64,000 nt of DNA, from assembly GCF_003550175.1 (NCBI RefSeq), contig NZ_QXDF01000001.1, positions 1,264,501 to 1,328,500 on the forward strand, read 5' to 3'. Shown here one piece after another: positions 1 to 64,000 of this stretch. The translations under genes and the position numbers were made by a program. Every line of letters starts with the position of its first letter. The stretch's first letter is position 1. Source of the DNA: Dichotomicrobium thermohalophilum (lineage in GTDB: Bacteria; Pseudomonadota; Alphaproteobacteria; Rhizobiales; Rhodomicrobiaceae). Under the pieces are notes generated by a model. The model did no database searches, was not told the DNA's origin, and worked only from the letters and a program-made list of their open reading frames with translations.

Positions 1-2
1 CG

Positions 3-848
3 CCAAACCACTCGGTTCTGGTGCGAAGCCGCGGTGAAGATAACCCGTACGCTGTTGGGCTGCGGTTTCAGCTCAAGCGGGATCTCTATTGCTACGGCGT
101 CCTGAGCAAGGGCTCCGAACTCATCGTCGAGAATGCTCTCCTCGACCCGGAATGGGATGATAATGAAGACCTGAAATTCGGGATGAGCTTCTACGTCGGC
201 TACCCGCTGCAGTGGCCCGACGGCTCGACATTCGGAACGATTTGCGTGCTGGACCGGCAGCGCAATCCGCAGGCGCTGACGTTCCGGGAAGGGCTGGCCG
301 AATTTGCCCGCGTCATCGAGGCGGACCTGAAACTGCTGTGCGAAGTGGCAGCGCGCGCAAAACTTGAGAAAGAGCTCCAGCGTGCCCTGTCTCAGTTGGA
401 AGAGCGGGTCGAGCAGCGCACGCAGGAACTGGAAGAAGCCAACTCCGCGCTTCGTGTCCTGATCAGCAATCTGGAGAACCAGCGAAAGGATTACGACGCG
501 CATGTGCTCCGACAGATCAAGGGGTTGGTATGGCCCAGCCTCGCAAAGTTGCGCAGCCGGTTGGCCCATGATCCTGCGGCTGCAACCTACCTCGACATGA
601 TCGAGGACGGCCTGAACGCGATCTCCACGTCCAGATCGGGCGATTTGACCACGATCCTCGAACGGCTGACTCCAGCCGAGCAGGAGGTTGCGCAGATGAT
701 CATGCGTGGGTTGAGCACGAAGGATATTGCCCGCACACTTGCCCGCGAGCCCAGCACAGTCGAGTTTCACCGCAACAATATCCGCAAGAAGCTGGGCCTC
801 AGGCGCTCAGGGCGCAATCTGCGAAGCCTGCTTCTGTCCAGCCAGTGA
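3..848 (+). CDS. GAF-domain / LuxR-type HTH regulator (5' partial)
   Basis: The frame is open from the first bases, so the gene almost certainly begins upstream; an in-frame GTG at 21 is an unlikely start because it lies inside the GAF fold. Counting from that GTG, residues ~1-105 look like the second half of a GAF sensor domain (VGYPLQWPDGSTFGTICVLD is the typical GAF core). Residues ~108-160 are a charged coiled coil of the kind that links sensor and output modules (LEERVEQRTQELEEANS). The C-terminal ~60 residues are a LuxR/GerE helix-turn-helix starting LTPAEQEVAQMIMRGLSTKD. It probably senses a small ligand or redox state and regulates transcription. A missing N-terminal PAS or GAF half is likely. 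No partner kinase is visible. A stable hairpin follows the stop. Confidence 0.8.
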   Translation, partial: PNHSVLVRSRGEDNPYAVGLRFQLKRDLYCYGVLSKGSELIVENALLDPEWDDNEDLKFGMSFYVGYPLQWPDGSTFGTICVLDRQRNPQALTFREGLAEFARVIEADLKLLCEVAARAKLEKELQRALSQLEERVEQRTQELEEANSALRVLISNLENQRKDYDAHVLRQIKGLVWPSLAKLRSRLAHDPAAATYLDMIEDGLNAISTSRSGDLTTILERLTPAEQEVAQMIMRGLSTKDIARTLAREPSTVEFHRNNIRKKLGLRRSGRNLRSLLLSSQ

Positions 849-851
849 AAA

Positions 852-874
852 ACCATGGGGTTTGTCCCCATGGT
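852..874 (+). terminator. Hairpin after the LuxR-type gene
   Basis: A perfect 9-bp inverted repeat (ACCATGGGG / CCCCATGGT) with a 5-base loop starts a few bases after the stop of the regulator. It is followed by CTTCCC rather than a T run, so it could be a weak terminator or an mRNA-stabilising hairpin. Confidence 0.5.
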
Positions 875-975
875 CTTCCCATGAATTTCACACGGTCTGA
901 CCGCCCCTTGCCAAAACTAAACTGGGATTGCCGGACTTCTTCCGGCGGCAACCCATGTTAACAGGGAAGGCGGTC

Positions 976-1962
976 ATGACACGAAAGACTCAGGAACCTG
1001 CCCACACCAACGCGACGAATGACCAATCGACGCCGGGCTTGTCGCGGCGATCGTTTTTCACGGCGGCTGGCGCGTCAGGAATCGCTGCCGCGGGGTCATT
1101 CCTGATCGGCGACCGCGCCATGGCCCAGTCCACGGACTGGAAGCAGCCGGGCAACAACAACCACGTCATCGATCTGCAGAGCCAGACGGGCACATCCACC
1201 GAGGGCACCGTCGGCATCGATTTCTACGGGCACTGCGCTTTCAAGATCACCTCGCCGGCAGGCGCGACCGTGCTGGTCGACCCGTGGCGTGACGACCCCT
1301 CCGGCGCTTGGGGCATGTGGTTCAAGAACGAGTTCCCGGAGACAGTGGTCGACATCTGCATGTCCACCCACACCCATTTCGACCACGACGCGATCATGCG
1401 ACCGCACTCGACGATGATCCTCGATCGGATGGTGGGCAACTTCGAATTCGCCGATCTGAAGATCACCGGATTTGCCGACAAGCATACATGCGTCGCACCG
1501 GGCTGGTATGAGTGGACAAACGCGCTGGCGGAGTTCGGCGCTGAGGCTTGCCCGCCGGACAACGTGGGGCACATGGACAACGTTACTTTCGTGATCGAGA
1601 CGGGCGGGATACGGACGCTGATCTGGGGCGACAACCGGCCCGACCCGGCCGACGCGTTCTGGGATGCCGTGGGCCGCGTCGATGTCCTGACCCTGCCGGT
1701 GGACGGGTCGGAGCATATCCTGTCCTACGAGATGGGCAACGCCATCGTGGAGCGCCTCAAGCCCAAGGTGGTCATCCCGACGCACTACCTGAATGAGACC
1801 ACAAGCTATACGCTCACGACGCTGCAAACCGCGGACGAGTGGGTCAAGTCGCAGAAAAGCTTCAAGATGCTCGATGGGCCGAGCCTGCCGCTGAACGCCA
1901 GCGAGATCGCCCGGATGGACCGCGAGTTCCTCTACTTCGGCCACCACGCGCAAACCGCGTGA
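976..1962 (+). CDS. Tat-exported metallo-beta-lactamase-fold hydrolase
   Basis: The product of 328 residues starts with a twin-arginine signal (LSRRSFFTAAGASG, then a small hydrophobic stretch ending in DRAMAQ), so it should be folded with metal in the cytoplasm and exported to the periplasm. The mature part begins with GIDFYGHCAFKI and VLVDPW, and carries the THTHFDHDA metal motif, which places it in the UlaG-like branch of the metallo-beta-lactamase superfamily. The substrate is unknown. ATG 976 is chosen because AGGGAAGG precedes it; ATG 955 and TTG 928 are also in frame but less well placed. It stands alone between two hairpins and is probably monocistronic. Confidence 0.8.
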   Translation: MTRKTQEPAHTNATNDQSTPGLSRRSFFTAAGASGIAAAGSFLIGDRAMAQSTDWKQPGNNNHVIDLQSQTGTSTEGTVGIDFYGHCAFKITSPAGATVLVDPWRDDPSGAWGMWFKNEFPETVVDICMSTHTHFDHDAIMRPHSTMILDRMVGNFEFADLKITGFADKHTCVAPGWYEWTNALAEFGAEACPPDNVGHMDNVTFVIETGGIRTLIWGDNRPDPADAFWDAVGRVDVLTLPVDGSEHILSYEMGNAIVERLKPKVVIPTHYLNETTSYTLTTLQTADEWVKSQKSFKMLDGPSLPLNASEIARMDREFLYFGHHAQTA

Positions 1963-1968
1963 GACGTT

Positions 1969-2002
1969 GCGGGGCGTCGGCGCGGTCGGCGCCCCGCTTT
2001 TT
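1969..2002 (+). terminator. Rho-independent terminator
   Basis: GCGGGGCG and CGCCCCGC form an 8-bp GC stem, followed directly by TTTTT, seven bases after the stop of the exported MBL hydrolase. Confidence 0.85.
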
Positions 2003-2205
2003 CGCGGCATGGGCGTGTTAACAGGCGACGTCCCAGTCTGACTGCCTCGGCCGATTACAATTTATCCATGACCGCCCCGTGGTCTTGGCGGTGTCAGTGT
2101 TCCGATTTAGCCTCGTCGCCCGGGATAGACTGACCAGGCTCAGCGAACTCGCTTGCATTTGCCGCGCAGACGGCGGCCGCGCCTGGCGGAAACAGGGAGT
2201 CAGCC

Positions 2206-4548
<2,343 letters not shown>

Positions 4549-4560
4549 AGGAAACTAGCC

Positions 4561-5016
4561 ATGACCATCAAACTGACCGTGAACGGCACCGAGCATGATC
4601 TCGACCTACCCGAAGGGATGCCGCTTCTGTGGGTGCTGCGTGACCGGCTGGGCCTGACGGGTGCGAAATACGGCTGTGGCATCGCGCAGTGCGGCGCCTG
4701 TATGGTGCATGTCGACGGATCGCCGCGGCCATCCTGCATCACGCCGGTGGAAACGCTGGACGGCGCGCAGGTGACCACCATTGAAGGCGTCGAGGGCAAG
4801 GAGGCAGAGGCCGTGCGCGCGGCCTGGCAGGGCATCGACGTGCCGCAGTGCGGCTATTGCCAGTCTGGCCAGATCATGTCGGCGATCGCCCTGCTGCGCG
4901 AGGTGCCGGAGCCGAGCGACGCGGATATCGACGAGCGCATGTCGGGCAACCTGTGCCGCTGCGCGGCCTATATGCGCATTCGTCAGGCGATCAAGGACGC
5001 CGCGCGCAACGTCTGA
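4561..5016 (+). CDS. iorA: 2Fe-2S small subunit, IorA-type
   Basis: This 151-residue protein has the full two-domain layout of the small subunit of molybdenum hydroxylases. An N-terminal plant-type ferredoxin carries CGIAQCGACMVHVDG, with a further cysteine at SCITPV. A C-terminal four-helix domain carries CGYCQSGQ and GNLCRCAAY. It passes electrons from the Mo centre in the preceding subunit to an unknown acceptor. It lacks a signal of its own, as expected if it is carried across the membrane in complex with the Tat-tagged large subunit. AGGAAACTAGCC precedes the ATG. It ends four bases before the convergent AbrB-type gene. Confidence 0.92.
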   Translation: MTIKLTVNGTEHDLDLPEGMPLLWVLRDRLGLTGAKYGCGIAQCGACMVHVDGSPRPSCITPVETLDGAQVTTIEGVEGKEAEAVRAAWQGIDVPQCGYCQSGQIMSAIALLREVPEPSDADIDERMSGNLCRCAAYMRIRQAIKDAARNV

Positions 5017-5020
5017 GCCA

Positions 5021-6061
5021 TCACGGTGCGCGCCGCGCCCCGCGGAACAGGAACGGCACGATCAGGAACAGGCCGAGCAGGCGGATGAGCTGGTGGCCGG
5101 CGACGAAGGCCGGGTCCACGCCGAGCGCCAGTGCCAGCGCGACCATCGTGTCGAACCCGCCGGGCGCCATCGCCAGCCACATCTGCATGAAGGGCAGGTC
5201 GAGATAGGCCGCGGCGGGCCAGGCGATCAGCGCCGTGATGATGACCGCCAGCGTGATCCCGCCGGCGCTCATGCCCAGACACCCGGCGAGATAGGCCCGG
5301 TCGATCCCGGCGAAGCGCGCGCCCACCGATGCGCCCAGCACGATGAAGGCGGCGGCGACAAGCGGCTCTGGCAGGCGGCCCCCGACCGTGCCAGAGGCGA
5401 ACAGCGCGCCGGAAATGAGCATCGCCCCGGTCAGCGCCGGAGCGGGCACACCGAAGCATCGCGCGATCAGGAAGCCAGCCACCGCCATGCCGAGCAGCGC
5501 GACAAGCTGCGGCGTACTGAGCAACGGTTCGACAGCCTGACCACCATCCCCGAGATCGACGCCCAGGCTGACGACCAGGGGCACCGCCATCATCAGGATC
5601 GCGAGGCGCAGCGACTGGAGAACCGCGACGCGCCGCTCATCGACATTCAGCTCATCGGCCAGCGCCAGCACGAGCGACACCGCACCGGGGATCGCACAGA
5701 GCCGCGCTGTGGGCGTGTCGAGGCCGTGCATCCGCGACAAGTAGCGCGGCACGACCATGACCAGCGCGGCCATCGCCACCGCCAGCGCCAGCAGGGAAAG
5801 CGGCCAGCGAGGCAGGGCCTCCAGTGTCTCGGCGGTCACGGTGGAGCCGACGACGACGCCGAGCATGAGCAGCGCGACATTGCGCATCGGTTGGGATATG
5901 CGCGCGTCCAGCCCGGCCAGCGCAGCGACGGCGCAGGCGAGGATCGCGCCGCTGAGATAGCCGCCGGGTACGCCGACGAGCGCAAAGGCCAGCCCGCCGA
6001 CGGCGGCGACCGCAAGCGTGCGGAGTTGGACAGCGATGGTCTGGCGTGGGGCAGGCTCCAT
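5021..6061 (-). CDS. AbrB-type multi-pass membrane protein (PF05145 family)
   Basis: The 346-residue product is almost wholly hydrophobic, with about ten predicted membrane segments in two similar halves, each containing a G-P-x-x-G-A-like turn (GVPGGYLSGAIL; PALTGAMLISGAL). This is the layout of the family annotated as AbrB transcriptional regulator or putative ammonia monooxygenase. Both names are historical: the proteins look like transporters, and no substrate is established. The frame extends upstream to 6235, but that extra part is polar and unlike the family, so ATG 6061 is preferred even though no good ribosome binding site is seen. The gene converges on the IorA gene with a 4-base gap and no terminator. 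Confidence 0.78.
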   Translation of the reverse strand: MEPAPRQTIAVQLRTLAVAAVGGLAFALVGVPGGYLSGAILACAVAALAGLDARISQPMRNVALLMLGVVVGSTVTAETLEALPRWPLSLLALAVAMAALVMVVPRYLSRMHGLDTPTARLCAIPGAVSLVLALADELNVDERRVAVLQSLRLAILMMAVPLVVSLGVDLGDGGQAVEPLLSTPQLVALLGMAVAGFLIARCFGVPAPALTGAMLISGALFASGTVGGRLPEPLVAAAFIVLGASVGARFAGIDRAYLAGCLGMSAGGITLAVIITALIAWPAAAYLDLPFMQMWLAMAPGGFDTMVALALALGVDPAFVAGHQLIRLLGLFLIVPFLFRGARRAP

Positions 6062-6412
6062 CAGGCCGGCCGCTCGCGGCGCTCTGGAGCGACAAAACGT
6101 CTTGGGTTGGCGAGCATGTAAGGCAATGTCCGGCGCGCTGCCGGCCATGTCAACTATGTCGCCATCACCAGTTTCCCTATGCCCCTCGAAGCATGGCTGA
6201 AGCGTTGAAAAGCCCCCGTTGCTCTTGGATGACACCGCGTATTTCCGACCGTGGGTGCGATGCCGTGGCGATTATCCTCTGCCGCGCGCCGCAAGAGGCC
6301 GGCAAGACGATCCTCTCTAAGCTTGGGGGTTCGCCAACGCCCTTCCACCGATCAATCGCGCAACTCTCGCCAGCCTGGCGCTCACAAAAGAGAGCGCCGC
6401 GGGCGGGCGTTT
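6062..6412. other. Intergenic stretch without a recognisable gene
   Basis: 351 bases between the AbrB-type gene and hicB. Short frames exist on both strands, but none has a plausible ribosome binding site, start and family resemblance together. The sequence is less GC-rich than the flanking iorAB and AbrB genes. It may be the worn edge of the islet that follows. Confidence 0.5.
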
Positions 6413-6622
6413 TCACGCTTCGACATAGGCGAGCGTGCTTTTCGGCGTCGGCGGGGACGTGCCATCTTCGGCCATGCCGTCAAGATGGAGCCGGATCGCT
6501 TCGCGGATTTCGCGCTCGACCTCTTCGCGCGTCGCGCCCGTGGCCACGCAGCCGGGCAGGTCCGGCACATAGGCCGAATAATTCCCGTTCGCCTGTTCGA
6601 TCACAACTGCGTAGCGCATCAC
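6413..6622 (-). CDS. hicB: HicB-family antitoxin (short form)
   Basis: A 69-residue protein with the HicB/UPF0150 partial RNase-H fold: MRYAVVIEQANGNYSAYVP, then DLPGCVATGATREEVEREI, and a helix IREAIRLHLDGM. It should neutralise the HicA toxin by covering its active site. It is of the short type, with no separate C-terminal DNA-binding domain, so autoregulation by this protein alone is uncertain. It starts inside the hicA stop (ATGA overlap at 6619-6622), giving tight translational coupling with the toxin gene first, as in many hicAB pairs. Confidence 0.88.
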   Translation of the reverse strand: MMRYAVVIEQANGNYSAYVPDLPGCVATGATREEVEREIREAIRLHLDGMAEDGTSPPTPKSTLAYVEA

Positions 6623-6816
6623 TGATCCTCGTCTTTCAAGCCCGCCTGCTTCAATATGCTGCCCAAGGTGCCGGGGGCCAAGTCGTCTGAGGGCTTCCCC
6701 GCGATAGTAACACGGCCGGGCTTGTCGTCATGCTTAAACTGGCGATGACTGCCGCGCGTGGCGACCTGATACCAGCCCGCCGCTTCGATCAGCTTAATCG
6801 CCTCACGAACTTTCAA
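6619..6816 (-). CDS. hicA: HicA-family mRNA interferase toxin
   Basis: A 65-residue product with the HicA double-stranded-RNA-binding-like fold. It runs KVREAIKLIEAAGWYQVAT and then RGSHRQFKH, which contains the conserved G-S-H with the catalytic histidine. The end, TIAGKPSDDLAPGTLGSIL, also fits. HicA cleaves mRNA and is held in check by HicB. No ATG fits the family start. TTG at 6816 (M-K-V-R-E) is preceded by AAAGGCGAGG, and GTG at 6819 is a close alternative. A longer frame up to 6900 adds residues that do not belong to the family. The rare start codon would keep toxin synthesis low. Confidence 0.85.
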   Translation of the reverse strand: MKVREAIKLIEAAGWYQVATRGSHRQFKHDDKPGRVTIAGKPSDDLAPGTLGSILKQAGLKDEDQ

Positions 6817-6950
6817 CACCTCGCCTTTCGTGTCGCAATTTCTCGACCGAGCGTCACACCCGCCATTAAAGGGGTTTTCGATCAGCAAGAGCCACGTCAT
6901 GCCCGTGCTTCACACGGTCATCCATAGCGGCAGCCGTCGAGCTGATAAGC

Positions 6951-6980
6951 TGGATTCCCGGATCAAGTCCGGCAATGACG
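6951..6980. repeat. Short dispersed palindrome-like element
   Basis: TGGATTCCCGGATCAAGTCC followed by GGCAATGACG has the look of the small palindromic element (core CCGGA-TCAAG-TCCGG) that is scattered through intergenic regions of many alphaproteobacteria. Only this one copy is seen clearly in the window, so the call rests on resemblance from memory. Confidence 0.4.
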
Positions 6981-7055
6981 AATGTTGCCTCGTTTCAGTC
7001 TGATCGAAATACGCGCTAATGTGATCTTAAGCGGTACCGAATAGTACGTGGTGTT

Positions 7056-7376
7056 TTAAGGCGCGTCCCAAGGTTTCCAGAAGCCGCCATAATAGTGCTT
7101 CTGCGCCTCCACCCATTTAACTGCCGCATCGATAGCGATCCAGTAAAGGCTCGACAGCCCAGCGGCGACGATTATCGGCATCAGGCCCCAGAAGCTGCCT
7201 TCAGCGATTTGGCTAATCCCAACATATACGCCAAATGCCAGGACGCTTCCCCAGGCTGCAAGCACCAAACCAATCGTCAGAACGCGCGTCCAATACGAGT
7301 TCATCGCTAGCCAGAACCAGCCCCCTAAAAATAGCAGGGACGCAAAAAAACTCCACTCGAGCGTCAGGGCGTGCAT
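7056..7376 (-). CDS. Small predicted membrane protein of unknown function
   Basis: A 106-residue protein with about three hydrophobic helices (near residues 9-25, 32-53 and 62-82) and a tryptophan/tyrosine-rich C-terminus (HYYGGFWKPWDAP). I recognise no family. The codon choice is less GC-biased than in surrounding housekeeping genes, in line with the islet it lies in. It sits on the same strand as the exported ClpP-fold protein, 102 bases downstream of it, and could be co-transcribed. The start ATG at 7376 has no strong ribosome binding site, so existence of the gene is probable rather than certain. Confidence 0.55.
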   Translation of the reverse strand: MHALTLEWSFFASLLFLGGWFWLAMNSYWTRVLTIGLVLAAWGSVLAFGVYVGISQIAEGSFWGLMPIIVAAGLSSLYWIAIDAAVKWVEAQKHYYGGFWKPWDAP

Positions 7377-7478
7377 GTTGCATTGCGACCTTAGTTGGTG
7401 GGTTTTTGCGTCTTCTCCGGGTGGCGTCGATCTGGGGATTGGGGGTTTTTGCCTGCAAAGCTCCTTGAATGTCGCAGT

Positions 7479-8345
7479 TTAACGCTTTGCCATGTACGGA
7501 AGGTAAGCCCAGCCCACTGATCCGGACTCGTGCCGGACAAGTGCCCATTCGCCATATAGTTCCAATATTCTCACCCGCGTTCCGTTATCCATACGGCGGA
7601 TAATATTGAAGTCCGTACTTGGTCCGGTCCGTAAGTTCAACCACCCGTCCTTAGGATCCCGAACGACTCGATAGTCAGTGACGAACTGACTCCCGCCTCG
7701 CCCAAACCCAGCCGGAGCCGACAGTCCAAAAGCTCCGTTGTCCGAACGAGTTCTCTCTTGGCTCTCAAGAGTCTGGACTTCTATGCCGTATCTCTTGGCT
7801 TCGGCCGGGGACAGCCAGATCATACCGTCCGGGCCGGCCTGCGTGATGTAAACAATAGCGCTAGCCTGCAGTCCGATCCGGTTTAGATAAGCTCCCACGA
7901 GCGCGTTGCCTGCGCCGCTCACTTGCCCGGACCTGCCATCGCTAGCTGCGTGGAAGCCTATCCTGGCGGATTCCGCCATGAAGCGCGGCGCACCTCCTAG
8001 CCAAGCCAATGCGCAGGATGAAGCACATTGCTGATCGCCAAAGACGACCGTCTTGTAGTTGCGCAGCCGGATCATGTGTCCGATTTCGATACCTGCGGCG
8101 ACGCTGCCCCCAGGGCCAGCCAGAGCCACGATCGCTTCCGGCGTATTGCTCGCGACATCCCGAAACCGCTCGATGTCTCGTGTCTCCAACTCCCCGAATA
8201 CCATTATGAGGTCCGGCGATTCCGGGCCGAGAGGCTTTTTCTCGATGAATGCAGCCTGCGCCACATGGACTGGAGCAGAAATAAAGATCGCAGCTAAGAC
8301 AGCTCTGAGGACCCATAAACCGATATGGCCCAACCGATCTCTCAT
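7479..8345 (-). CDS. Exported ClpP-fold (COG3904-like) protein with C-terminal SH3 domain
   Basis: The 288-residue product starts with a Sec-type signal (hydrophobic WVLRAVLAAIFISAPVHVAQA). A crotonase/ClpP-like domain follows: GGSVAAGIEIG resembles the oxyanion strand-helix, QQCASSCALAWLGG holds the candidate nucleophile serine, and ARIGFHAA the candidate histidine. The last ~75 residues form a bacterial SH3 domain (WLNLRTGPSTDFNIIRRM, then GEWALVRHESGSVGWAYLP). This resembles COG3904-type periplasmic proteins. An SH3b domain suggests anchoring to peptidoglycan or to a partner. Whether it is a protease is unknown. ATG 8345 is chosen over ATG 8366 because a likely promoter would place transcription start near 8371. 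It lies in the GC-poor islet next to tRNA-Ala. Confidence 0.75.
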   Translation of the reverse strand: MRDRLGHIGLWVLRAVLAAIFISAPVHVAQAAFIEKKPLGPESPDLIMVFGELETRDIERFRDVASNTPEAIVALAGPGGSVAAGIEIGHMIRLRNYKTVVFGDQQCASSCALAWLGGAPRFMAESARIGFHAASDGRSGQVSGAGNALVGAYLNRIGLQASAIVYITQAGPDGMIWLSPAEAKRYGIEVQTLESQERTRSDNGAFGLSAPAGFGRGGSQFVTDYRVVRDPKDGWLNLRTGPSTDFNIIRRMDNGTRVRILELYGEWALVRHESGSVGWAYLPYMAKR

Positions 8346-8666
8346 GACTGAACATGCCTGACCCAATTAAGGATGCATTTATAGTGCCACGGGCGTCAGG
8401 ATGTCGAAAAGGGTCTGCGCAACATGCGTAGGCTACGCTTCGGACCGATGCCCTAACCAGCAAGTCCAGTTGCACAACTCGCGACCAATTGGGCTGCGGG
8501 TTGCGACAGACGTACAAGTGCTGGGTCATGCTCGGTCGAGCGCAAGTTCGCCAATAGTCGACATGCTGTCGGCAACACAGGCCTGCGCCGATGAACTTTC
8601 GTATGCCGCGGCCCGAATTGACTTGCCAATGAGGTTTGCTGAAACGCGTTGGTGAGCAAGGGGCAT
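8346..8666. other. Promoter region and gene-free spacer before tRNA-Ala
   Basis: About 320 bases hold the promoter listed separately. An 84-codon frame at 8401-8655 (+) lacks a ribosome binding site and any family resemblance and is not called. I see nothing else. The 3' end of tRNA-Ala borders this spacer. Confidence 0.5.
8378..8407 (-). promoter_or_regulatory. Likely sigma-70-type promoter of the ClpP-fold/SH3 gene
   Basis: On the minus strand, TCGACA (8402-8407) and TATAAA (8378-8383) are separated by 18 bases; each matches five of six consensus positions. Transcription would start near 8371, leaving a short leader before ATG 8345. Confidence 0.45.
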
Positions 8667-8742
8667 TGGTGGAGCCGAGGGGAATCGAACCCCTGACCTC
8701 AGCAGTGCGATTGCTGCGCTCTCCCAACTGAGCTACGGCCCC
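8667..8742 (-). tRNA. tRNA-Ala (anticodon CGC)
   Basis: A full cloverleaf reads on the minus strand from 8742 to 8667. The acceptor GGGGCCG pairs with CGGCTCC (one G-T). The anticodon stem is CAGCA/TGCTG with loop ATCGCAC, so the anticodon is CGC. The T-arm is AGGGGTTCGATTCCCCT, and the 3' CCA is encoded. It should read the GCG codon. The GC-poor islet begins directly at its 3' side. Confidence 0.96.
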
Positions 8743-8886
8743 GGATGACGGCCATTTAGGAGCGCGCCCACGGGCCTGTCAAGCTGCGCGTGGTGGCGAG
8801 CCTGCGTGGATGGCTGCAGGCTGGCTGCTTGCGGGGCGCGATCAAGCCGGTTAAATGGAGGCGAACAGCGCAGCCAGGGGGCACGC

Positions 8887-9186
8887 ATGATCCCACTACT
8901 CCAATTTATCTCGTGGCTACTAGGGCTTTACGTCACCGTGGTCGTCGTCGCGGTGATCTTCAGTTGGCTGATCGCCTTCAATGTCATCAACGTCCACAAC
9001 CAGTTCGTGCGCATGGTGTCGGAGGCGCTCTACCGGCTGACGGAGCCCGCCTTGCGCCCGATCCGGAACGCTCTGCCCGACTTTGGCGGGCTGGACCTCT
9101 CGCCGATCGTGCTCATCATCGGAATCTACTTCATTCAGACGGTCGTGATTCACGGCTGGCTGATCCCGTTCTTCCGTGGCTTCTAG
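8887..9186 (+). CDS. YggT-family membrane protein
   Basis: A 99-residue protein with two membrane segments at the ends (residues ~4-28 and ~74-92). Between them is a conserved amphipathic part, including LYRLTEPALRPIRNALP, which is the signature of the YggT/YlmG family. Relatives are linked to osmotic or cation stress and cell-envelope organisation, without an established biochemical role. ATG 8887 is the start that matches the family. The next gene (DUF167) starts five bases after the stop; yggT-yggU-like pairing is common, which supports both calls. Confidence 0.9.
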   Translation: MIPLLQFISWLLGLYVTVVVVAVIFSWLIAFNVINVHNQFVRMVSEALYRLTEPALRPIRNALPDFGGLDLSPIVLIIGIYFIQTVVIHGWLIPFFRGF

Positions 9187-9190
9187 CAGA

Positions 9191-9517
9191 ATGAGCGCGC
9201 CGCCGAACGGTGTCGCGGCCCCGCACGCGGACGGGTTGGCGCTGAAGCTTCGCGTGACCCCGAACGCCAAGTGCGACGCCGTCACTGGCGCGCGTGCGTG
9301 GGGCGATGAGACGCGGCTGCTGGTGCGCGTGCGCGCAGCAGCGGAAGACGGTAAGGCGAATGCGGCCGTGGAGTGTGTCCTGGCGCGCTGGCTCGATCTG
9401 GCGCCCCAGGACGTCCGGCTCGTTTCGGGTGAACGATCCCGGCTCAAGACGGTTGTCGCTACGGGCGAAACCGATGCCTTGTACAGACGATTGGCAGAGC
9501 GTCTGGATCGTCTATGA
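9191..9517 (+). CDS. DUF167 (YggU-family) protein
   Basis: The 108-residue product shows the DUF167 core: LALKLRVTPNAKCDAVTG, then LLVRVRAAAEDGKANAAVE, and VRLVSGERSRLKTVV. The fold is small alpha/beta with unknown function. ATG 9191 is preferred over the GTG at 9176, which would overlap yggT; the frames are otherwise the same. It forms a probable operon with the YggT gene before it and folD 46 bases after it. Confidence 0.9.
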   Translation: MSAPPNGVAAPHADGLALKLRVTPNAKCDAVTGARAWGDETRLLVRVRAAAEDGKANAAVECVLARWLDLAPQDVRLVSGERSRLKTVVATGETDALYRRLAERLDRL

Positions 9518-9563
9518 CAGGCGGCTAAAGGTTGCCTGAACACTGCCAGCAAAGGAGCGCGCC

Positions 9564-10463
<900 letters not shown>

Positions 10464-10478
10464 GGGAAGGGCCTGGTC

Positions 10479-10781
10479 TTGAACAGTGTTAGAACGCTGA
10501 TGGTCGCAGCCGCGTTGCTCAGCCTTGCAGGTGAAGCGCGGGCCAGTTCCTACTGCCGGACGGTGATCGGCGAGGTCGAAGGCTTTGGCCAGGATTACAC
10601 GCGCTTCTCCGCTGAGCGGAACCGCGAAAAGGCGATCGAGGCCGAGCTTGGGCGGTGGCGTGAGATGCGGCGGGAGGTCGTCAGCATCGAGCGCGAGGAG
10701 ACCGCGTGCGAGGCCGTCTATCCGCTCGGTTTCGAGGAGTGGTACTGCGTCGCCAAAGCCGATGTCTGCGTCAAACGTTGA
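10479..10781 (+). CDS. Small secreted protein of unknown function
   Basis: A 100-residue product with an N-terminal signal peptide (hydrophobic LMVAAALLSLAGEARAS). The charged mature part, mostly helical, contains four cysteines (YCRTV, TACEAV, WYCVAK, DVCVK) that could form two disulfides in the periplasm. I recognise no family. The TTG at 10479 is taken as start because AGGGAAGGG lies seven bases upstream; ATG 10500 would shorten the signal but is possible. It follows folD by 15 bases and may be co-transcribed. Confidence 0.6.
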   Translation: MNSVRTLMVAAALLSLAGEARASSYCRTVIGEVEGFGQDYTRFSAERNREKAIEAELGRWREMRREVVSIEREETACEAVYPLGFEEWYCVAKADVCVKR

Positions 10782-11073
10782 TGCGCTCCCCAGAGATTCG
10801 CTCACGATCCACCAAGTGACGCGCGCAGTGCCGGCTTCGCTGCACAAATCCGGCATGAACCACGCCGTTGCGTGGCGTTTCCGCCCCACTTCTGTGGACA
10901 AAAAGGCTAGATTCTAACGGCGGTTGCAGATTTTTCTCACAGCCCACTGTGCGAATCAGGCAACAATCAAGCCAATCGTCCGATATGGCCTCTCGGTCGC
11001 GCGTGCCAGTTGGATGCGCAACGCTTGAGGCGGCTGGGCCGATGCCCGCTGCCCGCGAGGGGGATTGCAAGAC

Positions 11074-11835
11074 ATGTCAGATACGGCTTCTCTCAAGTAT
11101 GAACGCGACGATCTCTTCCAGGTTGGCGCGGCGCGGGTCCTGTTCTGCGGCAAGTCGTTCATCGCCGATCACACGGGGGCGCTGTACTGGCCGGCCGAAG
11201 AGACGATGATCTTCTCCGATCTGTGCCTCGACAAGGGCTCCTATCTCGCCGAGGACGACGCTGTCCTTCCGCCATATGACACGCTCTCGGTCTTTGAGAA
11301 GGTCGAGGACGCCCTGAGTCGCTATGATCCGGCGCGGGTGATCGCGCTGGGCGAGAGTTTCGGCGGTCCGAACGTCTATCGCCGCGGATTATCGATCCAC
11401 GACATCGACTGGCTCATCGACCTGATGGATGGCCGCGACTGGTACTGGGTCTCCGGCGAAGATGACCCGGGGATCCCGGAAAAGGTCGGCGGCACTGTCT
11501 GTCCGAACGTCTCGCTGGCGAGCCTGCGCTTCCGCAATGAACCGGTCCGCGCGCCGATCACCCATGAGGTTGCCGGCGGCGTCCATCCGGTGGCGACGTT
11601 CACGCAGTATGACCGCGTGACGCGGGCGCGCTGCTTCGTCTCCAACGGCATGCGGATGCTTCTGCCGTCCGTGGGCCACTATGGGCCGGGCACCAACGTG
11701 CTGGACAAGACCCTTGACCCGCTGATGGGCCACGAAGGGCTGTTCGTGTGGGTGGTCAGCCACGGGCAGGCATTCCCGATCGCTGCGGGGCAGTTGCTCG
11801 GTGAGGATGAGGTCGAGGACGCAAGCCTGATGTAG
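11074..11835 (+). CDS. Metallophosphoesterase-like protein (PdeM/COG1407-related) with degenerate metal site
   Basis: The 253-residue product follows the PdeM-like metallophosphoesterase pattern along its length (GALYWPAEETMIFSDLCLDK, LPPYDT, RVIALGESF, WYWVSGEDDP, THEVAGGVHPVATF). The expected metal ligands are mostly changed: D-x-H is D49-L-C51, G-D is G93-E94, G-N-H-D is G128-E-D-D131, and the late A-G-H-x-H-P is A-G-G-V-H-P. Active family members are two-metal phosphodiesterases, often beside a DNA ligase and helicase, none of which is here. It is probably a non-catalytic or re-purposed relative. ATG 11074 follows GAGGGGG; TTG 11065 is less likely. It ends one base before the convergent membrane-protein gene. 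Confidence 0.72.
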   Translation: MSDTASLKYERDDLFQVGAARVLFCGKSFIADHTGALYWPAEETMIFSDLCLDKGSYLAEDDAVLPPYDTLSVFEKVEDALSRYDPARVIALGESFGGPNVYRRGLSIHDIDWLIDLMDGRDWYWVSGEDDPGIPEKVGGTVCPNVSLASLRFRNEPVRAPITHEVAGGVHPVATFTQYDRVTRARCFVSNGMRMLLPSVGHYGPGTNVLDKTLDPLMGHEGLFVWVVSHGQAFPIAAGQLLGEDEVEDASLM

Positions 11836-11836
11836 C

Positions 11837-12250
11837 TCAGCCCGGCGGCCGGGTGAAAAGCGGCGGCGCCAGCAAGACGGCCAGCACGGCAAGTGCGAAC
11901 AGGTTGCCCTCCGCGATCGTGGTGGGCGACAGCGTCTCGAACAGCCGGGCGAGCGGTGCGGGCTGCTGTGAAGCGATGAGGGCATATTCGAATCCGAGCG
12001 TAAGCGCAGCCCAGATACCCCCGAGCAGCCAGGCCGCCCAGCGCGCTGCGCCGCCTATGAGCCGCCGAAACATCACGAAAGCATAAAGCGCCAGCAGAAC
12101 CGCCAGCGTGATGCCGCTCGCCGGCTGCGCTGCCGCGCCGAACGCGGGCTGCAATGCCAGTTCGCGCAATGCGGCATTGCCGATGGCAATGACCGGCATC
12201 GGCAGCCAGGCGAGCGTGCCCCGCAGCAAAAATCTCCCAGAGCTGCGCAT
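11837..12250 (-). CDS. Predicted four-helix membrane protein, unknown function
   Basis: A 137-residue, alanine- and leucine-rich protein with about four membrane helices (residues ~8-26, 44-62, 66-88 and 112-131). I recognise no family. It lies four bases downstream of pdxH on the same strand and is very likely in its operon, a weak clue that it is expressed constitutively. The stop is next to that of the metallophosphoesterase-like gene on the other strand. Confidence 0.65.
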   Translation of the reverse strand: MRSSGRFLLRGTLAWLPMPVIAIGNAALRELALQPAFGAAAQPASGITLAVLLALYAFVMFRRLIGGAARWAAWLLGGIWAALTLGFEYALIASQQPAPLARLFETLSPTTIAEGNLFALAVLAVLLAPPLFTRPPG

Positions 12251-12253
12251 CGA

Positions 12254-12895
12254 TTACGGATAAAGCCGCTCGCGCATCCACGGCGCGTCCGGCCCGCCGC
12301 GCCGGAACAAGAAGCGGTCATGCAGGCGGAAGCGCCGGTTGCGCCAGAATTCGATCTCCACCGGAATCAGGCGGTAGCCGCTCCAGTAGGGTGGGCGCGG
12401 GACGTTGCCGGTCGGATATTTGGCCGTGTATTTCGCCACCGCTTTCTCCAGGCCGAAGCGGGTGCCGAGCGGGCGTGACTGCTGCGAGGCCCAGGCCCCG
12501 ATGCGGCTGCCATAGGCGCGGGTCTCGAAATAGGCATCCGCTTCCTCCGCGCTGACCGGCTCCACAGGCCCGCGCACGCGTACCTGCCGGCGCAGGCTTT
12601 TCCAGTGAAAGCACAGTGCCGCCTTCGGCTGTGCGGCCAGTTCCTGGCCCTTGGTGCTTTCGGTGTTGGTATAGAAGACGAACCCCTCCGGCGTGGCCTC
12701 CTTCAGCAGCACCATGCGCACATTCGGCATCCCGTCAGCGTCCACCGTGGCGAGCGCCATGGCGTTGGCATCGTTGATCTCGCTCTTCGCGGCATCGGCC
12801 ATCCATGCGTCGAACAGCGCGAAGGGGTCGTCCTTGTGCGCCGGATCGCGGTCACCGGGCAATTCCGCGTCTTCGGTCGTGCCGTCCTGACTCAT
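12254..12895 (-). CDS. pdxH: Pyridoxamine/pyridoxine 5'-phosphate oxidase
   Basis: PdxH is the FMN enzyme that makes pyridoxal 5'-phosphate in the last step of vitamin B6 synthesis and salvage. The 213 residues include [49 protein letters not shown], the [14 protein letters not shown] loop, and the C-terminal [17 protein letters not shown] that binds the phosphate. The frame continues upstream to 12964, but starting at ATG 12895 (MSQDGTTED) gives the usual length. It is divergent from fabI. Confidence 0.95.
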
Positions 12896-13111
12896 CGTGC
12901 TTGCGCCTGATTTCGTGGTGTCACGCCGAGTGATAACGCGCGACCGTTCCGCCATTCGCGTCAAATGTCAATGCGGCGATGCGCAGCCTGGCGGAACGGC
13001 AGCCAGACCGCTGGCGCTACGGCGCGGGTCAGTGTCACGCGGGCTGGACGCGCATGGCCTTTCGTGTAGGATGCAGCCCAACTTGAAATCCGCGAGACAA
13101 AGAGGACGACG

Positions 13112-13924
13112 GTGGCCGACGGACAACAGTTGATGGCGGGCAAACGCGGGCTTGTCATGGGCGTGGCGAACAACCGCTCGATCGCCTGGGGCATCACGAA
13201 AGCATGCGCGGATGCCGGGGCGGAACTGGCCCTGACCTATCAGGGCGAGGCAATGGAAAAACGTGTGCGCCCGCTGGCCGAAGAGGTCGGCGCCAAGCTC
13301 GTCATGCCCTGCGATGTGACGGACAGCGCCTCGCTCGACGCGGCCTTCGCCACGTTGCGCGAGCAATGGGGCCAGCTCGATTTCGTTGTCCACGCCATCG
13401 CATTCTCCGACAAGTCGGAACTGGACGGCCGATACGTCGACACCTCGGAAGAAAATTTTAAACAGACCCTGCTTGTCTCCTGCTATTCGCTTACCGCAGT
13501 GGCCCAGCGCGCGGAAAAGCTGATGACGGATGGAGGGTCGATCCTCACGCTGACCTATTACGGCGCCGAGAAGGTCATGCCGCATTACAACGTGATGGGG
13601 GTTGCCAAGGCGGCGCTGGAGGCGAGCGTAAAGTATCTCGCGGCCGATCTCGGCAAGGAGGGCATTCGGGTCAACGCGATTTCGGCCGGGCCGATCAAGA
13701 CGCTGGCGGCGTCAGGCATAGGCGACTTCCGTTACATCCTCAAATGGAACGAATACAACGCGCCGTTGCGCCGGACCGTAACGATCGAGGATGTCGGGTA
13801 TTCGGCCGTCTATCTTTTGTCGGATTGGGGACGCAGTGTGACGGGCGAAGTCCATCATGTCGATTGTGGGTACCACGTGGTGGGGATGAAGGCGGAGGAC
13901 GCGCCGGACATCTCCGTTGTGTAA
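13112..13924 (+). CDS. fabI: Enoyl-[acyl-carrier-protein] reductase (NADH)
   Basis: FabI reduces the enoyl-ACP double bond in the last step of fatty-acid elongation. The 270-residue short-chain-dehydrogenase fold shows the typical divergent cofactor site GVANNRSIAWGI and the FabI active-site series TYYGAEKVMPHYNVMGVAKA, with the catalytic tyrosine and lysine. Also typical is VNAISAGPIKTLAASGI. The start is GTG at 13112 behind AGAGGACGACG. It is divergent from pdxH. The following membrane coiled-coil gene is 21 bases away and likely co-transcribed. Confidence 0.96.
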   Translation: MADGQQLMAGKRGLVMGVANNRSIAWGITKACADAGAELALTYQGEAMEKRVRPLAEEVGAKLVMPCDVTDSASLDAAFATLREQWGQLDFVVHAIAFSDKSELDGRYVDTSEENFKQTLLVSCYSLTAVAQRAEKLMTDGGSILTLTYYGAEKVMPHYNVMGVAKAALEASVKYLAADLGKEGIRVNAISAGPIKTLAASGIGDFRYILKWNEYNAPLRRTVTIEDVGYSAVYLLSDWGRSVTGEVHHVDCGYHVVGMKAEDAPDISVV

Positions 13925-13945
13925 GAGGGAAGGGGACGATCCGTC

Positions 13946-14659
13946 ATGGATCCGATGAAAATCATTACGTATATCGCCGTCACCGCGGTCGTGGCGTTGG
14001 TGGCGCTGGGCGGTGTGGCGTTCTATGCAGGCTACACGGCCGGGCTGGGCCCGGAGAAGGCCGGGACGGCCTCCCAGGCGCCAAACGACTCGAACGCGGC
14101 CCTGACCGAGATCAAGAGCCTGAATCGGGAGATCGCTGAACTCAAGGAGGCACTGGCGGAGCGGCGCGACACCAACGAGCAGCGGGCCGACGCCCTCGCC
14201 GAAAGCCAGGCGCGGCTGGCGAAGATGGCGGATGAGCTGGATGCCACCAAGCAGGAGTTGGCCGCGGCCCGGGACGAGGTCGCGACGTTGAAAGAAGAGC
14301 TTGCGGCAGCGAAGCAGGGACGGACGGCAGCAGCCCCGCCTGCGCCGGCGGAGGGCGGCGAGCAGCGTACCGCCGCGGCTGCAACGGCACCGGAACCCGG
14401 CGATGACTCGGTCCTGCTTTATGACCGCTTTCAACTTGAGCGCGAGGCCGCGCGCGGTTTTGATCAGGTTGATCTGCGCTTCGGTCTGGAGACTGTCGGC
14501 TCCAAGTCGGCCGGTCTGAGCGTCAACGGAAAGCGCATCAGCATGCGCGTGAAGGATGGCAAGCAGATCATCCATAAGGGCGTGACCTGCGAGCTGATCC
14601 TGCTGGACACCGATCAGACGGTGCAGCGCGCGCAATTCAGCCTTGCTTGCAAGCGGTAG
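13946..14659 (+). CDS. Membrane-anchored coiled-coil protein with C-terminal beta-rich domain, unknown function
   Basis: The product has 237 residues. A single membrane segment (residues ~6-30) leaves the rest outside the cytoplasm by the look of the N-terminus. Residues ~50-125 are a long regular coiled coil (LNREIAELKEALAERRDTNE and on). An alanine/proline-rich linker follows. The last ~85 residues (starting SVLLYDRFQLEREAARGFDQ) look like a small globular beta domain with a conserved-looking end (GKRISMRVKDGKQIIHKGVT, with one cysteine pair CEL...ACKR). I recognise no family. It lies between fabI and a phosphatase in one operon-like run. Confidence 0.65.
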   Translation: MDPMKIITYIAVTAVVALVALGGVAFYAGYTAGLGPEKAGTASQAPNDSNAALTEIKSLNREIAELKEALAERRDTNEQRADALAESQARLAKMADELDATKQELAAARDEVATLKEELAAAKQGRTAAAPPAPAEGGEQRTAAAATAPEPGDDSVLLYDRFQLEREAARGFDQVDLRFGLETVGSKSAGLSVNGKRISMRVKDGKQIIHKGVTCELILLDTDQTVQRAQFSLACKR

Positions 14660-14672
14660 TTTCTGACGCCGC

Positions 14673-15263
14673 ATGCGCTTGGACGGCGTTACCATCTACT
14701 TTGTGCGCCACGGCCAGACCGACTGGAACGCTGAGGCCCGATTCCAGGGGCATCTGGACATCCCGCTCAATGACACCGGACGGGCGCAGGCCGCACGCAA
14801 TGGCGCAGTCCTGGCCCGGGTGATCGGCGATCCGGCGGACTTCGATTTCGTCTCCAGCCCGCTCAGCCGCGCATCCGAAACAATGCAGATCGTGCGCCGC
14901 GCGCTGGCAGTCGAGCCTACAGCCTATCGAACCGACCGGCGTCTGCGTGAGATCAACGGCGGCGATAACCAGGGGAAGCTGCCGACAGAGGTCGTAGCGG
15001 CGATAGAGCGGTATGCGGGACGCGCGCCGGCCGATCGCTGGGGGTTCCAGCACCCTGGCGGCGAAAGCTACGCGATGCTCTATCAGCGCGTGTGTGACTG
15101 GCTCGAAAGCGTGAAACGCGATACAGTCGTCACGGCGCATGGGGGCGTGATGCGCTGCCTGCGGCGATACGTCGAAGGGCTGGACCCCGAGGCGACGTTG
15201 CAGATGGCGGTGCCGCAGGACAAGGTGCTGGTTATTCGCGCCGGCGCGCTCGACTGGATTTGA
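14673..15263 (+). CDS. Histidine phosphatase family protein (phosphoglycerate mutase-like)
   Basis: A 196-residue member of the histidine phosphatase superfamily: YFVRHGQTDWNAEARFQGH with the phospho-accepting histidine, DIPLNDTGRAQA, SSPLSRASETMQI, REINGGDNQGK, and the second catalytic histidine in VVTAHGGVMR. Relatives dephosphorylate small phosphorylated metabolites or act as CobC-type phosphatases. The exact substrate is open; no cobalamin genes are nearby. It lies 13 bases after the coiled-coil gene and 42 before aroC, in the same direction. Confidence 0.88.
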   Translation: MRLDGVTIYFVRHGQTDWNAEARFQGHLDIPLNDTGRAQAARNGAVLARVIGDPADFDFVSSPLSRASETMQIVRRALAVEPTAYRTDRRLREINGGDNQGKLPTEVVAAIERYAGRAPADRWGFQHPGGESYAMLYQRVCDWLESVKRDTVVTAHGGVMRCLRRYVEGLDPEATLQMAVPQDKVLVIRAGALDWI

Positions 15264-15305
15264 GCGCCTAACTTGCCGCGCCCCCTCAGCGAAGGTCGCA
15301 GAGTC

Positions 15306-16397
15306 ATGTCTCACAACACCTTTGGGCATCTGTTCCGCCTGACCACCTGGGGCGAGAGCCACGGCCCGGCCATCGGCTGCGTCATCGACGGGTGCCCACC
15401 CGGTATCCCGCTGACCGAAGAGGACATTCAGCCTTGGCTGGATCGGCGCCGCCCCGGCCAGTCACGCTACACGACACAGCGGCAGGAAGCCGATCAGGTC
15501 AGGATCATGTCGGGCGTGTTCGCAGGTGATGACGGCGTCCGGCTCACGACCGGCACGCCGATTGCGCTTCAGATCGAGAATGTCGACCAGCGGTCGAAAG
15601 ACTACGGCGAGATCAAGGACAAGTTCCGGCCCGGCCACGCCGACTACACCTATCTCGCCAAGTACGGGATCCGTGACTATCGCGGCGGGGGACGCTCCTC
15701 GGCGCGGGAGACGGCGATGCGCGTCGCAGCCGGTGCGGTGGCACGCAAGGTGCTCGCTGGCATGACCATCCGCGGCGCGCTGGTGCAGCTCGGACCTCAC
15801 GAAATCGATCGCGGGAACTGGGACTGGGACGAAGTCGACCGCAACCCGTTCTTCGCCCCTGACGCTGAGGCCGCAGCGCGCTGGGCCGATTATCTGGACG
15901 GCGTGCGCAAGGCCGGCTCCTCGGCCGGCGCGGTGATCGAGATCGTTGCCGAAGGCGTGCCGCCGGGCCTGGGCGCGCCGCTTTACGGCAAGCTCGACCA
16001 GGACATTGCTGCCGCTTTCATGAGCATCAATGCGGTCAAGGGAGTCGAAATCGGGGCAGGCTTCGCGGCTGCGGCGCTGTCGGGCGAGGAGAACGCCGAT
16101 GAAATGCGCATGCGCCCGGACGGGACGCCCGAGTTTCTGTCGAACAAGGCTGGCGGGGTCCTGGGCGGGCTGTCCACGGGCCAGCCAATCGTGGCGCGGT
16201 TCGCCGTGAAGCCGACCTCCTCGATCCTCAAGCCGCGGCAGACGGTCGATGCCACCGGGCAGGAGACGGAGATCGTCACCAAGGGGCGGCACGATCCTTG
16301 CGTGGGTATTCGGGCGGTGCCGGTCGGCGAGGCGATGATGGCGCTGGTGCTGGCCGATCACCTGCTGCGTCACCGCGCGCAATGCGGCGGGACATGA
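15306..16397 (+). CDS. aroC: Chorismate synthase
   Basis: AroC makes chorismate from 5-enolpyruvylshikimate 3-phosphate with reduced FMN, the last step of the shikimate route. The 363 residues match the family. Visible are [20 protein letters not shown] at the start, the [14 protein letters not shown] loop, the [18 protein letters not shown] signature, and [17 protein letters not shown] near the end. The ATG at 15306 is fixed by the family N-terminus; an upstream TTG at 15273 would add residues not seen in relatives. Confidence 0.97.
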
Positions 16398-16428
16398 GCG
16401 ACGTCCACCAGACCCACGAGCGCTTTTG

Positions 16429-16995
16429 ATGACGGCACAGGCGCAACCTCCGCAAAGGCCCTCCGAAGAGACCAAGCCGTCACAGGAAGAGGTCATGAGC
16501 CGCGGCTTCGCCTTGCCCTATGGGGCGAACCGCGGTGGCTTCCGCTTCTATTTCATGGCCTTCGTCGCGCTGATGTCGCTGGGCATCTATGTCTCGGGCG
16601 GACAGCAGTTTTTTCTGCCGCTGGGCATCGCGGCGGGCAGCGTGGCCTATTACTTTTATCCGCTGATTGAGGGGCGCCCGCGCTTCGGCGCGAATGAATA
16701 CGGTATCTTCTGTGACGGTCTCGGGCTGATCCCGTGGCGGGAGGTGAATGACATCCTGCTGCGCACCTTCGCGGTGCGGAACATTGAGAACAAGGAGCTG
16801 CACATCCAGCTCAAGCGCGATCTCGACCACGCGCTTATCGCCGACTGGCGCCGCCAGCCGCTCTACCGCATCCTGATGAAGCTGCCATGGAAGCTCGGTC
16901 CCGATAATGTCGTCCGCATCCGGCTGGAACCGTTCCGGCCGGACCCCGAGCAGATCCACAGCACCATGACCCGGCTCTGGCACTATTATCGTTAG
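16429..16995 (+). CDS. Predicted membrane protein with PH-like cytoplasmic domain, unknown function
   Basis: The 188-residue product has a polar N-terminus rich in Q, P, S and E. Two adjacent membrane helices follow (residues ~40-76). The cytoplasmic domain beginning RFGANEYGIFCDGLGLIPWR has the short-strand pattern of bacterial PH-like domains (turns such as GLIPWREVNDI and LHIQLKRDL). I cannot name the family with certainty. It starts 31 bases after aroC and is probably the last gene of the fabI-aroC run. Confidence 0.6.
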   Translation: MTAQAQPPQRPSEETKPSQEEVMSRGFALPYGANRGGFRFYFMAFVALMSLGIYVSGGQQFFLPLGIAAGSVAYYFYPLIEGRPRFGANEYGIFCDGLGLIPWREVNDILLRTFAVRNIENKELHIQLKRDLDHALIADWRRQPLYRILMKLPWKLGPDNVVRIRLEPFRPDPEQIHSTMTRLWHYYR

Positions 16996-17095
16996 GCATT
17001 TCGTCTGGACTTTCAGCTATGTGACGCCATCTATGGCGTAAGGCGTGCTCGCGCAAAATTCATTCTCGGCAATCCGTTTCTGGAAGGCAGATTTC

Positions 17096-18094
17096 ATGAC
17101 GGCATCTTCATTCAGCCGGCGGTCCCTGTTGCGTGTAGCTGCGGCTGCGCCGCTCGTTTCAGTAGCTAGTTCCGCAGCGGCTCAGGCACCGGAATTGCAG
17201 AAGGGCCCGCAGGCGCGGCAGGCGCCGGGCTTCTACCGCTTCAGGCTGGGCGATTATCTCGTCACTATCGTCAGCGACGGGCAACTCAGTCTGCCCACGC
17301 CGACGCTCGCCGCGAACGTCCCGGAGGCTACGCTGCGCAGCTACCTCAAGACGATCCGTCAGGGGGCGGACATGCAGCGGGGGCATCTCAACCTGACACT
17401 GATCGACACAGGTGAGCAGATCATCCTCGTCGATGCAGGCGCCGGGCCGGATTTCCAGGAGAGCGCCGGGCGAATCGAGGCGAGCTTGAAGGCCGCAGGT
17501 TACAGCCCCGAAGACATCACGCTTGTCGTCATCACGCATGGCCACCCGGACCACGTCTGGGGCATCCTTGACGATGCGGGCGAGGCGCCGCGCTTTCCGC
17601 ATGCCGAATACGCGATCAATTCTGAGGAATGGCGCTTCTGGACCGATGAGAAGCTGGCCGAGCGGCTGCCCGAGGCGCGCAAGCCGATGGCCCGTGGTGC
17701 GCGCAAGAACCTGACCGCCGTCTCCGCGCGCACGACCCGGGCCAATCCTGACGCCGAAGTGGCACCGGGCGTGCGGCTGTTTTCCGCGCCGGGGCACACG
17801 CCCGGCCATTCGGGCGTGATGGTCGAGTCGGCGAGCGAGCGGCTTCTGGTCGTGGGCGATGCGCTGACGCATCCATATATCTCGTTCGAGCAGCCGGGCT
17901 GGCATTTCGGCTTCGACATGGACGGCGAAAAGGCGGCGGAGACGCGCAAGCGGATACTGGAGATGGCCGCGAGCGAGGACATGCGGATCGCCCTTTATCA
18001 TGCGCCGTTCCCCGGCGTTGGGCGCGTGGCGCCTCTGAACACGGCCTATCGCTTTATCCCGGAGAACTGGGACTGGAATGTCGAACCGGCGTGA
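17096..18094 (+). CDS. Tat-exported metallo-beta-lactamase-fold hydrolase (lactonase-like)
   Basis: A 332-residue protein with an N-terminal twin-arginine signal (FSRRSLLRVAAAAPLVSVAS, ending AAAQA), so it is predicted to be periplasmic. The metal motif VVITHGHPDHVWG is the HxHxDH signature. Further ligands are likely in GHTPGHSGV and VVGDALTH. The layout (ILVDAGAGPDF, then HPDHVWG) resembles lactonase and alkyl-sulfatase-like branches of the superfamily, but the substrate is not fixed. ATG 17096 follows GGAAGGC and fits the signal peptide; an upstream frame to 17045 is not needed. It is a stand-alone gene before tRNA-Leu. Confidence 0.82.
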   Translation: MTASSFSRRSLLRVAAAAPLVSVASSAAAQAPELQKGPQARQAPGFYRFRLGDYLVTIVSDGQLSLPTPTLAANVPEATLRSYLKTIRQGADMQRGHLNLTLIDTGEQIILVDAGAGPDFQESAGRIEASLKAAGYSPEDITLVVITHGHPDHVWGILDDAGEAPRFPHAEYAINSEEWRFWTDEKLAERLPEARKPMARGARKNLTAVSARTTRANPDAEVAPGVRLFSAPGHTPGHSGVMVESASERLLVVGDALTHPYISFEQPGWHFGFDMDGEKAAETRKRILEMAASEDMRIALYHAPFPGVGRVAPLNTAYRFIPENWDWNVEPA

Positions 18095-18193
18095 TCACTT
18101 TTGCGCCACCGCCAAAGCCGTGATATCGCGCTGGCCCAGCGCGGATTGGCTGTGATATAGGCCCTTAAAGTCTTGACGCGGAGGCAATACGCT

Positions 18194-18278
<85 letters not shown>

Positions 18279-18353
18279 AGGGGTAAAGCGCATGAATCGT
18301 CCGGGGCGCCCCGGCTGGCAAGAATCACAAGAGACGAACGGAAAACACGGATT

Positions 18354-19703
18354 ATGCAGGTTACTGAGACGGTTTCGGATGGACTCAAGCGCGAGCTGAA
18401 GGTGACGGTCGCGCGCCCGGAGATCGAGGAAAAGGTCGATGCGCGCCTTCAGGAGATGAAGCAGCGTGCGAACATCAAGGGTTTCCGGCCGGGGAAGGTG
18501 CCGGTCGAGCATCTGCGCCGTCTCTATGGCCGCTCGATCATGACCGAGGTGCTTCAGCAGACCATCTCCGAGACCAGCCAGCAGGCGCTGGCCGAGCGCG
18601 ATGAGCGCCCGGCGCAACAGCCGCAGATCAACCTGCCGGAAGACTCCGAGGGCGTCGAGAACATCATCAGCGGCGAGGCCGATCTCGAATACACGATGTC
18701 CTTCGAGGTCATCCCGGACATGGAGCTGGCCGACCTCAGCAAGCTGGACCTTGAAAAGGAGGTCGCGGAGGTCGACGAGGAGGACGTCGAGAAGAGTGTT
18801 CAGCAGCTTCTCGAATCGAGCGCGACCTATGAGCCGAAGGACGGCGCGGCGGAAGAGGGCGATCAGCTCAAGGTGGATTTCGTCGGCAAGATCGACGGTG
18901 AGCCGTTCGAGGGCGGTTCGGCCGAGGACATCTCGGTGGTGATCGGGAAGAACCAGTTTATTCCCGGGTTCGAGGAAGGGCTTGTCGGCGCGAAGCCCGG
19001 CGAGGAGCGCACCGTCGATGTGACCTTCCCGGAAGAATACGGCGCGGAGCATCTCGCCGGCAAGCACGCGCAGTTCGACGTGAAGGTGAAGGAGGTCGGC
19101 GCGCCGAAGCTCCCGGAGGCCGACGACGAATTCGCCAAGAACATGGGCTTCGAGTCCATGGACAAACTCCGCGAGGCGATCCGCGACAAGCTTTCCAAGG
19201 AGCTGGAACAGGCCAGCCGCACCAAGCTCAAGCGCCAGCTTCTCGACGAGCTGGAGAAGGCGCACGATTTTGAATTGCCTGGCTCACTCGTGGAGCAGGA
19301 GTTCAACGAGCTTTGGCGCCAGACCACCCAGCAGATGGAGCGCGCCGGGAAGAGCTTCGAGGACATGGAGACCACCGAGGAGGACGAACGCGAGCGCAAT
19401 CGCAAGCTCGCCGAGCGCCGCGTGCGCCTTGGCCTGGTCCTTGCCGAGATCGGACAGCGTAACGATATCGAGGTGACTGACGAGGAAATGAAACGGGCGA
19501 TGATGGATCAGGCCCGTCAGTATCCCGGTCAGGAAAAGCAGGTCATCGAGTATTTCCAGCAGAACCCGAGTGCGCTGATCGAGCTGCGCGGGCCCATCTT
19601 TGAGGAAAAGGTGGTGGATTACGCACTGGCGATGGCCAATGTCACGGAAAAGCCCGTGTCGAAGGACGAGCTGTTCAACATGCCGGAGGAAGAGGCTGCG
19701 TAA
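18354..19703 (+). CDS. tig: Trigger factor, ribosome-bound chaperone and peptidyl-prolyl isomerase
   Basis: Trigger factor binds the ribosomal exit tunnel and shields nascent chains. All three parts are visible in 449 residues. The N-terminal ribosome-binding domain has the signature GFRPGKVPVEHLRRLYGRSI. The FKBP-type isomerase domain includes GDQLKVDFVGKIDGEPFEGG and FIPGFEEGLVGAKPGEER. The long helical C-terminal domain ends MPEEEAA. ATG 18354 matches the family (MQVTETVSDGLKREL). It heads the tig-clpP-clpX-lon-HU cluster and may be read through from tRNA-Leu. Confidence 0.97.
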   Translation: MQVTETVSDGLKRELKVTVARPEIEEKVDARLQEMKQRANIKGFRPGKVPVEHLRRLYGRSIMTEVLQQTISETSQQALAERDERPAQQPQINLPEDSEGVENIISGEADLEYTMSFEVIPDMELADLSKLDLEKEVAEVDEEDVEKSVQQLLESSATYEPKDGAAEEGDQLKVDFVGKIDGEPFEGGSAEDISVVIGKNQFIPGFEEGLVGAKPGEERTVDVTFPEEYGAEHLAGKHAQFDVKVKEVGAPKLPEADDEFAKNMGFESMDKLREAIRDKLSKELEQASRTKLKRQLLDELEKAHDFELPGSLVEQEFNELWRQTTQQMERAGKSFEDMETTEEDERERNRKLAERRVRLGLVLAEIGQRNDIEVTDEEMKRAMMDQARQYPGQEKQVIEYFQQNPSALIELRGPIFEEKVVDYALAMANVTEKPVSKDELFNMPEEEAA

Positions 19704-19811
19704 CGCGGCCATGCTCCGGCGGGCGCGGGGGCTCGGCTCTCGCCTGCGACAATCCGGTGCGACCGCTCTTCAAACGCCGCCCGGCGCGCGGCTGGCAAAC
19801 AGGAAACGACC

Positions 19812-20444
19812 ATGAGCGATCCGAACGATATCTACATGTCCTCGCTGGTCCCGATGGTGGTCGAGCAGACCAACCGCGGCGAGCGGGCCTATGACATTTT
19901 CTCGCTGCTCCTGAAGGAGCGGATCATCTTCGTGACCGGCCCGATCGAGGACCACGTCGCCTCGCTGGTGACGGCACAGCTCTTGTACCTGGAGTCGGAT
20001 AACCCGAAGAAAGAGATCTCCATGTACATCAACTCGCCCGGCGGTATCGTGACCTCGGGCATGGCGATCTATGACACCATGCAGTTCATTCGTCCGCCGG
20101 TTGCGACGCTTTGTATCGGCCAGGCGGCCTCCATGGGCTCGCTCCTGCTGGCTGGCGGCGAAGCGGGTATGCGTTTCGCGCTGCCGCACTCGCGCATCAT
20201 GGTGCATCAGCCCTCCGGCGGCTTCCAGGGTCAGGCGAGCGATATCGAGCGTCACGCCGAAGACATCCTGAAGCTGAAGCGGCGACTGAACGAGATTTAC
20301 GTGCATCACACTGGCCAGCCCTATGACGTCATCGAGCGGACGCTGGACCGCGACTATTTCATGTCCGCGACCGATGCCAAGGAGTTCGGCGTGGTGGACC
20401 AGGTGCTCGACAAGCGCGAACTGCCGGTGGACGAAAAGGTCTAG
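19812..20444 (+). CDS. clpP: ATP-dependent Clp protease proteolytic subunit
   Basis: ClpP forms the tetradecameric serine-protease barrel that degrades substrates fed by ClpX or ClpA. The 210 residues contain the serine in [14 protein letters not shown], the histidine in [15 protein letters not shown], and the aspartate in the RTLDRDYFM region, as well as [15 protein letters not shown] and [24 protein letters not shown] precedes the ATG. It lies 108 bases after tig and 389 before clpX, in the standard alphaproteobacterial order. Confidence 0.98.
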
Positions 20445-20833
20445 GGCACCTACCTAAGGTCGAGAGACGGGGAACCGCCGGCACCTTCATCCACAACGGG
20501 GAATTGGTGTCGGCCAAAAGCCACAAACCGCCAATTTCGCCTGCGACGTTTACACTCTATATGCTTCGTTGGGCTATGAGGCTCGGCCGGCGCTATTGCG
20601 CGGACGGACGGGCGTGTGGAGCGGTTGCGACCCCGCGCCGTCCCTCAACGATTTGTAACATTGGCGGCGCAACTGGATGCTTGATCCTGAAGCGCTTCAC
20701 ATGGTCAAATTGCATTGATGGGGCGGTCCGTCAGCGAACCGGCAACGTATGCCGCGCTATATGACAAAGCTGCGACGCCCCGGCTTTCGGGCGCGTTCGC
20801 GAACGGGACGGCCAGACACCGAGGTGTGAGTCT
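20445..20833. other. clpP-clpX intergenic region
   Basis: 389 bases without a supported gene. An 8-bp stem with a long loop (CCGGCACC 20478-20485 / GGTGTCGG 20506-20513) follows clpP. An AT-richer part has TTTACA at 20549-20554 and TATATG/TATGAG nearby that could be a clpX promoter, but spacing is poor. An 86-codon frame at 20504-20764 has no ribosome binding site or family match. The length suggests clpX has its own regulated promoter. Confidence 0.4.
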
Positions 20834-22099
<1,266 letters not shown>

Positions 22100-22329
22100 G
22101 AGTATCCCCGCACGCGTGTCACAACCGAATTTCTGCAACTTGACTCTGTACGAAGCTCTCGCCACTTACGTCTGTTGAGTAAGGTAGAGTGCGTCCGGGC
22201 CGGGCGCTCCAGGCGGCGGCCCGCGACAGACGGTAACCACACCAACCGGGGCATCGGGGGCGGGCTCACGGTTCGCAAGCCGCATGGCCGCCGCTCAGTC
22301 GGGGCCGGTTCGATGCCAAGGAGACGTAT

Positions 22330-24783
22330 ATGACGGATCAACCGAACGAAATCACAACAACACCAGAGTCTGGCGGAACGACCTATCCGGTCCTGCCGTT
22401 GCGGGACATCGTCGTGTTCCCGTACATGATCGTGCCGCTGTTCGTCGGCCGCGAGAAGTCGATCGCCGCGCTTGAAGAGGTGATGAGCGCGGACAAGCAG
22501 ATCCTGCTGGTCGCCCAGAAGGACGCTAGCGAGGATGAGCCGACCACCGACGGCATCTATGAGGTGGGCACGCTGGCTTCCGTGCTGCAGCTTCTGAAGC
22601 TGCCCGACGGCACCGTCAAGGTGCTGGTCGAGGGCTCCGAGCGTGCGCGCATCGTGCGCTACACCGACAACGAAAACTACTTCGAGGCCGAGGTTGCCCG
22701 GGTCGAGGAAGAGACGGGACCGGACGAGGAGGTCGAGGCGCTGGCGCGTACGGTCATCAGCCAGTTCGAGAATTACGTCAAGCTGAACAAGAAGATCTCG
22801 CCGGAAGTTCTCGGCACGCTGAGCCAGATCGAGGATTACTCGAAGCTGGCGGATACGGTGGCCTCCCACCTGGCGATCAAGATCACCGACAAGCAGAACA
22901 TTCTCGAGACCACGTCGGTCGCCGCACGGCTCGAAAACATTCTCGCGCTGATGGAGAGCGAAATCTCCGTCCTGCAGGTGGAGAAGAAGATCCGCTCGCG
23001 CGTGAAGCGCCAGATGGAGAAGACCCAGCGCGAGTACTACCTCAACGAGCAGATGAAGGCGATCCAGAAGGAGCTGGGCGACTCCGACGAGCGCGATGAC
23101 ATCGCGGAAATCGAGGAGAAGATCGAGAAGACAGAGCTCACGAAGGAAGCGCGCGAGAAGGCTCTGGCCGAGCTGAAGAAGCTCAAGCAGATGAGTCCGA
23201 TGTCGGCCGAGGCCACGGTGGTGCGCAACTATCTGGATTGGCTGCTGTCGATCCCGTGGGGCGACGTCGCGGAGGTCAAGACCGATCTGGACGAGGCCCA
23301 GAAGATCCTCGACCACGACCACTACGGTCTTGAGAAGGTGAAGGAGCGGATCGTCGAGTATCTCGCGGTGCAGAAGCGCACTGACGCGATGAAGGGGCCG
23401 ATCCTGTGCCTGGTCGGTCCGCCGGGCGTCGGTAAGACGTCGCTGGGCAAGTCGATCGCCAAGGCCACCGGACGCGAGTTCGTCCGCATGTCGCTGGGCG
23501 GCGTGCGCGACGAAGCGGAGATCCGCGGTCACCGCCGGACCTATATCGGCTCGATGCCCGGCAAGGTGATCCAGTCCATGCGGAAGGCCCGGCAGGCGAA
23601 CCCGCTGTTCCTGCTGGACGAGATCGACAAGATGGGCGCGGATTTCCGCGGTGACCCGGCCTCGGCGCTGCTGGAGGTGCTGGACCCGGAGCAGAACCAC
23701 ACCTTCAACGACCACTACCTGGAAGTGGACTATGATCTTTCGAAGGTGATGTTCATCACGACGGCGAATACGCTGAACATTCCGCCGGCGCTGATGGACC
23801 GCATGGAGATCATCCGCATTGCGGGCTACACCGAGGACGAAAAGGTGGAGATCGCCAAGCGTCACCTCATCCCCGGCCAGATCGAGGCGCATGCCCTCCA
23901 GCCGGAGGAGTGGAGCGTGGACGATGAGGCGCTCATCGAGATCGTCCGCCGTTACACCCGCGAGGCCGGTGTCCGTAACCTGGAGCGGGAGCTGGCCAAG
24001 CTGGCCCGCAAGGCGGTCAAGGAGATCGAATCCGGCGAGAAGACGCAGGTGCACGTCACCAAGGCCGATCTGCAGGATTACCTGGGCGTTGCCAAGTACC
24101 GCTTCGGCGAGGCGGAGTCCGAGGACCAGGTGGGCGTGGTCACGGCGCTGGCGTGGACCGAGGTTGGCGGCGAACTGCTGACCATCGAAGGCGCCATGAT
24201 GCCCGGCCGCGGCAAGATGTCGGTCACGGGTAACCTGCGCGACGTGATGAAGGAGTCCATTCAGGCGGCTGCAGCCTATGTCCGCTCCCGCGCGAAGGAC
24301 TTCCATATCGACCCGTCGGTCTTCGACAAGCTGGACATCCACGTTCACGTGCCCGAAGGCGCGACCCCTAAGGACGGACCCTCGGCTGGCGTGGCCATGG
24401 CCACCGCGATCGTTTCGGTGATGACCGGGATCCCGGTGCACCGTGACGTCGCGATGACGGGCGAGATCACGTTGCGTGGCCGCGTCCTGCCTATCGGCGG
24501 CTTGAAGGAGAAGCTGCTGGCGGCGCTGCGCGGCGGGATGAAGACGGTCATCATCCCCGAGGAGAACACCAAGGACCTCGCGGATATCCCGGAGAACGTG
24601 AAGGATCGTCTGCAGATCACGCCGGTGTCCCGCATGGATGATGTGCTCCGCATCGCGCTGACACGTCCGCCCGAGCCGAAGGACTGGGACGAGGCGGCCT
24701 CGGCGGCTGCCGCCGCAGCGGCGGCTTCGGACTCCTCCGTGGAGCAGGATCAGCCCGTCGGCAGCAGCTTCCGCGCGCACTAG
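22330..24783 (+). CDS. lon: ATP-dependent Lon protease
   Basis: Lon is a cytoplasmic AAA+ serine protease for damaged and regulatory proteins. The 817 residues show the N-terminal LON domain ([20 protein letters not shown]), Walker [16 protein letters not shown], Walker [12 protein letters not shown], and the catalytic [17 protein letters not shown] with serine, followed by the lysine region [14 protein letters not shown]. The C-terminus has an alanine-rich tail before the stop. AAGGAGACGTAT precedes the ATG. A terminator lies 32 bases after the stop. Confidence 0.98.
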
Positions 24784-24815
24784 GCGCGCTGGACGGACAG
24801 ACACGCCACGAACAT

Positions 24816-24856
24816 GGCCGGGGCGGCTTAATTGGCTCGTCCCGGCCTCTTTTTTT
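24816..24856 (+). terminator. Rho-independent terminator after lon
   Basis: GGCCGGG (from 24816) pairs with CCCGGCC (24841-24847), followed by TCTTTTTTT. It separates lon from the HU gene. Confidence 0.85.
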
Positions 24857-24921
24857 GGCAAGGAATGCGCAACGCCGCGGATTTCCGCCCCTTGCAAGAA
24901 ACTTTTGCGTGGATAAATCCT

Positions 24922-24950
24922 TTGACACACTTGGCGGGCAGGGGCCATGT
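24922..24950 (+). promoter_or_regulatory. Candidate promoter of the HU gene
   Basis: A perfect TTGACA (24922-24927) is followed after 17 bases by CCATGT, a weak -10. It sits between the lon terminator and the HU start, about 75 bases before the ATG. Confidence 0.4.
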
Positions 24951-25027
24951 GCCATTCACTGACCGCTCGATTTCCGTGCGTGAGCACGACTTTTGACGAC
25001 CTTGTGTTGTGGCGAAAGGAAGAGAAG

Positions 25028-25303
25028 ATGAACAAGAAGGAGCTGGTCTCGGCCGTCGCTGACGACGCCGATCTGACGAAGGATCAGGCAGGTGCGGCCG
25101 TGGACGCGGTTATTCGGCACATCCAGAGCGCGCTTCAGGACGGCGACGAAGTGCGCATTGCCGGTTTCGGGAGCTTCAAGGTGTCCGACCGCAAGGCCAC
25201 TACGGCGCGCAACCCGCGCACCGGCGAGACCGTCGAGGTGCCGGCCAGCCGCGTGCCGAAATTCCAGGCTGCGCGTGGTTTGAAGGACGCGCTCAATCCG
25301 TAA
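25028..25303 (+). CDS. hupB: HU-family DNA-binding protein
   Basis: A 91-residue nucleoid protein that binds and bends DNA as a dimer. It begins MNKKELVSAVADDADLTKDQ and holds the HU/IHF signature GFGSFKVSDRKATTARNPRT with the DNA-embracing arm, ending VPKFQAARGLKDALNP. ATG 25028 follows GGAAGAGAAG and is the family start. The gene has its own candidate promoter and terminator, so it is transcribed alone downstream of lon. Confidence 0.97.
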   Translation: MNKKELVSAVADDADLTKDQAGAAVDAVIRHIQSALQDGDEVRIAGFGSFKVSDRKATTARNPRTGETVEVPASRVPKFQAARGLKDALNP

Positions 25304-25335
25304 GGCTTCGGCCGAAAATCCGTTTTCCACGTAAC

Positions 25336-25364
25336 AGGGGTGGCTCGGTCGGGTCGCCCCTTTT
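25336..25364 (+). terminator. Rho-independent terminator after HU
   Basis: AGGGGTG (25336-25342) pairs with CGCCCCT (25355-25361; one T-G), then TTT. It lies 33 bases after the HU stop. Confidence 0.7.
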
Positions 25365-25467
25365 GCTTTGCGCTGGACAGGGTGGCCGGCGGCAAAAAGC
25401 ATGGCCGCCCCTACGCGATCTCTGATAGGATCGCCGCGCCAGCTTGCTTGAGGGGGCGTGGGTTCGC

Positions 25468-26241
25468 ATGTGGGAGTTTTTCCGGAGTTTCTGGCGCAGC
25501 CGGGTGACAGGGACGTTTCTCGCGGGACTGATCGTCCTCCTGCCGATCGTCCTCACCGTCGTCATCATTGCCTGGCTGGTGCAGATCCTGCGCGATGCCC
25601 TGGGCCCCGGCACCTTTCTTGGCGAGCTGCTGCGCCGCGGCGGCAGCGCGCTGGTCGAGAACGACACCCTGGCCTTCTGGCTGGGCGTGGCGATCGCGCT
25701 GATCGGCATCTGGGTGCTTGGCGCGATCGTCCGCACAGAGGCGCGGCGCGGCGTACAGGGCGCGATCGACTTGCTGTTCGCCCGGCTCCCGCTGGTGAAA
25801 GGCATCTACAACCCCGTGGCCCGCGTGATCCGGCTGGCGACGGAAAAGGGTGGCGGCGACCTGTCCGGGATGGACGTGGTGGCCGTGCGCTTCGGCGGGA
25901 CGGATGGAACGCACATCCTTGCCCTGCTGGCCAGCCATGACCGCTACTACATCGGCGACCAGCGCCGGGTGATGGTCTATCTGCCCACAGCGCCGCTGCC
26001 GATGACCGGCGGATTGGTGCTGGTCCCGGAGGATCACATCACGGTCGTGCCGGACATGAAGGTTGACGATCTTCTCAAGGTGTATTTCTCCCTCGGGGCG
26101 CTTGCGCCTGAAAGCATGCCGCCCAACATGCTGCAGGTGCGCCCAGAGGAAGCGGCGCTTTCCGAGGCGCAGATCGCGGGGCCGCCAAAGCCGGAGGCCC
26201 CGGCGCCCGTGAGCGGAGACACCGACGAGACCAAACGTTAG
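25468..26241 (+). CDS. DUF502 family membrane protein
   Basis: A 257-residue protein with two membrane segments (residues ~15-42, beginning TGTFLAGLIVLLPIVLTVVI, and ~68-92) and a soluble part. LPLVKGIYNPVARVIRLATE and GLVLVPEDHITVVPDMKVDD are typical of DUF502. The C-terminus is a proline-rich tail. The family is common in proteobacteria; its role is unknown. ATG 25468 matches the family N-terminus (MWEFFRSFWRSRVTGTF). The next gene starts 11 bases after the stop, so they likely form an operon. Confidence 0.85.
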   Translation: MWEFFRSFWRSRVTGTFLAGLIVLLPIVLTVVIIAWLVQILRDALGPGTFLGELLRRGGSALVENDTLAFWLGVAIALIGIWVLGAIVRTEARRGVQGAIDLLFARLPLVKGIYNPVARVIRLATEKGGGDLSGMDVVAVRFGGTDGTHILALLASHDRYYIGDQRRVMVYLPTAPLPMTGGLVLVPEDHITVVPDMKVDDLLKVYFSLGALAPESMPPNMLQVRPEEAALSEAQIAGPPKPEAPAPVSGDTDETKR

Positions 26242-26252
26242 GACGATCAAGG

Positions 26253-26627
26253 ATGCAGGCAAAAGGCACCTACGAGGAAAGCGACATCACCGCGCGGCTG
26301 AGTAAGGACCTGCCGACCTGGCGCTATGAGGGCGGGCAACTCCGCCGCACCTATGGCACCCATGGCTTCAAGGCTTCCGTCATGGTGGCGAATGCCGTGG
26401 CGCATCTGGCCGAGGCGGCTTGGCACCACCCGGACATCACCATCTCGTTCGGCAAGGTCGAGGTCGCCATCGAATCGCATGACGTCGGCGGCATCACCGA
26501 CCGCGACTTCGAGCTGGCCGCCAAGATCGAGCAGGTGATCATGTGGCAGCCCGGCAAGGAGGGCGGCGCGCTCACCGGAACGCCCGAGAACGAGTCGATC
26601 GCCAGGTACATCAAATACAATGCCTAG
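26253..26627 (+). CDS. Pterin-4a-carbinolamine dehydratase-like protein
   Basis: A 124-residue protein with the PCD/DCoH fold pattern: WRYEGGQLRRTYGTHGFKAS, then AAWHHPDITISFGKVEVAIE and SHDVGGITDRDFELAAKIE. The HHP motif and the later histidine are the residues that dehydrate 4a-hydroxytetrahydrobiopterin in known enzymes. It probably recycles or repairs a pterin, but no phenylalanine hydroxylase is visible. It lies between DUF502 and folB, so a link to folate or pterin metabolism is supported by its neighbour. Confidence 0.83.
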   Translation: MQAKGTYEESDITARLSKDLPTWRYEGGQLRRTYGTHGFKASVMVANAVAHLAEAAWHHPDITISFGKVEVAIESHDVGGITDRDFELAAKIEQVIMWQPGKEGGALTGTPENESIARYIKYNA

Positions 26628-26704
26628 CGCCGTTCCGGTGCCCCTGCGGTGCGCATCGTGACCGGCACCCCGTCCTCAACGCCCGGTGCGACGGTGCGCC
26701 CCGC

Positions 26705-27079
26705 ATGAGCCAATCTCCGATCTATTCCGACATCATCTTCGTGCGCGATCTGGTGCTGCCCTGCCGGATCGGCATCCACGCCGAGGAGCACAACGGCAAG
26801 CAGCGCGTGCGCTTCAGCGTGGACATCGCCGTGGCGCATGGCGCGACCCGCGACCGTCGCCGGCCGGTGGTCGATTATGATTCGATAATCGAAGCGATCC
26901 AGGCGGTCATCGACGAAGGGCACATCAACCTGATGGAGACGCTCGCCGAGCGCGTGGCCGATTCATGTTTGGCGCTGCAAGGGGCGCAGCGCGTGAGCGT
27001 GCGCGTGGAAAAACTGGATCGCGTCCCGGGCGCATCGCTTGGCGTGGAGATCACGCGCGGAAGCGAACCCGCCTCTTAG
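26705..27079 (+). CDS. folB: Dihydroneopterin aldolase
   Basis: FolB converts dihydroneopterin to 6-hydroxymethyl-dihydropterin and glycolaldehyde in folate synthesis. The 124 residues contain DIIFVRDLVLPCRIGIHAEE, VVDYDSIIEAIQAVIDEGHI, LMETLAERVADSCL with the substrate glutamate, and a C-terminal VRVEKLDRVPGASLGVEITR with the catalytic lysine. ATG 26705 matches the family start; the frame is open further upstream without support. It follows the pterin dehydratase-like gene by 77 bases. Confidence 0.92.
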   Translation: MSQSPIYSDIIFVRDLVLPCRIGIHAEEHNGKQRVRFSVDIAVAHGATRDRRRPVVDYDSIIEAIQAVIDEGHINLMETLAERVADSCLALQGAQRVSVRVEKLDRVPGASLGVEITRGSEPAS

Positions 27080-27211
27080 GACACGCTCGCCTGTCCCTCG
27101 TCATTGCCGGCAATCTGGCCCTCGCAAAAATATTGGCGTGGCGCGCCGGCACGGGTGTGCCTTTTCTGTTATAGCCCAACATGTCCGCTGAGACAGACGC
27201 GTCGTAACAAT

Positions 27212-27342
27212 TTATGCGGCACGCGAATCAGCGTAATCGCAAAACCATGACGTGCAGTTGGGGATCGTGCGTTGGGCACGAGCTGGCGTCATCCGCCTGC
27301 AGGGGGCAGGCGGGATTTTGGGCCTATTGAGAGGGACTTTTC
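27212..27342 (+). promoter_or_regulatory. Promoter and structured leader of the first outer-membrane barrel gene
   Basis: TTATGC (27212-27217) and TAATCG (27234-27239) flank a 16-base spacer containing GCACGCGAATC. After it come ACCATGACGTGCAGTT, a hairpin TCGTGC/GCACGA, then GCTGGCGTCA, a second hairpin CCGCCTGC (27293-27300) / GCAGGCGG (27306-27313), and the ribosome binding site TGAGAGGGA. The same blocks in the same order precede the paralog at 28442, with different stem sequences. The promoter elements are weak by consensus; the leader similarity is plain. Confidence 0.6.
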
Positions 27343-28098
27343 ATGCGCAAACTGGTGTTTGGCGCCGCAGCTGCGGCGTGTCTCGGCATGGCCGCGCCGG
27401 CCATGGCGGGTGGTATGTATGACGGCTCGATGAAAGATGCGCCGGTTGAGCCAATCGTCCACGCTCCGATTTGGGCTGGTCTTTATGTTGGTGGCTCACT
27501 GGGCTTTGGCGTGGGCGACACTTCGGGGCAGCTCTGCTTTGATGGCTCGTGTCTGGATTTTCTGTCTTCTGACTATGATGTCGACGGTGCTGTCTATGGC
27601 GCGCACATCGGATATAACTGGCAGCACGGCCACAAGGTTTTCGGAATTGAAGCTGCTCTCAATGGCACAGATATTGATGGCAGTGAAGACTGTGGCCCAT
27701 TTTTCAATTTCACGACGTGTGAGCGTGAACTAGATTATTATGCCACGGTAGTTGGCCGGCTTGGTTACGCCGTAAATAACTTGCTGTTCTACGGGTTCGG
27801 TGGTGTTGCCTGGGGTGAAGTCGAGACGGATGTAAGCATCTTAGGTCAGAACCTGTTTGATGGCAGCGAAACCCATGTGGGTTGGACTGGCGGCATCGGT
27901 ATCGAGACTGCGCTCACTGAACGGTTCTTTGCGGGTGTTGAATACGCTCACGTTGATCTCGGTGAAGAAGACTTGTCTTTCGATATCTGTCATTGCGAAG
28001 GCACCGATAAAGTTGATATGGACTTTGACGTGATCAAAATTCGCGCGAGCTACAAGCTGTGGGACCGCGGCCAGGAGCCGCTGGAATCCTACAAATAG
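27343..28098 (+). CDS. Outer-membrane beta-barrel protein (Omp25/31-like), cysteine-bearing loops
   Basis: A 251-residue protein with a signal peptide (MRKLVFGAAAAACLGMAAPA, cut after AMA). An eight-stranded-barrel pattern of alternating aromatic strands follows: APIWAGLYVGGSLGFGVGD, GAHIGYNWQHGHKVFGIEA, YYATVVGRLGYAVNNLLFYG, WTGGIGIETALTERFFAGV. The predicted outer loops carry close cysteine pairs (LCFDGSC, DCGPFFNFTTC, ICHC), which may form disulfides. It is AT-richer than its neighbours. It is a paralog of the next gene, with which it shares its leader. It ends before a strong terminator, so it is transcribed alone. Confidence 0.85.
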   Translation: MRKLVFGAAAAACLGMAAPAMAGGMYDGSMKDAPVEPIVHAPIWAGLYVGGSLGFGVGDTSGQLCFDGSCLDFLSSDYDVDGAVYGAHIGYNWQHGHKVFGIEAALNGTDIDGSEDCGPFFNFTTCERELDYYATVVGRLGYAVNNLLFYGFGGVAWGEVETDVSILGQNLFDGSETHVGWTGGIGIETALTERFFAGVEYAHVDLGEEDLSFDICHCEGTDKVDMDFDVIKIRASYKLWDRGQEPLESYK

Positions 28099-28130
28099 GA
28101 CCTCGACTGATCCTCTGAGTCATCTCCTGG

Positions 28131-28160
28131 GCCGGGCCTTCGCGCCCGGCTCTTTTTTTT
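28131..28160 (+). terminator. Rho-independent terminator after the first barrel gene
   Basis: GCCGGGC (28131-28137) pairs with GCCCGGC (28144-28150), then TCTTTTTTTT. Confidence 0.92.
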
Positions 28161-28305
28161 GCTCGGCCACGGAGGCAGACGCCAACGCGCGATAATGCCG
28201 CTTGCTGGCAACCCTTTGTTTACGAACACCCTCGTTGTCCCCCGTTTCTGTCACATGCACGCAACAGTTGTCCCCAAACTCCTTCTGCAATCGACAAAAC
28301 CACTT

Positions 28306-28441
28306 TTGCCCGCACGCGAATCCGGGCTATGAACGCAACCATGACGTGCAGTTAAGTGGGATCACGCCATGGGGGCGTGGGCTGCCGTCAGGCGTCCGCA
28401 GAAGAGGCGGGCGGAACAAGTCACTCTGAGAGGGAGAAAAG
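28306..28441 (+). promoter_or_regulatory. Promoter and structured leader of the second outer-membrane barrel gene
   Basis: TTGCCC (28306-28311) and TATGAA (28328-28333) are 16 bases apart around GCACGCGAATC. Then follow ACCATGACGTGCAGTT, hairpin CACGCC/GGCGTG, GCTGCCGTCA, a short hairpin TCCGC/GCGGA and TGAGAGGGA before the ATG. Compared with the leader at 27212, single-stranded blocks are the same and stems differ while still pairing, suggesting a conserved RNA shape. The rest of the 343-base gap from 28099 holds only the terminator of the first barrel gene. Confidence 0.6.
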
Positions 28442-29287
28442 ATGCGCAAGCTCCTCTGCGGGGCTGTGGCCGCGGTGTGCATCGGCGCCGCCGGTCCAGC
28501 CATGGCGAATGGTTCCATGAAAGATGTCGTTGTTGTCGAGCCGGCTCCGCTCTGGTCGGGCTGCTATTTCGGCTTGAATGTCGGCGGTGCGTGGATGGAT
28601 GATCAGAATTACAGTGATGTCAAGAAATCGTACGGATTTTACGCTGACGACTATGAACACGCATACGACCATCACAATTCTAACAAAGGCTCGTCAGGCT
28701 ATTGGAAGACGGACTACGATGGCTACAGCTTCCACGATAATGTCGATGACTCGGGTCCGTTCGGTGGCGGCCATATAGGCTGTAATTTTGAGCGCGGCGC
28801 GTTCATCTTCGGCGTGGAGAGCGATATCGGTGTCGCGAACGATGTCGATTATCTCGCCTCGGTTCGCGGCCGGATCGGGACCGCCGCCTGGAGCCGCTCG
28901 CATCTGTACCTGACCGCCGGCGTGGCCTTCGCCAGCTTCGACCGCGATTTCAAGCTAAAGTATGAGCATGAAGGTCATGAATACTATCACCGTTACGACG
29001 AGGGCGATGACGAGACCGGTTGGGTGCTCGGCGCAGGCTGGGAATATCTCATCAAGGACAATATGAGTTTTGGTCTCGAAGGGCTCTATTACTGGTTCGA
29101 CGACGACTCCAGCAAGTATGAATGGATCGACAAATATGATGGCCCTAGTGGGTCCTGCGGCGATTCATGCGGCTACAGTCATCACTACCACGCCTACAAG
29201 TTCGACCGGGACGTCGATAACGAGGTCTTCGTGATCCGTGCGCGGCTGAGCTATCACCTGCGCCGTGCGCCGGAGCCGCTGAAGTAA
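28442..29287 (+). CDS. Outer-membrane beta-barrel protein (Omp25/31-like), histidine-rich loops
   Basis: A 281-residue paralog of the preceding gene, with nearly the same signal peptide (MRKLLCGAVAAVCIGAAGPA, cut after AMA) and the barrel strands WSGCYFGLNVGGAWMDD, GPFGGGHIGCNFERGAFIFG, WSRSHLYLTAGVAFASFDRD, TGWVLGAGWEYLIKDNMSFG and VIRARLSYHLRRA. Its predicted outer loops are unusually rich in histidine, tyrosine and aspartate (YEHAYDHHNSNKG, EGHEYYHRYDEGDDE, CGYSHHYHAYKFDRD). That suggests metal or pH-dependent binding, by inference only. It is followed by its own terminator. Confidence 0.85.
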   Translation: MRKLLCGAVAAVCIGAAGPAMANGSMKDVVVVEPAPLWSGCYFGLNVGGAWMDDQNYSDVKKSYGFYADDYEHAYDHHNSNKGSSGYWKTDYDGYSFHDNVDDSGPFGGGHIGCNFERGAFIFGVESDIGVANDVDYLASVRGRIGTAAWSRSHLYLTAGVAFASFDRDFKLKYEHEGHEYYHRYDEGDDETGWVLGAGWEYLIKDNMSFGLEGLYYWFDDDSSKYEWIDKYDGPSGSCGDSCGYSHHYHAYKFDRDVDNEVFVIRARLSYHLRRAPEPLK

Positions 29288-29328
29288 ACCTTCTACACTC
29301 CTCCTTCCCCACCTCACCTGAAGCAGAC

Positions 29329-29360
29329 AGCCGGGCGTTCGCGCCCGGCTTGTATTTTTT
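29329..29360 (+). terminator. Rho-independent terminator after the second barrel gene
   Basis: AGCCGGGC (29329-29336) pairs with GCCCGGCT (29343-29350), then TGTATTTTTT. Its stem resembles the terminator after the first barrel gene, consistent with gene duplication. Confidence 0.9.
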
Positions 29361-29460
29361 GGCGTCCGCCCGCTCTCGGCCTTGACGGCCTTGTCCGTTT
29401 ATCGCCGCGCCGGCTCGGCCGTTGCACGCCGCGCCCAACCGGCCTATTCTCCGCCTCAGC

Positions 29461-29536
<76 letters not shown>

Positions 29537-29633
29537 GCGCCGTTGTCGATCGCGTGAAAGAGCGTCTTGACGCCGGACACGGCCTCACGTACATCACTGC
29601 GTATCCGGTCAATGTTCCGTGCCTGGACGCATT

Positions 29634-29710
29634 GGGGGTGTAGCTCAGTCGGTTAGAGCGCTGGCCTGTCACGCCAGAGGCCGCGGGTTCGAGTCCCGTC
29701 ACTCCCGCCA
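29634..29710 (+). tRNA. tRNA-Asp (anticodon GTC)
   Basis: A 77-base cloverleaf with encoded CCA: acceptor GGGGGTG/CACTCCC (one G-T), anticodon stem CTGGC/GCCAG with loop CTGTCAC (anticodon GTC), and T-arm GCGGGTTCGAGTCCCGT. It lies 97 bases after tRNA-Val and is probably in the same transcript. Confidence 0.97.
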
Positions 29711-29882
29711 TTTCCTCCCTTCGGCGCGGCCACTAACCCCGACAAAATTTCACAGCTTGCGCCGGGATCAGGGCTGGTCTACGGGTGCTGCAATGCGATA
29801 TTATTTGGAGCGTTTCAAACACGCGCGGCCGTTTTTGTGAGCTGGCCCGCCGGCCGGCTGCCGCGCCCGATTGGGCCAAACG

Positions 29883-30248
29883 ATGACCGACCTCCTCCAA
29901 GATTACCTGCCGCTTCTTATATTCTTTGGTGTGGCCGCGGTTATCGGTGCGGCGCTGCTGATCGCGCCGTTCCTCGTGGCCCCGAACAACCCGGACCCGG
30001 AAAAGGTGTCGACCTATGAATGCGGCTTCCCCGCGTTCGAGAGTGCCCGGATGCGCTTCGATGTGCGCTTTTACCTGGTGGCGATCCTCTTCATCATCTT
30101 CGACCTGGAGGTCGCCTTCCTGTTTCCTTGGGCGGTCGCCTTCGAGGAGGCCGGGCTGTTCGGCTTCTGGGCCATGATGCTGTTTCTGGCCATCCTGACG
30201 ATCGGCTTCATCTATGAGTGGCGCAAAGGAGCGCTGGAATGGGATTGA
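29883..30248 (+). CDS. nuoA: NADH-quinone oxidoreductase subunit A
   Basis: NuoA is a small membrane subunit of complex I next to the quinone site. The 121 residues have three membrane helices and the conserved loop [20 protein letters not shown], followed by [18 protein letters not shown] 29883 matches family N-termini ([14 protein letters not shown]). It is the first gene of a complete nuoA-N operon; a promoter must lie between tRNA-Asp and this start, but I cannot pick it with confidence. Confidence 0.97.
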
Positions 30249-30817
30249 TCAAGCCTGAGCAGACGCTGGACGACCTCGTGCTGCGCCAGCCCGACGGCAC
30301 CACTGGCGGTGCCACCGCGCTGCGCGACGAGAGCTTCACGGAGCTGTCCAACAACCTGGCGGACAAGGGCTTCCTGGTCACGTCGTCGCAGGACCTCATC
30401 AACTGGGCACGGACCGGCTCACTGATGTGGATGACGTTCGGGCTGGCCTGCTGCGCGGTGGAGATGATGCAGTCCTCCATGCCGCGTTATGACGTCGAGC
30501 GGTTCGGCTTCGCGCCGCGCGGCAGCCCCCGGCAGTCGGACGTGATGATCGTGGCGGGCACGCTGTGCAACAAGATGGCGCCGGCGATCCGCAAGGTCTA
30601 CGACCAGATGCCGGAGCCGCGTTACGTTATCTCGATGGGCAGCTGCGCCAATGGCGGCGGTTATTACCACTATTCCTACTCGGTCGTGCGCGGCTGTGAC
30701 CGTGTGCTCCCGGTAGACATCTACGTGCCGGGCTGCCCGCCCACGGCCGAGGCGCTGGTCTACGGCATCATGCTGCTGCAGCGGAAAATCCGCCGCACCG
30801 GTACGATCACCCGCTAG
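30239..30817 (+). CDS. nuoB: NADH-quinone oxidoreductase subunit B
   Basis: NuoB holds the terminal 4Fe-4S cluster N2, which hands electrons to quinone. The 192 residues carry the ligands in [24 protein letters not shown] and [11 protein letters not shown], and the [12 protein letters not shown] motif. ATG 30239 follows AAAGGAGCGCTGG and lies inside the end of nuoA (10-base overlap), so the two are translationally coupled. Confidence 0.97.
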
Positions 30818-30827
30818 GAGGCTGAAG

Positions 30828-31475
30828 GTGGCAACGGTCCCGACGGCAACGGCCCAGGAAGAGGCGCTCCAGGAGCTGGGTGAGCACATCGCCGCAGCGC
30901 GCCCGGAAGCGGTCGACACCTGGTACGTCGCGCTTGGCGAGCTGACGGTGCGGGCCACGCGGGAGAATATCGTCTCGCTGATGACCTTTCTGCGTGACGA
31001 TGTGCGCTGCCAGTTCACCTGCCTGATCGACATTTGCGGGGTGGACTATCCTGACCGCGCCAAGCGGTTCGAGGTGGTCTATCACCTACTGAGCGCGCGG
31101 CAGAACAAGCGCGTCCGCGTGAAAACGGACACGGACGAGGTGACGCCCGTGCCGAGCGTCACGCATATCTTCCCGGCCGCCAACTGGTACGAGCGCGAGG
31201 CCTTCGACCTGTACGGCATCTTTTTCTCCGGCCATCCGGATCTGCGCCGCATCCTGACCGATTACGGCTTCCAGGGCCATCCGCTGCGCAAGGATTTCCC
31301 GCTGACCGGCTTCGTCGAGGTCCGCTACAACGAGGATCTCAAGCGCGTGGTTTACGAGCCGGTCAAATTGCAGCAGGAATATCGCGACTTCGACTTCATC
31401 AGCCCGTGGGAGGGCGCGGAATACATCCTGCCCGGCGACGAAAAGGCGTCATCCGGCTCCGAAGGAAAGACGTAG
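30828..31475 (+). CDS. nuoC: NADH-quinone oxidoreductase subunit C
   Basis: NuoC is a peripheral-arm subunit without cofactors. The 215 residues contain the signature ERFEV-type strand ([12 protein letters not shown]), [20 protein letters not shown] and the [20 protein letters not shown] motif. The start is GTG at 30828 behind TAGGAGGCTGAAG. It is separate from nuoD, as in most alphaproteobacteria. Confidence 0.96.
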
Positions 31476-31513
31476 GTACAGCACGAACGGGTGAACAGGG
31501 ATACTGAAACGGC

Positions 31514-32710
31514 ATGGCCCAGGCTGAAGCGGAAGTCCGCAATTTCTCGATCAACTTCGGGCCGCAGCACCCGGCGGCGCACGGCGTGCTGCGCCTCGTG
31601 CTGGAACTGGACGGCGAGGTCGTGGAGCGGGTCGACCCGCATATCGGCCTTTTGCATCGCGGCACCGAGAAGCTGATCGAGTACAAGACTTATCTGCAGG
31701 CGATCCCGTATTTCGACCGGCTCGACTACGTCGCGCCGATGAACCAGGAGCACGCCTTCTGCCTGGCCATCGAGAAGCTGCTGGACATCGAGGTGCCGAT
31801 CCGCGGGCAGATCATCCGCGTTCTTTTCAGCGAGATCGGCCGGCTTCTGAGTCATCTGCTGAACGTCACGACGCAGGCAATGGACGTCGGCGCGCTCACC
31901 CCGCCGCTATGGGGGTTCGAGGAGCGCGAGAAGCTCATGATCTTCTATGAGCGCGCCTCCGGCTCGCGCCTGCACGCCAACTATTTCCGCCCGGGCGGGG
32001 TGCATCAGGACCTGCCGCCCGACCTGATCGACGATATCGCAGGATTCTGCGACCCGTTCCTGAAGGTGCTCGACGACATTGAGGGCCTGCTGACGGAGAA
32101 CCGCATCTTCAAGCAGCGCAATGTCGACATCGGCGTGGTGTCGCTGGATGACGCGCTTGCTCGCGGCTTTTCCGGCGTGATGGTGCGCGGCTCCGGCGGT
32201 GCGTGGGACTTGCGCCGGGCACAGCCCTATGAGTGCTACAACGATTTCGAGTTCGACATCCCCGTCGGCAAGAACGGCGACTGCTACGATCGCTACCTCG
32301 TGCGCATGGAGGAGATGCGCCAGTCGGTACGGATCATGAAGCAGTGCATCGACAAGCTGACCTCCGGCGAGGGCCAGGGGCCGGTGCTCGCGCCGAACAA
32401 CAAGGTCACGCCGCCGCGCCGGGCGGAGATGAAGCGCTCGATGGAGGCGCTCATCCACCACTTCAAGCTGTTCACCGAGGGCTTTCATGTGCCCGAGGGC
32501 GAGGTCTACACGGCGGTCGAGGCGCCCAAGGGCGAGTTTGGGGTCTACCTCGTCGCTGATGGGACGAACCGCCCGTATCGCTGCAAGATCCGCGCGCCGG
32601 GTTATGCGCACTTGCAGGCCATGGAATTCCTGACAAAGGGCCACATGCTGGCCGACGTCTCGGCCGTGCTCGGCTCGATCGACATCGTGTTCGGCGAGGT
32701 CGACCGCTGA
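31514..32710 (+). CDS. nuoD: NADH-quinone oxidoreductase subunit D
   Basis: NuoD forms the quinone-binding cavity with NuoB and descends from the large subunit of NiFe hydrogenases. The 398 residues contain [19 protein letters not shown] with the quinone-site histidine, [33 protein letters not shown], and the C-terminal [14 protein letters not shown]. The hydrogenase metal-binding cysteines are absent, as expected. Confidence 0.97.
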
Positions 32711-32729
32711 GCGGTCTGGAGGAGCCAGA

Positions 32730-33356
32730 ATGAGTGTACGCCGTCTCGATCCCGTTCAGCCGGAAAGCTTCGAGTTCACGGAAGAGAACCTCGCCTGGGC
32801 GAAGGCGCAGATCGCCAAATATCCCGAGGGGCGCCAATGGGCGGCGATCATCCCGCTGCTCTGGCGGGCGCAGGAACAGCACGGCTGGCTGCCCGAACCG
32901 GCGATCCGCTATGTCGCCGAGTTGCTGGAGATGCCGTACATCCGCGCCTACGAGGTCGCGACGTTTTATACCATGTTCAACCTCTCGCCGGTCGGGAAGT
33001 ATCACGTCCAGCTCTGCGGCACGACGCCATGCATGCTGCGCGGCGCTGAGGATCTGAAGGCGGTTTGCCGCGACCGGATCGGCGAGCCGGGCGAGGTCAC
33101 GCCGGACGGTCTGTTCTCGTGGATCGAGGTTGAATGTCTGGGCGCTTGCGTGAACGCGCCGATGGTCCAGATCAACGCGGACTATTACGAAGACCTGACA
33201 CCGGACAGCTTCGCGCAAATCCTCGACAATCTGCGCGAGGGCAAGCCGGTGACGCCGGGCCCGCAGGTCCAGCGCCAGAAAGCCGCGCCGATCAGCGGTC
33301 TGACCACGCTGAAGGATCGTAGCGCCATCTTGCGCGGGGGCGAGCCCGGCGCGTGA
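32730..33356 (+). CDS. nuoE: NADH-quinone oxidoreductase subunit E
   Basis: NuoE has a thioredoxin-like fold and binds the 2Fe-2S cluster N1a with [12 protein letters not shown] and [15 protein letters not shown]. The 208 residues include a C-terminal extension of about 40 residues with no cofactor motif. GGAGGAGCCAGA precedes the ATG. With NuoF and NuoG it makes the NADH dehydrogenase module. Confidence 0.96.
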
Positions 33357-33376
33357 GTTAAGGGAGCCAGGAGCGA

Positions 33377-34672
33377 ATGCTCGAGGATAAGGACCGCATC
33401 TTCACGAACCTGTACGGCCTGCATGACTGGCGACTGGAAGATGCGCGCCGTCGCGGCGCCTGGGACGGGACGAAGGCGCTGCTGGAGAAGGGCCGTGATT
33501 CGATTCTCGAAGAGGTCAAGGCTTCGGGGCTTCGCGGTCGCGGCGGCGCCGGCTTTCCGACGGGCGTGAAATGGTCGTTCATGCCCAAGGAGAACGACGG
33601 GCGTCCGCATTATCTCGTGGTGAACGCTGACGAGTCGGAACCGGGCACCTGCAAGGACCGCGAAATCATGCGGCATGACCCGCATATCCTGCTGGAAGGC
33701 TGCCTCGTGGCCGGCTTCGCGATGGGCGCGCACACCTGCTACATCTACATCCGCGGCGAATATATCCGCGAGCGCGAAATCCTGCAGGCGGCGATCGACG
33801 AAGCCTATGAGGCGAAGCTGATCGGCCGGGACAATGTTCACGGCTGGGATTACGACATCTATATCCACCATGGGGCTGGCGCCTACATCTGCGGCGAGGA
33901 AACCGCGCTCCTGGAGAGCCTGGAAGGCAAGAAGGGCCAGCCGCGCCTCAAGCCGCCGTTCCCGGCCAATGTCGGCCTGTGGGGGGCGCCGACCACCGTG
34001 AACAACGTTGAATCGGTCGCTGTGGTCCCGGAAATCCTGCGCCGCGGCAGCGCCTGGTTCGCCCAGCTTGGCCGGCCAAACAACACCGGCACCAAGCTGT
34101 TCTGTATCTCCGGGCATGTCGAGGAGCCCTGCACGGTGGAAGAGGAAATGAGCATCCCGCTGCGCGAGCTGGTCGAGCGCCACGCCGGCGGCGTGCGCGG
34201 CGGTTGGGATAATCTCCTGGCCGTTATTCCGGGCGGCTCCTCGGTTCCGCTGGTGCCGCACTGGCATTGCGATGACCTGCTGATGGACTTCGACGCGCTG
34301 AAAGACGTGCAGTCGGGCCTTGGCACCGCTGCGGTGATCGTGATGGACAAATCGACCGACATCGTCGCGGCGATCGCGCGGATCGCTTATTTCTACAAGC
34401 ATGAAAGCTGTGGCCAGTGCACGCCGTGCCGCGAGGGCACTGGCTGGATGTGGCGCGTGCTGACCCGGATGATCGAGGGCAACGCGACCAAGCGCGAGAT
34501 CGACCTGCTGTACGACGTGACGAAGCAGGTGGAGGGTCACACGATCTGCGCGCTGGGCGACGCGGCGGCGTGGCCGATCCAAGGCCTGATCCGCCACTTC
34601 CGCGACGAGATCGAAGGGCGCATCGAGGCGGTGAGCCGCCCCGCCGAGACCACTGGGATTGCCGCCGAGTAG
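33377..34672 (+). CDS. nuoF: NADH-quinone oxidoreductase subunit F
   Basis: NuoF oxidises NADH with FMN and holds 4Fe-4S cluster N3. The 431 residues show [16 protein letters not shown] (NADH/FMN binding), [36 protein letters not shown], and the cluster ligands [14 protein letters not shown] with a later cysteine in [27 protein letters not shown] precedes the ATG. Confidence 0.98.
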
Positions 34673-34708
34673 CATCGCGCTCTAATCGACACGCTGAAAG
34701 GCGACGGA

Positions 34709-36817
34709 ATGCCAAAGCTGATCATCAACGATCGCGAGATCGAGGTCGAGGACGGGATCAACCTGCTGCAGGCCTGCGAGGAGGCCGGCGAGGAAATCCC
34801 GCGCTTCTGCTACCACGAGCGCCTGTCGATCGCGGGCAACTGCCGCATGTGCCTCGTCGAGGTCGTCGGCATGCCCAAGCCCATCGCCTCGTGTCACATG
34901 AGCGTCAACGATCTGCGCCCGGGTCGCGACGGCAGCCCGCCGCAGGTGCGCACCGACAGTCCGCTGGTGAAAAAGGCGCGCGAAGGCGTGATGGAGTTCC
35001 TGCTGATCAACCATCCGCTGGATTGCCCGATCTGCGACCAGGGCGGGGAATGCGACCTGCAGGACCAGGCGATGTTCTACGGCGTCGATGGCAGCCGCTT
35101 CCACGAGAACAAGCGCGCGGTCGAGGACAAGAACATCGGCCCGCTCATCAAGACGATCATGACGCGCTGCATCCACTGCACGCGCTGCGTCCGATTCATG
35201 ACCGAGGTGGCGGGCGTGCCGGAGCTTGGCGCGATCGGCCGCGGCGAGGACATGGAGATCACGACCTACCTGGAGCACGGGATGACGTCGGAGCTGTCCG
35301 GCAATGTCATCGACCTGTGCCCGGTCGGCGCGCTGACCTCAAAGCCCTATGCCTTTACCGCGCGGCCGTGGGAGCTGACCAAGACCGAAAGCATCGACGT
35401 CATGGACGCCCTCGGGGCCAATATCCGCGTTGATTCGCGTGGGCGCGAGGTCATGCGCTTCCTCCCGCGCGAGCATGCCGACGTGAACGAGGAGTGGATC
35501 TCCGACAAGACCCGCTTCGTCTGGGACGGCCTGCGCCGGCAGCGGCTCGACCGGCCCTATGTGCGAAAGGATGGCACGCTGCGCGAGGTGAGCTGGGGCG
35601 AGGCGTTCAACGCGATCGCAGCGCGCCTGCGCAATACGGCGTCCAAGCGGGTCGGCGCCATCATCGGTGATCTGGCGCCGGTCGAAGATGCCTATGCGCT
35701 GAAATCGCTCATCAACGGGCTTGGCTCGCCGTATGTGGAGTGCCGGCAGGACGGGGCCGCGCTCAACCCCGCGCTCGGCCGCGCGAGCTACATCTTCAAC
35801 ACCGGCATCGCGGGCATCGACGAGGCCGACGCGATCCTGCTGGTCGGCACCAACCCCAGGCTCGAAAGCGCGGTGCTGAACGCGCGCATCCTGAAGGCCT
35901 ATCGTTCCGGCCGGGCCAGAATCGGTGTAATCGGCGAGCAGGCCAACCTGACTTACGAGTACAGCTATCTCGGCGCGGGTCCGGACACGCTGCGCGAGAT
36001 CGCCGAAGGCCGACATGAGTTTGCCGACGTGCTCAAGAATGCCGAGCGGCCCATGCTGATCGTCGGACAGGGCGCGCTGGCGCGGCCAGATGGCGAGGGC
36101 GTGCTGCGTCTCGCCGCACAGACGGCCGTGAACACAGGTATGCTCAAGCCTGACGAGGGCTGGAACGGCTTCAATGTCCTGCATACCGCCGCCAGCCGGG
36201 TCGGCGCGCTGGACATCGGGTGCGTGCCGTCCGAGGAAGGCGCGAATCTGGAGACCATGCTCGCCGCGGCCCAGACGCGGGAGATGGATGTGCTCTATCT
36301 GCTCGGCGCGGACGAGTTCGATGTCAGCCAGACCGGCGACGCCTTCGTGATCTATCAGGGCAGCCATGGCGATAGTGGTGCGCGCCTGGCCGACGTGATC
36401 CTGCCGGGCTCAGCCTACACCGAGAAGGACGGCACCTACGTCAACACCGAGGGCCGCGTGCAGATCGCGCCGCGTGCTGTGTTTCCGCCGGGCGAGGCGA
36501 AGGAGGACTGGGCGATCATCCGCGCGCTGTCCGAACATCTTGGCCGCGCCCTGCCGTTCGACACGCTGGATCAACTGCGCAGCGCAATGTACCGCGATCA
36601 TCCGCATCTGGCAGGTATCGACGAGTTCGTGCCGGGCGACACGGCCGAGATCGATGCGCTGGCCCAGGGGGCAGCGGAGGTGACGTCGGCGCCCTTTGCC
36701 TCGCCGATTGAGAACTATTATCTCACCAACCCGATCGCCCGCGCCTCGCACGTGATGCAGGAGCAGGCGGCGCTGCACCAGGCCAATGCGCTGGGAGAGA
36801 CGGGGACCAATGGCTGA
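34709..36817 (+). CDS. nuoG: NADH-quinone oxidoreductase subunit G
   Basis: NuoG is the largest peripheral subunit. The N-terminal ferredoxin domain ([20 protein letters not shown]) binds a 2Fe-2S cluster. The NuoG-specific H-x3-C-x2-C-x5-C site is [20 protein letters not shown], and [10 protein letters not shown] with [10 protein letters not shown] binds another 4Fe-4S cluster. A molybdopterin-oxidoreductase-like domain without metal fills the rest of the 702 residues. The end overlaps nuoH by eight bases. Confidence 0.97.
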
Positions 36818-37835
36818 GTTCTGGACGAATTACGGCCTGCCGACGGTCATCATGATCGGGCAGAGCGTGCTGCTCCTCTCGAGCGTGCTGATGATTATCG
36901 CGTATCTGCTCTTGGCAGACCGCAAGATCTGGGCGGCGGTGCAGCTGCGCAAGGGGCCGAACGTCGTCGGCCCGTTCGGCCTGCTTCAGTCCTTCGCGGA
37001 TTTCATCAAGTTCGTCCTCAAGGAGCCGGTGGTGCCGGCCGCCGCCGACCGGCCGGTGTTCCTGCTTGCGCCCGTGGTCATGGCGGTGCTGGCGATGTCG
37101 GCCTGGGCCGTGATCCCGGTTGATGATGGCTGGGTGGTCGCGGACATCAATGTCGGCATTCTCTACATCTTCGCGATCTCCTCGCTCGGCGTTTACGGCG
37201 TCATCATGGGTGGATGGGCGTCCAACTCGAAATATCCGTTTCTGGGCGCACTGCGGTCGGCCGCGCAGATGGTGTCCTACGAGGTCTCCATCGGCTTCGT
37301 CATCATCACGGTGCTGCTGGTGGCCGGCTCGCTGAACCTGACGGACATCGTCAACGCCCAGCGCGGCGACTGGGGGCTGTTCAACTGGTACTGGCTGCCG
37401 CTGTTCCCGATGTTCATCGTGTTCTTCATCTCCGCACTCGCGGAGACGAACCGGCCGCCTTTCGACCTCCCGGAGGCCGAATCGGAGTTGGTCGCCGGCT
37501 TCATGGCCGAATATTCATCGACGCCCTACCTGCTGTTCATGCTGGGCGAATACGTGGCCATTACGGTGATGTGCGCGTTGACCACCATCCTGTTCCTCGG
37601 GGGTTGGCTGCCGCCGTTCGACGTGGCGCCGTTCAACTGGATCCCCGGCGTGGTGTGGTTCACGCTGAAAGTCATCCTCGTGTTCTTCATGTTCGCGATG
37701 GTCAAGGCGATCGTGCCGCGCTATCGCTACGACCAACTCATGCGGTTGGGCTGGAAGGTGTTTCTGCCGCTCTCGCTGGCGATGGTCGTGATCGTGGCTG
37801 GTGTGCTGCAATACACCGGCGGCGCGGCACAGTAA
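36810..37835 (+). CDS. nuoH: NADH-quinone oxidoreductase subunit H
   Basis: NuoH is the membrane subunit that joins the peripheral arm to the proton pumps and forms part of the quinone channel. The 341 residues contain [20 protein letters not shown], the [20 protein letters not shown] loop and WVRVKFLR-like replacement [15 protein letters not shown]. About eight membrane helices are apparent. ATG 36810 ([12 protein letters not shown]) overlaps the nuoG stop. Confidence 0.97.
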
Positions 37836-37845
37836 GGAGGTTCCG

Positions 37846-38337
37846 ATGAGCCGAATTGTTCGCGCATTCAGGGTCGCGGTGCTGGCGGAGTTCGCTGCCT
37901 CCCTGTGGCTTGGGCTCAAGTATCTCGTGAAGCCGAAAGCCACGGTCGATTATCCGTTCGAGAAAGGTCCGCTGAGCCCGCGCTTCCGCGGCGAACACGC
38001 GCTGCGCCGCTACCCGAATGGCGTGGAGCGCTGCATCGCCTGCAAGCTGTGCGAGGCGATCTGCCCGGCCCAGGCGATCACCATCGAGGCCGGTCCGCGC
38101 CGCGCAGACGGTACCCGGCGCACCACGCGGTACGACATCGACATGGTCAAGTGCATCTATTGCGGATACTGCGAGGAATCCTGCCCGGTTGACGCGATCG
38201 TCGAGGGGCCGAATTTCGAGTTCGCCACCGAGACGCGCGAGGAGCTGCTCTACGACAAGGAGAAGCTGCTCGCCAACGGTGACCGGTGGGAGCGCGAGAT
38301 CGCCAAAAACCTTGCGCTCGATGCGCCCTACCGTTAA
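37846..38337 (+). CDS. nuoI: NADH-quinone oxidoreductase subunit I
   Basis: NuoI carries the two 4Fe-4S clusters N6a and N6b in paired ferredoxin motifs: [19 protein letters not shown] and [19 protein letters not shown]. It is 163 residues long, the alphaproteobacterial/mitochondrial length. AAGGAGGTTCCG is an excellent ribosome binding site for ATG 37846. Confidence 0.98.
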
Positions 38338-38376
38338 GCCTCGCAGGCGGCGAACGAACCGAGCGGATCACAGGGC

Positions 38377-38985
38377 ATGGTTGCGGGGGCCTTCTTTTAC
38401 ATCTTTTCGTTCATCACCATCGCTTCGGCGCTGATGGTGATCACGGTGCGCAACCCCGTGCACGGTGTCCTGTTCCTGATCCTCGCCTTCTTCAACTCTG
38501 CCGGGCTGTTCGTGCTGCTGGGGGCGGAATTCCTGGCGATGATTCTCGTGGTGGTCTATGTCGGCGCCGTGATGGTGCTGTTCCTGTTCGTCGTTATGAT
38601 GCTCGACGTAGATTTCGCCGAGATGCGCGCCGGCTTCGTCAAATACCTGCCCATTGGCGCGGCGGTCGGCATCGTCCTCCTGGTGGAGCTGAGCCTTGTC
38701 ATCGGCGCCTGGACGATTTCGGAACAGAGCCTGGCACAGCGTGCCGCGCCCACACCGGGCGGTGAGGTGACCAACACCGAGGCGCTCGGCGCGATCCTCT
38801 ATACCGACTACGTCTATTTCTTTGAGCTTGCCGGCGTGATCCTCTTGGTCGCGATGATCGGCGCCATCGTCCTGACCTTGCGCCAGCGCGAGGGCGTCAA
38901 GCGCCAGGACATCGCCGCTCAGGTTGCCCGGCGGCCAAGCGAAGCCATCGAAGTCCGTCACGTCGAGCCCGGCCAGGGCCTGTGA
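38377..38985 (+). CDS. nuoJ: NADH-quinone oxidoreductase subunit J
   Basis: NuoJ is a membrane subunit with five helices. The 202 residues include the conserved third helix EFLAMILVVVYVGAVMVLFL, whose pi-bulge moves during turnover. AITVRNPVHGVL-like VITVRNPVHGVLFLILAF precedes it. A polar C-terminal tail follows the last helix. Confidence 0.95.
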   Translation: MVAGAFFYIFSFITIASALMVITVRNPVHGVLFLILAFFNSAGLFVLLGAEFLAMILVVVYVGAVMVLFLFVVMMLDVDFAEMRAGFVKYLPIGAAVGIVLLVELSLVIGAWTISEQSLAQRAAPTPGGEVTNTEALGAILYTDYVYFFELAGVILLVAMIGAIVLTLRQREGVKRQDIAAQVARRPSEAIEVRHVEPGQGL

Positions 38986-39066
38986 CGCCTCTAACGTCTT
39001 GCAGCGTCCGCGCATGCGCGATATGGCATCGCCGCAGGTGGCGCGCGGCGCACGGGAGCATGAATG

Positions 39067-39375
39067 ATGGAAATCGGTCTGGCCCATTACCTCACGGTCG
39101 CGTCGATCCTGTTCACGCTCGGCGTCTTCGGCATCTTCATCAACCGCAAGAACGTCATCGTGATCCTGATGTCCATCGAGTTGATGCTGCTCGCGGTGAA
39201 CATCAATCTGGTGGCGTTTTCTGCGTTTCTGAATGACCTTGTCGGCCAGATCTTCACGCTGTTCGTGCTGACGGTCGCCGCAGCCGAGGCGGCCATCGGG
39301 CTCGCGATCGTCGTGGTCTATTACCGCAACCGCGGCACCATCGCGGTGGACGAGATCAACGTGCTCAAGGGCTGA
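39067..39375 (+). CDS. nuoK: NADH-quinone oxidoreductase subunit K
   Basis: NuoK is an antiporter-like membrane subunit related to MrpC. The 102 residues form three helices with the proton-path glutamates in [20 protein letters not shown] and [20 protein letters not shown] second ATG three bases upstream (39064) would add one methionine. The 81-base gap after nuoJ holds no gene. Confidence 0.96.
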
Positions 39376-39399
39376 CGCGCGACACGGGGGACGGCCAAG

Positions 39400-41343
39400 A
39401 TGTATACCGCCATCGTTCTTCTGCCCGCGATCAGCGCGCTATTCGTCGGCCTCTTTGGGCGCTACATCGGCAATGCCGCCTCGGGCTGGACCGCCAGCAC
39501 CCTCCTCGTCATCAGTGCCATTCTCTCCTGGATCGCGTTTGTCTCCGTCGGCTTCGACGGCGAGACGGCACGCGTCACGCTGTTCGAGTGGATCGTCTCC
39601 GGCGACATGGTCGCGGAGTGGAGCCTGCGCATCGACACGCTCACGGCGGTGATGCTTGTCGTGGTCACGACCGTATCCAGCCTCGTGCACATCTACTCCA
39701 TCGGCTACATGGAGCATGATGAGGGCCAGCCGCGCTTCTTCGCCTATCTCTCGCTTTTCACTTTCGCCATGCTGGCGCTGGTCACGGCGGACAACCTCTT
39801 GCAGCTGTTCTTCGGCTGGGAGGGCGTCGGGCTGGCCTCCTACCTGCTGATCGGTTTCTGGTATCACAAGCCCTCGGCAAACGCGGCCGCGATAAAGGCG
39901 TTCGTCGTCAACCGCGTCGGCGATTTCGGCTTCCTGCTCGGGATCTTCGCGATTTTCGCCAGCTTCGGCACCATCAGCCTGGACGCGATCTTTGCCGCCG
40001 CGCCGGGCAAGGTGGACGAGACGATCCATTTCCTTGGGCAGGACTTCGACCTGCTGACGGTCGCCTGCCTGCTGCTGTTCATGGGGGCGATGGGCAAGTC
40101 CGCGCAGTTCCTGCTGCACACCTGGCTGCCCGACGCGATGGAAGGCCCCACGCCGGTCTCCGCGCTGATCCACGCCGCGACGATGGTGACGGCCGGCGTG
40201 TTTCTTGTCGCGCGGATGTCGCCGCTGTTCGAGCTGGCGCCGGTTGCGCTGACGGTCGTGACGGCCTTCGGCGCGATCACCGCGTTCTTTGCCGCCACGG
40301 TGGGCATCGCGCAGAACGACATCAAGCGCGTTATCGCCTATTCGACCTGCTCACAGCTCGGCTACATGTTCGTCGCGCTGGGGGTCGGGGCCTATTCTGT
40401 TGGTATCTTCCACCTGTTCACGCACGCGTTCTTCAAGGCGCTTCTGTTCCTTGGCGCCGGGTCGGTGATCCACGCGCTGCATGAGGAGCAGGACCTGCGC
40501 AAGATGGGCGGCATCGCGCGCAAGATCCCGCTGACCTGGGCGATGATGCTGATCGGCACACTTGCGCTGACGGGTTTCCCGCTGACAGCCGGCTACTACT
40601 CCAAGGACGCAGTGGTCGAGGCGGCCTACGCGGGCGCAAATCCGGTCGCGATGTATGCCTTCTGGGCCACGGTCATCGCCGCGTTCCTGACCTCGGCCTA
40701 CTCATGGCGGCTGATGTTCATGGCGTTCCATGGCCAGCCGCGCATGGGCGATGAAGCCTTGGGCAAGGTGCACGAGTCGCCGCCGGTGATGACCGGACCG
40801 CTCATCGCGCTGGCAATCGGCGCGCTGGGCGCGGGCTTTGCGTTCAAGACGTTCTTCATCGGGGATGGGTACGAGGCGTTCTGGGGCGCATCGCTTTTCA
40901 CCGCGGAAGGCAACACGATTCTTTACGACCTGCACCACGTTCCGGGCTGGGTTGTCGCCTCGCCCTCGGTGGCCATGCTGATCGGCTTGGCGGTCGCCTG
41001 GCTGTCCTACATCGCCTTCCCCGCCGTGCCCGGCGTGCTGACACGCGCCTTCAAGCCGATCCACCTGTTCCTGCTGAACAAGTGGTATTTCGACGAGCTT
41101 TACGACTGGATCTTCGTACGGCCCTACAAGTGGCTGTCGCGCCAGCTCTGGAAGGTGGGCGACGGCGCGATCATCGACGGTCTCGGCCCCGACGGCATTT
41201 CCGCGCGTGTGACCGACATCACGGCCCGCGTTGTGCGGCTGCAGACCGGCTTCGTCTATCACTATGCCTTCATCATGCTGGTCGGAGTCGCGCTCATCAT
41301 CAGCTATTTCCTTTATCTGATCCTGAGCCGGGGAGGCTTTTAA
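39400..41343 (+). CDS. nuoL: NADH-quinone oxidoreductase subunit L
   Basis: NuoL is the distal proton pump of complex I, with the long lateral helix at the C-terminus. The 647 residues contain [20 protein letters not shown], the proton-path motif [38 protein letters not shown] and [20 protein letters not shown]. It is related to dabB at 56997 in this window. Confidence 0.97.
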
Positions 41344-41347
41344 GGGC

Positions 41348-42862
41348 ATGTCCGACTGGCCGATCCTCTCAGCAACGATCTTCCTGCCGCTCGCCGGCGC
41401 GCTGTTCATTTTCCTGATCCGCGGCAGCGACGAGATCGCGGCGCGCAACGCCCGTTACGTCGCGCTCTGGACGACGGTGATCACCTTTGCGCTGTCCCTG
41501 CTGATCTGGGCGCAGTTCGACCCGACGACCGCCGATTTCCAGTTCGTCGAGAAATACGAATGGTTCGCGACGGGCATCACCTACCATGTCGGCGTCGACG
41601 GCATTTCGATGCTGTTCGTGATCCTCACGACCTTCGTCATGCCGCTGTGCATCCTGGCGAGCTGGGTGTCGATCAAGGAGCGCGTGCGCGAATACATGAT
41701 CGCGTTCCTCGTTCTCGAGACGCTGATGATCGGCGTGTTCTGCGCGCTCGATCTGGTGGTGTTCTACCTGTTCTTCGAGGGCGGGCTGATCCCGATGTTC
41801 CTCATCATCGGGGTATGGGGCGGCGCGCGCCGGGTCTATGCCAGCCTGAAGTTCTTCCTATACACGCTGCTCGGCTCGGTGCTGATGCTGGTGGCGATCC
41901 TGGTCATGTACGGCGAGGCTGGCACGACCGACATCCCGACGCTGCTGGCCTACGATTTCCCCGCCGAGATGCAGACCTGGCTGTGGCTGGCGTTCCTCGC
42001 TTCCTTCGCGGTCAAGATGCCAATGTGGCCCGTCCATACCTGGCTGCCCGACGCGCACGTCGAGGCGCCGACGGCCGGTTCGGTGGTGCTTGCCGCGATC
42101 CTGCTGAAGATGGGGGGCTATGGCTTCCTGCGGTTCTCGATCCCGATGTTCCCGCTGGCCTCGGCCGAGCTGGCGCCGCTGATCTTCGCGCTCAGCGTCA
42201 TCGCGATCATCTATACCTCGATGGTCGCCTTCGCGCAGGAGGACATGAAGAAGCTGATCGCCTATTCCTCCATCGCCCATATGGGCTTTGTCACGATGGG
42301 CGTGTTCACGCTGACCATGCAGGGCGTGCAGGGCGGTATCTTCCAGATGCTCAGCCACGGGATTGTCTCGGCCGCGCTGTTCCTGTGCGTCGGCGTGGTC
42401 TATGACCGCATCCACACCCGCGAGATCGCGGCCTATGGGGGGCTGGCCGACCGGATGCCGCTTTATGCCTTCTGCTTCATGGTGTTCACGATGGCCAATG
42501 TCGGCCTTCCGGGAACCAGCGGCTTCGTCGGGGAGTTCCTGGCCCTGACCGGCGCTTTCCAGATCAACACCTGGCTGGCGCTGTTCGCGGCGATCGGCGT
42601 GATTCTCTCGGCGGTTTACGCGCTGTGGCTCTACCGGCGCATCATTTTTGGCGTGCTGGAGAAGCCGTCTCTGCGTGCGATTACCGACATGACGCCACGC
42701 GAAGCCGCGATCATGCTGCCGCTGGTGATCCTGACGATCCTGTTCGGCTTCTATCCGGCGCCGCTTCTGGACGTGACGAGCGTATCGGTCGCCAAGCTGG
42801 TCGAAGATTACAACGCCGCGCTGGCCGCTGCCGAGCAGGCGCGGCTGGCCGCGGCGCAATAA
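41348..42862 (+). CDS. nuoM: NADH-quinone oxidoreductase subunit M
   Basis: NuoM is the second antiporter-like proton pump. The 504 residues show [18 protein letters not shown] with the key glutamate of helix 5, [38 protein letters not shown] and [15 protein letters not shown]. It follows nuoL by four bases. Confidence 0.97.
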
Positions 42863-42877
42863 GGAGGCTTACAGGCC

Positions 42878-44323
42878 GTGGAACAGTTCACCGCGTTCCT
42901 GATCGCGCATAGCGCCCTTGCGCCGGAGGCATTCCTGCTGCTGGCCGCCATTGTGCTGCTCATGTTCTCGGTCTTCACCAAGGACACGGCACGCACCGTG
43001 ACCTGGGCCAGCGTCGGCGCTCTGGTTATTTCGGCCGCGCTCGTGGTGTCACAGCCGGCTGAGTCGGTGACGCTGTTCGACCGCGCCTTCATCGCCGATG
43101 GCTTCGGGCGGTTCATGAAGGTGCTGGTGCTGCTCGCCGCCGCGCTCGCGCTGACCATGTCGCAGGACTATTTGCGCGGCGCAAAGCTCGACATCGCGGA
43201 ATACCCGGTGCTTGTGCTGTTGGCGACGACCGGCATGATGCTCATGCTGTCAGCCAACGACCTCATCTCGCTTTATCTTGCCCTGGAGCTGCAAAGCCTG
43301 TCGCTCTATGTCATCGCCGCGATCCGGAGGGACTCGTTGCGCTCCAGCGAGGCGGGGCTGAAATACTTTGTGCTCGGCGCGCTGTCCTCCGGTTTCCTGC
43401 TCTACGGCTCGTCGCTGATTTACGGGTTTACCGGCAACACCTCTTTCGAGGCGATCGCCCTGACGGCGCAGGCGCAAGGGGCTTCGCTCGGGCTGATCTT
43501 CGGGCTGGTGTTCGTGCTGACGGGGCTGGCTTTCAAGGTCTCGGCGGTGCCGTTCCATATGTGGCAGCCAGATGTCTATGAAGGATCACCCACGCCGGCG
43601 ACGGCGCTGTTCTCCGCCGCGGCCAAGGCGGCGGCGGTGGGGCTTCTGGTCCGCGTGCTGATGAGCGCGGTGCCGGCGCTGGCAGCCGAGTGGCAGCAGA
43701 TCATCATCGCGGTGTCCATCGCGTCGATGGCCCTCGGCGCGTTCGGCGCCATCGGGCAGCGGAACATAAAGCGGCTGATGGCCTACAGCTCTATCGGCCA
43801 TGTCGGCTACATGTTCGTCGGTTTGTCCGCGAGCAGCCAGCAGGGCACGCAGGCGGTGCTCGTCTACCTGGCGATTTACGTGGCGATGACGCTGGGCACC
43901 TTCGCCTGCATCCTGTCGATGCGCCGGTCCGAGGGGATGGTCGAAGGAGTCGACGAGCTGGCCGGGCTGTCCAAGAATCAGCCGATGGTCGCCTTCCTGC
44001 TGGCGATGTTGATGTTCTCCATGGCCGGCATCCCGCCGCTGGCAGGCTTCTTCGCCAAGTTCTACGTGTTCGCCGCGGCGGTGAACGCCGGTCTGGCCTG
44101 GCTGGCGGTGGTCGGCGTGGTCGCCTCGGTGATCGCCGCGTACTACTACCTGCGCATCGTCAAGGTCATGTATTTCGACGAGCCGGCAGACGCGTTCGAG
44201 CCGCTTGAGCGCGGTCCCGGCTTCGTGCTTGGCGTGACCAGCGCCTTCACACTGCTGTTCTTCATCGCCCCTGGTCCGCTGGTTGCCGCGGCCGATGCCG
44301 CTGCCAAGGCGCTGTTCGTCTGA
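42878..44323 (+). CDS. nuoN: NADH-quinone oxidoreductase subunit N
   Basis: NuoN is the proximal antiporter-like pump. The 481 residues contain DLISLYLALELQSLSLYVIA, FKVSAVPFHMWQPDVYEGSP, and LMAYSSIGHVGYMFVGLSA. The start is GTG at 42878 behind AAGGAGGCTTACAG. Its stop overlaps the birA start by one base (TGATG), so birA is translationally coupled to complex I. Confidence 0.97.
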   Translation: MEQFTAFLIAHSALAPEAFLLLAAIVLLMFSVFTKDTARTVTWASVGALVISAALVVSQPAESVTLFDRAFIADGFGRFMKVLVLLAAALALTMSQDYLRGAKLDIAEYPVLVLLATTGMMLMLSANDLISLYLALELQSLSLYVIAAIRRDSLRSSEAGLKYFVLGALSSGFLLYGSSLIYGFTGNTSFEAIALTAQAQGASLGLIFGLVFVLTGLAFKVSAVPFHMWQPDVYEGSPTPATALFSAAAKAAAVGLLVRVLMSAVPALAAEWQQIIIAVSIASMALGAFGAIGQRNIKRLMAYSSIGHVGYMFVGLSASSQQGTQAVLVYLAIYVAMTLGTFACILSMRRSEGMVEGVDELAGLSKNQPMVAFLLAMLMFSMAGIPPLAGFFAKFYVFAAAVNAGLAWLAVVGVVASVIAAYYYLRIVKVMYFDEPADAFEPLERGPGFVLGVTSAFTLLFFIAPGPLVAAADAAAKALFV

Positions 44324-45126
44324 TGTCGACGGGGCGCGCGTTCATCACGCTGCCTGGCGGCCACCGCGCGCTCTTTCTGTCTGAAACCGCGTCGACCAAC
44401 GCCGAGGCCATGGCCCTCGCACTGGAGGGGGCAGAGCCGCCGCTTTGGGTCTGGGCCGCGCGGCAGACGAAGGGGCGTGGCAGGCTTGGCCGGGATTGGG
44501 ACTCGCCCGAAGGCAATCTCTATGCAAGCCTTTTGCTGCGGCTCAACTGTCCGGCGCATGCGATTGGCGGGCTGCCGCTCATCGCCGGACTGGCAGCGCG
44601 AGACGCGGTTTCCTCGGCTGCGGAGTCCGTCGCGGGGCGGCTGCGGCTCAAATGGCCGAATGATATCATGTTGGACGGCGCCAAGCTCGGCGGCGTGCTG
44701 ATCGAAAGCCTCGTTCTGAGTGGAGGGGGGCGCGCGGTCGTGATTGGGACCGGTCTCAATCTGGCGTCTGCGCCATCCGGGCTGAACCGCGCGGTTACTT
44801 CGCTGCGTGAACATGGCTGTACAATCGCGCCGGAACAGGCACTTACGGTGCTGGCTGAGGCGAGCGCGCGCTGGCTGGCAATCTGGGACGACGGTGCAGG
44901 CTTCGGGCAGATCCGCGAAGCTTGGCTGAGCCACGCTGTCCCGCTGGGCGCGCCGATCTCGGTGACGCTGGGCGGCGAAAAGATCGCGGGCCGCTTCGGC
45001 GGGCTGGACGAGACCGGCGCGTTGCGCCTGCGCAAGAACGGCGCGGAACGGATCATCACCGCGGGCGACGTCGCGATCGGCTGGGCAGCGCCAGTGGGCA
45101 AGAAAGAAGCTACAGGACATGAATAA
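44323..45126 (+). CDS. birA: Biotin--[acetyl-CoA-carboxylase] ligase (class I, no DNA-binding domain)
   Basis: BirA attaches biotin to the carrier protein of biotin-dependent carboxylases. The 267 residues start directly with the catalytic domain: the biotinyl-AMP loop KGRGRLGRDWDSPEGNLYAS, then RLKWPNDIMLDGAKLGGVLI with the catalytic lysine, and VVIGTGLNLASAP. There is no N-terminal winged helix, so it cannot act as a repressor like the E. coli enzyme. It overlaps nuoN by one base and the RNase J gene by eight. Confidence 0.94.
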   Translation: MSTGRAFITLPGGHRALFLSETASTNAEAMALALEGAEPPLWVWAARQTKGRGRLGRDWDSPEGNLYASLLLRLNCPAHAIGGLPLIAGLAARDAVSSAAESVAGRLRLKWPNDIMLDGAKLGGVLIESLVLSGGGRAVVIGTGLNLASAPSGLNRAVTSLREHGCTIAPEQALTVLAEASARWLAIWDDGAGFGQIREAWLSHAVPLGAPISVTLGGEKIAGRFGGLDETGALRLRKNGAERIITAGDVAIGWAAPVGKKEATGHE

Positions 45127-46792
45127 CAACGGCGACGCCGAACTCGTTTTTCTGCCGCTTGGCGGCATCGGCGAGATCGGCATGAACATGTATCTCTATG
45201 GGTTCGGGCCGGCCGATGATCGCCAGTGGCTGATGGTGGACTGCGGCGTCACCTTTCCCAGCGGGGAGGAGCCCGGTATCGAGATCATCACGCCGGACAC
45301 CACCTACATCGAGGCCGAACGCAACCTCGTCGGAATTGTCCTGACTCATGCGCATGAGGATCACATCGGCGCGGTCGAGGAACTGTGGCCGCGCCTGCGC
45401 GCACCGGTCTATGGGACGCGGTTCGCGCTGACACTGCTCAAGGGGAAGCTCGCCCAGCGGGACTGGGGCAAGCAGGTTGAGTTGATCGAGGTGCCGTATG
45501 AGGGCCGACTGACCATCGGCCCGTTCGACGTCGAATTCATCAACATGGCGCACTCGATCCCGGAGACGAATGCGCTGGCGATCCGCGCCGGCGGCGGGCT
45601 GGTGCTGCATACCGCGGACTGGAAAATCGACGAGGCGCCGGGCCTTGGCGAGCCAACCAATGTCAAGCGGTTGACCGAACTCGGCGATGAGGGCATCGAC
45701 GCACTCATCTGCGACAGCACGAACGCCGTGACGGAGGGAGCAACCTTCTCCGAGGGTGAAGTCGCCGAGACGCTCAAGAAGCTGGTGGCTGATGCGCCGT
45801 ATCGCATCGCCTTCACCACGTTCGCGTCGAACGTGGCGCGCCTCATTGCCATCGCCGAGGCTGCCCACGCCGCCGACCGTCATCTGGTGATCGTCGGGCG
45901 CGCGATGCGCCGGATCATCGATGCGGCGGAGGAAACGGGCTATTGGCCCGAGCATCTCAGCTATCTGGACGAGGAGGACTACGGTTACCTGCCGCCGGAA
46001 AAGGTCGTGATGTTGTGCACCGGCAGCCAGGGCGAGCCGCGCGCGGCGCTGGCCCGCATCGCCGAGGATGAACACCCGAACGTGACTCTCTCGCGCGGTG
46101 ACTGGGTGGTCTATTCCAGCCGCATGATCCCCGGCAACGAGGACGGGATTTACAAGGTCTACAACAACCTCTCGCGCCTTGGCGTGAAGATCATCGAGCA
46201 CCATCCTGACGGGCCGATCCATTCCTCCGGCCACTGCCGACGCGGCGAACTTCGGCAGATGTATCAGTGGACGCGCCCGCGCGTGGTTGTTCCGATGCAC
46301 GGCGAGGACCGGCACCTGTACGAGCACGTCAACCTGGCAAAGGAGGAGGGGTTGTCGGCCCTGCGCAATGTGCGCAACGGCGTCATGGCCCGACTCTGCC
46401 CCGGCCCGGCCGAGATCATCGACGAGGTCCCCGTCGGTCGGCTGTTGCGCGACGGCACGCTGCTGCTGCGCGAGGACGACGGCCCGCTGCGCGAGCGGCG
46501 CAAGCTCAGTTTCGTCGGCACGGTCACGGTGTTCGTGGTGGTCGACCGCAAGGGGGAGATGGCTGCGGACCCGCACATTGTCATGCACGGTATCCCCAAC
46601 CTCGACGAACATGGCCAGCTCTTCGCCGAGATCGCCGAGCGCGCCATCTTCAACGCCTTCGACGGCATCCCCCGCCCGCGGCGCAAGGACCCCCGCACGC
46701 TGGGCGAGGCGGTGCGACGCTCGGTCCGCGGCGCGATCAACCAGGCCTGGGGCAAGAAGCCGCTGTGCACGGTTCGCATTGCCACGGTATGA
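45119..46792 (+). CDS. rnj: Ribonuclease J
   Basis: RNase J is a metallo-beta-lactamase-fold 5'-3' exonuclease and endonuclease for rRNA and mRNA processing. The 557 residues contain FLPLGGIGEIGMNMYLYGF, the metal motif VLTHAHEDHIGAVEELW, the beta-CASP region (CDSTNAVTEGATFSE, GSQGEPRAALARIA), and HPDGPIHSSGHCRRGELRQM. It overlaps birA by eight bases. Coupling of nuoN, birA and rnj is typical of this lineage. Confidence 0.94.
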   Translation: MNNNGDAELVFLPLGGIGEIGMNMYLYGFGPADDRQWLMVDCGVTFPSGEEPGIEIITPDTTYIEAERNLVGIVLTHAHEDHIGAVEELWPRLRAPVYGTRFALTLLKGKLAQRDWGKQVELIEVPYEGRLTIGPFDVEFINMAHSIPETNALAIRAGGGLVLHTADWKIDEAPGLGEPTNVKRLTELGDEGIDALICDSTNAVTEGATFSEGEVAETLKKLVADAPYRIAFTTFASNVARLIAIAEAAHAADRHLVIVGRAMRRIIDAAEETGYWPEHLSYLDEEDYGYLPPEKVVMLCTGSQGEPRAALARIAEDEHPNVTLSRGDWVVYSSRMIPGNEDGIYKVYNNLSRLGVKIIEHHPDGPIHSSGHCRRGELRQMYQWTRPRVVVPMHGEDRHLYEHVNLAKEEGLSALRNVRNGVMARLCPGPAEIIDEVPVGRLLRDGTLLLREDDGPLRERRKLSFVGTVTVFVVVDRKGEMAADPHIVMHGIPNLDEHGQLFAEIAERAIFNAFDGIPRPRRKDPRTLGEAVRRSVRGAINQAWGKKPLCTVRIATV

Positions 46793-46841
46793 GCGCGCCA
46801 CGTATCCTTTCGCCCATTGAGCATCCGCGAAATGGAGGAGA

Positions 46842-47249
46842 ATGGTGCTTGGACGACTGAATCATGTGGCGATTGCCGTACCCGATGCCCGTGCCGCTGC
46901 GGCCCAGTATCGCGACACGCTCGGGGCGACGGTATCCGACCTGGTCGAACAGCCCGATCACGGCGTGAGCACAGTGTTTATTGAGCTGCCGAATACCAAG
47001 ATCGAGCTGCTGGAGCCCTTGGGAGATGCCTCGCCAATCGCCAAATTTCTTGAGAAGAACGCCGAGGGCGGCATTCATCATGTCTGCTACGAGGTAGGAG
47101 ACATTCATGCCGCGCGCGACAAGCTGCTGGCCGAAGGTGCGCGGATCCTGGGGGACGGTGAACCGAAAATCGGCGCGCATGGCAAACCGGTCCTGTTCCT
47201 GCACCCCAAGGACTTCTGCGGCACACTGATCGAGCTCGAGCAGGCCTGA
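46842..47249 (+). CDS. mce: Methylmalonyl-CoA epimerase
   Basis: The enzyme interconverts the 2R and 2S forms of methylmalonyl-CoA between propionyl-CoA carboxylase and the B12 mutase. The 135-residue vicinal-oxygen-chelate fold shows the metal ligands in LGRLNHVAIAVPD, EGGIHHVCYEVGD and the C-terminal GTLIELEQ, along with VFIELPNTKIELLEPLG. AATGGAGGAGA precedes the ATG. It lies 49 bases after the RNase J gene. Confidence 0.93.
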   Translation: MVLGRLNHVAIAVPDARAAAAQYRDTLGATVSDLVEQPDHGVSTVFIELPNTKIELLEPLGDASPIAKFLEKNAEGGIHHVCYEVGDIHAARDKLLAEGARILGDGEPKIGAHGKPVLFLHPKDFCGTLIELEQA

Positions 47250-47289
47250 GGCCGCTTGACGCGCGCGAGGAGAACACGAGGAGGCCTGC

Positions 47290-47565
47290 GTGAGCTTGCC
47301 TTTTGCGATTGCGACTTATCTGGTGTGCTGGTGGATGGTCCTGTTCATGGTCCTGCCGTTCGGCGTGCGCTCACAGGAAGAGCAGGGTGAGGTTGTCGAA
47401 GGCTCGGAGCCGGGAGCGCCTTCGGTGCCGTATATCTGGCGCAAGTTCGCGATTACGACCATACTCGCCGCCCTGATCTTTGCACCAATCTATGCGGTGG
47501 TGGAGTACCGGCTGATCCCGCTCGACAGCATTCCCTTCCTGCCGAAATACGAGCGGTTCGACTAA
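47290..47565 (+). CDS. DUF1467 family membrane protein
   Basis: A 91-residue protein with two membrane helices, LPFAIATYLVCWWMVLFMVL and KFAITTILAALIFAPIYAVV, joined by a short acidic loop, and PFGVRSQEEQGEVVEGSEPG after the first helix, which is diagnostic for DUF1467. The family is almost restricted to alphaproteobacteria and usually sits between mce and proS, as here. The start is GTG 47290 behind GAGGAGGCCTGC. No function is known. Confidence 0.9.
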   Translation: MSLPFAIATYLVCWWMVLFMVLPFGVRSQEEQGEVVEGSEPGAPSVPYIWRKFAITTILAALIFAPIYAVVEYRLIPLDSIPFLPKYERFD

Positions 47566-47573
47566 ATAAAAAA

Positions 47574-47600
47574 GGCAAGGCGCGCGACCTTGCCCGTCTT
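47574..47600 (+). terminator. Terminator-like hairpin after DUF1467
   Basis: GGCAAGG (47574-47580) pairs with CCTTGCC (47588-47594); only CGTCTT follows, but an A-rich stretch (AAATAAAAAA) lies upstream. It probably ends the nuo-birA-rnj-mce run. Confidence 0.6.
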
Positions 47601-48017
47601 AATGCAAGACATTTCAGTAGAATTTCAACCGAGCGTTGAACCGCCCTTTTTATCAGTCTTGCTCATGCAACCTGGAGCCCCGGTTGACCGGAGATTCTTT
47701 AAAGTTTTAGAGCCTTCCTCCCCAGACTCGGGCGCGCGTGACACCGGCATCCATGCGTTATGCTCCTTGGCGGATACGGTCGGACGACGTCAGCGACGCA
47801 TCATGACGATAGCCCAACCTGCGCGCCTTGTCATCATTTCGTGATGATGTTGCCCAATCAATGAGCAATTCGTTGAAGGCGGGGCGCAGATTTGAACATT
47901 CGGGGGTTGTGAGCACGGTGGGGTCGGCATTGCGCTTGGCGCCTTTGTCGGGTATGCCGCTCGCAGGCACGGGGCCGTGCGTGAGGCCCGTATACGCTTC
48001 AGTCCTGGGACTCTGTG
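47601..48017. other. Gene-free region upstream of proS
   Basis: About 420 AT-richer bases between the DUF1467 hairpin and proS. Small frames (for example 47590-47844 and 47828-48058, plus strand) have no convincing ribosome binding site or family match. TTGACC at 47684-47689 with TTAGAG 17 bases on could be a weak promoter. The region should contain the proS promoter. Confidence 0.4.
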
Positions 48018-49373
48018 ATGAAACTGAGCCGCTATTTTTTGCCGATCCTGCGCGATGACCCGAAAGAGGCGGAGATCGTCTCGCACCGGCTGATGCTGCG
48101 CGCCGGCATGATCCGCCAGGCGAGCGCGGGCATCTATGTCTGGCTGCCTTTCGGCTTCCGCGTGCTCAAGAAAATCGAGCAGATCGTGCGTGAGGAGCAG
48201 GACCGCGCTGGCGCGATCGAACTCCTGATGCCCACGATCCAGCTTGCCGATATCTGGCGGGAGAGCGGCCGGTACGACGATTACGGCCAGGAGATGCTGC
48301 GCATCGAGGACCGGCACGGTCGGGACATGCTCTATGGCCCCACCAACGAGGAGCAGATTACCGAGCTGTTCCGAGATTCGGCGAAGTCCTACCGCGATTT
48401 GCCGCGCATCCTCTATCATATCCAGTGGAAATTCCGCGACGAGGTCCGGCCGCGTTTCGGCGTCATGCGCGGGCGCGAGTTCCTGATGAAGGATGGATAT
48501 TCCTTCGACCTGACGGCGGAGGACGCGCGCAAGTCCTACAACCGCATGTTCGTGTCCTATCTGCGCACCTTCGAGCGGATGGGGCTGACCTCGATCCCGA
48601 TGGCCGCGGAAACCGGGCCGATCGGCGGCGACCTCAGTCACGAATTCATCATCCTGGCCGACACCGGCGAGAGCGAGGTGTTCTGCCACCGCGATCTCGT
48701 GGAGACGCCGGCGCCGAAGGATGTCGACTACGACGCGGACCTCAGCGGCATTGTCGAGGAGTGGACGAGCAAATACGCCGCCACCAGCGACATGCACGAC
48801 CACGCACAGTTCGCCCGCGAGGTGCCGGAGGACAAGCAAGTGAGCGCGCGGGGTATCGAGATCGGGCACATTTTCTATTTCGGCACGAAGTATTCCGACC
48901 CGATGCGCTGCCGCGTGCAGGGGCCGGACGGAAATCTTGTCACGCTGCATTCCGGATCTTACGGCATCGGCGTCTCGCGCCTGCCGGCCGCGATCATCGA
49001 GGCAAGCCATGACGATGCCGGGATTGTCTGGCCGGACACGGTGGCGCCGTTTTTCGTTGGCCTCGTGAACCTGAAGACAGGCGACGCGCAGACCGACGCG
49101 GCCTGCGAAGATCTCTACGCCAAGCTGCGCAACGCCGGGCTCGACGTCCTCTACGACGACACGGATGAGCGCGCCGGCGCGAAGTTCGCCTCGATGGACC
49201 TTCTTGGCCTGCCATGGCAGGTGATCATCGGCCCGAAGGGCCTGAAATCCGGAGAGGTCGAGGTCAAGCGCCGCGCCACCGGTGAGCGCAGCACGATGAG
49301 CCCGGAAGAGGCGCTGAACATGTTGGTCGCGCAGGTGCCGACCGGCGCACCGCGTCCGATCCAGCTCGATTAG
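48018..49373 (+). CDS. proS: Prolyl-tRNA synthetase (short type without editing insertion)
   Basis: ProRS charges tRNA-Pro. The 451 residues include class II motif 1 region [40 protein letters not shown], motif 2 with [18 protein letters not shown], and motif 3 [16 protein letters not shown], then an anticodon-binding domain. The large editing domain found between motifs 2 and 3 in E. coli ProRS is missing, as is normal in alphaproteobacteria. ATG 48018 is chosen over GTG 48015. Confidence 0.96.
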
Positions 49374-49382
49374 GGAAGCCGT

Positions 49383-50651
49383 ATGGCCCGCGCACAGGAC
49401 ACCGGACCTTTCTCCGGCTTTGAATGGATGCTGGCGCTGCGTTATCTGCGCGCGCGGCGCAAGGAAGGCTTCATCTCGGTCATCGCCGGCTTTTCCTTCA
49501 TCGGCATCATGCTGGGCGTGGCTACGCTCATCATCGTCATGGCGGTGATGAACGGCTTTCGCAACGAACTGTTCGACAAGATTCTCGGCCTGAACGGCCA
49601 CATGCTGGTGCGTCCCCTCGGCGAAGAGTTCAAGAACTACGACGAGGTGGCCACGCGCCTGCGCGAGGTCGAGCAGGTGCAAAAGGCGATCCCGCTCGTC
49701 GAGGGGCAGGTGATGATCTCCGCCGAGGAGACCGCACGCGGGGTCATCGTCCGCGGCATTCGCGAGAATGACCTGAAGAACCTTGAGGCCGTCGGCCGCA
49801 ACATCTATTTCGGCACGCTCGACGGCTTCGACGATCGGCGTGGCATCGTGCTCGGCACCCGGTTGGCAAATGCGCTCGGCGTGCGGGTCGGCGACGGGAT
49901 CACGCTCGTTTCGCCGCGCGGGTCGCAGACGCCGTTCGGCACGGCGCCGCGCATTCAGCGTTATCCGGTCGCGGCAATCTTCGAGATCGGCATGAGCCAG
50001 TACGACGAGACGATCGCCTTCCTGCCATTGCAGCAGGCGCAGGCCTTCTTCAACAGCCCGGAGTCTGTAACGGCGCTGGAGGTCATGCTCGATAACCCGG
50101 ATGCGGTGAATGCTGTGCGGCCCGAGCTTGCCTCTCTCTTGCCGCCGAACCTGATTATGTCGGACTGGCGCGAGCGCAACGCGACCTTCTACAACACGCT
50201 CAAGGTCGAGCGGAACGTGATGTTCCTGATCCTGACCCTGATCGTGCTGGTCGCTGCGCTGAACATCATCTCCGGTCTCATCATGCTGGTGAAGGACAAG
50301 AGCAGCAGCATCGCCATCCTGCGCACGATGGGCGCGACGCGCGGTGCGATCATGCGCGTGTTCTTCATTACCGGCGCGAGCATCGGCGTGGTGGGCACGC
50401 TGGCCGGGCTGATTCTCGGCGTGGTGGTCTGCCTGAACATCGAATCGATCCGCGAGTTCATCGCCTATGTGACGAACACGGACCTGTTCTCGCCGGACGT
50501 GTATTTTCTCTCGCGGCTGCCAGCGGACATGGACCTCTGGGAGGTGGCAACCGTGGTGATCATGGCGCTGTCGCTATCGGTGCTGGCGACGATCTATCCA
50601 TCCTGGCGGGCGGCCCGGCTCGACCCGGTCGACGCCCTGCGATATGAGTGA
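49383..50651 (+). CDS. lolC: Lipoprotein-releasing ABC transporter permease (LolC/LolE type)
   Basis: The permease of the Lol system, which extracts lipoproteins from the inner membrane. The 422 residues begin FEWMLALRYLRARRKEGFIS, with a first helix and a large periplasmic domain. Three C-terminal helices of the FtsX fold follow (VMFLILTLIVLVAALNIISG, then KDKSSSIAILRTMGATRGAI). Only one permease gene precedes lolD, so the transporter is probably a homodimer or LolF-like rather than a LolC-LolE pair. It lies nine bases after proS and seven before lolD. Confidence 0.92.
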   Translation: MARAQDTGPFSGFEWMLALRYLRARRKEGFISVIAGFSFIGIMLGVATLIIVMAVMNGFRNELFDKILGLNGHMLVRPLGEEFKNYDEVATRLREVEQVQKAIPLVEGQVMISAEETARGVIVRGIRENDLKNLEAVGRNIYFGTLDGFDDRRGIVLGTRLANALGVRVGDGITLVSPRGSQTPFGTAPRIQRYPVAAIFEIGMSQYDETIAFLPLQQAQAFFNSPESVTALEVMLDNPDAVNAVRPELASLLPPNLIMSDWRERNATFYNTLKVERNVMFLILTLIVLVAALNIISGLIMLVKDKSSSIAILRTMGATRGAIMRVFFITGASIGVVGTLAGLILGVVVCLNIESIREFIAYVTNTDLFSPDVYFLSRLPADMDLWEVATVVIMALSLSVLATIYPSWRAARLDPVDALRYE

Positions 50652-50657
50652 GGTAGC

Positions 50658-51386
50658 GTGGAGCAGCGGATAACACGACCGGCGCTGAGGGCCAGCGGGC
50701 TGCGTCGCTGCTTCAGGCAAGGTCCGCGCGAAATTCATGTGCTGCGCGGCGCCGATCTGGAAATCTGGCCGGGCGAGACCGTGGCGCTGGTGGGCCCCTC
50801 CGGCGCGGGCAAATCGACGCTTCTGCACATCCTCGGGCTGCTGGAGCGGCCGGATACCGGCTCGGTAGCAATCGGGGGGCAGGAATGCGCCGAGCTGGAC
50901 GATGTCTCGCGCACGCGCGTACGCCGCACAGAGGTGGGCTTCGTTTATCAGTTTCATCATCTGCTGGTGGAGTTTTCCGCGCTGGAGAATGTCGTCCTGC
51001 CGCAGCGGATCGCCGGGCTGGACCGCAAGGAGGCGGAGCGGCGGGCGCGCGATCTGCTCAAGATTTTCGGGCTGGCCGAGCGCGCCGATCATCGCCCGGC
51101 CGAGTTGTCCGGCGGCGAGCAGCAGCGCGTGGCGATCGCCCGCGCCGTGGCCAACGCGCCGAAGCTGCTGCTGGCCGACGAACCGACCGGGAACCTCGAC
51201 CCGCCAACCGCAGAGCGCGTTTTTCAACAGCTCCTGCAGTTCGTGCGCAAGGCGGGGCTGGCCGCCGTCATCGCTACACACAATCTTGAGCTGGCCGAGC
51301 GGATGGACAGGGTCGTGCAGCTTGAAGACGGTCTGCTTTTGGCGCATGATCCGGCGCGAGCGCGGTCCTCTTCGGGCAGCGCATAG
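50658..51386 (+). CDS. lolD: Lipoprotein-releasing ABC transporter ATP-binding protein
   Basis: LolD powers lipoprotein release. The 242 residues show Walker [21 protein letters not shown], the Q-loop [18 protein letters not shown], signature [20 protein letters not shown], and Walker [18 protein letters not shown]. The start is GTG at 50658. It directly follows the permease gene. Confidence 0.95.
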
Positions 51387-51410
51387 ATCCCCGCGGGAGC
51401 AAGACGCACA

Positions 51411-52082
51411 ATGTTCCGCATTCGCACACCCTGGATTGGCCGGCGCGCTGCGGTTTCCGGCCTCTGCGCGGCCCTTGCCGCGGCGGCTACGGGGAAACTC
51501 GCGCCGGCGCATGCCGCCCCTGAACCGAAGCTCACCCCGACACCGGGCCAGACCGAGGGGCCGTTTTATCCACCGGAATGGCTCGGTGACATCGACAATG
51601 ACCTTGTGCTGGTGAAAGGCGAGGACGCGAAGGCGCTCGGCACCGTGCTCCACATTCGCGGGCGCGTGCTGGATCGGCGCGGCGAACCAATCGAAGGCGC
51701 GATTGTCGAGATCTGGCAGTGCGATGCGAAGGGTGTCTATCACCACCCGTGGGACGAACGGGGGCGGCGCAAAGCCGATTCCGGCTTTCAGGGCCGCGGG
51801 CGCGTGGAAACGGATGCCGAAGGCCGCTATGTCTTCCGCACGATCAAACCCGCGGCCTATTCCGGGCGCACGCCGCACATCCACTTCAAGATCATGCAGC
51901 CCGGTGGCGACACGCTGGTCACCCAGATGTATTTTGCCGGCGAACCGGCTAATGCGCGGGATTTTGTCCTGGAGCGCATTACCGACCCAGCGCAGCGGGC
52001 GAATGTGATCGTGCCGCTCGAAGACGCAGGCGCTGTAGAGCCGGGCGCCCTCTCCGCTCAGTTCGACATCGTACTCGGCTAG
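51411..52082 (+). CDS. Exported intradiol ring-cleavage dioxygenase-like protein
   Basis: The 223-residue product has an N-terminal signal with two arginines (WIGRRAAVSGLCAALAAAA, ending HAAPE), so export, perhaps by Tat, is likely. The mature part is the protocatechuate 3,4-dioxygenase-like sandwich: GQTEGPFYPP, LHIRGRVLDRRGEPIEGAIV, EIWQCDAKGVYHHPWDER, and RTPHIHFKIM. The four non-haem iron ligands are all present as Y110, Y150, H156 and H158. It should cleave a catechol-type ring, but the substrate is unknown and no beta-ketoadipate genes are near. It lies 24 bases after lolD. Confidence 0.85.
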   Translation: MFRIRTPWIGRRAAVSGLCAALAAAATGKLAPAHAAPEPKLTPTPGQTEGPFYPPEWLGDIDNDLVLVKGEDAKALGTVLHIRGRVLDRRGEPIEGAIVEIWQCDAKGVYHHPWDERGRRKADSGFQGRGRVETDAEGRYVFRTIKPAAYSGRTPHIHFKIMQPGGDTLVTQMYFAGEPANARDFVLERITDPAQRANVIVPLEDAGAVEPGALSAQFDIVLG

Positions 52083-52168
52083 CCGGTGGGGACAGACCGC
52101 CCGCCCGGCGTGCGAATCGCAGCGCGCGGCGCTACCTTCATCGCGATCAGTCATGCGAGCAAGGCGCG

Positions 52169-55100
52169 ATGACCACGGGACCCGGCTTCATCCATCTGCG
52201 CGTGCATTCGGCTTACTCATTGCTGGAAGGCGCGCTGCCCATCAAGAAGCTCTGCGAACTGGCGCAGGCCGATGCGCAACCGGCGCTCGCCATCGCCGAT
52301 CGCAATAACCTGTTCGGCGCGCTGGAGTTTTCCGAAACGCTTGCTGGCGCGGGTATCCAGCCGATCGTGGGCTGCACGCTGTCGGTGAGCTTCGACGAGA
52401 CCGGCAACGGGCGTCCTGACACGGCCCCGCGCCCTGACGGCGCGATCGCGCTGATTGCCAAGGACGAGACCGGCTATGCCAGCTTGATGAAGCTGTCGAG
52501 CCTCGCCTATCTCGACCACTGTGAGGATAGCGAGCCGTTCGTCACGCTGGCCGATTTGGAGCACCACGGCGAAGGATTGATCGCGCTCACCGGCGGTCCG
52601 GAAGGGCCGATCGACGCGGCTCTGCGCGAGGGCGACGAAGCGCGTGCGAAGCGCCTGCTGGAGCGGCTCGCCGCGATCTACCCGGACCGGCTTTATGTCG
52701 AGCTGCAGCGCCACGGGCTGGCGAGCGAGCGCGCTGTCGAGCCGTCGCTGGTCGAACTGGCCTATGCGCACGACCTGCCGCTCGTGGCGACCAATCAGTG
52801 CTACTTCCCGGCCGAAGAGGATTTCGAGGCGCATGACGCGCTGATCTGCGTCGCCGAAGGGCGCTACGTCGTCGAGGAGGACCGCCGCCGCCTGACGCCG
52901 GAGCACCGCTTCAAGACGCGCGCAGAGATGATGAGCCTGTTCTCCGATCTGCCCGAGGCGCTGGAGAACACGGTCGAGATCGCGCGCCGCTGCGCCTTCC
53001 GCGTGCGCACCCACCCGCCGATCCTGCCGGAATTCGCCACGGATGGCGCGGGCAGTGCAGAGGAGCGCAAGCAGGCCGAGGACGCGGCACTGCGTCAGCA
53101 GGCCTGGGCCGGGCTGGAGGCAAGGCTTGAGCGACAGGGCTGTGCCTCTGGTTTCGAGCGCGAAGACTATGAGGCCCGGCTCCAGCACGAGCTCGACGTC
53201 ATCACGTCGATGAACTTCTCCGGCTACTTCCTGATCGTCGCGGACTTCATCCAGTGGGCGAAGCAACAGAGCATCCCCGTCGGGCCGGGGCGTGGGTCGG
53301 GCGCGGGTTCGGCGGTCGCTTGGGCGCTGACAATCACGGACCTCGATCCGCTGCGCCACGGCTTGCTGTTCGAGCGCTTTCTGAACCCGGAACGCGTGTC
53401 GATGCCGGACTTCGACATCGACTTCTGCCAGGATCGGCGCGACGAGGTGATTGGCTACGTCCAGCGCAAATACGGCCATGACCGCGTCGCGCAGATCATT
53501 ACGTTCGGAAAGCTGCAGGCCCGCGCCGTGCTGCGCGATGTGGGCCGCGTTCTGCAGATGCCTTATGGGCAGGTGGACCGGCTGTGCAAACTTGTTCCGA
53601 ACAACCCGGCCAATCCGGTGACGCTGCAGCAGGCCATCGACGACGAGCCGAAGCTGCAGGAAGCGCGCGACAGCGAGGAGATCGTCGCCCAGCTTCTCGA
53701 CATTGCGCAGCGCCTCGAAGGGCTTTACCGCCACGCCTCGACGCACGCCGCTGGTGTGGTCATCGGCGACCGGCCGCTGGAAGAGTTGGTCCCGCTCTAT
53801 CGCGACCCGCGTTCGCCCCTGCCTGTCACGCAGTTCAACATGAAGTGGGTCGAGCCGGCGGGGCTGGTGAAGTTCGATTTCCTGGGCCTCAAGACGCTGA
53901 CAGTCATCGAGAACGCGCGCCGGCTGGTGGAGCGCGACGGGGATGCTCTTGACCTCGACAAGCTCTCGCTGGACGACACGGCGACCTACGATCTGATCGC
54001 ACGCGGCGACACGGTTGGCGTCTTCCAGCTGGAAAGCACGGGCATGCGCGAGGCGCTGCGCAAGCTCAAGCCGGACCGGTTCGAGGACATCATCGCGATG
54101 GTCTCGCTCTACCGGCCCGGCCCGATGGACAACATCGACCCGTTCATCAACCGCAAATATGGCCGCGAGGAACCGGACTACCTGCATCCGCGCATCGAGC
54201 CCATCCTGAAGGAGACCTACGGGGTCATCATCTATCAGGAGCAGGTGATGCAGATCGCCCAGGAGCTGTCCGGCTACAGCCTGGGCGAAGCTGACCTGCT
54301 GCGCCGCGCGATGGGCAAGAAGATCAAGGCGGAGATGGACAAGCAGCGCGATCGCTTCATCTCCGGCGCGGTGGAGCGCGGTGTCGAGAAGGCGCGGGCG
54401 GCGCACATCTTCGACCTGGTGGCGAAGTTCGCGGGCTACGGCTTCAACAAGTCCCACGCCGCCGCCTACGCGCTGCTGGCGTACCAGACGGCCTATCTCA
54501 AGGCGAACCATCCGGTGGCGTTCCTTGCCGCGTCGATGACGCTCGACATGGGCAATACCGACAAGCTCAACGTGTTCGTCCAGGAAGCGCGGCGCATGGG
54601 CGTGGGGCTGGAGCCGCCATCGGTGAACGAGTCCGGCGTGGAGTTCCTCCCGCAGGACGGCGCGATCCGCTATTCGCTGGCCGCGCTGCGCAATGTCGGG
54701 CGGTCGGTCGTTGAGCACATCGTGGCCGAGCGCGATAGCGGCGGCTCATTCCAGAGCCTTGCCGACTTCGCCGCGCGCATCAATCCGCGCATCGTCAACA
54801 AGCGCGCGCTGGAGTCGCTGGCGGCGGCTGGCGCTTTCGACTGCCTGGAGCCGGACCGCGCGAAGGTTTGCGCCAATGTGGATGTGATCCTCGGCGCGGC
54901 GGGCCGTCTGGCCGGCGACCGGGCGGCGGGGCAAAGCGATTTGTTCGGCGCGGGCGAGGCCGAGCCGCCGACGCTGGCGCTGCGCGCGGCCCCGCGCTGG
55001 GGGTTGATGGAGCGGCTGTCGCAGGAGCTGGAGGCGGTCGGGTTTTTCCTGTCTGGACATCCGCTCGATGACTACCGTGACATGCTTTCCGCGCTGAACA

Positions 55101-55627
55101 TTCCGGACTGGGCGAGCTTCGAGGCCAAGGCGCGCGCGCAGAACGGCGCAGGCGGCAAGGTGGCGGCAACGGTGCTCTACAAGCAGGAGCGCAAGTCGAA
55201 ATCCGGCAATCGCTTTGCCTTCGCGGGCTTCTCCGATCCGACTGGCCAGTTCGAGGCAGTGGTGTTCTCTGAGACGCTGGCGGCGGCGGCCGAGGCGCTG
55301 GAACCCGGTCACAATGTCGTGCTCACGGTGGAATGCGATGTTGAAGGCGACAATCTCAAGACTCGGGTGATCAGCGTTCAGACCCTGGATGACCTGATGG
55401 GGCGGAAGCAGTCCGGCGCGGCGATCTGCGTCGACTCGGACGTGGCGCTGGACGAGTTGGTCAAGCGGCTCTCGCCCGGCGGCTCAGGCCGGCTCAGCCT
55501 GGCGGTGCGGCTTGACGAGCTTGGCCGTGAGGTCCGCTTCGAGTTGGGCGAGGGTTATGACCTCTCGCCGCGAAACCTGAGCGCGCTCAAGACGCTGCCG
55601 GGCGTGCGCGAGGTCCGGCCGGTTTAA
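52169..55627 (+). CDS. dnaE: DNA polymerase III subunit alpha
   Basis: The replicative polymerase. The 1152 residues contain the N-terminal PHP domain (FIHLRVHSAYSLLEGALPIK), the polymerase palm with GPGRGSGAGSAVAWALTITD and MPDFDIDFCQDRRDEVIGYV (catalytic aspartates), ESTGMREALRKLKPDRFEDI, a helix-hairpin-helix region, and a C-terminal OB fold. The start ATG lies behind GAGCAAGGCGCG. It is the housekeeping DnaE1 type rather than the mutagenic DnaE2, judging by length and the lack of imuA/imuB neighbours. Confidence 0.97.
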   Translation: MTTGPGFIHLRVHSAYSLLEGALPIKKLCELAQADAQPALAIADRNNLFGALEFSETLAGAGIQPIVGCTLSVSFDETGNGRPDTAPRPDGAIALIAKDETGYASLMKLSSLAYLDHCEDSEPFVTLADLEHHGEGLIALTGGPEGPIDAALREGDEARAKRLLERLAAIYPDRLYVELQRHGLASERAVEPSLVELAYAHDLPLVATNQCYFPAEEDFEAHDALICVAEGRYVVEEDRRRLTPEHRFKTRAEMMSLFSDLPEALENTVEIARRCAFRVRTHPPILPEFATDGAGSAEERKQAEDAALRQQAWAGLEARLERQGCASGFEREDYEARLQHELDVITSMNFSGYFLIVADFIQWAKQQSIPVGPGRGSGAGSAVAWALTITDLDPLRHGLLFERFLNPERVSMPDFDIDFCQDRRDEVIGYVQRKYGHDRVAQIITFGKLQARAVLRDVGRVLQMPYGQVDRLCKLVPNNPANPVTLQQAIDDEPKLQEARDSEEIVAQLLDIAQRLEGLYRHASTHAAGVVIGDRPLEELVPLYRDPRSPLPVTQFNMKWVEPAGLVKFDFLGLKTLTVIENARRLVERDGDALDLDKLSLDDTATYDLIARGDTVGVFQLESTGMREALRKLKPDRFEDIIAMVSLYRPGPMDNIDPFINRKYGREEPDYLHPRIEPILKETYGVIIYQEQVMQIAQELSGYSLGEADLLRRAMGKKIKAEMDKQRDRFISGAVERGVEKARAAHIFDLVAKFAGYGFNKSHAAAYALLAYQTAYLKANHPVAFLAASMTLDMGNTDKLNVFVQEARRMGVGLEPPSVNESGVEFLPQDGAIRYSLAALRNVGRSVVEHIVAERDSGGSFQSLADFAARINPRIVNKRALESLAAAGAFDCLEPDRAKVCANVDVILGAAGRLAGDRAAGQSDLFGAGEAEPPTLALRAAPRWGLMERLSQELEAVGFFLSGHPLDDYRDMLSALNIPDWASFEAKARAQNGAGGKVAATVLYKQERKSKSGNRFAFAGFSDPTGQFEAVVFSETLAAAAEALEPGHNVVLTVECDVEGDNLKTRVISVQTLDDLMGRKQSGAAICVDSDVALDELVKRLSPGGSGRLSLAVRLDELGREVRFELGEGYDLSPRNLSALKTLPGVREVRPV

Positions 55628-55637
55628 GGGAGGCGAG

Positions 55638-56000
55638 ATGTTTCTGCGTGCGCTGATGATGATTGCGCTGGTGGTCGGCGGACCGGTGATGGCCGGGGAG
55701 GCGGATGTCGTCGATGTTGAAGTGGCAAAGCAGGGCGATGGCACGTTCCGTTTCGATGTGACTGTACGTCATGCCGACGAGGGCTGGGACCACTACGCTG
55801 ACCGCTGGGACGTGCTCGGGCCGGATGGCGAGGTGCTGGGCTCGCGCGAGTTGCTGCATCCGCATGTGAACGAGCAGCCTTTTACCCGCTCGCTCATGGG
55901 TGTGGTGATCCCGGCAGATGTCGAGGAAGTCACGCTACGGGCGCATGACAGTGTGCATGAACTCGGCGGCGCGGAAATGAGGGTCGCGGTCCCCCACTAG
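55638..56000 (+). CDS. Small secreted protein of unknown function
   Basis: A 120-residue product with a signal peptide (MFLRALMMIALVVGGPVMAG). The mature part is a single small beta domain (FRFDVTVRHADEGWDHYADR, WDVLGPDGEVLGSRELLHPH, VTLRAHDSVHELGGAEMRVA) rich in histidine and aspartate. I know similar uncharacterised periplasmic proteins but cannot name a function. It follows dnaE by ten bases and overlaps the stop of the convergent LysR gene by four bases (CTAG). Confidence 0.72.
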   Translation: MFLRALMMIALVVGGPVMAGEADVVDVEVAKQGDGTFRFDVTVRHADEGWDHYADRWDVLGPDGEVLGSRELLHPHVNEQPFTRSLMGVVIPADVEEVTLRAHDSVHELGGAEMRVAVPH

Positions 56001-56893
56001 GCGGCTGGTTCCGTCTCTTGGTGCGCCCGGAGCAATTCGCGCACGAGCGGATTCGGGAAGCGGCGCGCGAGCGTGACGGCGTAGAAGGTCTCGCTCACAC
56101 CCGGAAGCTGGTTTGCTTCCACCAGCCGACCATTGGCCAGTTCGTCCCTCACCACGATGGGCGGCACCACCGCCAGGCCGATGCCCTCGCGCGCCATGAG
56201 CCGCATCATCGCCATGTCGTCCACCTCCGCGGCGATCTGCGGGCGCACCTCAAGCCGGTCGGCGAGTGCGTCGAACCCGGTGCGCACGCCTGTGTCGAGT
56301 GAGGGCAGAATGATCGGGTGCTGCTCCAGAAGATCGCGCAGTTCTCCGCCATTGCCGACCCGATCCGGCGTGCCGACGAGGCTGACCCGCTGCTCGGCGA
56401 TGGCATGGGAAATCCACGGCGTAACCGAGTCGCGCGCCGGGGCCTGGTTGACCAGCACCACATCGAGCCGCAGGGCCTCCAGAGCCTGGTACAGATCGGC
56501 GAGCCCGCCGGAGCGCAGAATGACCTCCACGTCAGCACGGCCAAGAATGGGGCGCAGGAAGGCGACCTGAAAGTTCCGCGACAGCGTCGACAGCGCGCCG
56601 ACACGCAGCACCTGCCGCGCGGCACTGCCGCTTTCCTTCAGCGTGTCGAGTAACTCCTCGCCCGTGGCGAAGATCGAATCAGCGTGATCGAGGGCGATGC
56701 GGCCCGCCTCGGTCAGCACGAGCTGTTTGCCGCGCCGTTCGAACAGGTTGTGGCCAAGCTGATGCTCCAGCTTGTGGATCTGTGTGGACAGCGCCGATTG
56801 CGACACGTTCAGCCGCTCCGCCGTGCGCGTGAGATTGCCCTCATGGGCGACGGCCCAGAAGTAGCGCAGGTGATTGTAGTTCAGGATCGCCAT
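55997..56893 (-). CDS. LysR-family transcriptional regulator, divergent from dabB
   Basis: A 298-residue LysR-type regulator. The N-terminal winged helix is NYNHLRYFWAVAHEGNLTRT and LNVSQSALSTQIHKLEHQLG. The C-terminal part is the two-lobed effector-binding domain. NhaR-like LysR genes of this kind often stand divergent from dabAB clusters. The effector is unknown; a carbon or CO2 signal would make sense. It most likely controls dabB through the dyad in the shared promoter region. Confidence 0.9.
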   Translation of the reverse strand: MAILNYNHLRYFWAVAHEGNLTRTAERLNVSQSALSTQIHKLEHQLGHNLFERRGKQLVLTEAGRIALDHADSIFATGEELLDTLKESGSAARQVLRVGALSTLSRNFQVAFLRPILGRADVEVILRSGGLADLYQALEALRLDVVLVNQAPARDSVTPWISHAIAEQRVSLVGTPDRVGNGGELRDLLEQHPIILPSLDTGVRTGFDALADRLEVRPQIAAEVDDMAMMRLMAREGIGLAVVPPIVVRDELANGRLVEANQLPGVSETFYAVTLARRFPNPLVRELLRAHQETEPAA

Positions 56894-56996
56894 ATCTTCT
56901 ATTTAAGAGAACGAACCGATCTTAACAATGAATTTTATAGATGGAATGCGCGCTGCTATCTAACCGGGGAACGTGAAGCAATCCGGAGGATAAAGG
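56894..56996 (+). promoter_or_regulatory. LysR-dabB divergent promoter with an inverted repeat
   Basis: TTAAGA (56903-56908) and TCTTAA (56920-56925) form a perfect 6-bp inverted repeat with an 11-base spacer, fitting a LysR-type site. A good -10 for dabB, TATAGA (56936-56941), has no proper -35 at the usual distance (GAACCG at 56913-56918), and the dyad covers that place. That is the layout of an activator-dependent promoter. GGAGGATAAAGG just before 56997 is the dabB ribosome binding site. Confidence 0.55.
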
Positions 56997-58577
56997 ATGG
57001 AGCTGTTCGCTGTGGCTGTTGTCGCCGCGCCGCTGGCTCTGCTGGCCGTCTGGGTCTATGCGCAATCGGCGCCGGGCATGAGGCCGCGCGGCTTGCTGGA
57101 TTTTGCGCGTGTCGCCACCCTCGCTGCACTGGCGATTGCCGTGGTAGCTGGCGTGTCCGTCGCACTTTATGGCCCTCTGACGACGCCGACGATCGGGTCT
57201 GAGGGCCTCGGACTGTCGCTGCGGCTCGATGCGGTGAGCGCCGTCATGTTCTTGCTCGTCGCGTTTGTCGGCGCGATCGTGGTCGAATACAGCCGCAACT
57301 ACATGGATGGCGATGCGCGCCAGGGCGTGTTTACCGGGCGGCTCTGTCTAACGCTGGCTTCGGTGGTGTTGCTCGTCCTGTCCGGCAATCTGGTCATGTT
57401 GGTGCTCGCGTGGATCGGGACGAGCCTCGCGCTGCAAACCTTGCTGCTTTTTTACGCGGAGCGGCCGAAGGCGGTCATTGCCGGGCGCAAGAAGTTCATT
57501 ACCGCACGCATGAGCGACGCGCTGCTGATCGGCGCGGCCATGCTGCTCTATCAGGCTTTCGGTACAGCCGATATTGGCGCCATCCTCTCTGCTGCGACGC
57601 AGGCGGAAGCCTCCACCACGATCGCTGTCGCCGCGCTGCTGCTGGTCGGCGCCGCGCTCTTGAAGTCCGCACAGTTCCCGTTTCACGGCTGGCTGCCGGA
57701 GGTCATGGAGACGCCCACGCCGGTCTCCGCGCTCTTGCACGCCGGCATCATCAACGCCGGGGGCTTCCTGATTGTCCGCTTTGCCGACGTGATGCTGCTC
57801 TCCGCCGCGTCGCTCCACCTGCTCGCCATCATCGGCGGTTTCACCGCGCTCTTTGGCGCCGTGGTCATGCTCACCCAGACCAGCATCAAGGTTTCGCTGG
57901 CCTGGTCCACGGTCGCGCAGATGGGCTTCATGATGCTGCAATGTGGCCTTGGCGCCTTTGCGCTTGCGGTGCTGCATATCGTGGCGCACTCGCTCTACAA
58001 GGCGCACGCGTTCCTGTCCTCGGGCAGCGTGATCGACATCGCCCGCACCTCCTGGGTGCCGGAGAAGACACCGCCGCGGGTCTCGCATGTGCTGCTCGCG
58101 CTTGCACTGGCACTGGTGCTTTACACCGGCATCGGCGCGGGATTCGGCCTTGCCGGTGATGTGGCCCCGCAGATCCTGGCGCTCGGCGCGATCCTCATAA
58201 TGGGGCTGACCCTGTTCATCGCGCAATCGGCCGCAGGGAAGCTGAACGCCTATGTCATCGGCCGCACGCTCGCGGCCGCGACCACCGTCACGATAGCCTA
58301 CTTCGTATTGCAGGGCGGGGCGCAGATGCTTCTCGCCGACACTTTGCCCCCGCCGCCCGCGCCGGGCCCGTTTGCCTACGCGATCATGGCGCTGGCTGTC
58401 GCGTCGTTCGCCGCGGTCACCGTCCTGCAGATCATCGAGCCGTCGCGCGCGGCCACGCCATTCTGGCGCGCCGCCCGCGTACACATTGCCAACGGCCTTT
58501 ATGTGAACAGCCTTTTCGACCGTTTCGTCGGCGCCTTTGACCGGCCGGCTGCCCATAAGCAGGGAGGAGCGCAATGA
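56997..58577 (+). CDS. dabB: Inorganic-carbon transporter membrane subunit DabB (NuoL-like)
   Basis: DabB is the proton/cation-conducting membrane half of the Dab pump, which drives CO2 hydration by DabA. The 526 residues are antiporter-like with about 13-14 helices and the motif AQFPFHGWLPEVMETPTPVS, LLHAGIINAGGFLIVRFADV and VSLAWSTVAQMGFMMLQCGL, close to NuoL but without its long lateral helix. The identity rests on the next gene: this NuoL-like type next to DabA is the characterised pair. It overlaps dabA by four bases (ATGA). Confidence 0.92.
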   Translation: MELFAVAVVAAPLALLAVWVYAQSAPGMRPRGLLDFARVATLAALAIAVVAGVSVALYGPLTTPTIGSEGLGLSLRLDAVSAVMFLLVAFVGAIVVEYSRNYMDGDARQGVFTGRLCLTLASVVLLVLSGNLVMLVLAWIGTSLALQTLLLFYAERPKAVIAGRKKFITARMSDALLIGAAMLLYQAFGTADIGAILSAATQAEASTTIAVAALLLVGAALLKSAQFPFHGWLPEVMETPTPVSALLHAGIINAGGFLIVRFADVMLLSAASLHLLAIIGGFTALFGAVVMLTQTSIKVSLAWSTVAQMGFMMLQCGLGAFALAVLHIVAHSLYKAHAFLSSGSVIDIARTSWVPEKTPPRVSHVLLALALALVLYTGIGAGFGLAGDVAPQILALGAILIMGLTLFIAQSAAGKLNAYVIGRTLAAATTVTIAYFVLQGGAQMLLADTLPPPPAPGPFAYAIMALAVASFAAVTVLQIIEPSRAATPFWRAARVHIANGLYVNSLFDRFVGAFDRPAAHKQGGAQ

Positions 58578-61084
58578 ACGTCTTGCCCGCTAACCAGATG
58601 ACTGACTTTAAGGACGCAATGGCCGTGACTGACGCGGCGATCATCGCGGCGGCCGACCGCGCCGGCAAGCGCATTGCGCCGCTCTGGCCGCTCAAGCACT
58701 TCGTCGCGGTCAATCCGTTCTGGGGGCTGGCAGACCATGACTTCGCCGAGGCCGCCGAGGCGCTGGCCCGCACTGCCGGCGCCCGGATGACGATGCCGCG
58801 CAGCTACTATCTCGACGCGATCGAGTCCGGCCGGATCACCAGGGACGACATCGCCGCGGCGCTTGAGCGAGTGAAGGGCGCGGGTATGCCGGCCGATCCG
58901 GACACGGTGATCGCCGCGGCGCGGCAGGAGACGGCACTGCCGCCGACCTTGACGACGGTCGCCGACATTGCGGCCCGGGTTTCCGGCAAGGATTGGCCGG
59001 GGTTCATCGCCGAGCGCATCTCTCTCTGGGCGGCCGACCAGTTTGATGAGGGGCAAGCTTCCTGGCCGTCCGCCGGCCAGACACAGCCGCCTTACGTGCA
59101 CTGGCGCGAGACAGCGATGGTTGACCGCACCCCGGAATTCGCCGGTATGGGGAGCATCCGCGCCGCAGTCGCCGCGCTGCCGGAAGATGCGGACGCGCTG
59201 ATCGTCGCGGCAATCAAGCGGCTCGGACTGGATAACGACAGCGTGGAGCCCTATCTCCACCGTCTGCTCATGACCGTCGGCGGCTGGGCGGCCTATGCGC
59301 GCTACAAGGTCTGGGATGCCGAGCTTTACGACCGCGAGGACGAGACGCTGCGCCAGTTCCTCGCCGTGCGGCTGGCTTATGAGCTGATCCTGTTCGAGCG
59401 GTATCAGTCAGACGCCGACTTTCTCGCGCGTTGGGCGGAGGCCTATCCAGTCGCGGCCGTTGACGGGCAGGCGCTCGCCATAGATGCCGTGCTACAGACG
59501 GCCTATGACGTCGCCTGGCAGCGCGAACTGGTCGGCAAGCTCAACGGCAGCGCGCCGGCGACCCCCGAAGCGCGCAAGAAGGTTCAGGCCGCCTTCTGCA
59601 TCGACGTGCGTTCGGAAGTGTTCCGCCGGTCGCTGGAAAGCGTCTCTCCGGAGGTCGAGACGATCGGGTTCGCCGGTTTCTTCGGCTTTGCCATCGAGTA
59701 CATCCCGATCGGCAAGAACGAGGGCGGGTCGCAGTGCCCGGTGCTGCTGACCCCGCAATTCACCGTGCGCGAGACGGTGCGCGACGCCACGCCGGAGGAG
59801 GAAGTTGAGATCCTCGGCCTGCGGCGGCTGCGCCGGCGCGCGTCGAAGGCCTGGAAGTCGTTCAAGCTGGCTGCGGTGTCGTCCTTTGCCTTCGTCGAGA
59901 CGGTCGGTATTTCGTATCTCGTCAAGCTGGTCAGCGATGCCACGGGGTTGTCGCGGACGGTCACCCATCCGGCTTCTGACGGGCTGGACGCCTCGGTCGA
60001 AAAGCGCCTGAAGCCGGAGATCGAGACACGGGCGATGGCCGGGCGGGAAACCGGGTTCACGCCGGAGCAGCGGCTGGATATGGCCGAGGGCGTCTTGAAG
60101 GCAATGTCGATGACGTCGGACTTCGCGCGGATCGTCCTGCTGGCCGGCCACGGCGCAACGGTTGTCAACAACCCGCACGCCAGCGGGCTGGACTGCGGCG
60201 CCTGCGGCGGCCACACCGGCGAGGCGAATGCGCGCGTTGCCGCGGCCATCCTGAACGACCCGGAAGTGCGCGCCGGGCTGGCGGAGCGGGGCATACACGT
60301 GCCGGAGGACACGATCTTCATCGGCGCGCTGCATGACACCACCACCGACGAGGTCGAGCTGTTCGATCTGGAGACGGTGCCGGAAAGCCACGCCGACGAT
60401 CTCGCGCGGCTCAAGGATTGGCTCGATCGCGCGGGGCATCTGGCGCGGGCCGAGCGCTCGGCCCTGCTGAACATCGACAGCGGCCGCGAGATCGACGCGC
60501 AGGTCATCGCCCGCAGTCAGGACTGGGCGCAGGTGCGGCCCGAATGGGGGCTGGCCGGTTGCGCCGCCTTCATCGCTGCGCCGCGCAGCCGCACGGCCGG
60601 GCGCGACCTCGACGGCCGGAGCTTCCTGCACAACTATGATTGGCGGCAGGACGAGAACTTCGCCACGCTGGAGCTGATCATGACAGCGCCAATGGTCGTT
60701 GCGAGCTGGATCAGCCTGCAGTACTACGGCTCCACGGTGGACAACCGCGTGTTCGGCTGCGGCAACAAGGTGCTGCATAACGTGGTCGGAACGCTCGGCG
60801 TGCTGGAGGGCAATGGCGGCGACCTGCGCACGGGCCTGCCCTGGCAGTCGGTCCATGACGGCGAGCGGCTGATCCACGAGCCGCTGCGGCTGTCGGTGGT
60901 GATCGAAGCGCCGCGCGAGGCGATGAATGCGATCATCGAGAAGCATGAGGTGGTCCGCAATCTCGTCGACAATGGCTGGCTCTACCTGTTCGCCATGGAC
61001 GACAGCGGCAAGATCGCCTGGCGCTATGCCGGCGGCGGCGAATGGGAGGCGGTCACCCGGGAGCAGGTCGCGGATGCGGCTTGA
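58574..61084 (+). CDS. dabA: Inorganic-carbon transporter subunit DabA (DUF2309)
   Basis: DabA is a cytoplasmic beta-carbonic-anhydrase-like zinc protein that with DabB traps CO2 as bicarbonate, using the proton gradient. The 836 residues contain the early PLKHFVAVNPFWGL motif. The zinc-site residues are all present: C342 and D344 in FCIDVRSEVF, H526 in LLAGHGATVVNN and C541 in GLDCGACGGH, with the same spacing as in the Halothiobacillus neapolitanus protein (C351, D353, H524, C539). It is therefore likely active. It starts inside the dabB stop and its end overlaps the DUF6671 gene. Confidence 0.94.
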   Translation: MNVLPANQMTDFKDAMAVTDAAIIAAADRAGKRIAPLWPLKHFVAVNPFWGLADHDFAEAAEALARTAGARMTMPRSYYLDAIESGRITRDDIAAALERVKGAGMPADPDTVIAAARQETALPPTLTTVADIAARVSGKDWPGFIAERISLWAADQFDEGQASWPSAGQTQPPYVHWRETAMVDRTPEFAGMGSIRAAVAALPEDADALIVAAIKRLGLDNDSVEPYLHRLLMTVGGWAAYARYKVWDAELYDREDETLRQFLAVRLAYELILFERYQSDADFLARWAEAYPVAAVDGQALAIDAVLQTAYDVAWQRELVGKLNGSAPATPEARKKVQAAFCIDVRSEVFRRSLESVSPEVETIGFAGFFGFAIEYIPIGKNEGGSQCPVLLTPQFTVRETVRDATPEEEVEILGLRRLRRRASKAWKSFKLAAVSSFAFVETVGISYLVKLVSDATGLSRTVTHPASDGLDASVEKRLKPEIETRAMAGRETGFTPEQRLDMAEGVLKAMSMTSDFARIVLLAGHGATVVNNPHASGLDCGACGGHTGEANARVAAAILNDPEVRAGLAERGIHVPEDTIFIGALHDTTTDEVELFDLETVPESHADDLARLKDWLDRAGHLARAERSALLNIDSGREIDAQVIARSQDWAQVRPEWGLAGCAAFIAAPRSRTAGRDLDGRSFLHNYDWRQDENFATLELIMTAPMVVASWISLQYYGSTVDNRVFGCGNKVLHNVVGTLGVLEGNGGDLRTGLPWQSVHDGERLIHEPLRLSVVIEAPREAMNAIIEKHEVVRNLVDNGWLYLFAMDDSGKIAWRYAGGGEWEAVTREQVADAA

Positions 61085-61958
61085 GCCGGAGACACAGGCA
61101 CGGCCCCACCCTTATGCGGGCGGGCAAGCCGCGCTCGCCACGATGCACCGGAAGGAGCGGGCTATCGCGCCCACTCTCGCCGAGCAGGTCGGGCTTCAGG
61201 TCATCGTGCCCCGGGGCCTGAACACCGATCGGCTCGGCACCTTTACCGGCGAGACTCCGCGCGCCGGCACGATCGAGGAAGCCGCGATCGCCAAGGCGCG
61301 GCTCGGCATGGACGCCGCCGGGCTGCCGCTCGGGCTGGCGAACGAGGGCGCTTACGGCCCGCATCCGCAGATCCCGTTCATCGCGGCCGGGGTCGAGCTA
61401 ATCGTGCTGGTGGACGATGCGCGCGGGCTGATCGTCAAGGAGCACATCATCGAGGAGGCGCCGCATTACGATCATGCGGTGGTGGGCGCGGGCGATGATT
61501 TGGACGCGTTTCTCGTCCGCGTCGAATTTCCGGAAACGGGGCTGATCGTGCGGCCCAACGGACGCGACCCCATCGACGCCCCAGTCCGCAAGGGCATCCG
61601 AGAGCAGAACGCGTTGATGGCGGCGATCCGCGACGCCGCGCGGGAAGCGGTGGACGGCAAGGCCTTTGTCCAGACAGACATGCGCGCGCATGTGAACCCG
61701 CGCCGGATGGCCACGCTCACCCGTCTGGCCGAGCGGTTCGCGGCGCGGCTGGCGCGGCTGTGCCCGGATTGCGGCGCGCCGGGCTACGGCATGGTCGATG
61801 TCGAGAGCGGGTTGCCCTGCGCGGGATGCGGCGCGCCCAGCGGGCTGGTCCGGTTCGAGGTGTTCGGCTGCGCGGCTTGCGACCGGCACGAGCGCCGCCC
61901 CCGCGCGGACGGGTTGGAGGCCGCCGACCCGCGCCACTGCCACCTGTGCAACCCTTGA
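61074..61958 (+). CDS. DUF6671 family protein with paired zinc-ribbon motifs
   Basis: A 294-residue protein. The N-terminal ~190 residues match DUF6671 (TMHRKERAIAPTLAEQVGLQ, VIVPRGLNTDRLGTFTGE, ASEGAYGPHP-like LANEGAYGPHPQIPFIAAG, TDMRAHVNPRRMATL). The C-terminus holds four C-x-x-C pairs (CPDC, CAGC, CAAC, CHLC), enough for two zinc ribbons. No biochemical role is known. ATG 61074 lies inside dabA (11-base overlap), so it is translationally coupled to the Dab pump and may be an accessory factor, for example in metal supply or assembly. That part is inference. Confidence 0.85.
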   Translation: MRLEPETQARPHPYAGGQAALATMHRKERAIAPTLAEQVGLQVIVPRGLNTDRLGTFTGETPRAGTIEEAAIAKARLGMDAAGLPLGLANEGAYGPHPQIPFIAAGVELIVLVDDARGLIVKEHIIEEAPHYDHAVVGAGDDLDAFLVRVEFPETGLIVRPNGRDPIDAPVRKGIREQNALMAAIRDAAREAVDGKAFVQTDMRAHVNPRRMATLTRLAERFAARLARLCPDCGAPGYGMVDVESGLPCAGCGAPSGLVRFEVFGCAACDRHERRPRADGLEAADPRHCHLCNP

Positions 61959-61961
61959 TGC

Positions 61962-63221
61962 TTATTTGTCGGCGGGACCGTCCTTCTCGATCCCATAGCG
62001 CGCGACGAGCTTCCAGACATGCGCCGGCACCATATGCTTCAGCCGCCTTGGCGCGGCATGGCGCAGATGCAGCACCGTCTCCGCCGCCTTCATCTCCACC
62101 CGCGCCCGCGCAAACTCCACGCCGCGCGGGCCGATGCGCGGCTGTAGCCACGACACGATCGGGCGCACCCAGTTCGGCATCCGCCGCACCGGCAGCCCGC
62201 CCGCCGCGCGCTCCGTATTGGCGATGAAGCCCGCCACCGCCGGCTTCCGCTTGCCCTTGTCGCCGGGCGCTTCGGTCTGAAGCTCGTCGCCGAGCAGGTC
62301 CACCAGCCCTTGCCCGCGCGCATTGCGCACCAGCAGCCATTGCTGCCCCTCGCCGCCCATATAGCCGACCGTAACGTCCGACAGCACATTGGTATAGTCC
62401 ACGCAGGTGCGGCAGGTCAGCGGGAAGAAGTCGCGCGGCAGATCGCTGATCGGCAGGTTCAGGAACGGGATCGTGCGCTTGCGCCCGTCATCGTGGCGGA
62501 TCTCGACGCGGTAATCGGGCCGGAATTCGAGATAGTTGATCGTCTCGGGCGCGTCGTCCAGCCGGGCGAGGAAGGCGTGGAAGTTCTCCGTCGTCGTGTT
62601 GTCGGAGCAGGGCGTGCCGACAACGTAAAGCCGCTCCAGCCCGAGTTCTTCCTCCAGCGCGCGCAGGGCGTAGACCTGGCACGGGATGCCGATAACCGCG
62701 AGACGGCGGTAACCGGCCGCGCGCGCCGGCTCCAGCAGCGCCAAGAGCGGCGCATAGCCCATGCGCATTCCGCGGCAGTGCGCCATCGCTTCCGGCTTGG
62801 TGACGATGACCGGCACGGGCCGCCAGCGGTCCTCCGGGTCGGGCGCGACGGTCAGCACGGCGTCGACATGCCCGCCCGCCAGCAGCCGCTCGCCGATGCG
62901 CGTGGCGATGCCGGTCCACTGCGCGCCATCGCTCGGCTGGGTCAGGCGGGCGCGCAGCATGGACCGGTAGGGGCCGAAGTGGAGTTCATCAGCGCGTTCC
63001 GGGTCGCGGGCGCGGCCATGCACCTTCGTCTCCAGCCCTTCGTAGTCGGGGCGGATGAACTGGCAGGCGCTGGCGCAGCGTTTTGGCTGATCGGTGCGCG
63101 ACACGCCGCAATCGGTGCAGAACGAGCGCGGCGCGGACGGCGCGACCACCGGCGCGAAAATCCCCGGCTCATCGAGCACGCCGCCGGTTCGGCGGGTGAG
63201 GTGCGTGGTTTCGTGGCCCAT
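61962..63221 (-). CDS. FrhB/BciB-type ferredoxin-dependent reductase
   Basis: The 419-residue product belongs to the coenzyme F420 hydrogenase beta-subunit family and resembles BciB, which reduces the 8-vinyl group of divinyl (proto)chlorophyllide, and plant HCAR. Similar blocks are FCTDCGVSRTDQPKRCASAC (cluster cysteines), QWTGIATRIGERLLAGGHVD, VIGIPCQVYALRALEEELGL, VVGTPCSDNTTTENFHAFL and CRTCVDYTNVLSDVTVGYMG. It should carry FAD and 4Fe-4S clusters. BciB activity is not proven, and no chlorophyll gene is visible here. It converges on DUF6671 with a 3-base gap and is divergent from the DUF938 gene. Confidence 0.8.
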   Translation of the reverse strand: MGHETTHLTRRTGGVLDEPGIFAPVVAPSAPRSFCTDCGVSRTDQPKRCASACQFIRPDYEGLETKVHGRARDPERADELHFGPYRSMLRARLTQPSDGAQWTGIATRIGERLLAGGHVDAVLTVAPDPEDRWRPVPVIVTKPEAMAHCRGMRMGYAPLLALLEPARAAGYRRLAVIGIPCQVYALRALEEELGLERLYVVGTPCSDNTTTENFHAFLARLDDAPETINYLEFRPDYRVEIRHDDGRKRTIPFLNLPISDLPRDFFPLTCRTCVDYTNVLSDVTVGYMGGEGQQWLLVRNARGQGLVDLLGDELQTEAPGDKGKRKPAVAGFIANTERAAGGLPVRRMPNWVRPIVSWLQPRIGPRGVEFARARVEMKAAETVLHLRHAAPRRLKHMVPAHVWKLVARYGIEKDGPADK

Positions 63222-63331
63222 GATCCCTCCGGCGGCTCACGCCCGCAGTGTAAACATTTCTGGACACTCGATCCATCCCGATCTTGACACGCGGCGCGCA
63301 CTGGCGTCGAAAAAGGGGCAGGAGGGGTGTC

Positions 63332-63949
63332 ATGGAAAAGCAGTTCTCGCCGAGCGCGGCGCGCAATACCGAGCCGATCCTTGCGGCGCTGCGGCCGCGC
63401 CTGCCGGCATCGGGGCGCGCGTTAGAGGCCGCCAGCGGGACCGGCCAGCATATCGCCGCGTTCGCGTCGGCCTTTCCGGGGATCGACTGGACACCGAGCG
63501 ACCCCGACCCGACGGCGCGGGCCAGCATTGCCGCGCATGTGGCAGAAGCCGGGCTGGAGAACCTGCACGCGCCGCTTGATCTCGACGTGACCGATCCGGC
63601 CTGGCCCGAGACGGTGGACGCCGGGCTGGATGTGATCGTCGCGATCAACCTGCTGCACATCTCGCCATGGGCGGCGGCGCTTGGGCTGCTGGCCGGGGCG
63701 GAGCGGTTGCTTGCGCCGAATGGGCGGCTGTTCATCTACGGGCCGTTTTCGCGCGGCGGCGATTACCTGTCGCAGAGCAACGTGCAGTTCGACGCGAGTC
63801 TGCGCCATCGGGACCCAAGCTGGGGGCTGCGCGATGTCGATGACGTGGCTGCCGCTGCGCGGGCCGAAGGTCTCGACCTGGCGGAAGTCATCGAAATGCC
63901 GGCCAACAACCTGATGCTCTTATTCTCGAAGTCACCCGGCGGAGCGTAG
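63332..63949 (+). CDS. DUF938 family, predicted SAM-dependent methyltransferase
   Basis: A 205-residue class I methyltransferase-fold protein. It begins KQFSPSAARNTEPILAALRP. The SAM-binding ALEAASGTGQHIAAFASAFP (motif I) and the conserved VIVAINLLHISPWAAALGLL, YGPFSRGGDYLSQSNVQFDA and RHRDPSWGLRDV match DUF938. The acceptor is unknown. ATG 63332 is well placed after GGAGGGGTGTC. It is divergent from the BciB-like gene; 51 bases remain to the window end with nothing visible. Confidence 0.9.
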   Translation: MEKQFSPSAARNTEPILAALRPRLPASGRALEAASGTGQHIAAFASAFPGIDWTPSDPDPTARASIAAHVAEAGLENLHAPLDLDVTDPAWPETVDAGLDVIVAINLLHISPWAAALGLLAGAERLLAPNGRLFIYGPFSRGGDYLSQSNVQFDASLRHRDPSWGLRDVDDVAAAARAEGLDLAEVIEMPANNLMLLFSKSPGGA

Positions 63950-64000
63950 AGTGCAGAGTCGACAAAACCGAGCGGCCCTATGCATTGCAGACCAACAACG

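Follow-up and report, generated by a model that had tools for sequence, protein, structure and literature searches.

Why should two neighboring outer-membrane protein genes be preceded by the same series of short sequence blocks, interrupted by hairpins whose arms differ in sequence and yet pair? The two genes lie in tandem within the window (the whole stretch of 64,000 nucleotides that was analyzed), and each is followed by an intrinsic terminator:

27343..28098, + strand: gene 1, outer-membrane beta-barrel protein, 251 aa (PF13505, E 4.6e-18)
28129..28160, + strand: intrinsic terminator 3′ of gene 1
28442..29287, + strand: gene 2, outer-membrane beta-barrel protein, 281 aa (PF13505, 27.1 bits, just below the 28.7-bit cut-off)
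29329..29360, + strand: intrinsic terminator 3′ of gene 2

Because a terminator follows gene 1, gene 2 requires a promoter of its own, and the two genes would form separate transcription units. On the 5′ side of both, the same elements occur in the same order, namely GCACGCGAATC (block A), AACCATGACGTGCAGTT (block B), a hairpin, GCTGsCGTCA (block C), a second hairpin, and TGAGAGGGA; this arrangement was described in the original prediction, and its coordinates were confirmed. The leader features are as follows:

27219..27229, + strand: block A of gene 1, GCACGCGAATC, read as a putative −35/−10 spacer; identical in copy 2
27243..27259, + strand: block B of gene 1, AACCATGACGTGCAGTT, 5′ arm of the lower helix of hairpin 1; mRNA 5′ end predicted at ~27245-27247
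27248..27291, + strand: hairpin 1 of gene 1, base TGACG/CGTCA plus CAGT/GCTG, upper stem TCGTGC/GCACGA
27293..27313, + strand: hairpin 2 of gene 1, stem CCGCCTGC/GCAGGCGG (predicted fold)
27328..27336, + strand: ribosome-binding site of gene 1, TGAGAGGGA, assigned by its spacing to the ATG at 27343
28312..28322, + strand: block A of gene 2, GCACGCGAATC, with a GANTC site at 28318-28322 (sequence)
28337..28353, + strand: block B of gene 2, AACCATGACGTGCAGTT; predicted mRNA 5′ end at ~28340-28341
28342..28390, + strand: hairpin 1 of gene 2 (predicted fold)
28393..28413, + strand: hairpin 2 of gene 2, CGTCCGC/GCGGGCG (predicted fold)
28427..28435, + strand: ribosome-binding site of gene 2, TGAGAGGGA (sequence)

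The likeness of the two copies begins abruptly at block A (the preceding 80 bases match at 25/80), and 72 of 95 leader bases are identical, with perfect blocks of 11, 17, and 9 bases and diverged loops between them. The reading that we prefer, and to which we give about an even chance, is that a CcrM/GcrA-type promoter produces an mRNA whose 5′ end is held in a stable hairpin resembling the ompA stabilizer. In this reading, we infer the start site, the promoter, the methylation control, and the mRNA stabilization.

Predicted RNA Folds and Compensatory Changes

Both leaders are predicted to fold into the same pair of adjacent hairpins. The constant blocks had been thought to be unpaired; on the contrary, in the minimum-energy folds of both leaders, blocks B and C pair with each other, TGACG and CAGT of block B joining GCTGsCGTCA of block C as the lower helix of hairpin 1. 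The related claim that the stems differ and still pair proved partly right, in that pairing is kept, whereas the stems had been quoted out of register and there is no wholesale difference between them. In the correct register, stem 1b is TCGTGC/GCACGA in copy 1 and TCACGC/GCGTGG in copy 2, and hairpin 2 is CGCCTGC/GCAGGCG in copy 1 and CGTCCGC/GCGGGCG in copy 2. Since the MAFFT alignment misplaced hairpin 2, pairs were counted in the correctly registered alignment instead: none of the 22 pairs is broken between the copies, three show compensating double changes, and two show one-sided wobble changes. All eight stem changes are transitions, and pairing is preserved in every one.

Compared with dinucleotide shuffles, the segment spanning block B through hairpin 2 gave a folding z-score of −3.4 for copy 1 (0/500) and −3.8 for copy 2 (1/500). 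When eight random transitions were simulated, all pairs survived at a frequency of ~0.02, and the additional occurrence of at least three double changes reduced this value to ~0.001. The shuffle control of the covariation tool was weak with two sequences (65/500). Compensation between two sequences is suggestive, not strong. Taken with the folding z-scores, it lends modest support to selection on the RNA fold, the covariation from two sequences being thin; the proposed selection for an RNA shape thus keeps modest support, with the constant blocks paired rather than unpaired.

The inverted repeats could instead be DNA operators for a transcription factor, with no RNA structure involved, because GCACG in block A and CGTGC in block B lie ~32 bp apart. 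However, this spacing is 32 in one copy and 33 in the other, the hairpin arms change in a compensatory manner, and long arms with loops of 5–7 nt are atypical of operators, which makes an operator very unlikely. A role of hairpin 2 as a terminator or attenuator was ruled out because it has no conserved T run.

Sequence is conserved in the predicted fold as well as pairing. The lower helix of hairpin 1 is invariant, as is the GGGATC of its internal loop, and this invariance exceeds the needs of shape: pure shape selection would not demand it. A sequence-specific partner, either an sRNA or a protein, is possible. Either block B or the internal loop with GGGATC might then be recognized by an RNA-binding protein or a trans-acting sRNA that co-regulates both barrel proteins, and the mRNAs of outer-membrane proteins are classic sRNA targets, as in the case of MicA on ompA (PMC2777011). 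On the other hand, the genome contains no clear complement of block B, with one-mismatch reverse-strand matches equal to the control (6 and 6), block B lies within a helix, and the leaders have no Rfam match. We therefore regard such a target as unlikely; it is simpler to take block A as promoter DNA that carries a GANTC site and block B as the first part to be transcribed.

Age of the Duplication and a Probable Later Exchange

The similarity of the two leaders had been attributed to recent duplication, which does not hold. The same two genes stand in tandem in another genus of the family, where they are 58% and 40% identical to those described here, and this tandem pair in a sister genus dates the gene duplication to before the two genera separated. 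In keeping with that history, gene 1 shares in its mature part 61% identity with its orthologue and 41% with gene 2. In the signal peptides, 15 of 22 residues are common to genes 1 and 2, versus 7–10 of 22 shared with the orthologues. These sequence comparisons point to a probable exchange of leader plus signal peptide between the two genes after the duplication. The exchange is not recent, because the signal-peptide sequences of genes 1 and 2 agree at just 10/22 third codon positions; for comparison with the conservation of the leader, the remaining coding sequences of the two genes match at 52%. Perfect blocks of 11, 17, and 9 bases beside such diverged third positions point to purifying selection on the leader, and selection on the sequence blocks is supported, since they are better conserved than nearby synonymous sites.

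These observations bear on a simpler explanation, in which an ordinary promoter and leader were copied between the paralogues by gene conversion, the stem differences are mostly tolerated chance, and there is no specific RNA function. It accords with the closer relationship of leader and signal peptide within the genome, with the orthology followed by the mature part of gene 1, and with the facts that the leader is found nowhere else in the searches described below and that the covariation is based on two sequences. Yet the exchange is not recent, and the perfect blocks are nonetheless identical among diverged loops; moreover, pairing is kept by every stem change. Gene conversion without RNA function is thus a possibility that we consider rather improbable. 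As in other shared 5′ regulatory cassettes of tandem paralogues, the leader and signal peptide are common and the mature barrels have diverged, whereas the compensated stem changes and the lack of a detectable copy in other species are peculiar to the present case.

A Predicted GANTC-Containing Promoter

The preferred reading of a CcrM/GcrA-type promoter is based on block A, which in both copies ends in GAATC, that is, a GANTC (CcrM) site, followed in both by a −10-like element located 4–5 bases 3′ of it:

27225-27229, + strand: GANTC site GAATC in block A of gene 1 (sequence)
27234..27239, + strand: putative −10-like element TAATCG of gene 1, weak, placed by register with copy 2
28328..28333, + strand: putative −10-like element TATGAA of gene 2, inside GCTATGAAC (sequence)

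The position 7 nt beyond the −10-like element is CCATG of block B in both copies, and a start site at CCATG would place GANTC between −35 and −10. In Caulobacter, GANTC between −35 and −10 typifies a class of cell-cycle-timed promoters (PMC4287350), and several GcrA promoters are crippled by mutation of GANTC (PMC3667746). The 64-kb window contains about one-third as many GANTC sites as expected (113 versus 307), an avoidance that would be the signature expected for a CcrM-methylated genome, and GcrA is encoded in the same genome (PF07750, E 2.1e-44). Block A may therefore be viewed as a sigma-70 promoter spacer whose GANTC site would be methylated by CcrM and read by GcrA together with RNA polymerase. 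Transcription would begin at the block B ATG or immediately 5′ of it.

The layout resembles that of the GcrA/CcrM promoters of Caulobacter (ctrA P1, podJ P2, and mipZ) in having GANTC between the presumed −35 and −10 elements, just 5′ of a −10-like element, in a genome that has gcrA and is depleted in GANTC. It differs in that the promoter is predicted here, the target is a pair of outer-membrane protein genes, and the extended motif YGAKTCK fits copy 1 only, on the minus strand; in copy 2, the bases flanking GAATC fit this motif on neither strand. A consensus promoter scan detected no promoter at this site, which has weak −10 and −35 elements. If the proposal is true, outer-membrane composition would be linked to the alphaproteobacterial cell-cycle clock that is based on DNA methylation.

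Possible Function of the Structured Leader

Hairpin 1 starts about 4 nt or less from the predicted mRNA start. The 5′ arm of hairpin 1 would form the start of the mRNA, whose 5′ end would be base-paired, and hairpin 1 and the adjoining hairpin 2 would lock this end in a helix. About 28 nt containing the ribosome-binding site would be left largely single-stranded, which would keep the start site open; the centroid fold of copy 1 shows no pairing in the TGAGAGGGA stretch, and a weak 4-bp stem touches this stretch in copy 2. Such a locked 5′ end would shield the mRNA from 5′-end-dependent decay, as in the 5′ UTR of E. coli ompA. The ompA leader comprises a 5′-terminal stem-loop, a second hairpin, and a single-stranded ribosome-binding stretch. 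The leaders described here would likewise be long 5′ UTRs of barrel mRNAs with a predicted stem-loop near the 5′ end, a second hairpin, and a ribosome-binding stretch, but their hairpins are adjacent, their start site is predicted, they belong to another bacterial class, and the resemblance to ompA is one of layout. E. coli ompA mRNA is stabilized by its own 5′ UTR (PMC2777011), and both RppH and RNase E are hindered by paired 5′ ends and 5′ hairpins (PMC3997798). If the analogy is true, a second, unrelated outer-membrane protein mRNA would be protected by a 5′-terminal hairpin.

The same predicted 5′ end raises the question of whether block B encodes a leader peptide (MTCS...) that is translated from a leaderless AUG and controls the downstream gene. 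ATG ACG TGC AGT occurs in both copies of block B at the predicted mRNA 5′ end, and the frame in copy 1 (MTCSWGSC...) has 27 codons, spans 27247-27330, and ends at the TGA of TGAGAGGGA. However, copy 2 reaches TAA after four codons, and the ATG has no ribosome-binding site before it. A leader peptide was dropped as the main reading because the frame is not conserved, and its existence seems highly improbable.

Searches for Further Copies

A covariance-model search for homologous leaders, as envisaged in the original prediction, returned none beyond the two source copies: in 150 genomes these copies scored 123 and 106 bits, the next best match scored 32.7 bits, and the best others lay inside coding frames, although the genomes searched included none of the same genus, and absence elsewhere may just reflect missing close relatives. 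Besides the two copies, a DNA search of 61 genomes yielded short GC-rich matches only. A scan of the genome collection with protein 1 gave no match, and a scan with the pattern TGACGTGCAGTT-gap-CTGNCGTCA found eight stretches versus an estimated ~13 expected, with no real relative among them; nearly all of the eight lie in open frames, with 13 bits or fewer at the site. Furthermore, plasmids yielded no match, none of this genome's other barrel genes has the leader, and no Rfam family matched 27212-28441 at gathering thresholds. Elsewhere in the window, Rfam reported a tmRNA match at 8667-8742 (−) and a match to the nematode snoRNA ceN40 at 2004-2077 (−); the former covers only 76 bases and is barely above threshold, and the latter is probably spurious.

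At present, the element is an orphan leader of one species with a plausible function. Most probably, it represents a lineage-specific promoter-leader cassette composed of known kinds of elements rather than a new class of system. The two leaders offer a clean natural pair for distinguishing shape from sequence in an mRNA leader.

The GAATC-CTA Layout at Other Barrel Genes

The upstream regions of 124 related barrel genes were compared. CTA follows GAATC at a distance of 2–7 nt in 8 of 48 GAATC sites, versus 0 of 67 other GANTC sites, and seven of these eight sites are located at −109 to −124, all seven within this family. When near-identical orthologues were counted once, the proportion was 5/45 (Fisher p ~0.009), an optimistic p-value since the pattern was spotted in the very data tested. 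GANTC occurs 18 times at −125 to −100, compared with ~9 in other bins, a weak positional enrichment to which no weight is given, because kin sequences are counted repeatedly and the control TCNGA peaks similarly. Individual sister-genus barrel genes with GAATC and then CTA at −109 to −120 are L162, L151, L137, L181, L176, and L184 (in G003, G005, G006, and G007).

It is tempting to speculate that, in this alphaproteobacterial family, a group of barrel genes owes its timing by replication to a GAATC-CTA promoter ~110 nt 5′ of the start codon and yields transcripts with long structured leaders, thereby coupling surface-protein synthesis to chromosome replication and mRNA stability; we consider this extension doubtful. 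The family's other GAATC-CTA promoters have no clear hairpin at the predicted start. In favor of the preferred reading of the leader, the sister-genus orthologue retains the layout in another sequence, with a GAATC at −115 preceding two neighboring hairpins (TGAGCG/CGCTCA and GCGGA/TCCGC), but its fold is only marginally better than that of shuffles (z −2.0; whole leader z −1.0).

Hairpins were also observed in other leaders. Those of L151, L137, and L162 contain a hairpin such as GGGAAAGCC/GGTTTTCTC, which varies among orthologues and still pairs, and may be structured. In another group of barrel genes (L022, L027, and L028), a GGAGCG/CGCTCC hairpin directly precedes TGAGGGGGA, ~50 nt 5′ of the start codon, and changes in its upper stem preserve pairing.
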